Assembly: GCA_002290555.1 (NCBI GenBank)
Contig: NEUK01000001.1
Coordinates: 1 to 34,018 of the forward strand
DNA: 34,018 nucleotides
From: Spartobacteria bacterium AMD-G4
Lineage (GTDB): Bacteria > Verrucomicrobiota > Verrucomicrobiia > Chthoniobacterales > Terrimicrobiaceae
Direction of reading: 5' to 3'
Shown here one piece after another: positions 1-34,018 of this stretch; position 1 is the stretch's first letter; the number at the start of each line of letters is the position of its first letter. Below the pieces are notes generated by a model. The model did not search any database. It was not told the origin of the DNA and saw only the letters and a program-made list of their open reading frames with translations. The position numbers were made by a program, and so were the translations under genes.

Positions 1-835
1 ACTCCCTGCCCTGCCATGTGCCGCCATTCGCCAGCATCGCCAAAAATTTCGCCAAGGCCCGCGCCGAGCCGATCCCCCCCGTCGCGGGGAGTGAGGCGGA
101 TCGGACTTGCGGGGCATTCATCGCCGAGGCCGCCGCGAGGCCAGCGGGGCTCGCGAAGGCGCGACGCGTGGGAGAGCTGGGATCGGCGAAGGCTTTGATA
201 AAAAGCTCATCGGCTTTCGCGGGGGGGCCTGGCTTGGGAGCCAGCATGGTCGCCACGCGGTGGTGCTCGCTTTCGGGAAGACCGATCCAGAAATCCAGCT
301 TGAGCGGTTCGGCAAAAACTCTCCGCCAGCGCGCCCCCAAGGATTCCCCGCCAGCCAGTCGCCGGACGATTTCATCGAGGAGAAAGCCAAAAACCCTCGG
401 GGCGTAGGCTGGGCCAGCGTTCGGTGGAATTTGTGGGCGCTGGAGCTCGATGGCCCGGACCACACTTTCGCGGTCGAGCAGACTGGCCGAGGGATCGTCC
501 AAAGCGAAAAGCCCCGCGCGGTGCGTCATCACTTGCCCGAGCGTAAGGAGTTCCTTTCCCGATTGCGCGAACTCCGGCCAAAACTCCGCGACCGTCGTTT
601 CCAAATCCAACCCTGCGGCATGAATCGCGTGGAGCGCGCAGGCACTGGCCGGGGCTTTCGTTGCGGACCAGACCAGAACGAGAGTCGAATCATCCCAAGG
701 TTCGCTTCGTGCGGCGTCGCGAAAACCGCCCTGGAGCGAAAGAACCTCCTCGCCGTCCTCGAAAACACACACCGCCGCGCCAACCTCGCGGCCCTCCTCG
801 AAATTTCGGCGGAACGCCTCCTCGACGGCCCTCAC
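1..835 (-). CDS. Beta-lactamase family (class C / EstB-like) serine hydrolase, 3' end beyond window
   Basis: The minus frame beginning with GTG at 835 is open to the left edge (about 278 codons), so the C-terminus is missing. The first 60 residues hold a typical class C beta-lactamase/esterase N-terminus, with the S-x-x-K motif SATK at about residues 57-60 supplying the acylated serine. Further on are THRAGL, and a tyrosine in YAPRVFGFLLDE that matches the family's YxN/YHA catalytic-tyrosine region. The visible C-terminal part contains LPATGGIGSARALAKF, typical of EstB-like members just before the lost HxG region. The GTG overlaps the stop of the upstream TPR gene (GTGA), which decides the start and suggests translational coupling. 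These enzymes hydrolyse esters, beta-lactams or D-amino-acid amides; the substrate cannot be told. No signal peptide is visible, so it is probably cytoplasmic. Confidence 0.85.
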   Translation of the reverse strand, partial: MRAVEEAFRRNFEEGREVGAAVCVFEDGEEVLSLQGGFRDAARSEPWDDSTLVLVWSATKAPASACALHAIHAAGLDLETTVAEFWPEFAQSGKELLTLGQVMTHRAGLFALDDPSASLLDRESVVRAIELQRPQIPPNAGPAYAPRVFGFLLDEIVRRLAGGESLGARWRRVFAEPLKLDFWIGLPESEHHRVATMLAPKPGPPAKADELFIKAFADPSSPTRRAFASPAGLAAASAMNAPQVRSASLPATGGIGSARALAKFLAMLANGGTWQGRE

Positions 836-1299
836 AATTCCTTGCGAAGCGAGTGGAGGTCGGGATCGAGCCTCGCAATCTCGCGGAACTTCTCATCCAT
901 CGCGAAGCTCGTCTGCACATAGTCGCGCGCGGCGTTGATATCGCCAAGCACAGCGGAGTAGCAGGCGAGGTTGTAGAAATAAGTCGCCTCGTCCTCGAGG
1001 ATCGCCGGGGCGCTGAGAAGCAGGTCGCGCGCCTCGGCGGTGCGGCCATTCTCGTGGAGGCAAAATGCCCCGTGGATGTAGCCCGCCACACCATCGGGAT
1101 ACAATTCGCGCAACCTCCGGCACAACGCCAGCGCGTCAACCCAAGCGCGGGTTTTCATCAAAATAAAAAGCCGCATTTGGAGCACAGGCTCGACCTCGCA
1201 ATACTCCGGGCCCAGGGCGTCCAACTCCGCCAGGGCGTCCACTGGCATATCGAGTTCGATGTAGCCTTGGGCTGCAAGCAGAGTCCGGTCGAGTGACAT
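832..1299 (-). CDS. Small TPR-like repeat protein
   Basis: A 155-residue protein beginning MSLDRTLL. It is almost entirely helical with degenerate tetratricopeptide repeats: an A-L-x-L-C-R-R-L-R-E-L-Y-P-D-G segment, then G-x-F-C-L-H-E-N-G-R-T-A-E-A-R-D, and then an N-L-A-C-Y-S-A-V-L-G-D-x-x-A-A-R segment. There is no signal peptide. The frame remains open upstream to 1896, but that part lies antisense to the adaptor gene and is not protein-like, so the ATG at 1299 is preferred. Its stop overlaps the GTG of the serine hydrolase by four bases. TPR proteins are scaffolds, and pairing with the hydrolase is the only functional hint. No clear Shine-Dalgarno sequence precedes the start. Confidence 0.8.
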   Translation of the reverse strand: MSLDRTLLAAQGYIELDMPVDALAELDALGPEYCEVEPVLQMRLFILMKTRAWVDALALCRRLRELYPDGVAGYIHGAFCLHENGRTAEARDLLLSAPAILEDEATYFYNLACYSAVLGDINAARDYVQTSFAMDEKFREIARLDPDLHSLRKEL

Positions 1300-1398
1300 G
1301 GGGCGGAAAATACCGGTCGTGGCTTGTTTTTCAACCGCCATGTTTTGATCTCCGCGAGCTTCTTGCCAGCGGCGAGGCAAGGGGTAAGTTCGGTGGCC

Positions 1399-2415
1399 AT
1401 GATGTTGACCAGCCGGGCCAAACGCATCGCCCCCGGAGCCGCAGCCCTCCTGCTGTTTCTTATGGCGTTTCTTGGAGTCCGCCACGAAAGCCAGCGCCCC
1501 GCTCCCAAGGCCGATCAGGAGCTCCCGTCCGCCCCGGTTTCTGTAGAGGTGGGATACGATCGACTCGCACGGATCAAAAAATATCCCGCCGAAAGCCAGC
1601 CATGGATCGATGCGGAGATCCGTTGCGGCGTGGCGGGATTGGTGTTGGAAAAATTGGTCGAGCAGGGAGCCCTGGTAAAAAAAGGCGACCCGTTGATTCG
1701 CATGGATGAGACCGGCGCGCGCAATGCGGCGGATGCCGAACTGGCCCGGCATAGCGAGGCTTCGGGTTTGTTGGTGGAAACCGAGCGGCTCGAAAAAACC
1801 GGCACTGTCGGCCCAACGGCCCTCGAGGCTTCCCTGGCGGAAGTGCGCGGGAGTCGCGGCCGGCTGGACCGGGCGAGGGAGCTTTTGGCCCGACACACGG
1901 TTCGCGCCCCAATCAGCGGCGTCTTAACCATCCTAAGCGCCAAGGCGGGGGACACCGTGGAGTTGAATCAACTGATCGGCGTCGTGGCGGATGTCGAAAA
2001 ACTCCGGGTTTTCATTCATGTCCCCGTGGCCGAGGTTGGCTTTTTCAAGCTAGGGGAACCCTTTCTCCTGCGCGTCGGCAGCGAAACGCATCGCCCCGAA
2101 ATCCTCTTCGTCCACCCCGCCGCAGACCCGCAAACCGGCCTCATCAAAATCGAAGCCGTTCTTAACAATCCCAACCGCGATGTTTCCGCCAAAACTCCAG
2201 CCACGGTGGAAATCGAAACCGAGGCTTTCCCCGCCGGCCCGGTCGTCCCGGCGCAGGCGGTGCGGTTTACCGAAAAAGGAACGATCGTCCTCCGCGAGGA
2301 AATGGGAAAACCCGTGCCGATCCCTGTTCGGGTCGGCTCCGAGATCGACGGTTGGTATCCCGTTCTAGATGGGCTCCAAGCCGGCGAGCGGGTTTTTATC
2401 GAAGGGCTACCGTAG
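1399..2415 (+). CDS. RND-type efflux periplasmic adaptor (HlyD/MFP family)
   Basis: 338 residues if it starts at the ATG at 1399; a second in-frame ATG follows at once. An N-terminal membrane anchor (GAAALLLFLMAFLGV) leads to a lipoyl/barrel-sandwich half, a short alpha-hairpin, the second lipoyl half with RAPISGVL, then beta-barrel and membrane-proximal domains ending VLDGLQAGERVFIEGLP. This is the standard MFP order with a shortened hairpin. Adaptors of this class link an inner-membrane RND pump to an outer-membrane channel. No pump or TolC-like gene lies beside it; the downstream neighbour is convergent. A small hairpin (CTTGCC at 1362-1367 with GGCAAG at 1376-1381) sits just upstream of the start. 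The frame is open back to 1324, but those residues overlap the divergent promoter region and lack family resemblance. Confidence 0.85.
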   Translation: MMLTSRAKRIAPGAAALLLFLMAFLGVRHESQRPAPKADQELPSAPVSVEVGYDRLARIKKYPAESQPWIDAEIRCGVAGLVLEKLVEQGALVKKGDPLIRMDETGARNAADAELARHSEASGLLVETERLEKTGTVGPTALEASLAEVRGSRGRLDRARELLARHTVRAPISGVLTILSAKAGDTVELNQLIGVVADVEKLRVFIHVPVAEVGFFKLGEPFLLRVGSETHRPEILFVHPAADPQTGLIKIEAVLNNPNRDVSAKTPATVEIETEAFPAGPVVPAQAVRFTEKGTIVLREEMGKPVPIPVRVGSEIDGWYPVLDGLQAGERVFIEGLP

Positions 2416-2472
2416 AAACGGTCCGCTCAAAAACGAGCTTCGGCCACCACATTTTCCTAACAGATTTTGGGA

Positions 2473-3012
2473 TTACTCGCTGGGAGTGAATTTCGTGATT
2501 TTGGTGCCTTGGATTCCAATGCCGGCCATCAACCCCTGCTGGCTGAAGAAAAACACATAGATTCCCTTGTGTGTCGTGGTCGTGGAGATCGAGTTCGCAA
2601 ATCCCGTGTCGGCGACCACCAAAGAAGGCGCGGCACCAAGTTCGAACCCATCGGATTTTTTAAGATAATTCAGGGAATTTTCATCCATGAAGAACAGGGC
2701 ATAGGAAAACTTCTGGATTCCCGCCTGGAGGCCGTAGGAGGCCGCCGTGGTGTTGAAGTAGCCAGCCACCGCGCCGTCCTTGAAAAGAACTCCGTCTCCA
2801 CGCTGGGCCCCAAAAATAAAGCCCGCCTTGTAGATTTCGGGAAAAACTAAAACGGCCAGAGACTTCTCCCCGATCGCCTGAGCGCCAGGATTGGTGCGGT
2901 AAAGATGCCGGAGAGCGGTTTCCGACTTCTCCTTCAAAACTTGCGCAGGTTCCGCCAACGAGGTTCCGGTCAGCGCGATCAGGGCGAGCATGGGGACGAG
3001 AATTTTGTTCAT
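2473..3012 (-). CDS. Alternative reading: secreted SYLF (Ysc84-like) domain protein from an internal ATG
   Basis: If translated independently from the ATG at 3012, this is a 179-residue protein. It has a clean Sec signal peptide (positive MNK, a hydrophobic core, then SLAEP) and a full-length SYLF domain, which is the normal architecture for bacterial SYLF proteins. A GGAG lies only two bases before the ATG, closer than ideal. SYLF domains bind phosphoinositides in eukaryotes; the bacterial role is unknown, with a periplasmic or outer-membrane location expected. I favour this as the mature product over a GNAT fusion, but the sequence cannot decide whether initiation occurs here. Confidence 0.6.
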   Translation of the reverse strand: MNKILVPMLALIALTGTSLAEPAQVLKEKSETALRHLYRTNPGAQAIGEKSLAVLVFPEIYKAGFIFGAQRGDGVLFKDGAVAGYFNTTAASYGLQAGIQKFSYALFFMDENSLNYLKKSDGFELGAAPSLVVADTGFANSISTTTTHKGIYVFFFSQQGLMAGIGIQGTKITKFTPSE

Positions 3013-3573
3013 AGCTCCGTCAAACCAAAGCGCCTTCCCCGCGTCAAGCTTGTTGGGAAGGTCTGGGCGCAAGGCTCTCGAACTTTTGCTGAGCTTTTTT
3101 CGCAGCGATTCCGGCTGAGGCAGAAGCCGAGCCAACACCGTGATTGGCACATCCTGCAGCATCGTGCGCTCGAGTATTTCAAAACCGCAGCGCTGAAAGA
3201 GCTTTTCCGCAGACTCCGTGAAAACATGCAACCGCTTCGCGCCCGCAGCCGCCGCGAGCTCGATAGCAGCTCGCACAAGCTCCAAGCCGTGTCCCAGCCC
3301 CCGCTTCTGCGGAACCACATACAGACTGGCAAGCCATGGATCCAAATCCAGCCGCGCCGGACAGTCGCCGAAAACCACACTCACCGATCCCACCAACTCC
3401 ATCCCCTCATGCAAAATAAGCGTCGCAGGCAGGGAGCCATCCGCTTTGTGATTCAAAAACTCTGCCAGAGCAGTCTGCGCATCCCAATCTGCGTAAAGAT
3501 GTCTCCACTCCGCAGCATGCAAAGCCGCCAGCTCATCACGAAAAAATGGAACATCCGCAAGGTGCGAAATCAT
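2473..3573 (-). CDS. In-frame GNAT acetyltransferase - SYLF/Ysc84 domain open reading frame
   Basis: A single uninterrupted frame of 366 codons holding two unrelated modules. Residues 1 to about 152 form a GNAT N-acetyltransferase with the acetyl-CoA signature VPQKRGLGHG and the late strand RCGFEILER. About 35 low-similarity residues follow. From residue 188 a complete secreted protein begins: signal peptide MNKILVPMLALIALTGTSLA, then a SYLF (Ysc84-like lipid-binding) domain with AVLVFPEIYKAGFIFG and a glycine-rich C-terminus. A cytosolic acetyl-CoA enzyme joined to an exported domain makes little sense as one polypeptide. Either the GNAT stop codon has been lost, or the two are separate genes read in the same phase. 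The reading frame is certain; the fusion is doubtful. Confidence 0.6.
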   Translation of the reverse strand: MISHLADVPFFRDELAALHAAEWRHLYADWDAQTALAEFLNHKADGSLPATLILHEGMELVGSVSVVFGDCPARLDLDPWLASLYVVPQKRGLGHGLELVRAAIELAAAAGAKRLHVFTESAEKLFQRCGFEILERTMLQDVPITVLARLLPQPESLRKKLSKSSRALRPDLPNKLDAGKALWFDGAMNKILVPMLALIALTGTSLAEPAQVLKEKSETALRHLYRTNPGAQAIGEKSLAVLVFPEIYKAGFIFGAQRGDGVLFKDGAVAGYFNTTAASYGLQAGIQKFSYALFFMDENSLNYLKKSDGFELGAAPSLVVADTGFANSISTTTTHKGIYVFFFSQQGLMAGIGIQGTKITKFTPSE

Positions 3574-3614
3574 AGGGCGACAGACTTTAAAAAATGCATC
3601 TCAGGTCAATGGGT

Positions 3615-4934
3615 CTATGACCACAATTTGGAAGCCATGTAGAGAGGGAGGTGGCGTTTGGCTCCACCGGCCTGACCGCGTGGGACCTTGCCGCTGAGGA
3701 GGAAGGAACACGGCGGTTGATACTTGGCCTGAAAGGAGGCGAGGCTTTTAGACTGGGTGACTTGGCCGGATTTCACCTCCACAGGAATCGCCCAGCCCTC
3801 GTGCTCGCAAAGAAACTCCACCTCAGCCTGGCCTTCCCGCCAACAAGCGGTCTGCCAACCGAGGGCGTGGAATTCCTGCGCCACGAAATTTTCCGCGTAG
3901 TAGCCTTTGTAGGAACCGTAGTCCTGACGCAGGATGTTCGCCATGGGCAGTCTGCTCAAGGCTCCCAGTAGGCCGGTATCGAAGACGAAGAGTTTGAAAA
4001 AATTTTCCTTCGCGTGCGCCGCAAAGGGGAGATGGCCGCTGTTGACGATCGGATGCCGCAGAATGAGCCCGGCAGCCTGCAGCCAGTCGATCACTCCGGC
4101 CATTCGCTCGTAACCGCGCAAGCCGGGTATGGCTTCCTTGAAAGCGAACTTCGGCGCGGAGCCGCTCTGGTCGCGGCTCAACTGCGCGGGGATGTTTTGC
4201 CACAGCCTCTCGAGATGCATGGCGTTTTGCTTGCCGCAATGCTTGGCCATATCGGCGAGGTGGTTTGTGGTGAGCCGCTCTTGGATTTTTCGCGCCTCCT
4301 CGCAAGCACCCCACAGGTCGGAACGCAGAGATTGGAAAGCCGCAACCACCTCCGGCATTCCCCCAACAGCGAGATAGATCGTGAATTCCCGCCACAGCAC
4401 CCCATGCACTGCCTCGCTCGGCAGATTTGTCGCGGAGAGCTTTTGGAAGTGCGTGGCCAAAGCGGGATCGGGCCCAGCGAGCAGAAATTCCTCGAAAGTC
4501 ATCGGCATCATCTTCAACTCCTCGACCTTGCCCACCGGGTAGGAAACATCGCTCAAATGCACCCCGAGAAGCGATCCCGCCGCGCAGATCGCGAGGGTCG
4601 GCATCTGCTCCGCGAAATATTTCAGCGCAGTCAGCGCGCGGGGGCATTCTTGGATTTCATCGAAAAAAACAAAGTCCGTAGAGGCATCAATCGGCCGACC
4701 TTGCACAAGCGCCAACTCTTGCAAAATCCGGTCCGGCTCCAACGATCCCTTGAAAACATCGCCGAACCGCGGGTTCTGCTCAAAGTTGATGATGTGACTG
4801 GCTGAAAACGAGCGCCTCCCAAACTGCTCCAGCGCATAGGTCTTCCCAACCTGACGAGCCCCTAGCACCACAAGGGGTTTCCGCTGGGGCCTTACCCTCC
4901 ATTGCTCCAACGCTGCTTGGATAGACCGCTGCAT
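3615..4934 (-). CDS. ATP-binding protein with DUF4143 (AAA+ ATPase, PD-(D/E)xK-like C-terminus)
   Basis: 439 residues, full length for this family. The N-terminal AAA domain has Walker A GARQVGKT at 25-32 and Walker B DFVFFDEIQE ending at residue 96, followed by the characteristic AAGSLLGV and a PMTFEEFLLA segment. The C-terminal DUF4143 region carries GYYAENFVAQEF, AEVEFL and PVEVKSG, which resemble the E...(D/E)...ExK core of a restriction-like nuclease fold. The family is common and patchily spread in bacteria and archaea; its cellular role is unproven. It lies between a broken PIN toxin and the GNAT-SYLF frame on the same strand, 41 bases before the latter, in what looks like an accessory patch. 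The upstream leader (4940-5020) is strikingly AT-rich, and the start codon lies inside the palindrome TGCATGCA. Confidence 0.9.
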   Translation of the reverse strand: MQRSIQAALEQWRVRPQRKPLVVLGARQVGKTYALEQFGRRSFSASHIINFEQNPRFGDVFKGSLEPDRILQELALVQGRPIDASTDFVFFDEIQECPRALTALKYFAEQMPTLAICAAGSLLGVHLSDVSYPVGKVEELKMMPMTFEEFLLAGPDPALATHFQKLSATNLPSEAVHGVLWREFTIYLAVGGMPEVVAAFQSLRSDLWGACEEARKIQERLTTNHLADMAKHCGKQNAMHLERLWQNIPAQLSRDQSGSAPKFAFKEAIPGLRGYERMAGVIDWLQAAGLILRHPIVNSGHLPFAAHAKENFFKLFVFDTGLLGALSRLPMANILRQDYGSYKGYYAENFVAQEFHALGWQTACWREGQAEVEFLCEHEGWAIPVEVKSGQVTQSKSLASFQAKYQPPCSFLLSGKVPRGQAGGAKRHLPLYMASKLWS

Positions 4935-5020
4935 GCATCAATTAATACATCATTCTTTAAAAAGTGGTATCAAAAAATTTCAGAAATATAAATTTAATAG
5001 ACCAACTCAATCTCTGTTCC

Positions 5021-5409
5021 CTACGCCAAGGGATTCACAACCTCGAGAAAACCGAATTTTTTGAAGTCGGTGTCGGCCGTGTAAAACCTTCGCACGCCAT
5101 GTTGCCTGAGGATCGTAGCGATGTGCGCATCGGGCACCAGATTACCGTAAATTCCTGCCAACTTGGACACCTCCGCGTAGTCCAAAGCGAATGAAGCCGT
5201 TTCTTGAATGACTCTGGCTCGTGGAAGTTTAAGAAGTTGTTGCACATTTCCCCACGCCGCCGCTGAAAGGCCATCAATACCGGCCAAGTGAGACACAAAA
5301 TGTCCGAGTCCGCCTCACGGCCCATGAGAAACTCTTTGGCGCGGCTATGAAATTCCGAAGAATCGTTTGAGGCGTAAAGGAGCAGGTTGGCGTCGAAAGA
5401 ATAGCTCAT
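5021..5409 (-). pseudogene. PIN-domain (VapC-like) toxin, disrupted by an internal out-of-frame deletion
   Basis: The first 47 residues (MSYSFDANLLLYAS to CLTWPVLMA) are a normal PIN N-terminus with the first metal-binding aspartate in FDAN. At about 5262-5271 the homology jumps to another frame, continuing SAAAWGNVQQLLKLPRARV and then NLVPDAHIATILRQHGV and TADTDFKKF, which supply the remaining acidic residues. Compared with ordinary VapC proteins, roughly 15 residues (a LRIATHP-type segment) are missing at the junction and the frame is shifted. Translation from 5409 therefore runs into unrelated sequence and stops at 5035. The start overlaps the antitoxin stop by four bases, as in intact modules. 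An assembly error remains possible. Confidence 0.8.
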
Positions 5410-5639
5410 CGCTCATCAAGTATTCGATAGACCGCTTCCTTATCCGCGAGATTCACTTTGGCTGACATAGCCTGAGACTCCCATCGAAACTCGGGCGCTG
5501 CCGGGGTCTCAGCCCGCTTCGCCGACAACGCCTCGGCTAAAAGGCGCGAAGCCAAGCTTCCAAGAGATCCTCCCTCCTTGTTCCTCAACGATTTCAACTC
5601 CTCTAAAACGGGACTCGCCAAATCCAATGTCGTTCTCAT
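5406..5639 (-). CDS. Ribbon-helix-helix antitoxin (VapB-like)
   Basis: 77 residues from the ATG at 5639. The start is typical of RHH DNA-binding antitoxins: a basic/hydrophobic strand RTTLDL, then two helices (SPVLEELKSLRNKEGGS and LGSLASRLLAEAL). The tail ending VNLADKEAVYRILDER would bind the toxin. An upstream ATG at 5666 adds nine residues (MFCFITSNI) unlike the family and overlaps the likely operator, so the inner start is preferred. The next gene is the PIN toxin, overlapping by four bases, which is standard order for a VapBC module. The antitoxin appears intact although its toxin is broken. Confidence 0.85.
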   Translation of the reverse strand: MRTTLDLASPVLEELKSLRNKEGGSLGSLASRLLAEALSAKRAETPAAPEFRWESQAMSAKVNLADKEAVYRILDER

Positions 5640-5680
5640 GATGTTTGATGTTATAAAACAAAACATCAGATGTCAAACAC
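5640..5680 (-). promoter_or_regulatory. Candidate autoregulatory operator/promoter of the antitoxin-toxin pair
   Basis: Directly upstream of the antitoxin start lie repeated GATGTT half-sites. On the plus strand there are copies at 5640-5645 and 5647-5652, and the inverted copy AACATC at 5662-5667, nine bases from the second. The segment is AT-rich and includes TTATAAAA. RHH antitoxins commonly bind such inverted repeats over their own promoter; the operator role is inferred from position and symmetry. Confidence 0.5.
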
Positions 5681-5942
5681 TCGAGAATAGGTGAATGAGG
5701 CAAATTTAATGACCAGACTTGGCCCCCGAATGTCAAATCTTCTTTTTTTCTACGGATCATCAAGAAGACTACCCCTGAGCGGCGGCCCAACCCTTTTGCG
5801 CGATGGAGCCAGTGCTAAAATCCGCGTGATGGCAAACGCATCTCAAACAAATAAGGCTACCCGTCTGGCCTGCAGGATGAGGCTGCCCGGACATTTCTTC
5901 AACAGGCCGAATTGCTCTGGGCGGATTTTTTCTGAACATCTT

Positions 5943-6593
5943 TCAAGGTAGTGCAAGCGCAGTGTCATCCACCGGAGCGACAGATCCATTGAAAAACCAA
6001 GCCAGGCGCTTGGGCGTGTGGACTGGTTTTGGAGGTGTGTTTGCCGCCCATGACTTGCCAACAACGTGGGGATGGAGGGCGTCGGCGTCGGAGCATCCCC
6101 AGGCTTGGGCAGGGATGGCTGCAAGTTTGAGGGGCTGGCTGGCTGGAGATGTGGCGAGATTTCCCCAGGGGACGAGTGTGTGGTCGGCATCCCGGACGCT
6201 CATATTCACAACGAAGGTTCTGGCGGAATCGAGAAACGATGTGCTCACGGTCTTGCGGTAGGCGGGCGGGACAAAGAGGGGTTCGACTCTTGGCGCGGCG
6301 GGAGTGGGGATGCCAAGGTATGGAGCCAACTCACGCACGAGGCGTCCGCTGCGTGTAGGATCGAATTGTGCCATCTGGCCAGGCCAGAGCGGGCCGGGGA
6401 GCTTGCCGTCGTTGTCGGCAGCGAAAAGTGTGATGCCTGTCCCGATCTGCCGCATGTTGGAGAGCGCTTGCGAACGGTCGGAGGAGGCTCCAAGTTTCGA
6501 GAGGCCGCCCAGCGAGAGCGCCGCAAGGATGGCTATTACCGCCAAGACAACGAGCAACTCCACGAGTGTGAAGGCTCCGCGCAGCGTTCTCAC
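5943..6593 (-). CDS. Prepilin-type N-terminal cleavage/methylation protein (pseudopilin-like)
   Basis: 216 residues. The N-terminus (MRTLRG, then A-FTLVELLVVLAVIAILAAL) is a class III prepilin signal: a short basic leader cut before the hydrophobic helix by prepilin peptidase, with the conserved Glu at +5. The rest is a globular periplasmic domain with a conserved N-M-R-Q-I-G-T segment, and it ends with H-x9-N-G (from HTPKR to NGSV), a variant of the H-x9-DG tail of planctomycete/verrucomicrobial pseudopilin-like proteins. Its ATG overlaps the stop of the PQQ dehydrogenase gene by four bases, so the two are probably co-translated. Such proteins occur in many copies in these phyla and their roles are largely unknown. 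Confidence 0.85.
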   Translation of the reverse strand: MRTLRGAFTLVELLVVLAVIAILAALSLGGLSKLGASSDRSQALSNMRQIGTGITLFAADNDGKLPGPLWPGQMAQFDPTRSGRLVRELAPYLGIPTPAAPRVEPLFVPPAYRKTVSTSFLDSARTFVVNMSVRDADHTLVPWGNLATSPASQPLKLAAIPAQAWGCSDADALHPHVVGKSWAANTPPKPVHTPKRLAWFFNGSVAPVDDTALALP

Positions 6594-8011
6594 TCCGCCG
6601 GCACCAACCGCACAATGCGGTCGGGTTGGTTGAGAACGATGTATAGGAACCCATCGGGGCCGGTGCGCACATCGCGTATGCGGCCGAGATCGGAGAGCAG
6701 AATCTCATCGGCGACAACTTTTTCCTTTTGGACCCGTATGCGGTGGAGTTCCCCGCGCAGGCCACCGGCGAAGAAGTCGTATTTCCACTTGGGAAATTTG
6801 TCGCCCGTGTAGCAGGTGAGGCCGCAGGCCGCGATCGAGGGGGTCCAGTGCAGAAGCGGTTTTTCCATACCCTCCTTTTCTGTGAGACCGGTCAGCGGGC
6901 TGCCATCATAGTTCATGCCGTGCGAAATGACCGGCCATCCGTAGTTCGCGCCTTTGCGAATGAGGTTGAATTCGTCGCCCCCGCGCGGGCCGTGCTCGGT
7001 GGCGTAGATGGCATGGTCGCGCGGGTCGGTGGCAAGGCCCTGCGGATTGCGGTGACCATAGCTCCAGATGCCGGGAATGGCGTTTTTGTCGGCAGTGAAT
7101 GGATTGTCCGGCGGTATGGTGCCATCCGGGAAGACGCGGTATATTTTGCCATTCGGGCGGGCGAGGTCTTGCACTTCCATTTTCCCGCCGCGCTCGCCGA
7201 CGATGAAATAAAGATACCCACTGTCGAAAACCATGCGCGTGCCGAAATGGACACCGTTGGAAGTGTAAAAATCCGGCGCGGTTTGAAAAACAACCTCCTC
7301 GTCCGTCCAAGCATGATCGCGAATGCGCCCCCGCACGATCTTGAGCATGGCGCGCATTTTCTCCCCCTCGAGCGGATCCGAAAAAGCCAGGTAGATCCAG
7401 CCATCCTTTGCAAAGTCAGGGGAAGCGGCCACATCCAGCATTCCGCCTTGCCCCAGCTCGATCACGCGTGGCGTTCCCGCGACCGGGTCGGGCAGAAGTT
7501 TTCCATCGGCATCAATGACGCGCAACCCGCCTGGTCGTTCGGTTACGAGTCGGCATCCATCGGGTAGAAAAGCCAAGCTCCACGGTGTTTTGAGGCCTGA
7601 GCCAATAACGGTTTCGACCTTGTAGGAGTGCTCGAGGGACTTTACGGCACGACCCTCCTTGGGCTGTGGAGGGGGCGAGGATTGGGTTTTGGTGGATTTT
7701 TCCTTCTCCCGTAGAAAGACCACGAGTGAGCGAATCTGCTCGGCGGAGAGGGTTTTTTCATAGGCAGGCATGCCGAGATCCGGCAGGCCTTGCGAAATCA
7801 CGCGCGCTATCGCGTGATCGCTCTCGCCGTGTTTCCAGAAACCATCGGCAAGATTGCCGCCCATCCCGCCTTCGAACTTTGATCCATGGCAGGAGGCACA
7901 GCTCTCGAGATACAGTTCGTTGACCTTGTCTGGCCTTGCAGAGAGACTCGAAAGAGAAAGTGCAGTAAGCGCAAGGTAAGAGACCCCCAAAAATGAGCGG
8001 CCAATTTTCAC
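6590..8011 (-). CDS. Secreted cytochrome c - PQQ-dependent aldose sugar dehydrogenase fusion
   Basis: 473 residues. A Sec signal peptide occupies the first 25 or so residues. Next is a small mono-haem cytochrome c domain (CASCH at 38-42, distal Met probably in GMPAYE), then a Pro-rich linker, then a six-bladed beta-propeller of the soluble aldose dehydrogenase (YliI/Asd) type from about residue 130. Propeller signatures are TPWSLAFLPDG, the base-bearing GVHFGTRMVF, YGHRNPQG and ATEHGPRGGDEFN. The enzyme should oxidise aldose sugars with PQQ in the periplasm and pass electrons to its own haem. No PQQ synthesis genes are in the window. It lies 13 bases after the MoaD/ThiS gene and overlaps the pseudopilin gene. 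Confidence 0.9.
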   Translation of the reverse strand: MKIGRSFLGVSYLALTALSLSSLSARPDKVNELYLESCASCHGSKFEGGMGGNLADGFWKHGESDHAIARVISQGLPDLGMPAYEKTLSAEQIRSLVVFLREKEKSTKTQSSPPPQPKEGRAVKSLEHSYKVETVIGSGLKTPWSLAFLPDGCRLVTERPGGLRVIDADGKLLPDPVAGTPRVIELGQGGMLDVAASPDFAKDGWIYLAFSDPLEGEKMRAMLKIVRGRIRDHAWTDEEVVFQTAPDFYTSNGVHFGTRMVFDSGYLYFIVGERGGKMEVQDLARPNGKIYRVFPDGTIPPDNPFTADKNAIPGIWSYGHRNPQGLATDPRDHAIYATEHGPRGGDEFNLIRKGANYGWPVISHGMNYDGSPLTGLTEKEGMEKPLLHWTPSIAACGLTCYTGDKFPKWKYDFFAGGLRGELHRIRVQKEKVVADEILLSDLGRIRDVRTGPDGFLYIVLNQPDRIVRLVPAE

Positions 8012-8024
8012 GAACGAGTAAAGC

Positions 8025-8300
<276 letters not shown>

Positions 8301-8342
8301 GATGTGGAGTTTTAAGTTTTAAGTGGAGTGGTTGTGGAGGTT

Positions 8343-9611
8343 TTAGTTTTGCATTTGCAGGACAGCCTCGTCGTTGGCGATGAGGGCCTCGAATTCGCGC
8401 AGGCTGGGGTTGATGACGCGGGCTTCGCCGCAGTGGCCGTGAATGGCTTCCTGGGTTTTGAGCCCGTGGCCTGTGATGCAGAGGACAATGCTCTCGTTAC
8501 GGGGAATTTTTCCGCTGTCGATGAGCTTGCGGGCGCAGGCGACTGTCACGCCTCCAGCTGTCTCGGCAAAAATGCCAGCGTATTCGGCGAGGTCGCGGAT
8601 GCCGCGAATCACTTCTTCATCCGAGCAATCGTCGGCACTTCCGCCTGTCTCGTTCATGCTGCGGATGGCATAGTAGCCGTCCGCCGGAGTGCCGATGGCG
8701 AGGGATTTCACAATGGTGTCCGGTTTTGAGACCGGCTTGACGATATCGCTGTTTTTCTTCTTGGCCTCGGAGATCGGGGAACATCCGCTCGCTTGCGCTC
8801 CGTGGACGGAGAAGGGTTGCTCGCCGAGGATGCCGATTTTGATGAATTCTTTGTAGGCCTTGTGAATCTTGGTGAGGAGCGAACCGCTGGCCATCGGGAT
8901 GACGGTGTGGCGCGGGAGCTTCCAGCCAAGTTGCTCGGCGATCTCGAAACCCATGCTTTTGGATCCCTCCGCGTAGTAGGGTCGCAGGTTCACATTGACG
9001 AAACCCCAGCCGTATTTGCCGGCGATCTCGGAGCACAGGCGGTTCACCTGATCGTAGGCGCCCTCGATGCCGATGACCTGTGTGCCATAGACAAGCGAGC
9101 CAACGATTTTGCTTCTCTCCAGATTTGCGGGGATCAGGACATAACTCGTGAGTCCGGCGGCGGCGGCGTTTGCAGCCACCGAGTTGGCCAGGTTGCCGGT
9201 GGAGGCACAGGCGACAATTTTGAAGCCCAATTCACGGGCGCGGCTGAGAGCCACAGAAACCACGCGATCTTTAAAGGAAAGGGTAGGGTAGTTGACCGTG
9301 TCATTTTTGATGTAAAGCTCATCAACCCCCAGCTCCTTGGCCAGGCGGTCGGCTCTGACAAGCGGGGTGAATCCGACCTGCTCCCCGACCGTCGGTTGGC
9401 CATCGATCGGCAGCAACTCGCGGTAACGCCACATCGTCTGTGGACGCGATGCAATGACCTCGCGGTTGATGTGCTTTGCGATGAGATCGTAGTCGTAGTC
9501 GGCTTCGAGGGGGCCGAAATCAAACTCGCAAATATGGATCGCCTCTTTGGGATAAAGACGCCCGCACTCCCGGCATTTCAGGTTCGAAAAGAATGTCTGT
9601 TGTTCGCTCAT
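8343..9611 (-). CDS. thrC: Threonine synthase
   Basis: 422 residues, PLP fold type II. An N-terminal zinc-ribbon-like segment (C13-x2-C16 ... C28) precedes the catalytic core. SFKDR places the PLP-binding lysine at about residue 114. ACASTGNLANSVA is the phosphate/cofactor loop, and the C-terminal half has GHGLKTQEAI. The enzyme converts O-phospho-L-homoserine to threonine. The paralogous fold also includes O-phosphoserine-dependent cysteine synthases, so the sulfur-carrier neighbour makes an alternative activity worth considering. A Shine-Dalgarno-like GAGGAG lies about 11 bases before the ATG at 9611. It probably heads the run thrC - MoaD/ThiS - PQQ dehydrogenase - pseudopilin. Confidence 0.88.
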   Translation of the reverse strand: MSEQQTFFSNLKCRECGRLYPKEAIHICEFDFGPLEADYDYDLIAKHINREVIASRPQTMWRYRELLPIDGQPTVGEQVGFTPLVRADRLAKELGVDELYIKNDTVNYPTLSFKDRVVSVALSRARELGFKIVACASTGNLANSVAANAAAAGLTSYVLIPANLERSKIVGSLVYGTQVIGIEGAYDQVNRLCSEIAGKYGWGFVNVNLRPYYAEGSKSMGFEIAEQLGWKLPRHTVIPMASGSLLTKIHKAYKEFIKIGILGEQPFSVHGAQASGCSPISEAKKKNSDIVKPVSKPDTIVKSLAIGTPADGYYAIRSMNETGGSADDCSDEEVIRGIRDLAEYAGIFAETAGGVTVACARKLIDSGKIPRNESIVLCITGHGLKTQEAIHGHCGEARVINPSLREFEALIANDEAVLQMQN

Positions 9612-9935
9612 AGTCGGATTTTCTCCTCAGCGAGAGTGGACGAGTGACAGGACACCTGCGGATCGGCTTATGTCCCTCTCATCTTCCCCGGATTGTCGTT
9701 TGCACGATTCACCCGAGCTGGATTTGGCACCTGGGCCTGGGTGCGACATTTTGGTATCACACTTCAGCGGTTGCCGTGGCTTCACAGGGCCAGTCCCTCT
9801 GCCACTCTCGATAAGATCCTCTACAAATGGAGGCGGGCCGCAATTGCGTCAAGGTGAAATTTTCGGTTCTGTTGCTTTTGTCATCGCACGCAGTCGGGTG
9901 GGGGTGTTCATTGGCGAAAGGTTTGATCAATTTCC
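9612..9935. other. 324-bp divergent intergenic region (thrC / wcaF-like)
   Basis: It carries the leaders of both divergent genes. I see one small hairpin (GCACC/GGTGC, about 9727-9744) in the thrC leader direction but no T-tract, no recognisable riboswitch and no convincing -35/-10 pair for either gene. Short open frames here are not protein-like. Confidence 0.6.
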
Positions 9936-10466
9936 ATGGACCTTTCGCGTTATCAGAATCCTGAATTCTCCAGAGGGGCTCCTTTTTGGAAGGAGGCGCT
10001 TTGGTGGATGGCTCGGACGATTTTTTTCGAACCATGGTTCCCTCAGCCCTCCAGCCTTCGCTGTGCGGTCCTCCGGGCATTCGGCGCCAAGATCGGGCGG
10101 GGTGTGGTGATTCGCTCGCAGGTGAACATCAATTTTCCATGGCGGCTCGAAATCGCTGACCATGTCTGGATCGGCGAGGAGGTGATGATTCTGAGCCTCG
10201 ACCGCGTGCGGATCGAGTCCCATGTGTGCATCTCGCAGCGGGCGTTTCTTTGCACGGGCTCGCACCAATTCAAAAAGGAAACCTTCGATTTGGTGACAAA
10301 ACCCATCGTCATCGAGGAGGGGTGCTGGATTGCGGCAAGCGCATTCATCGGGCCTGGAGTCACGCTGCGGCGCAATACCGTTTGCGCGGCTGGGGCCGTG
10401 GTGATGAGGAATGCGGGGCCAGATGTCGTGCTTGCCGGAAATCCTGCCGTCGCGCGTGAGAACTGA
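9936..10466 (+). CDS. wcaF: WcaF-type acyltransferase (left-handed beta-helix)
   Basis: 176 residues, the usual length. The N-terminus MDLSRYQNPEFSRGA followed by an amphipathic helix with KEALWW and FFEPWFP is characteristic of the colanic-acid acetyltransferase WcaF subfamily. Hexapeptide repeats follow (IGRGVVIRSQVNI, IEEGCWIAASAFIGPGV) and it ends in a VLAGNPAVARE segment. The likely reaction is acetyl transfer from acetyl-CoA to a sugar hydroxyl of an exopolysaccharide precursor, in the cytoplasm. No glycosyltransferases or polysaccharide genes adjoin it, so the glycan is unknown and the WcaF name is a subfamily label. The ATG at 9936 is set by family alignment. Confidence 0.85.
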   Translation: MDLSRYQNPEFSRGAPFWKEALWWMARTIFFEPWFPQPSSLRCAVLRAFGAKIGRGVVIRSQVNINFPWRLEIADHVWIGEEVMILSLDRVRIESHVCISQRAFLCTGSHQFKKETFDLVTKPIVIEEGCWIAASAFIGPGVTLRRNTVCAAGAVVMRNAGPDVVLAGNPAVAREN

Positions 10467-10550
10467 TTTGCGGCTTTGCAGGCGGGGTCGAAACAGGCAG
10501 AGTCCGGCGATGATTTTCAGGATTTCGGTTCAGGGGAGGTTCGTCGCGTG

Positions 10551-11804
10551 ATGCAGGCATTGCCGGGATTTCGGGATTTTTATCCCGAGGATTGCGCCAG
10601 GCGGAACCACATTGTTGCAATTTGGCGCGGTGTGGCGAAGCGCTACGGGTTTGTGGAATTTGATGGCCCGGTGCTTGAAAGCACGGACCTCTACCGCAAG
10701 AAAAACGAGGAGGGGGCGGAGATTCTCGAGCAGCTTTATTCCTTCGCCGACCGAGGCGGGCGCGAGGTCGCCTTGAGGCCGGAAATGACTCCCACCCTCG
10801 CGCGAATGGTCGCCGCACGCGAGAAGCACTACCGCAAACCGATGAAGTGGTTTTGTGTCTCAAATTTCTTCCGCCACGAGCGACAGCAGAAGGGCCGCCT
10901 GCGCGAGTTTTTGCAGTTCAACGCCGATATCATTGGCGAGAGTTCTTCGCAGGCGGATGCCGAAACCATCGCCTTGGCGATCGATCTGATGCGGGCGTTC
11001 GGCTTCACGGCTGAGAACTTCGTGGTGCGCCTGAGCGACCGCAAGGCCTGGATGGATTTTTTATCATCACGAGGCTGCGACGAATCCGCGTCCCGCATCG
11101 CGCTGGCCTGTGCCGACAAACTCGAGCGCGAGCCTGAAGAAAAGCTGAATGCAAAACTGGCTTCGACCGAACTCACTGTTGCCGATCTCAAGGCCTTCAT
11201 TGCCGGAGGCAGCCCCGAGGCTTTTGCCCCTGTGCTCGAAGCCCTCGCCGCCCGCGGCCTGACCGGCTTCGTGCAGCCCGACCTCTCGATTGTTCGGGGC
11301 CTCGCCTACTACACCGGCGTGGTTTTCGAAATCTTCGACCGCTCGAAAAACCTCCGCGCCTTGGCGGGTGGCGGACGCTATGATGGTCTTATTAAGGGCC
11401 TGAGCGATGGCAGCGTGGATCTTCCCGCCATTGGATTCGGCATGGGTGATGTCGTGCTCGGCCACCTCATTGATGAAACTCCAGCGGCTGCCGCCCAACT
11501 CCAATCGGCACTCGCCGCCTCATGCGACGCGTATGTCATTATTGCTGACGAATCCAAGCGCACCGAGGCACTCCACATCGTCCAATCCTGCAGAGAACTC
11601 GGCCTCGCGACCGATTTTCCCCTCAAATCCGCCAAAATCGGGAAGCAATTCCAAGAAGCCGAACACCTCGGTGCCCACCACGCCATTGTGGTCGGACAGG
11701 AATGGCCACTCGTTAAACTCAAACACCTCCCGACCCGCACCGAGGAAGCCCTCGACCACTCGGCCCTCGCTTCGAAACTTAAAGCTTACAAACTTAATTC
11801 CTGA
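10551..11804 (+). CDS. hisS: Histidyl-tRNA synthetase
   Basis: 417 residues from the ATG at 10551, preceded by GGGGAGG about 11 bases upstream. The frame is open back to 10476, but the added residues are not family-like, whereas MQALPGFRDFYPED is the normal N-terminus. Class II motifs are present: FRHERQQKGRLREF (motif 2), the histidine-specific RGLAYYTGVVFE and AGGGRYDGLI, and the C-terminal anticodon-binding domain. It charges tRNA-His. It sits nine bases before aspS, a common bacterial pairing. Confidence 0.96.
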   Translation: MQALPGFRDFYPEDCARRNHIVAIWRGVAKRYGFVEFDGPVLESTDLYRKKNEEGAEILEQLYSFADRGGREVALRPEMTPTLARMVAAREKHYRKPMKWFCVSNFFRHERQQKGRLREFLQFNADIIGESSSQADAETIALAIDLMRAFGFTAENFVVRLSDRKAWMDFLSSRGCDESASRIALACADKLEREPEEKLNAKLASTELTVADLKAFIAGGSPEAFAPVLEALAARGLTGFVQPDLSIVRGLAYYTGVVFEIFDRSKNLRALAGGGRYDGLIKGLSDGSVDLPAIGFGMGDVVLGHLIDETPAAAAQLQSALAASCDAYVIIADESKRTEALHIVQSCRELGLATDFPLKSAKIGKQFQEAEHLGAHHAIVVGQEWPLVKLKHLPTRTEEALDHSALASKLKAYKLNS

Positions 11805-11813
11805 AACTCCGCC

Positions 11814-13589
11814 ATGTCCTACCGCACCCACCACTGCAACGCCCTTCGCACCGAACACTCCGGCCACGAAATCACTCTCTGCGGCTGGGTGGCCTCGCGC
11901 CGCGACCATGGCGGGCTCATCTTCATAGACCTCCGCGACCGGGAAGGAATCACGCAGGTGGTTTTTCGTCCCGAGGAACATGCCGAGGCCTCCAAAAAAT
12001 CTCATGAATTGCGCAGTGAGGATGTCATCCGTGTCATCGGCAAAGTCGTGCCCCGTCTTGCTGGGACGGAAAACGCTAAGCTGGATACTGGCGCGATTGA
12101 AGTCGTCGCCGCCTCGCTCGATATTCTGAACGCCGCCGAGGTCTTGCCGTTCCAACTCGACGATAAGGTTTCCAACGAAGATCTCCGCCTGACTTATCGC
12201 TACCTCGATCTGCGTCGCGAGCAAATGAGCCGCAACCTGCGGCTCCGCCACCGCGTCGTGAAAACCATGCGCGATGTGATGGACTCCGAGGGCTTCCTCG
12301 AAATCGAAACGCCGATTCTTTCCAAAAGCACCCCCGAGGGCGCCCGCGATTTTCTTGTGCCATCCCGCCTCACACCCGGTGCTTTCTACGCTCTCCCGCA
12401 GGCCCCGCAACAATACAAGCAGCTCCTCATGGTCGCCGGTGTGGAAAAGTATTTTCAAGTCGCCCGCTGCTTCCGCGACGAAGACCTCCGTGCCGACCGC
12501 CAACCGGAGTTTACTCAGCTCGATGTCGAGGCCTCGTTCGTTACACAGGACGATATTCTCGGCCTCATGGAAAAAGTCCTTAGCGCCGTCTTCCGCGAGA
12601 CCAAAGGGATGGATATCCCCACGCCCTTTCCCCGCTTGACCTATCAGGATGCCATGAACCGTTTCGGCAGCGACAAGCCGGACACCCGCTTCGGCATGGA
12701 AATCACCGACCTCGGCGACATCTTCAGCAGCTCGCAGTTCAAGGTTTTCCGTGGCGCCCTCGACGGCGGTGGAGTCGTGAAGGCGATCAACGCTTCCGGT
12801 CTCGCCTGCATCACCACGGGCCAGATCGAAAACCTCACCGAACTCGCCAAACAAGCCGGCGCAAAAGGTCTCGCCTTCATCAAGGTCGAAAACGGCGAGT
12901 GGAAATCCCCGATCGTCAAATTCTTCACCGACGCCGAAAAGGCCGCCCTCACCGAGCGCCTCGCCATTAAGGAAGGTGACCTCATTTTATTCGGTGCCGA
13001 CAAGTGGGAAACCGCTTGTGAAACCCTCGGCCGCGTGCGCCTGCGCGTCGCCGAAATGCTGGATGCTCTCAAAGGATCGACCGCCCTCAATTTCCTCTGG
13101 GTCGTCGATTTCCCGCTCCTCGGCTGGAGTGAAGAGGAACAGAAGTGGAATGCCGTTCACCATCCATTCACTCGCCCCTGCGCGGATGACCTCGCCCTCC
13201 TCGAGTCTGGCGACTACGGAAAAATCCGCGCTGTGGCTTACGATGTGGTTCTCAACGGCGTGGAAATCGGCGGCGGCAGCCTCCGAATCCACGAGTCCGA
13301 CCTGCAGTCCAAGATGTTTACCGTGCTCGGCGTGAACGAAGAAAAGCAACAGCTCCTCTTCGGCCATATCCTCAAGGCCTTCAAATTCGGCGCTCCGCCG
13401 CACGGCGGCATCGCCCTCGGCCTCGACAGACTCGTCATGCTGATCGCCGGCGAGGACAGCATCCGCGATGTCATCGCATTTCCGAAAAACAACCGTGGCG
13501 TTGAAATGATGACCCAATCGCCCGCCGAAGCCGACTTCAAGCAACTCCGCGAACTCCACATTCAGACTACGACGAAAAAACCCGTCTGA
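11814..13589 (+). CDS. aspS: Aspartyl-tRNA synthetase (bacterial type, possibly non-discriminating)
   Basis: 591 residues with an OB-fold anticodon domain (LCGWVASRRDHGGLIFIDLRD), a catalytic domain with motif 2 FRDEDLRADRQPEFTQLD, the bacterial GAD insertion, and motif 3 GLDRLVMLIAGEDSIRDVIAFPK. His32 in RDHGG and Gly84 in LAGTEN match the residues that relax tRNA recognition in non-discriminating bacterial AspRS, as studied in Pseudomonas; discriminating enzymes such as E. coli have Leu at the first position. If so, it would also make Asp-tRNA-Asn for amidation by GatCAB. The start at 11814 follows hisS by nine bases. A five-base-pair hairpin (ACCCG/CGGGT) spans the stop codon. Confidence 0.95.
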   Translation: MSYRTHHCNALRTEHSGHEITLCGWVASRRDHGGLIFIDLRDREGITQVVFRPEEHAEASKKSHELRSEDVIRVIGKVVPRLAGTENAKLDTGAIEVVAASLDILNAAEVLPFQLDDKVSNEDLRLTYRYLDLRREQMSRNLRLRHRVVKTMRDVMDSEGFLEIETPILSKSTPEGARDFLVPSRLTPGAFYALPQAPQQYKQLLMVAGVEKYFQVARCFRDEDLRADRQPEFTQLDVEASFVTQDDILGLMEKVLSAVFRETKGMDIPTPFPRLTYQDAMNRFGSDKPDTRFGMEITDLGDIFSSSQFKVFRGALDGGGVVKAINASGLACITTGQIENLTELAKQAGAKGLAFIKVENGEWKSPIVKFFTDAEKAALTERLAIKEGDLILFGADKWETACETLGRVRLRVAEMLDALKGSTALNFLWVVDFPLLGWSEEEQKWNAVHHPFTRPCADDLALLESGDYGKIRAVAYDVVLNGVEIGGGSLRIHESDLQSKMFTVLGVNEEKQQLLFGHILKAFKFGAPPHGGIALGLDRLVMLIAGEDSIRDVIAFPKNNRGVEMMTQSPAEADFKQLRELHIQTTTKKPV

Positions 13590-13705
13590 AGCGGGTGCTG
13601 TTGGGCTTTGTTTGGACTGTTCTCAGCAGCGCGTTGCTGCCCTGTCGGCCGATGGACAATCTTTCAAGTGCGAAAAAATGACACCTGTCCTGTTGGCCAA
13701 GTGCT

Positions 13706-14370
13706 TTAATTCGGGGCGATTCTTTGCCAGGCGGGCTTGTTGTCAAAAACCCAGTGGTAGTAGTCGCGCCGTTGCAATTTTGAGGCAGCAGCCTCGTCAA
13801 GGCAAAGGATGGCTTTCCGGTGAAGTTGAAGGGCCGATGCCGGATTCATGGATGTCAAGGCACCCTCCACTGCGCCCGCCACAGCCTCGGCTTTGTTCTC
13901 TCCTGTGGCCAGAAGCAGGACCGTCCTGCTCCCAAGGATAACGAAGAGCTTGGTTCGTTGAATCCGATATGGGCATCGGTGCCGATTCCCAAAAGCTGAA
14001 GATCAATCCCACCGGCAGCGTGGATTTTTTCTTCGTAGGCTCGGTAGTGGGTTTTGGGATCAGCCGCCATGCCATCGGGAAGATGGATATTTTTGACGCC
14101 TATATTCACATGCCGAAACAAATTTTCCTGCATGAAAGCGCTGTAGGATTGAGGGTGCTGCGCTCCGATTCCAAGATATTCGTCGAGGTTGAAAGTTGTG
14201 ATGCCTGACCAATCGAGCCCTTTTGCGGCAAGACGCTGGTAGAGACGAAGCGGGGTTGATCCGGTCGCAAGCCCGAGAACAGCTTGTGGGTTGGTAACAA
14301 TGAGATTTGTAATGATGCTTTCGGCCATTTCAGCGGCATCTTCAGCATTGGGTTGGATGATAATTCCCAC
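13706..14370 (-). pseudogene. nagB: Glucosamine-6-phosphate deaminase, broken by an internal deletion
   Basis: The N-terminal part is a good NagB: LATGSTPLRLYQRL (phosphate loop), FNLDEYLGI with the first catalytic Asp, and GIGTDAHIGFNEPSSSL with the Asp-His-Glu catalytic cluster. At about 13936-13945 similarity moves to another frame, reading TVLLLATGENKAEAV, EGALTSMNPASALQLH, AILCLDEAAASKL and stopping at the TAA at 13706-13708. Roughly 40 residues found in NagB between these points (the TRxKTLT and VGVGT region) are missing and the frame is shifted. Translation from 14370 instead runs out of frame to a stop at 13855. The product would lack part of the substrate site. It lies two bases after the PIG-L gene, an arrangement mirrored by NagB-PIG-L fusions in Bacteroidota. 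Confidence 0.85.
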
Positions 14371-14372
14371 GT

Positions 14373-15371
14373 TTATTTTCTGAAATAGGGAGTCAAACCA
14401 TGCACGACCTCGTCCTCGAAACGACGGATAAAACCGCGAGTAAAATCAATAACATCAATCGAGTCGTCCATGACAAGAGGTGTCAAATCAATGCCCACCA
14501 GAACTTGGCTCGCATGGTCGCCCTCACGGGGTTCGTAGAAGGTCGCATTTGCCGCCCGGCGACCGGTCACGGCGAGATCGTAGCGTTTTCCACCGGCAAT
14601 TTGGGATGCGAAGACAGAATTGAGTTTTTCGGCTAAATCTCCACGACCACTCACATCCATCCGAACTTTTTCTCCATCGCAGAGCCAGTCCAAATCCCTC
14701 CAACCCTCGCATCCGATCACTTTGGATGGCCGATCGACGGTGGGCATCCTTCGCAAAGCTTGAAGCAGAGCGGCGAAGACCCCTAAGTGTGTCCGGTGCT
14801 TGTCTGCGGGACTGTGAGTGTAAACGATTCGGGGCCTTGTTGCGGTGAGTATCTGAAAGAGATCATTAGGCAAGAGATCGGATTGTGGATTGGTGGCCTC
14901 GGAGCTGGCGTGTCCAAGTTGGATCATGATCCCAAAACGACCGATTCTTGCGGCTTCCTCCTGCTCTTGGCGGCGAAGTGCGGCGAGCTCGTCTGAGGAC
15001 AAGTTTGCATATGCCAAGTTTCTGGAACTGCCCTTCCCGTCGGTGCAAGTCACCCCGCCAAACCAAAGTTCGTGGGACCCGTAGCATTCGGCTATTCCTT
15101 GAAAGGCCATGAATTCCAGATCGTCTTGGTGTGCCCCCACACCCAAATGAGTGACCCGTCCAAGTGCCTCAGGCATGGCGACGGAGTCAGGGACGCAAAT
15201 TGTGGAATTTCCAGCAAGCAACGGCAACTCAACCATAGGCACAGAACCATCCGCAATGAAGGCAACTGACGCAATACTTTGACTCTCCGAAAGGAAAAGG
15301 GGAGTTCTGCCGAGGAGGTCCTTGCAGACCTGTGGTGAGTTCCCTGTGTGGAACGACTCCAAGGCTCGCAT
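14373..15371 (-). CDS. PIG-L family N-acetylglucosaminyl deacetylase
   Basis: 332 residues. The zinc site is seen as HxDD in GVGAHQDDLEFMA (H81, D83, D84) and the third ligand in THSPADKHRTH (H192/H195). PIG-L/LmbE enzymes remove the acetyl group from GlcNAc-containing substrates. About 70 residues before the first motif are longer than the minimal family and may be a separate element or a too-early start; an in-frame stop lies just upstream. Directly downstream is the disrupted nagB, so the pair probably acted in hexosamine use: deacetylation, then deamination of the amino sugar phosphate. With nagB broken, its present role is uncertain. Confidence 0.8.
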   Translation of the reverse strand: MRALESFHTGNSPQVCKDLLGRTPLFLSESQSIASVAFIADGSVPMVELPLLAGNSTICVPDSVAMPEALGRVTHLGVGAHQDDLEFMAFQGIAECYGSHELWFGGVTCTDGKGSSRNLAYANLSSDELAALRRQEQEEAARIGRFGIMIQLGHASSEATNPQSDLLPNDLFQILTATRPRIVYTHSPADKHRTHLGVFAALLQALRRMPTVDRPSKVIGCEGWRDLDWLCDGEKVRMDVSGRGDLAEKLNSVFASQIAGGKRYDLAVTGRRAANATFYEPREGDHASQVLVGIDLTPLVMDDSIDVIDFTRGFIRRFEDEVVHGLTPYFRK

Positions 15372-15519
15372 CGGTCCCTAAAATATACTCGTCGCTGGGT
15401 TTCTCCCTTTGCGAAATCCTTCCAGAGTGCATCCGAAGTTCGCGCGGATCCCTTCTACACCTGACATCCGAAGGCTGGGCATAAAAACCCAAAGAAGTGT
15501 TGCAAGATTACTAAAAAAA

Positions 15520-15593
<74 letters not shown>

Positions 15594-15606
15594 TAACTGA
15601 ATCTGG

Positions 15607-15634
15607 AACATAACAGCGCGAACTCGCTTGTAAA
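15607..15634 (-). promoter_or_regulatory. Promoter of tRNA-Pro
   Basis: On the minus strand, TTTACA (15634-15629) and TATGTT (15612-15607) are separated by 16 bases, a reasonable sigma-70-type pair, and end 13 bases before the mature tRNA. This gives a leader of about six nucleotides. Predicted from sequence only. Confidence 0.55.
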
Positions 15635-15747
15635 GCACTGCGAAAATCCCATGGGTCAACGGCCTTCGCAACCGGCTCACGAGACTTTACGTAACGAGAC
15701 CCGGATGTCCGTTCTTATCGAATCCCGAAGAAACGATCGTATCGTAA

Positions 15748-17784
15748 CTAAAAACCCTTTATCATGCTGAAGATCGTCGTCGCGTCATTGCTCCACCCTG
15801 TAGTGCCGCTTTCAAAACTGGGATTCATGACACGATTGACTCCTCCGCTTACTCCCAAGAAGACCTCATCGAGATACATCGTTCCGGCCGCGTTGCTGTA
15901 AGCCGTATCGAAGCTCAGATAAACCCTCTGCCGGTTGCCAACGTTGAAAACAGGTGTGGTGAATTTAGTCCATGTCGAAGTGGCGTTGACTCGCACGGAG
16001 GCAAGCCGCCGCGTCCAAGTTGCGTTGGCCCAGACTTGCAATTCCAACGATCCACTACCTCGCACCCACACACTCGAGGTATGATTCGCGTTCGGCGTCA
16101 CGGGGACGGTCTGGTAAAAATCTTGATAGGTCGCAGTCGAGGGAATTTTAGCCATGAGGGCCCAGTATCCGTTGAAAACTATACCCCCAGGTGTGGGTGT
16201 GGGAGTAGCTGTGGGCGATGGTGTTGCCGTCGGAGTCGGAGTCGGAGTCGGAGTCGGAGTCGGAGTCGGAGTCGGAGTCGGAGTCGGAGTCGGGGTCGCG
16301 CGTAGAGTTTTTACAATCTGCTGCATGACGGTGTCGGTTTTGAAATCCGTGATGAATGTCCACCAGAAAACCCCGCCGATACTGCCGGGATAGTCGAAGG
16401 AGGCATTGTAATATTGCTCGGCCACCGCGCGCTTCGCGGCGAGCGTGTCGGTCTGGTTGTAGGCCCACCAGAATTGCTGGCCCGGAATCCAATAGCCCAA
16501 CTCGCCAAGGCCGATCCTCTGGGTCGGGAATTCCGCTCGCAGCGTTTTCATGACCTGATCGAACACGACCCCCATCGGTGCCTGCTCCTGATATTGGGAA
16601 AATGTGACGACATCGATATTGGCGCGGGTGGATGCAGGCAGGTTGGCATTCATCCAAGTGAACATCGAGTAAGCCACGGAGTCGGTGTTGATTTGCCAGA
16701 AGAATGTCAGAAAAGTCGGCTTGCCTGGTGCGCGCGCCTTCACCTCGGCGGCGGCATCCGCAATCCGCAGTCCGATGTCGCTGCTAAGCCAACTCCCGTT
16801 GACCTCGTTGCCGACCTCCCAGGCGTCGATCTGGGGAAAGGCGGTGATGTAGTCGATGAAGCGCTGCTTGTATTGGGCGCGTGTGTAGCCTTTGTCGTAG
16901 GTGGAATCGATCGGTTGGCCCAGCACCTTCACACCCTTGGTTTTCGCGTAGTTCACGAGGTTCGTGTAGGTCGATGGGGCTTGGCCTGCATCAAAGACGA
17001 TGCGAATCCAAGCATAGGGTGCTGCCAGACTGGCGGCGAGATCCACATTCGCCTGGTAGTTCGAAACCGTGTCGATGGTGAATCCAATCCAAGGCGTGAC
17101 GGCCGATTTGTTTGCGGCGGCGTAGATAGGACCATGCTCGGCGAGTATCGCATCGTAGGCTACGGCCAGTTGGTCCAAGGCCAGTTGCCCGGCTTTTCCC
17201 TTGGTGGATTCAGGACTGTAAACATCGACCGATGCAAGCTGCGAGGATGCGGCCTGATAGGCCGAGCTGAACTTCGCAGACGGCACATAGCCGGGCCTTG
17301 TGGCGCGGGCCGCATCGAGTTTCTTTTTCACATCCAGCGCGGCTTGATAGGTGAAATTGATCACTCCACCGGTGGTGAAACCGGTGCCGCCCTTGTCGAG
17401 AACGATGAGTTGATATCCTCCGGGAAGCGTCGGCCAATTGAATGCCAGCGCCACCGCCTGGGAGGGGATATTGAAGGCCAGATTTGAGCCGGATGTGTAA
17501 AGTGGACCGGTGCTAATCGCTCTCATGTTTGTCGGGTTCAGCAAAAAGTCGTTGTTGTAGCCGGCCCCGCCGTTGTTCGAGGTGGAGCGCACTTGGGTGG
17601 GAGTAAGTGCCGTTCCATTGCGATCGAAAAAGAGAAGCGTCACCGTCCCACCTGCCTGTGCGGATCCACGCAGAGAGAACGCCACAACGATCACTGCCGT
17701 GATGAAAAGAAGGGCAAGACTGGGCCAAAGCAGGTTTCGTGTGGCAGCGCGTTTTTCGGTCGGGATTCCATGTGTATTTTCCAT
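15748..17784 (-). CDS. Membrane-anchored/secreted clan GH-A glycoside hydrolase with Thr-Pro linker and C-terminal carbohydrate-binding-like domain
   Basis: 678 residues. A basic N-terminus and transmembrane/signal segment (21-38) precede a beta-rich region, then a TIM-barrel from about residue 228. WEVGNEVNG gives the acid/base Glu327 after Asn, and GLGELGYW gives the nucleophile Glu428, the paired pattern of clan GH-A enzymes. A Thr-Pro repeat linker (about 497-533) joins a C-terminal jelly-roll-like domain with MNPSFESGTTGW, as in CBM4/9-type modules. The polysaccharide target and GH family cannot be fixed by eye. The gene stands alone, divergent from the D-Ala-D-Ala carboxypeptidase. A perfect TATAAT (17798-17793) lies only eight bases before the ATG, which would give a nearly leaderless mRNA. 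Confidence 0.8.
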   Translation of the reverse strand: MENTHGIPTEKRAATRNLLWPSLALLFITAVIVVAFSLRGSAQAGGTVTLLFFDRNGTALTPTQVRSTSNNGGAGYNNDFLLNPTNMRAISTGPLYTSGSNLAFNIPSQAVALAFNWPTLPGGYQLIVLDKGGTGFTTGGVINFTYQAALDVKKKLDAARATRPGYVPSAKFSSAYQAASSQLASVDVYSPESTKGKAGQLALDQLAVAYDAILAEHGPIYAAANKSAVTPWIGFTIDTVSNYQANVDLAASLAAPYAWIRIVFDAGQAPSTYTNLVNYAKTKGVKVLGQPIDSTYDKGYTRAQYKQRFIDYITAFPQIDAWEVGNEVNGSWLSSDIGLRIADAAAEVKARAPGKPTFLTFFWQINTDSVAYSMFTWMNANLPASTRANIDVVTFSQYQEQAPMGVVFDQVMKTLRAEFPTQRIGLGELGYWIPGQQFWWAYNQTDTLAAKRAVAEQYYNASFDYPGSIGGVFWWTFITDFKTDTVMQQIVKTLRATPTPTPTPTPTPTPTPTPTPTPTATPSPTATPTPTPGGIVFNGYWALMAKIPSTATYQDFYQTVPVTPNANHTSSVWVRGSGSLELQVWANATWTRRLASVRVNATSTWTKFTTPVFNVGNRQRVYLSFDTAYSNAAGTMYLDEVFLGVSGGVNRVMNPSFESGTTGWSNDATTIFSMIKGF
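16229..16294 (+). repeat. GTCGGA hexanucleotide tandem repeat inside the glycoside hydrolase gene
   Basis: Ten perfect tandem copies of GTCGGA on the plus strand (16229-16288) and an eleventh ending in G. On the coding strand it reads ACTCCG, encoding alternating Thr-Pro in the linker. Changes in copy number keep the frame and only alter linker length. Confidence 0.95.
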
Positions 17785-17888
17785 AATCGAAAATTATAGA
17801 CTGCACGCTATCCGCTCCATGGGGTCTTCTCCCGCTTTTGCGGCCTACAGGTTGATCCAAGAAAGTTCAGGCATACCAGTGGCAATAT

Positions 17889-18875
17889 ATGAAGATTTCA
17901 ACCGACCACCTGAGCCAATATGGAAAACGAGAAACGCGTGCCGGTCTCATTTTTTTTATTCGGACTCCGATCACTGCCGTTTTTGTTTTTACGATTCTGT
18001 ATGGTTGCGCCTACACATCGCCGGACTCGACGGTCGAACCGGGTTTTAAACCCGCCACCTCGGTGGCTATCCCGATGGCAAACACCCACCAGTCGACGGA
18101 CGCCCCGTCGATTGTGGCTCGGAGTGCCATCATGATCGATGCGCAAAGCGGTAAGACGCTCTATGAAAAAAATGCGGATGCCCGCCTTCCCGTCGCCAGC
18201 ACTCAGAAACTTCTCACAGCGATGGAAGTCATCGCCGAAGGGGGATTGCAAAGGGATGTGACGATTACCATCTGGGACCAACTCCAGCCTCCAACCAAGC
18301 TGGGACTCATCGCCGGCACAAGTCATCGCCGCCTCGACCTGCTTGGCGCCATGCTCGTGAGCAGCGCCAACGACGCAGCCAGCGCTCTCGCCAATGCCGC
18401 CGAGGGATCCTATGGCGACTTCATCTCCCGCATGAACGCTCGTGCTGAGCGGCTCGGCGCAAAACACTCGCTGTTCCTCAACCCGCACGGACTCGATATG
18501 CCGAACCAACACTCGACGGCAAGAGATGCCGCTATCATAGCCTACCACGCTTACCGCATCCCGCTCATCCGTCACTTCACCGCGAGGGAGATGATTCCTT
18601 TCAACTACGGCGATGGACGCACCGTCCTGCTGGAAAACACCAACCTCCTCCTCTGGAACCGCCCAGCCTACTTCAACGGTCTCAAAAGTGGCTTCACCAT
18701 CGAGGGCGGGAAATGCCTCGTCGCCAGCGCCAAGCACCACGGCCGAGAAATCCTTATCGTCCTCCTCGGCAGCACGCAGGAAGAGGTCTTTCGTGATGCC
18801 AAGCGCTTGTTTCGTTGGTATGAAAGGCAAGCAAAAGCAAGCCTTGTAGGCAATCCATCACAAGCGAACTTATAG
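17889..18875 (+). CDS. D-alanyl-D-alanine carboxypeptidase (penicillin-binding protein, S11 family)
   Basis: 328 residues. A hydrophobic N-terminal segment ends in TILYGC (C40), which may be a lipobox, so the enzyme is likely a periplasmic lipoprotein or membrane-anchored. All three penicillin-binding motifs are present: S104-T-Q-K (SxxK), S159-A-N (SxN) and K266-S-G (KTG equivalent). Spacing matches DacF/PBP5-type S11 peptidases, without the usual long C-terminal PBP5 domain. It trims the terminal D-Ala from peptidoglycan stem peptides. It is divergent from the glycoside hydrolase across about 100 bases and convergent with the FUSC gene. Confidence 0.9.
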   Translation: MKISTDHLSQYGKRETRAGLIFFIRTPITAVFVFTILYGCAYTSPDSTVEPGFKPATSVAIPMANTHQSTDAPSIVARSAIMIDAQSGKTLYEKNADARLPVASTQKLLTAMEVIAEGGLQRDVTITIWDQLQPPTKLGLIAGTSHRRLDLLGAMLVSSANDAASALANAAEGSYGDFISRMNARAERLGAKHSLFLNPHGLDMPNQHSTARDAAIIAYHAYRIPLIRHFTAREMIPFNYGDGRTVLLENTNLLLWNRPAYFNGLKSGFTIEGGKCLVASAKHHGREILIVLLGSTQEEVFRDAKRLFRWYERQAKASLVGNPSQANL

Positions 18876-18918
18876 AATCCACTCTGGAATCCTCGAGCAA
18901 CCGAAAGTTGTCCGGCAT

Positions 18919-18938
18919 GCAGGCTCGTGACAGCCTGC
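18919..18938. terminator. Hairpin between convergent carboxypeptidase and FUSC genes
   Basis: A perfect seven-base-pair stem (GCAGGCT/AGCCTGC) with a six-base loop lies between the two convergent stop codons, its last base touching the FUSC stop. No strong T-tract follows on either strand, so it may be a bidirectional terminator or simply an mRNA 3' stabiliser. Confidence 0.45.
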
Positions 18939-21139
18939 TAAAGCGAGACATCGCCAAGATAGCCGTCCATCCTCAAGGAGCGCGCTTGTTGGATCGCCTG
19001 CTTCAAAATCAGCAGGGTGGCTCGGAATCGTGCGCCCAGGCCCAAGAGGGAGATGGCTTCTGCGGGCGAGAGGTCGGTTTTCCAGATGAAACTGTGAAGC
19101 GATGCGTAGGATGCGTCCCACAGGGCCAGGGCCGCATCGATCTCTGGAGTCAAATCCGCAGGGCACGAGGCATCACGGAAAGCTGTGTCCAGTAGTTCGA
19201 ATCCTTTTTGGACCACGGCCTTGGTTTCCTCGATGGCGTGTGTGGTGTCCGCTTGGACATCAGGGGGTAAAAAAGGGTTGTGATGCCTCGCGCACAAGTC
19301 CAACTCGCTGGCGAGATCCTGCATCGTGAGGATGAATTCCCGCATGCGTCCGGCCTCCTCCTGCGGAAAACACGGACCGGCCATGGCGGCAACGAATTTG
19401 AAGGCCTTGGAGGGGAAAAGCCCTTGCGCCGTGCGCCTGCCAAGGGGCAACGCGCCCATTCCCCGTTCGAGAGAGTCGCTGAGCGTTTGCAGGTAGGCTC
19501 GCATGCCTCTCTGAAGATTTTGCTGTGGCAGCACAGGCCAGAAGAGGCGCTGAGCGAGTGCTGCCAGAACAAACCCAAGGATGATTCCGCTGAAAACGCC
19601 CTCGATATCGCTGAATGTGACCGGGACCTGAGAATTGAGCCCGAGCACGGAGATCAGCAAAAAAAAGGAGGCGCTGAGAGGCACTGTCACGCCGCCGGCC
19701 GCGTGGAGCCAATAACCGAAGAGAAAAGCCCAGGTCGCCAACACGATATTTTGCACGGCGTAGCTCGCCATCAGTGGAGTGGCTGCGAAAAGGGCGATGC
19801 AGATGGCTGTGGTGGCGATGCCAAAAACAATTGTGTAACGAATCGCCGAGCGGTCGCCCGTTTCATCGGGACTTTGGGCATTCAACACTGTGAAGACATA
19901 GACGCAGAGGAGCACCATCGCGCCGTTGGGCAGCTTGAGCCAGTTTTCCAGAATCAAGGCCACCACGCAGGCGAGCCCCGAGCGGATTCCCCGCTTGATC
20001 CATTCCGGTCCCGGCCACGCGGGCGCCAGATCGAGGCTCTCGGCGAGAGAAGTGACTCCGGCGGGAGCCCGCTCGACACTGTCCATCTCGAGCAATACCT
20101 CGCGAAGCTCGGAGATCGCCAGCAAATGTGCCGACAGGCCCATGCATTCTTTTGGCGCGATGCTCCACGCTTCCTTGGAACCGCGTAGTGAGCGGAGGGC
20201 GTCTTCAATGCGTTCGTTCAATGACGAAGCGCGATTTTTCCAGGTTTCTGCGAGTCCCTCGCCGCCCTGCAGATCCTTCCATCCTTCCGCTAAGAGAAGG
20301 CCGGTCTCGCCAACCAACTCGCGCAGCGCGCTCTGGTAGGGTTCTGGAGCCGGTTCATAGCGTTGGAACGAGCGCAGAATGCCCGCCGCCCGGGTTACCT
20401 TGGTAACGAGTTCCGCAGACCTCCCGATTTCTTTGCGAAACGCCTTGCTCTCCATGCCTCCGAAGCGCAAGAGCATGCGCAAGGCCGTGGCGCGGCTCGG
20501 GAAATCGTTCAGATTCCGCATCGCTTCTGTATGGCGCCGCTGAAAATGTGCCACCGCGAGGGGCGTTGCCACCCGCAATTCCTCAAACGCCACTTGCAGC
20601 GCCTCCCGAAAAGCCCGGTTCGCGTAATTCGGGAAAACCGTGCTCTGCACCACCATGCTGACCACCACGCCAAGCCCGACCTCCTCTGTGCGCAAGAGGG
20701 CAAACTTCCACGCCAGGGAGGGGTCGGTCTGGCTATTTGATACGATGACCACATAGGTCAATCCCAGGAGGAAAAACGCATACGGGGCCCGCGATTGGCC
20801 GAACATCGCCACCGAAAAAGCGATCACCACAAATGTGATCGAGAGATACAACCACGGGTCCTGCTGCAACGCTCCAGTGGCCAGATATCCCAGCAAGCCG
20901 CCGAGCACCGTTCCCGCCATGCGGAAAACAGCCTTTTGTTGCACCGCTCCCACATATTGCGCCAACAGGAGCATCAAGACGGTGAAGACAGACCACGTGG
21001 GATACTCCAGCCTGAGAAGCAAGGCAAAAAACAAGGCCGCCACCACCGCGATGGCCATCTGCAGACCCATGACGGCCCCGGCCCAATCAAGGGACGCCGC
21101 CAAACGCGACCAACGGGATTCCACAACGGGCGACGGCAT
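18938..21139 (-). CDS. FUSC family inner-membrane exporter (AaeB-like)
   Basis: 733 residues with the duplicated FUSC layout: an N-terminal block of about six membrane helices (from GLQMAIAVVAALFFALLL), a long soluble region with a helical QVAFEELRVA segment, a second helix block starting at GIRSGLACVVALILENW, and a C-terminal soluble part. E. coli AaeB, the aromatic carboxylic acid efflux pump, has this architecture and length. It is divergent, across 63 bases, from DUF1656 and HlyD-type genes that match AaeX and AaeA, which supports an efflux complex. The substrate is unknown; small aromatic acids are the family precedent. Confidence 0.88.
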   Translation of the reverse strand: MPSPVVESRWSRLAASLDWAGAVMGLQMAIAVVAALFFALLLRLEYPTWSVFTVLMLLLAQYVGAVQQKAVFRMAGTVLGGLLGYLATGALQQDPWLYLSITFVVIAFSVAMFGQSRAPYAFFLLGLTYVVIVSNSQTDPSLAWKFALLRTEEVGLGVVVSMVVQSTVFPNYANRAFREALQVAFEELRVATPLAVAHFQRRHTEAMRNLNDFPSRATALRMLLRFGGMESKAFRKEIGRSAELVTKVTRAAGILRSFQRYEPAPEPYQSALRELVGETGLLLAEGWKDLQGGEGLAETWKNRASSLNERIEDALRSLRGSKEAWSIAPKECMGLSAHLLAISELREVLLEMDSVERAPAGVTSLAESLDLAPAWPGPEWIKRGIRSGLACVVALILENWLKLPNGAMVLLCVYVFTVLNAQSPDETGDRSAIRYTIVFGIATTAICIALFAATPLMASYAVQNIVLATWAFLFGYWLHAAGGVTVPLSASFFLLISVLGLNSQVPVTFSDIEGVFSGIILGFVLAALAQRLFWPVLPQQNLQRGMRAYLQTLSDSLERGMGALPLGRRTAQGLFPSKAFKFVAAMAGPCFPQEEAGRMREFILTMQDLASELDLCARHHNPFLPPDVQADTTHAIEETKAVVQKGFELLDTAFRDASCPADLTPEIDAALALWDASYASLHSFIWKTDLSPAEAISLLGLGARFRATLLILKQAIQQARSLRMDGYLGDVSL

Positions 21140-21202
21140 GTGGCAATCTTAGGAGTAGGACTGCGCTTGCGTCCACGAGAAAGGCAGAGAAGATGAGGCC
21201 AC

Positions 21203-21418
21203 ATGCCGCTGTTTGCCATCGCCGCCGAAATCCTGATTGGGGAATTTCTCCTCCCTTGGGGTATGGTCGTAAGCGTGCTGGGATTTTTCGCCGCTTGGAT
21301 TTTTGTTATTGTCATGGAGCACTTGCGCCTCACGCGCCATGTCGCAAATCTGCCTGTCTTTTTCATCGCCATGGCGGTTCTCTTTAGTTGCGTGATCGGA
21401 CTCGCCCTGTCGCCATGA
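21203..21418 (+). CDS. DUF1656 small membrane protein (AaeX-like)
   Basis: 71 residues with two transmembrane helices (about 14-36 and 48-68) separated by a short EHLRLTRHVAN loop. The length and the N-terminal EILIGEFLLPW fit DUF1656, the AaeX/YdhI group that regularly accompanies FUSC and HlyD genes. Its stop overlaps the HlyD gene start (ATGA), so the two are translationally coupled. The role within the pump is not established for the family. Confidence 0.85.
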   Translation: MPLFAIAAEILIGEFLLPWGMVVSVLGFFAAWIFVIVMEHLRLTRHVANLPVFFIAMAVLFSCVIGLALSP

Positions 21419-22272
21419 ATCCTAAAAAAACAAAATACATCCTCACGCTTGTGACAGTCCTCCTTGCCGCCGCAGCCTCCCTGGGGATGTATGAACGCTA
21501 CACGACCAAGCCGTGGACGCGTGACGGCCAGGTGCGGGCGAATGTGGTGGGAGTCGCCTGTCGAGTGGCCGGGCCAATCATCCAGATTCCGATTCGCGAC
21601 AACCAGAGCGTCAAAAAAGGCGACCTCCTCTTTGAGATCGATCCCTCGACCTACATCGCCACCGTCAAAAATGCGCAGGCCAAGCTCCTGCAAACCCAGG
21701 CGGCCGAGATCCAGGCGAACCAGGAACTCGCCCGCCAAACCCAGCTCTACCAAAGCAAGGTCACTGACCTCCGTGACCTGCAAAACGCCCAGGACCTGCT
21801 GGCCGCTGCTCAGGCCGATACAGCGGCCGCCCAGGCGGAACTCGACTACGCCAACCTCAACCTTGGCTACACAAAAATCTTCGCGCCGGTCGATGGCTAT
21901 ATCACGAACATGAACACCTCCCCCGGCACTTATGTCTACGCCGGGCAACAACTCCTCGCACTCGTCGACTCCAGTTCGTTTTGGGTCGCTGCTTATTTCA
22001 AGGAAACCCAACTCCAGCACGTCAAGGAGGGCGGAAAAGCCAAGCTCACTTTCATCGGCCGCGAAAACCAACCCTTTGAGGGCGAGATCGAGAGCGTCGC
22101 GTGGGGCATTTTCGATCCCGACGGATCCACCGTGGATCTCCTGCCGAGAGTCAGCCAGACCGTCGACTGGGTGCGACTGCCCAATCGCTTTCCGGTTCGC
22201 ATCCGCGTCACCGGAAAGCCGCCACTGCCCTTGAGAATCGGCCAGACCATCTCCATAGCCACCAGTCACTGA
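21415..22272 (+). CDS. HlyD/EmrA-type membrane fusion protein (AaeA-like)
   Basis: 285 residues from the ATG at 21415, chosen because it overlaps the DUF1656 stop. There is an N-terminal membrane anchor (ILTLVTVLLAAAASLGMY), then TRDGQVRANVVGVACRVAG, the lipoyl half typical of AaeA/EmrA proteins, a long Gln/Ala-rich alpha-hairpin (about 80-145), the second lipoyl segment FAPVDGYITN, and a beta-barrel. It would bridge the FUSC pump and the outer membrane. An earlier in-frame start at 21388 would add nine residues inside DUF1656. Confidence 0.9.
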   Translation: MNPKKTKYILTLVTVLLAAAASLGMYERYTTKPWTRDGQVRANVVGVACRVAGPIIQIPIRDNQSVKKGDLLFEIDPSTYIATVKNAQAKLLQTQAAEIQANQELARQTQLYQSKVTDLRDLQNAQDLLAAAQADTAAAQAELDYANLNLGYTKIFAPVDGYITNMNTSPGTYVYAGQQLLALVDSSSFWVAAYFKETQLQHVKEGGKAKLTFIGRENQPFEGEIESVAWGIFDPDGSTVDLLPRVSQTVDWVRLPNRFPVRIRVTGKPPLPLRIGQTISIATSH

Positions 22273-22287
22273 CCTCTCCAGGCCCCA

Positions 22288-22791
22288 ATGCCATCCGCCG
22301 CACAACCCGTTTTAAACGAATCGAGGATTCTTATTTCCGACTTTTCCCCGCTCCTCTTCGGCGGGGTCATGTTGATCGTGATTTTAACCACCCACGCCCT
22401 CTTCTCGGAGCTTGTCGGCTACATCCGGATGCGTTTTATCGAGCCTCTCATCGCCCGCCAGCGTTACCTGATCGCCCGCCCGTTCCTGTATCTCGGATTC
22501 TTTCTCATGCTGACCTCCCACCTTGTCGAGATCGGCATCTGGGCCTACGCCCTGTCCCTATCGGGCCTTGTGCCCGACATCCAAAAGGCGCTCTTCTTCA
22601 GCGCCAGCACCTACACCACGCTCGGCTACGGGAGCGACATCATGCCCCAAGCCTGGAATGCCGTCACGGCCGTCATCGCACTCTCCGGCATGTTTTCGAT
22701 TGCTTGGACGACCTCATTCCTCATCGGCATGGTCGCCATGTTCCACAACCGAAAAAAACCCTCCGGTGGCGATTCTAATCATCGAGGGTGA
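22288..22791 (+). CDS. Two-helix K+-channel-like membrane protein
   Basis: 167 residues with about four hydrophobic segments. TYTTLGYGSD, between a pore-helix-like ALFFSAS and a following helix, closely resembles the TTVGYGD selectivity filter of potassium channels (Ion_trans_2 type). The first half has a helix (GGVMLIVILTTHALF) and a basic MRFIEPLIARQRYLIARP connector unlike classic channels. It begins 15 bases after the HlyD gene, so it is probably the last gene of the DUF1656-HlyD operon. Whether it conducts ions or only resembles a channel pore is unknown. Confidence 0.7.
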   Translation: MPSAAQPVLNESRILISDFSPLLFGGVMLIVILTTHALFSELVGYIRMRFIEPLIARQRYLIARPFLYLGFFLMLTSHLVEIGIWAYALSLSGLVPDIQKALFFSASTYTTLGYGSDIMPQAWNAVTAVIALSGMFSIAWTTSFLIGMVAMFHNRKKPSGGDSNHRG

Positions 22792-22927
22792 TCGAAACCC
22801 ACTCTGGAAAAACGCTGTGGGGCTCTTGCCCATGTGGGGGCTATCAAGGAATCTTTGTTGAAAAGAACCCCACGGCCCCTTGTAGTAAACTTCTTCCATC
22901 CTTAAAAAATGAGCCGCATTTTGAATA

Positions 22928-24106
22928 ATGAAATCCCTCACTAAAAGCCGAAGTCTCTGGAGTCAGACCCTGCGCCTCTCAAGCGCGTTGGCCGTTTTTG
23001 CGATGGCGCATCCAGCTTCTGCCGCAGAAGAAGAGGCCTGCCTGACGCCTTCCTCGCGTGCGGCAGCACTCGCCGCCGCCGCTTCGCCAGATACTTCGAA
23101 ATGGCCGGAAAAGCCTTGGCCTCCAGGGATGGTCTGGATTCCTGGCGGCGAGTTCGACATGGGCGGCGTGGGTCCCGAAGCCCGGACTGATGAATTTCCC
23201 GTTCACCGCGTCAGGGTCGATGGATTTTGGATGGATGCCACCGAGGTCACGAATGCCGAATTCCGGCGCTTTATCGAAGCCACCGGCTATGTCACCACTG
23301 CAGAGAAAAAACCCGAGTGGGAGGAGATCAAAAAGCAACTTCCGCCCGGCACCCCAAAGCCCGACGACTCTGTGTTTGTGGCAGGATCTTTGGTTTTCAA
23401 ATCGCCTCCCGGCCCCGTGCCGCTGGGCAATAACGCCCGTTGGTGGGAATGGGTGCAGGGGGCGGATTGGAAACATCCCCAGGGCCCGGGTAGCAGCCTC
23501 TCCGCGAAGGATGACCGCCTGCCGGTCGTCCATGTTTCTTGGGATGATGCCGTGGCCTATTGCACATGGGCCGGGAAACGCCTCCCCACCGAGGCGGAGT
23601 GGGAATTCGCCGCGCTCGGCGGCGGTCCCGCCCGTCGCTTCACTTGGGGCGACGAGCCTCCCTCGGAGACCTTTCGCCCGGCGAATCTTTGGCAGGGGGA
23701 ATTTCCGCACAACCCGAAGCCGCTCGATGGATACACCCTCTCCGCTCCAGTGGATTCCGACAAACCCAATGCCTATGGCCTGCACCACATGATCGGCAAT
23801 GTGTGGGAGTGGTGCTCGGATTGGTTCCGGGGGGATACCTACAAAACTCGCGCCGCATCGGGCGAGACCAGCATCAATCCGAAAGGCCCTGCCGACAGCT
23901 TGGATCCTGCTGAGCCGGCCGTGCCGAAGCGCGTGACTCGCGGAGGCTCGTTTTTGTGCGATGGCTCCTATTGCGCCAGCTACCGCCCAGCGGCCCGCAT
24001 GAAAACGAGTCCCGACACCGGTATGATTCACACGGGTTTCCGCGCGGTGGTCTCCGGCGCCGATTGGCCGAAGACCCTGGAGAAGCAAGCTCCGCCTTCC
24101 CAATAG
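22928..24106 (+). CDS. Formylglycine-generating enzyme family protein with signal peptide
   Basis: 392 residues. A Sec signal peptide (SSALAVFAMAHPASAAEE) precedes the FGE-sulfatase domain: GMVWIPGGEFDMG, GFWMDATEVTNAEF, VHVSWDDAVAYCTWAGKRLPTEAEWE and GNVWEWCSDW. Near the end, RGGSFLCDGSYCASYRPAAR keeps both active-site cysteines with the correct spacing (C344 and C349). These bind copper and drive oxidation of sulfatase Cys to formylglycine in aerobic FGEs, unlike many relatives that lack them. It should mature sulfatases in the periplasm. None is present in the window. Confidence 0.9.
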   Translation: MKSLTKSRSLWSQTLRLSSALAVFAMAHPASAAEEEACLTPSSRAAALAAAASPDTSKWPEKPWPPGMVWIPGGEFDMGGVGPEARTDEFPVHRVRVDGFWMDATEVTNAEFRRFIEATGYVTTAEKKPEWEEIKKQLPPGTPKPDDSVFVAGSLVFKSPPGPVPLGNNARWWEWVQGADWKHPQGPGSSLSAKDDRLPVVHVSWDDAVAYCTWAGKRLPTEAEWEFAALGGGPARRFTWGDEPPSETFRPANLWQGEFPHNPKPLDGYTLSAPVDSDKPNAYGLHHMIGNVWEWCSDWFRGDTYKTRAASGETSINPKGPADSLDPAEPAVPKRVTRGGSFLCDGSYCASYRPAARMKTSPDTGMIHTGFRAVVSGADWPKTLEKQAPPSQ

Positions 24107-24140
24107 CAGATCGCTTCGCTGCCAGGTGCGGCCCGTGAGG

Positions 24141-24168
24141 CCATCGTGGGCAGGCGATGGGTTTTTTT
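24141..24168 (+). terminator. Intrinsic terminator after the formylglycine-generating enzyme gene
   Basis: Stem CCATCG/CGATGG (24141-24160) with an eight-base loop is followed by GTTTTTTT. It lies 34 bases after the FGE stop codon, and its T-tract overlaps the end of the convergent M16 peptidase gene. The arrangement is typical of a rho-independent terminator. Confidence 0.75.
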
Positions 24169-25441
24169 AAGATGTGCCAATGAGCTTTTTGATCATTGGC
24201 TCATCAGGATTCGGCCCGACGACGGAAATCGTGAGGCGGGAGGGATTCAGAACTTCGACGGCCACGGCGAGGATATCGTCCGGAGTCACGGCGCGGATGC
24301 GTTCGTTGACGGTCTCGGAATCCACGATTTTTCCTTGTGCGAGGATCGATCCGCCGAGGCGGGAATTTTGGCTGGAGCTGCGTTCGAGTGCCATGCGGTT
24401 TGAGCCGATGGTGTATTCCTTGGCGCGGCGGAGCTCGGCCGAACCAACGGGTTTTTTACGGAGAAGATCGAATTGTGCGAGAATGAGGCGCAGGGATTTT
24501 TCAAGATTGCGGCGGTCAAGTCCGGCGGAGATGCCGAGTGCCCCGCCATCGTTGAGGCTCAGCCAGTGGCTGCTCACGGAGTAGCAGAGGCCGCGCTTCT
24601 CGCGCATTTCCTGGAAAAGACGCGAGCTGGCATTTGTGCCAAGGACGACATTGAGAAGATGTAGGGCAAAACGGCGCTCGTCGCAGTGGCCGAATGCGGG
24701 CAAGGCCAGCGCGAGCTGGGTCTGCTGGATATCGCGCGCCTCGGTGACAAGGCGCGGAGACTTCTGCCGAGCCGGGAAGGGTTTTGCCGCAGGAGACTTT
24801 CCGGTTGGAAGGCTGGCCAGGAGCGCTGCGACTTTTTCGACAACCTCGTCGTGCTGGACCTTTCCGGCGGCGGTCACGACAGTGCTCGGCGCGTTATAAT
24901 GACTCGCGCGGTAGGCACGGAACGCGGCGGCATCCATCCCCTCGATGGTTTGTAGGGTGCCTGTGATGGGCCTGCCGAGCGCGTGGCCCGCCCACTGGGT
25001 TTTCTCAAGGAGTTCCTGAACGCGCGAGGAGGGTTCGTCCTCATACATGAGAATCTCCTCGGCGATGACGCCCCGTTCGCGGTCGATGTCGCGCGGCGAG
25101 AAGCGGGGGTTCATGTAGATGTCGCAGAGGACATCGCACACCCTCGGAAAAAACTCGGCGGCGGCGGTGGCGTAGTAGCAGGTGCGCTCCTCGGCGGTGA
25201 AGGCGTTCATGTCGCCGCCCACGCCTTCGACCTCCTCCATGATGCGACGCGCGGAGCGGCGCTGGGTGCCTTTGAAGAGCATGTGCTCGATGAAATGCGA
25301 GATGCCATTGAGTTCCACCGGCTCATGGCGCCCGCCGACGGAGGCCCAGATGCCCATCGCGGCGGTTTCGGCGTGCGGCATTTCGCAGGTTGCGATGCGG
25401 AGGCCACTGGGAAGCTTGGTGAGGCGGGATTTATTCGCCAT
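24167..25441 (-). CDS. M16 family zinc metallopeptidase (processing-peptidase type)
   Basis: 424 residues, a full-length M16B subunit. The inverted zinc motif HFIEH is at 49-53 and the third ligand lies in IAEEILMYEDE (E128/E129). The second half has the usual SSRLFQEMREKRGLCYSVSS segment. No signal peptide is seen, so it probably acts in the cytoplasm as a single-chain or dimeric peptidase. Its start overlaps the end of the alpha/beta hydrolase gene by 11 bases, making it the last gene of the long series on this strand. Confidence 0.92.
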   Translation of the reverse strand: MANKSRLTKLPSGLRIATCEMPHAETAAMGIWASVGGRHEPVELNGISHFIEHMLFKGTQRRSARRIMEEVEGVGGDMNAFTAEERTCYYATAAAEFFPRVCDVLCDIYMNPRFSPRDIDRERGVIAEEILMYEDEPSSRVQELLEKTQWAGHALGRPITGTLQTIEGMDAAAFRAYRASHYNAPSTVVTAAGKVQHDEVVEKVAALLASLPTGKSPAAKPFPARQKSPRLVTEARDIQQTQLALALPAFGHCDERRFALHLLNVVLGTNASSRLFQEMREKRGLCYSVSSHWLSLNDGGALGISAGLDRRNLEKSLRLILAQFDLLRKKPVGSAELRRAKEYTIGSNRMALERSSSQNSRLGGSILAQGKIVDSETVNERIRAVTPDDILAVAVEVLNPSRLTISVVGPNPDEPMIKKLIGTS

Positions 25442-26450
25442 GGGGTGTGGAGTATTTTTTCAAAAAAGTGGTGATGCGCTCTTGCGCGATCGCAGCCCCC
25501 CGGCCGAGGAAAAGAAGGTGGCCGTCGTCGGGGAAGAGGATGAGTTCGGCGTTCGGAAGTTGCGATTTGGCGGCCTCAACCGGCGCGACCGGGATGGCTT
25601 TATCCAAGCCCCCGTGAATCAGAAGCGCGGGCGCCTGAATGGTCTTGAGCGGCATCTCGGGAAGCGCTCGGACTTGCAGGAGGTCGTTTCTGAGCCCTAT
25701 CTCCCGGGGACTGGCAGGAGCGAGCGAGAGCACCATCGATTGGAAAAGTGCCGCCTGGTCGGGATGGTCAAGAACGAGGCCAGTCCAAGCCTCGCAGTCG
25801 GATTGGGAGCCGGTGGAAGAAATGGAAAATGCTGCGCGAAGCGCCTGGGCAGGATCGTTTTCAGCAAGCCGGGCATAGAGCCAAGATCCGATATCGCCAG
25901 TCAATCCCTCGCCAACAGCCTGTGGAAATGGAACGGCAGGCGAGATGGGTGGGCTGAGCCGACCCACGGCGGCACCTACGAAGACAAGCGCGGTGGTTCG
26001 CTGGGGAAAGCGGAGTGCGAATTCAAGCGCTGTCGGGCCTCCCCAGCCGAAGGCAAGCACGGAGGCTTGTTCGATGTCCAAGGCGTCGAGGAGCTGCGCT
26101 GCGGCGTCCGCCTGATTTGCGGGAGTTCCTCCGTTTTCAAGCGGCGTGCGCAGATAGCCCGGACGGGAGGGGACGATCACTTGGAATCCCTCCTCGGCGA
26201 GAAATCCAGCCAAGGCGATTCCTTGATCATACCCGCCCGGGGCGTCATGAAAAACGAGTACAGCTGGGCCCTCGCCTTTGAGGATGTATTCGACCGGCCC
26301 GCTTGGGGTGGTGACCATCTGGGATGCCGAATACAGTTCTACCAAACGGGCGGTGCGCCATGATTGAAACCAGGCCAGGATGCCTCCGAGCACGAAGAGT
26401 CCCAGAACAACCAGAAGGAAAGCCATGCGCGGAAGGAGTCGGGATTTCAT
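25431..26450 (-). CDS. Membrane-anchored alpha/beta hydrolase-fold protein lacking the nucleophile serine
   Basis: 339 residues from the ATG at 26450, four bases after the permease stop; a longer frame to 26498 overlaps that gene. An N-terminal membrane segment (MAFLLVVLGLFVLGGILAWF) is followed by the hydrolase fold: VFHDAPGGYDQG near the oxyanion hole, the elbow region VLAFGWGGPTALEFALRFP, the acid in IHGGLDKAIPV and the His in PDDGHLLFLG. At the elbow, where active members have GHSWGG, this sequence has AFGWGG, so the serine is replaced by Gly (codon GGC at 26048-26046). Asp and His remain. It may be a pseudoenzyme, a binding protein, or have a different mechanism. Confidence 0.85.
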   Translation of the reverse strand: MKSRLLPRMAFLLVVLGLFVLGGILAWFQSWRTARLVELYSASQMVTTPSGPVEYILKGEGPAVLVFHDAPGGYDQGIALAGFLAEEGFQVIVPSRPGYLRTPLENGGTPANQADAAAQLLDALDIEQASVLAFGWGGPTALEFALRFPQRTTALVFVGAAVGRLSPPISPAVPFPQAVGEGLTGDIGSWLYARLAENDPAQALRAAFSISSTGSQSDCEAWTGLVLDHPDQAALFQSMVLSLAPASPREIGLRNDLLQVRALPEMPLKTIQAPALLIHGGLDKAIPVAPVEAAKSQLPNAELILFPDDGHLLFLGRGAAIAQERITTFLKKYSTPHGE

Positions 26451-26454
26451 GGCA

Positions 26455-27567
26455 TCAGCGTTTCGCAAGTCGGGAGAAAAGCCAAAGTCCCAGGCCAAAG
26501 AAGACGAAATTGGGAATCCAGATCAGGAAGTGGGGGTATGCGGCAGGACTTCCCCGGAAGGTATCCGCCATGAGAATGAAGAAGAAGTAGCTGAAGGCCA
26601 CGACGAGGCTGAGGGCGAATCCCACAGAGGTCTCTTTGCGATGGGTCGTGATGCCAAGTGGAATGGCGATAAGGGCAAAGGCGATGCAGGATAGTGAGGT
26701 GGAGAATCGTTTGTTGAGTTCCACAAGCATCTCCTGCCGCTTCTTGCCCTCGGCCCGCGTATAGGCTGCGTAAAGTTCGGGAAGAGTGTAGGAGCTGAGT
26801 CGGCGGTTGTTTTGGAATTCCTTGAAAAACTTGTCGAGAGCGAGGGGGAAGACGCCTTCCTTCATCACGATGCCTTGGCGGATTTTCGAAAAGTCCTCGC
26901 CGTCCTTTGAGTCGCGTTGCTCGAAGCGGGCATCGAACAATTTGAAAAGGAGGCGCGAGTTCGCTACATCCGGTGTCAGCGCTCCCTCTCTGGCGAAGAT
27001 CATTTTGGAAACACGCGACTCGTCGTCGAGTTCGAACACGAGAATGTCCCTGAGTTGGTCGCCTTTCTTTCCGCCCACATAAACGCGTCGGTCGGGAAAG
27101 GCATCCACCACCTCGTCGGCCCGGAAGAGCGCGGCGGGATTGCTCGTGGCCATATCCACCACCGCGCGGGTCATCGCTTGCTCGGCGCGCGGAGCCACCT
27201 CGATATTGATCCAGAAGCAAAGGATAGTGAGCACAATGGAGATCACAAAAACCGGAGCACTCACGCGCGGGACACTCACGCCATTTGACTTGAGTGCGAT
27301 CAACTCGCTGTCTGCCGACATGCGGCCGAAAACCAGGAGGATGGATGTGAGAAATCCCCAAGGGATCGTGAAGGTCAGGGAAAATGGCAATACCAGTGCC
27401 ATGAACCCGAGGACTGTCAGGATAGGAACATCCGGGTTGTTCACCAAAATGTTCAGCAACTCGCGAAAAATATTTCCGAGGACCAGAACCAGACTGAGGA
27501 TCAGAATGCCAAGCCCCGCCGTGACGAGGATGCTGGTAGCCACATGGCGGTCGATGATCTTTATCAT
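26455..27567 (-). CDS. lptF: LptF/LptG family permease (lipopolysaccharide export)
   Basis: 370 residues in the YjgP/YjgQ layout: three N-terminal transmembrane helices, including PFSLTFTIPWGFLTSILLVFGRMSADSELIALKSNG (a family hallmark), a periplasmic beta-jellyroll region (about 125-265), and three C-terminal helices. Such permeases pair with LptB2 and LptC to lift LPS from the inner membrane to the periplasmic bridge. Only one permease is seen here, and LptF and LptG cannot be told apart with certainty by eye. It lies 15 bases after accA, within the long minus-strand series. Confidence 0.85.
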   Translation of the reverse strand: MIKIIDRHVATSILVTAGLGILILSLVLVLGNIFRELLNILVNNPDVPILTVLGFMALVLPFSLTFTIPWGFLTSILLVFGRMSADSELIALKSNGVSVPRVSAPVFVISIVLTILCFWINIEVAPRAEQAMTRAVVDMATSNPAALFRADEVVDAFPDRRVYVGGKKGDQLRDILVFELDDESRVSKMIFAREGALTPDVANSRLLFKLFDARFEQRDSKDGEDFSKIRQGIVMKEGVFPLALDKFFKEFQNNRRLSSYTLPELYAAYTRAEGKKRQEMLVELNKRFSTSLSCIAFALIAIPLGITTHRKETSVGFALSLVVAFSYFFFILMADTFRGSPAAYPHFLIWIPNFVFFGLGLWLFSRLAKR

Positions 27568-27582
27568 TCTGCAGTCGGGATT

Positions 27583-28539
27583 TTACTCCTCGAAGACGCC
27601 CATCTTTCGGAATTTGTCGTAGCGCGCGCGGAGGAGTTTATCAACGGGGCATTTGATGAGAGCCTGCAGCTCTTGAACAATCGCCGATTTGAGATTTTCA
27701 GCAGCTTGCTCGGGATTGCAATGCGCGCCACCGGTCGGCTCTGGGATGACGCCGTCAACCAAGCCCATTTTCAGCAGGTCGGGCGAGCTCAGCTTGAGGG
27801 CTTGGGCGGCCTCGGGAGCGTGCTTGCGGTGTTTCCACAGGATGGCTGCGCAACCCTCGGGACTGATGACCGAGTAGTAGGCGTTTTCAAGAATCAGGAC
27901 ACGGTCGGCGACGCCGATGCCGAGGGCTCCACCTGAACCGCCCTCGCCGATCACTACAGAAACTACGGGCGTGCGAAGGATCATCATGTCGCGGATGTTT
28001 ACCGCGATGGCTTCGGCGATGTGGCGCTCCTCTGCCCCGACTCCAGGATAGGCGCCGGGAGTGTCGATGAGGGCAACCACGGGGATTCCAAATTTCTCGG
28101 CGAGCCGCATGAGGCGAAGGGCCTTGCGGTAGCCTTCGGGGTGTGGACTGCCGAAGTTGCGCAGGAGATTCTCCTTCATGTCGCGCCCTTTTTGCTGGCC
28201 GATCACCACGCAGCGGATGCCGCCGATCGATGCCAGCCCCCCTGGCATGGAGGCATCATCGCCAAAGAGGCGGTCGCCCTTGAGCTCGACAAAGTCGGTG
28301 AACGCCATCCGGATATAATCCAAAAAGAATGGACGCGCGATGTGGCGGGAAATCTGAACACGCTGCCAAGCGCTGAGGTTGCCGTAAATCTGGGCGCGCA
28401 TCGACTCCAGCTTGTTCTGCATACCAAGTATCTCTCTTCCGAGGTCGATATTTCGATCTTCGGATTGTTTTTTCAATTCCTCAATCTTCTGCTCGAGTTC
28501 CACGAGAGGCTTTTCAAAATCCAAGGTCTGCTTGTTCAT
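27583..28539 (-). CDS. accA: Acetyl-CoA carboxylase carboxyltransferase subunit alpha
   Basis: 318 residues, normal length. It begins LDFEKPLVELEQKIEEL, typical of AccA, with LKGDRLFGDD, GRDMKENLLRNFGSPHPEGYRKALRLM, ALIDTPGAYPGVGAEERH and GEGGSGGALGI in order. The alpha/beta carboxyltransferase moves carboxyl from biotin to acetyl-CoA, forming malonyl-CoA for fatty-acid synthesis. accD is not in the window. It starts seven bases after the LysM gene stop. Confidence 0.97.
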   Translation of the reverse strand: MNKQTLDFEKPLVELEQKIEELKKQSEDRNIDLGREILGMQNKLESMRAQIYGNLSAWQRVQISRHIARPFFLDYIRMAFTDFVELKGDRLFGDDASMPGGLASIGGIRCVVIGQQKGRDMKENLLRNFGSPHPEGYRKALRLMRLAEKFGIPVVALIDTPGAYPGVGAEERHIAEAIAVNIRDMMILRTPVVSVVIGEGGSGGALGIGVADRVLILENAYYSVISPEGCAAILWKHRKHAPEAAQALKLSSPDLLKMGLVDGVIPEPTGGAHCNPEQAAENLKSAIVQELQALIKCPVDKLLRARYDKFRKMGVFEE

Positions 28540-28546
28540 GAGCGTA

Positions 28547-29392
28547 TTATTTAATGGTGACCGAGGTGCCGGATTTCACGAGAGCATAGATTTCGTCGAA
28601 ATCGGATGGGCTCAGAATGATTCCCGATGGCTCCTGTGGGGTTGATCCGTCGGCTGGCGGAGTAGGCGCAGTGCGGAGAACAACATTGCCGGGGCGAATG
28701 AGAACCGTGCGCTCGGCCTCGGCGTAGTCCTTCGCCCCGAAGGCGACACTCACATCTCCTTTGCGGGCGACGCGGTCGGCGACCTTCGCTTCGAGTTCGC
28801 CCTTGGCCGCTTGTCCGCTCAGGGTCATGGAAACTGGGTTGTATTCTTTTAAAAAAGCCCCTGCGTTCATGAGCGATACAGTCGAGGCCGTGCGGTCGAT
28901 CACCATTGTCGTGTCAGCGACGGGAATCAGCAATTGCTGGCCGATCTGAAGGTTGATGGATGTCATTTCATTCGCCCAATAGATCAACTCCGAGTTGCTC
29001 TTGAACTGCGACTTGATGCGATCCAGCGAGTCGCCCTTTTTTACTGTGTAAAGGATGGTCGAGGGAGTTGCGGTGGGATCACGGAGAAGCACAAGATTGA
29101 TGCGGCCGAGAGCCGCGCGCGCCTCAGCAGCCTTCGGGGAATCTGGATGGCTATCGAGATGGGCTGCGATGGCATCGCGCGCCTCCACGGTATTTTGTGC
29201 AAGGATGGCCTTGAGGGAATCGAAGGCCGCCAGAGCGGGGTGGGGAGTTGGTGCCGGAGTCGGAGTGGGAGCAACCGTCTGCTCCACGACATCCAGATTC
29301 TTCTCTTTGTAGTAAAGTTCGTAGATGAAGTATCCGCTGCCACCCAGAATCGCAGCTATGAGAAACAAAATAGTGAGTGCTTTGATGAACAT
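28547..29392 (-). CDS. LysM protein with degenerate L,D-transpeptidase (YkuD-like) domain
   Basis: 281 residues. An N-terminal transmembrane anchor (1-27) and a PTPTPAPTP linker lead to a helical repeat-like segment (53-105), a LysM motif (113-157, YTVKKGDSLDRIKSQF ... LQIGQQLLIP), and a C-terminal beta domain that begins TMVIDRTASTVSL and ends SGIILSPSDFDEIYALVKSG. The latter matches the start and end of YkuD L,D-transpeptidases, whose signature SHGCIRLS is here S-G-I-I-L-S. The whole protein has no cysteine, so it cannot form the thioacyl intermediate. It probably binds peptidoglycan rather than cross-linking it. The gene lies directly before accA. Confidence 0.75.
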   Translation of the reverse strand: MFIKALTILFLIAAILGGSGYFIYELYYKEKNLDVVEQTVAPTPTPAPTPHPALAAFDSLKAILAQNTVEARDAIAAHLDSHPDSPKAAEARAALGRINLVLLRDPTATPSTILYTVKKGDSLDRIKSQFKSNSELIYWANEMTSINLQIGQQLLIPVADTTMVIDRTASTVSLMNAGAFLKEYNPVSMTLSGQAAKGELEAKVADRVARKGDVSVAFGAKDYAEAERTVLIRPGNVVLRTAPTPPADGSTPQEPSGIILSPSDFDEIYALVKSGTSVTIK

Positions 29393-29444
29393 AATTTATT
29401 TCCGCAATCCTACTTGCGGTGCCCTGCAAATGAAAACCCCGAAA

Positions 29445-29969
29445 TCAGGCAAGGCCGCGCCGTTTCCACTCGGCGACATTTTCGCCTGCTGAACGCTGGA
29501 TCATTTCCATCGAAAACTTGAGCAGGCAGACCTCCCAAACATCGTCCACGCCTGCAATGAGCGCGCGGAAGGGATCATCCCCCTTTTTCATTTCCTCTTC
29601 CATCCGCGAGATTGCCTCGTCGAAAGGCTCATGCACGATTTTCTCCGAGAGGTCGGTTTTTCGGAACTGGAAACCATAGCGCAGAACGCGTGCGGCCGAG
29701 GGATTTGCCTCCAGCCAATCCGCGAAGTCCCGAGCCTCCTCGCCAAAGCCTTCCAGAAGGACCTTGCTGAAATGGGTGGGCGAAAGAATGCGTGGCCGCT
29801 CGGCCTCGATCGTGCCGGAGCGGATTCTCACGGTCTCGACCTCGTCGAGGGGCTCTGTAACGAGGGAAAAATGGAAGCGCGTCGTGCCGAAAGTCTCTAT
29901 GGCGCTTTGCGGCGTCACGACCACGCGGGTGTTCTCCATCGCGTATTGGAAATCATGCTCCTTGAACAT
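29445..29969 (-). CDS. Conserved-looking protein of unknown function
   Basis: 174 residues with no signal peptide or membrane segment. I do not recognise a family. The N-terminal third is beta-rich (TRFHFSLVTEPLDEVETVRIRSGTIE), with RPRILSPTHFSKVLLEGF, and the C-terminal half is helical and charged (FDEAISRMEEEMKK, VWEVCLLKFSMEMIQ). Codon use and placement look like a real gene: 34 bases after the small membrane ORF and 52 before the LysM gene. An internal ATG at residue 11 is an alternative start. Confidence 0.7.
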   Translation of the reverse strand: MFKEHDFQYAMENTRVVVTPQSAIETFGTTRFHFSLVTEPLDEVETVRIRSGTIEAERPRILSPTHFSKVLLEGFGEEARDFADWLEANPSAARVLRYGFQFRKTDLSEKIVHEPFDEAISRMEEEMKKGDDPFRALIAGVDDVWEVCLLKFSMEMIQRSAGENVAEWKRRGLA

Positions 29970-30003
29970 TTCCTGAAGCTACTCGGGCGGGCGTGTTATT
30001 CAA

Positions 30004-30156
30004 TCAATTAGCCGAAGCCGCCGGCTGGACGAGAACCTCCACATCGACTTGTGCCGGCGGGAGCGTAAATCTCACCACCAGGAGGATGAGGTAAAGCAAC
30101 GCAACGGCGGCTGCGAGCCAGGGCAGAGGCATCGTCGCGCGTTCGGTGGAAATCAT
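30004..30156 (-). CDS. 50-residue single-helix membrane peptide
   Basis: A 50-codon frame starting with the ATG at 30156, which overlaps the plsC stop (ATGATT, four-base overlap). It encodes MISTERATMP, one transmembrane helix (about residues 11-29, WLAAAVALLYLILLVV), and a periplasmic or cytoplasmic tail ending VLVQPAASAN before TGA. The overlap and the hydrophobic block argue for a real gene rather than chance. No family is recognised; a small partner of the acyltransferase or a membrane-complex subunit is possible. Confidence 0.6.
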   Translation of the reverse strand: MISTERATMPLPWLAAAVALLYLILLVVRFTLPPAQVDVEVLVQPAASAN

Positions 30157-30767
30157 GGGAGTCTCAAGGCGCCGATGGCGTCCATGACGCGATTGCTGAG
30201 AACCTGATAAGTCTCGCGGGAAGTGTTAGCCGTTTCCTCCGCGCTGAAATAAATCGGCTCACCGATCACCACGGTGATTTGGGAAGGCTGAAAGCGGCGG
30301 GCATTTTTCGGGAAGGCATCATAGGCACCAAAAATGCGCATGGGCAGGACCGGGGCGCCCGTCTTCGCGATCACAAGGCCGATGCCCGCGCGGGCCGGCT
30401 GGAGATGTCCGTCGATCGAGCGGGTTCCTTCCGGAAAGAGGAGCACAGCGTTGCCGTCCTTCACTTTCTTAATGACTTCGCGCAAGGCGGACATGTCGTT
30501 TCCATCGCGCTCCACGGGGATCACATTCATTGCGGGGAAAAGGGGGCCGAAGAATGGCCATTTGAGAAGTGTCTTGCGCGCGAGATAATAAACGCCCCGC
30601 CTGCTGCAGATGCCCGCCAGTGGGGGATCAAAGAAACTGGAGTGGTTCACCGCGATGAGGAGCGGGCCACTCTCCACCATGCGCTCGGGGTGAATGATAC
30701 GCATGGAAAAAATCATGCGGGCAAGCAGCTTCGCGAGGTTGTAGAAAATATTATAGACGATCGTCAT
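30153..30767 (-). CDS. plsC: 1-acyl-sn-glycerol-3-phosphate acyltransferase
   Basis: 204 residues. The acyltransferase motif HX4D is NHSSFFD (H42, D47), with FPEGTRS at 111-117 and GAPVLPMRIFG later. It would make phosphatidic acid from lysophosphatidate at the inner membrane face. The start overlaps the cmk stop by four bases and the stop overlaps the small membrane ORF, so translation is probably coupled. The cmk-plsC pairing is frequent in bacteria. Confidence 0.92.
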   Translation of the reverse strand: MTIVYNIFYNLAKLLARMIFSMRIIHPERMVESGPLLIAVNHSSFFDPPLAGICSRRGVYYLARKTLLKWPFFGPLFPAMNVIPVERDGNDMSALREVIKKVKDGNAVLLFPEGTRSIDGHLQPARAGIGLVIAKTGAPVLPMRIFGAYDAFPKNARRFQPSQITVVIGEPIYFSAEETANTSRETYQVLSNRVMDAIGALRLP

Positions 30768-31408
30768 GCTGGGAGGATTCCGGATTTGCAGAGAATGCCC
30801 GAAATGGTTTCCACAACGCCCTCGAGGGTCAGGTGCGAGGTATCGATGACATGCGCGCCAGACGCGATTTTAAGAGGCGCATTGGCCCGGCTGGAATCGA
30901 GACGGTCCCGCTTTTCGATGCTGTCGTGCAGGCCTTGCGCGGCCCTCCGCTGGTGGCGCACCTCGGGCGAGGCGTCGAGGTAGAATTTATGCGGTGTTTC
31001 AGGAAAGACCACGGAGCCTATATCGCGGCCTTCGCTCACAATCGGCCGTTTCTCCGCGAGGGCGCGGAGCTGCGCATTGACAAGGATCCTCACTGCGGGC
31101 ACGGCGGAAACCGTGGAAACGCTCTGGTTCACCTCCAAGGTTTGCAGCTCCAGATCGGGCATCTCCGCATTGATGCGAATGAATGAATCGCCCGCTTCGG
31201 TAAATCCTGAGTCCACCGACATGCGAAGAACAGCGGCTTCCACGCTTCCGGCCTGCGAGGGGTCGATCTGCTGGCGGAGGATTTCCCATGTCACGGCGCG
31301 ATACATTCCCCCGGAGTTCACATGGGCAAAACCAAGCCGTCTTGCGAGACGGGTCGCCACACTGCTTTTACCCGAGGCGGCAGGTCCGTCGATGGCGATA
31401 ACAATCAT
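30764..31408 (-). CDS. cmk: Cytidylate kinase
   Basis: 214 residues. P-loop GPAASGKSS at 8-16, substrate-binding NSGGMYRAVTWE, GRDIGSVVFP and a C-terminal lid with RRAAQG and IEKRDRLDSSRANAPL. It phosphorylates CMP and dCMP. It overlaps aroA by four bases upstream and plsC by four bases downstream; the aroA-cmk order is common in bacteria. Confidence 0.96.
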   Translation of the reverse strand: MIVIAIDGPAASGKSSVATRLARRLGFAHVNSGGMYRAVTWEILRQQIDPSQAGSVEAAVLRMSVDSGFTEAGDSFIRINAEMPDLELQTLEVNQSVSTVSAVPAVRILVNAQLRALAEKRPIVSEGRDIGSVVFPETPHKFYLDASPEVRHQRRAAQGLHDSIEKRDRLDSSRANAPLKIASGAHVIDTSHLTLEGVVETISGILCKSGILPA

Positions 31409-32838
31409 GCCGTCGCGCCTCTCACTGCGGGTGTGCCGCTTCCTTTCAATCCCGAAAGAACCTCTGTGCGGTTTTTCATGCGAGCGCCTTTTTGAATATG
31501 CAACAAGGCATCCGCAAACCCAGGGTAGGATGTGTCCACGCAGGCGGTGTCTTCAATAATGGTCTCGCCCTCTGCAAAAAGCCCGGCAACGGCAAATGCC
31601 ATGGCGATGCGGTGGTCGTGATGGCAAGGCAGGCGTGCTCCCTTGAGCGTGCTGCCGCCGGTGATCGCCATGCCATCCGGAAACTCCTCCACCTTCACGC
31701 CCATGGCGCGCAGATTTGAAGCCACAGCGGCGATGCGGTCCGTCTCCTTCACACGAAGCTCTGCGGCGTCGCGGATGATGGTCGTGCCCTGCGCCAGGGC
31801 CGCTGCCACGGCGAGGATGGGGATTTCATCAATCACATTTGGGATTTCCGCCCCGGCGATCGTCGTCGCGCGGAGGGTTGTGCCTTTGATGTCGATGTTT
31901 CCCACAGGTTCCCCGCTCAGCGAGGTTTCGATCACCTCGCGAATGCGGGCGCCCATGCGGACGAGGACATCAATGATACCGGTGCGCGTGGGGTTCAGGC
32001 CGACATCCTTCACGAGCAGGCGCGAGCCCGGTTGCGCGGCCGATGCGACCAGCCAGAACGCAGCGCTGGAGATGTCTCCGGGAACCGTGAAATCCATCGA
32101 CTCCGGCACCTGTCCGCCCTCGACCGTCGTGCGGATTTCGACGAGGCGGCGGTCCTTCGGGGAGTTTTTGTTTTCCCAGACCTCCTCGCGCTTCGACTTG
32201 ATGAGGAAATAATCGAACATCCTCTCGGTATGGTCCCGCGAGCGGACATCCTCGATCACGGTGGTGGAGCCTCTGGCGAAAAGCCCGGCGAGAAGAATGG
32301 CACTCTTGACCTGTGCGCTGGCAACCGGTGTGCGGTAGGTGATGCCTTCCAAGTTACCATGACCCTCGACCACCAGCGGCGGGCAGGATTTTTCGCCTGC
32401 GGCGTTGAGATTTGCTCCCATGAGACGCAGGGGATCGATCACGCGCTGCATCGGACGCTTGGAGAGCGAGGGATCGCCGGTGAGCCGGGAGGTGAAATTT
32501 TGTGCCGCGAGGATGCCGGACATGAGACGCATCGTGGTGCCGGAGTTGCCGCAGTCGAGATCCCCGAACGGCTTGGTGAAGCGGCCAGACACGCCCTCCA
32601 CGATGAGCGTTCCCGGTTCAGGGCATTCGATGAAAACTCCCAACTGGCGCATGGCCGCCGCGGTGCTTCGGCAATCCTCGCCCTCGAGAAAGTTGCGGAT
32701 CACGCATGTGCCATTGGAGAGGGCGGCGAGCATGACGGCACGGTGGGAGATGCTCTTATCTGGCGGAACAGCGATTTCCGTATCGATGAGCGCCGCGCGG
32801 CGGGATGTGAGAGAGTTGTTTTCCTTCGTAACCTTCAT
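31405..32838 (-). CDS. aroA: 3-phosphoshikimate 1-carboxyvinyltransferase (EPSP synthase)
   Basis: 477 residues, somewhat longer than the usual 430-450, with an inserted charged stretch (about 215-235, KREEVWENKNSPKDRR) and a C-terminal tail. Key motifs: PPDKSISHRAVML with the catalytic Lys, NSGTTMRLMSG, and the ETDRIAA loop with PEP-binding residues. It joins shikimate-3-phosphate and PEP in aromatic amino-acid synthesis. It overlaps tyrA and cmk by four bases each. Confidence 0.96.
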   Translation of the reverse strand: MKVTKENNSLTSRRAALIDTEIAVPPDKSISHRAVMLAALSNGTCVIRNFLEGEDCRSTAAAMRQLGVFIECPEPGTLIVEGVSGRFTKPFGDLDCGNSGTTMRLMSGILAAQNFTSRLTGDPSLSKRPMQRVIDPLRLMGANLNAAGEKSCPPLVVEGHGNLEGITYRTPVASAQVKSAILLAGLFARGSTTVIEDVRSRDHTERMFDYFLIKSKREEVWENKNSPKDRRLVEIRTTVEGGQVPESMDFTVPGDISSAAFWLVASAAQPGSRLLVKDVGLNPTRTGIIDVLVRMGARIREVIETSLSGEPVGNIDIKGTTLRATTIAGAEIPNVIDEIPILAVAAALAQGTTIIRDAAELRVKETDRIAAVASNLRAMGVKVEEFPDGMAITGGSTLKGARLPCHHDHRIAMAFAVAGLFAEGETIIEDTACVDTSYPGFADALLHIQKGARMKNRTEVLSGLKGSGTPAVRGATA

Positions 32839-33716
32839 GTGGCTGGTGACTGGCTGGCCCGGAGAGTCCTTGCGTCTGCAAGAAACGCCTCCACAGCGCT
32901 CCGGTTGCCGCTTTCAAGGCCGAGTTTCAGCGTCTCAAGAGCGGTTTGCAAGTCATGGATTCCGAGTAGAATTTCGCTGCGGTTGTCGAGGAGGATTTCC
33001 GCCCAAAGCCCTTCTGGGCCGCCGGCGATACGGGTGGCATCTCGATAGCCGCCCCCCGCGAGCCGGGCTACCGAGGGATCTGCTCCCAAAGCCGCATGAA
33101 CCAGTGCGGCTGCAGCGGCATGAGGAAGGTGGCTGATTCTTGCCATCGCGCGGTCGTGTGCCCTCGGGGGGAGTTCCTGAATGGTGCACCCGGCGGAGGA
33201 CCACAGCTCGACGGCAAGCCTGTGGGCTCTCGGGTCAGTGAGCGCTGTGGGCGTGAGAATGCACACGGCGCCGTCATACAAATTTTCTCGGGCCGCATGG
33301 ATGCCGCTTTGCTCGGAACCCGCCATGGGATGCGCGCCGATGAACCGTCCGCCGAAAATCTGCTCAAGTCGCATGACGATTTTTTCCTTCACGCTACCAG
33401 CATCGGTAACAACGGCTTTTTCTGGCAAAAATTTGGCGAGTTCGGGTCCGATGGACTCGATCGCATGTGGCGAGAGGCACAAAACGGCCAGATCACAATC
33501 CGAGACCACGGTTTCGAGGTCGTTTGAGACCCTGCATTTTGGAAGCATCCCGACCGCCTCACGCGCGGCCTCCTCTCGGCGGGCCCATATTGAAATTTCG
33601 TAAAAATCAGTCGATCTACCCAATGCCATCGCAAGCGACGCACCGATGAGACCGGGGCCCAGAATGGTAACGCGCCGGTTCAGGGCACCAGAAAAATCTT
33701 GCCCGAGTAGGGGCAT
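32835..33716 (-). CDS. tyrA: Prephenate dehydrogenase
   Basis: 293 residues. Rossmann motif GPGLIGAS at 20-27, then the catalytic [12 protein letters not shown] with its histidine, and [13 protein letters not shown] in the helical dimerisation domain. It converts prephenate to 4-hydroxyphenylpyruvate for tyrosine. The ATG at 33716 overlaps the upstream gene by 37 bases, so the true start may be closer to NRRVTILG. No ACT domain is present. aroA follows with a four-base overlap. Confidence 0.93.
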
Positions 33717-34018
33717 TTCACCTCGGTGCCGGGAGGAAATCCGCGAACATCGACATATCCGGCATAAGGCGAATGGGGGCTGGTGACGAAACCTGGTTTC
33801 CCGGGCACCGGTGTGCCGTAGGAAAGGTCTCTTGCGGCCACAGGCTCTGGAGGAGGAGTCGGCATCGGAGGCGGTGTGGGCGTGGCATACGGATCCACCG
33901 CGGGTGGCATCTCGGTATACCCCTCGGGTGTCGGCGTGGGGGTTGCAAATGCTGAATCTGTGTAAGCTGTGCCTTGACCTCCCAAGCGGCCAGATCTTGT
34001 CTTGCGGACAGGTTGCTG
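33680..34018 (-). CDS. Pro-Thr-rich protein, 5' end beyond window
   Basis: The frame is open to the right edge; about 112 codons are visible, beginning [17 protein letters not shown] low-complexity Pro/Thr stretch ([21 protein letters not shown]) is followed by a compact C-terminal motif [26 protein letters not shown]. The tail looks like a short conserved beta element found at the end of secreted low-complexity proteins; no function is known to me. A TTG at 33985 could serve as a start, but the open frame upstream suggests a longer gene. Confidence 0.55.

Follow-up and report, generated by a model that had tools for sequence, protein, structure and literature searches.

Within the window (the whole stretch of 34,018 nucleotides of Spartobacteria bacterium AMD-G4 DNA analysed here, from a genome of 1.8 Mb in 74 contigs that is 82% complete), a gene directly upstream of accA encodes a protein that resembles an L,D-transpeptidase stripped of its active site, which raises the question whether this is an enzyme in decay, an enzyme with altered chemistry or a protein maintained for a non-catalytic role. 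The gene occupies positions 28547..29392 on the minus strand, the strand of every feature given with coordinates below, and its product, with start codons picked by alignment, consists of 281 aa and contains zero Cys. The protein begins with a putative membrane anchor (residues 1-30; 29303..29392), a single hydrophobic helix without a lipobox Cys that spans residues 2-39 in the structural model, followed by a Pro/Thr linker and a TPR-like stretch (residues 52-104; 29081..29239) with helices at 52-58, 61-64, 69-81 and 88-103, TPR_6 being detected in 14 of 39 orthologues. The next domain, LysM (residues 115-157; 28922..29050; Pfam PF01476, E 1.4e-9), is the sole curated family that passes its cut-off in this protein (38.2 bits against 20.9) and was found in all 39 orthologues. 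The remainder (residues 159-281; 28550..28918) adopts, by Foldseek, VIA-align and column counts, a YkuD fold without the catalytic Cys, His or Arg. The sequence-only reading of this locus, which gave exactly the coordinates of the ORF but no strand, had proposed an N-terminal anchor combined with LysM, in agreement with the hydrophobic helix and the LysM match, and a YkuD-like C-terminal domain, which structure prediction and both structural comparisons bear out.

The AlphaFold2 model, the input of which included the 39 orthologues (pLDDT 89.5), begins with one long helix at the N-terminus; a linker leads to four helices (52-103) and LysM, and a beta domain follows from about residue 159. The Foldseek list for this model is dominated by YkuD/L,D-transpeptidase entries and headed by three entries for B. 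subtilis YkuD (E 1e-8), with 4a1i at E 1.1e-8; VIA-align over residues 159-281 yields Z values of 11-12 against LdtMt5, LdtMt1 and YkuD. The Pfam YkuD model (PF03734) leaves the window protein below its gathering cut-off and matches 3 of the 39 orthologues, weakly (best E 0.031), so PF03734 alone is unfit for counting this family. Taken by itself, this silence would favor the view that the C-terminal domain is not YkuD and merely shares a short motif by chance. However, the structural match spans the whole domain, and a profile built from the C-terminal domain only retrieves 47 of 51 intact relatives at E < 1e-3 (best 5e-18), with reversed decoys at E 1.6 or worse, indicating that the likeness is not due to chance; we give a fortuitous resemblance next to no credence. 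A phylum-wide profile search identified full-length relatives in most genomes, and those with an intact motif score against Pfam YkuD at 1e-21 to 1e-23 and also contain LysM. As judged from these sequence comparisons, the protein and the motif-bearing L,D-transpeptidases share common descent.

The intact homologues carry the motif YGIHGTW...SxGC[IV]R, in which H, G, T, S, G, C and R are invariant (100%) across 51 sequences. Encoded at the 3' end of the gene, the stretch SGIILSPSDFDEIYALVKSGTSVTIK aligns with SxGCIRLxNxDxEELFxLVPxGTPVTI of these homologues, and SGIIL (residues 256-260; 28613..28627) stands at the position of the lost SxGCIRL motif; the change from SHGCIRLS to S-G-I-I-L-S in a Cys-free protein had been recognized correctly from the sequence alone. 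Among the 50 orthologues from the order, the column of the catalytic Cys contains Gly in 47 and Cys in none, the His column mostly Arg, Tyr or Phe, with some His and other residues, and the Arg column mostly Val, Gly or Ile, all of these counts hinging on the alignment. The TPTG loop is missing from the Cys-less form as well. Common to the intact and Cys-less forms are the LysM core, Y184, G219, E267, T276, V278 and I280, and newly conserved in the latter are K131, N176, G178 and Y223; position 215 is Arg in most orthologues and Ser in the window copy. The former substrate loop (residues 241-256) is variable among orthologues, which speaks against binding of the stem peptide in the old pocket. 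Given that the fold is retained and that the superfamily has a record of new chemistries, one could envisage catalysis on the YkuD scaffold without Cys, by analogy with the Legionella YafK protein Lpg1514, for which a serine-dependent activity has been proposed (PMC13400389). Such an altered nucleophile is nevertheless very unlikely: in the 50 orthologues, none of Ser, Thr, His or Cys is conserved at the former active site or next to it, the nucleophile column is nearly always Gly, and neither the His nor the Arg column has kept a consistent residue.

A match to the protein was detected in 54 of 58 relatives, a few of these at the level of LysM only, and the aligned set from the order comprises 50 proteins from 12 families (order, class and phylum refer here to the kinship codes of the relatives). 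The catalytic Cys motif is kept in 0 of these 50 proteins and in 0 of 12 from two further families of the class (f15 and f18), so that the Cys-less proteins read from the window's own class number 62. The dN/dS ratio is 0.108 for the whole protein, with a median of 0.115 for the dead domain and 0.05 for LysM; a value of about 0.11 is indicative of selection on a working protein rather than decay. The alternative, a transpeptidase gene that is being lost from the source genome, draws on the small size of that genome and on two 0.9-Mb genomes of the order, in one of which the gene is a pseudogene (G031) and in the other absent (G040), but it is hardly tenable considering the low dN/dS, the unbroken ORFs of comparable length that almost every relative has and the clade-wide absence of the Cys, which makes the loss old. 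The check that had been suggested, whether the Cys is missing from orthologues while the fold persists, thus came out positive for the whole clade, and Cys-bearing orthologues turned up only outside it, so the window copy is not simply decayed.

In other classes, most homologues retain the intact motif (for example, YGIHGTWEPETIGRSVSAGCIRLLN) within the same layout of anchor, linker and LysM. In the class to which the window belongs, the intact form lies upstream of accA in families f55 and f57, the Cys-less form occurs together with the 174-aa neighbor described below in families f15 and f18, and several other families no longer have the gene at the accA locus. In a phylogenetic tree built by a quick search after removal of the motif columns, with SH-aLRT as the only support measure, the 53 sampled Cys-less sequences of the class lie on one side of a branch with support of 100 and a length of 0.86, and the intact sequences of f55 and f57 group with their intact counterparts from other classes. 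The Cys state must have changed at least four times: once in the own-class clade and, outside the class, through three or more further losses (GPGRIRM; DAGRVRF; and APGYFRM/GPGFISM/SDGYIRL, the last three counted as one). A first tree, also the product of a quick search and with YkuD paralogues from the same genomes as the outgroup, gives the own-class clade the same support and requires five changes. The Cys-less versions in other classes (GPGRIRM, TPGYFRM, GPGFISM, SDGYIRL, DAGRVRF) were observed at L081, L103, L106, L109, L110, L149 and L164, and most of these loci are still upstream of accA and keep the IHG motif. Taken together, the sequences indicate a single, ancient loss of the active site in a large group of Verrucomicrobiota. 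Since the accA-linked intact form occurs in other families and classes, the Cys-less form descends from an accA-linked LysM L,D-transpeptidase.

Directly downstream, accA (27583..28539; ACCA, E 1.6e-138) begins 7 nt past the stop of the pseudo-transpeptidase gene and is followed, after 15 nt, by an lptF/lptG permease gene (26455..27567), a spacing that resembles that of an operon. Adjacency to accA was found in 49 of 50 loci from the order, in all 13 intact loci of the class (f55/f57) and, in other classes, in 40 of 51 intact and 9 of 10 Cys-less loci; the association is old and phylum-wide. Adjacency to lptF is limited to genera g1 and g4 of the window's family, and lptF was accordingly rejected as a conserved partner. 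Of the location previously singled out, directly before accA and an LPS-export permease, only the accA part has generality. In one genus of f15 (g29; L098-L101), the Cys-less protein adjoins the 174-aa gene with no accA nearby, and a search of three genomes from this genus returned no strong accA match, only weak accA-like ones (E 1e-3 to 1e-5). At six loci in other families of the class, such as f14, f17 and f22 (L123, L124, L126, L127, L132, L134), a short TPR-like protein of about 110-150 aa is encoded upstream of accA instead. Neither the accA-transpeptidase pair nor this gene is reported in the open-licence literature searched.

On the other side, 52 nt away and directly upstream, lies a gene for a 174-aa protein of unknown family (29445..29969), which holds this position in nearly the whole Cys-less clade. 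The protein has no match in Pfam or NCBIfam, and Foldseek with a model of pLDDT 81 found nothing below E 0.29. We considered the possibility that this gene was gained together with the loss of the Cys and dropped it, because in 2 of 5 tested genomes from other classes (G060 and G076) the gene is present away from the locus, so its position alone is new. The 174-aa gene is preceded by a 50-aa ORF (30004-30156) with one predicted membrane helix (MISTERATMPLPWLAAAVALLYLILLVVRFTLPP...) that overlaps the end of a plsC-like gene.

Relatives from the order with genomes larger than 1 Mb encode 4-17 real YkuD proteins each, and the source genome encodes five. Of the two 0.9-Mb genomes mentioned above, G040 (L119) has zero YkuD genes and no pseudo-transpeptidase gene, and G031 (L065) has one YkuD gene and the broken copy; both retain the 174-aa gene and accA. 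Loss of the gene from YkuD-poor genomes (two genomes from one family) fits a role as a partner of active L,D-transpeptidases.

Combining these observations, we conclude, from the sequences and the structural model and with a probability of roughly 0.8, that the protein is a conserved, non-catalytic, wall-associated pseudoenzyme; for a scaffold or regulator role as such, which is suggested by analogy, the odds appear to be about even. The ancestor, as the intact homologues at this locus show, was an L,D-transpeptidase with LysM and an inner-membrane anchor, the gene for which immediately preceded accA. On the way to the window's order and two more families of its class, the protein lost the TPTG loop and its three catalytic residues, Cys, His and Arg, with the anchor, LysM and the YkuD scaffold retained under purifying selection. 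The resulting protein most likely bridges the inner membrane and the glycan: LysM would bind the wall, and the dead YkuD domain would bind the stem peptide or another wall enzyme. Such a tether between membrane and wall would guide the placement of the 4-17 real YkuD enzymes or regulate them in the manner in which dead LytM proteins regulate hydrolases, and co-transcription with accA would hold the protein in step with membrane growth.

A more direct connection, put forward in the sequence-only reading, would be feedback from the wall to lipid supply, with the protein as the sensor and AccA as the route. It derives some appeal from the phylum-wide adjacency to accA, at a distance of only 7 nt in the window, and from the tie between A. 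baumannii LdtJ and outer-membrane lipids (PMC12548408), and we nonetheless regard it as improbable. The cytoplasmic tail of the pseudo-transpeptidase measures about 3-4 residues, which makes direct contact with AccA unlikely; genus g29 of f15 has retained the protein although accA is not its neighbor, and the three genomes searched gave no strong accA match; and the adjacency to lptF is confined to two genera. Adjacency alone is no proof of wall sensing or of control over lipid supply, though such a link may exist, and co-expression with accA is a simpler reading than direct contact with AccA. A broader and distinctly tentative proposal, which we consider rather doubtful, is that the accA-linked L,D-transpeptidase would be an ancestral, phylum-wide module coupling wall and membrane growth that lost catalysis and became a receptor or regulator once in much of the window's class and at least three times more in other classes, so that its main function may never have been cross-linking. 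The accA linkage suggests a way in which the envelopes of these bacteria may synchronise the growth of wall and membrane.

The pseudoenzyme can be compared with several known systems. With the LysM-YkuD enzymes (B. subtilis YkuD and the E. coli LdtE type; PF03734 + PF01476), it shares the fold over residues 159-281, LysM and common descent; unlike these enzymes, it lacks the catalytic Cys, His and Arg, goes unmatched by the Pfam model and adds a membrane anchor and a TPR-like stretch. Searching the open-licence literature for stand-alone, clade-wide dead YkuD proteins yielded none, the nearest case being an extra domain of one Pseudomonas enzyme. In this enzyme, P. aeruginosa LdtPae1, the second YkuD domain has QLGKIR and likewise no catalytic Cys, and peptidoglycan binding has been suggested for it (PMC10434034); however, the dead domain of LdtPae1 duplicates an active one in the same protein, whereas in the window protein the only YkuD domain is dead, paired with LysM and fixed across a large clade. 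In A. baumannii, LdtJ contributes to growth and shape independently of its catalytic Cys, and a genetic interaction ties it to outer-membrane lipid asymmetry (PMC12548408); it is similar as a wall-binding L,D-transpeptidase with a non-catalytic role in growth and shape, and it differs in that it keeps its Cys and is active. A parallel in design comes from dead LytM domains, which are established wall regulators: in DipM (PMC6373972, PMC10336132), NlpD (PMC5533458) and EnvC, a wall-binding module is combined with an inactive enzyme domain, through which active wall enzymes are regulated, and DipM and NlpD also contain LysM. The LytM fold is unrelated to YkuD, and the partners are known for DipM, NlpD and EnvC. 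The occurrence of active and dead forms at the same locus in related bacteria makes non-catalytic roles of transpeptidases directly testable.
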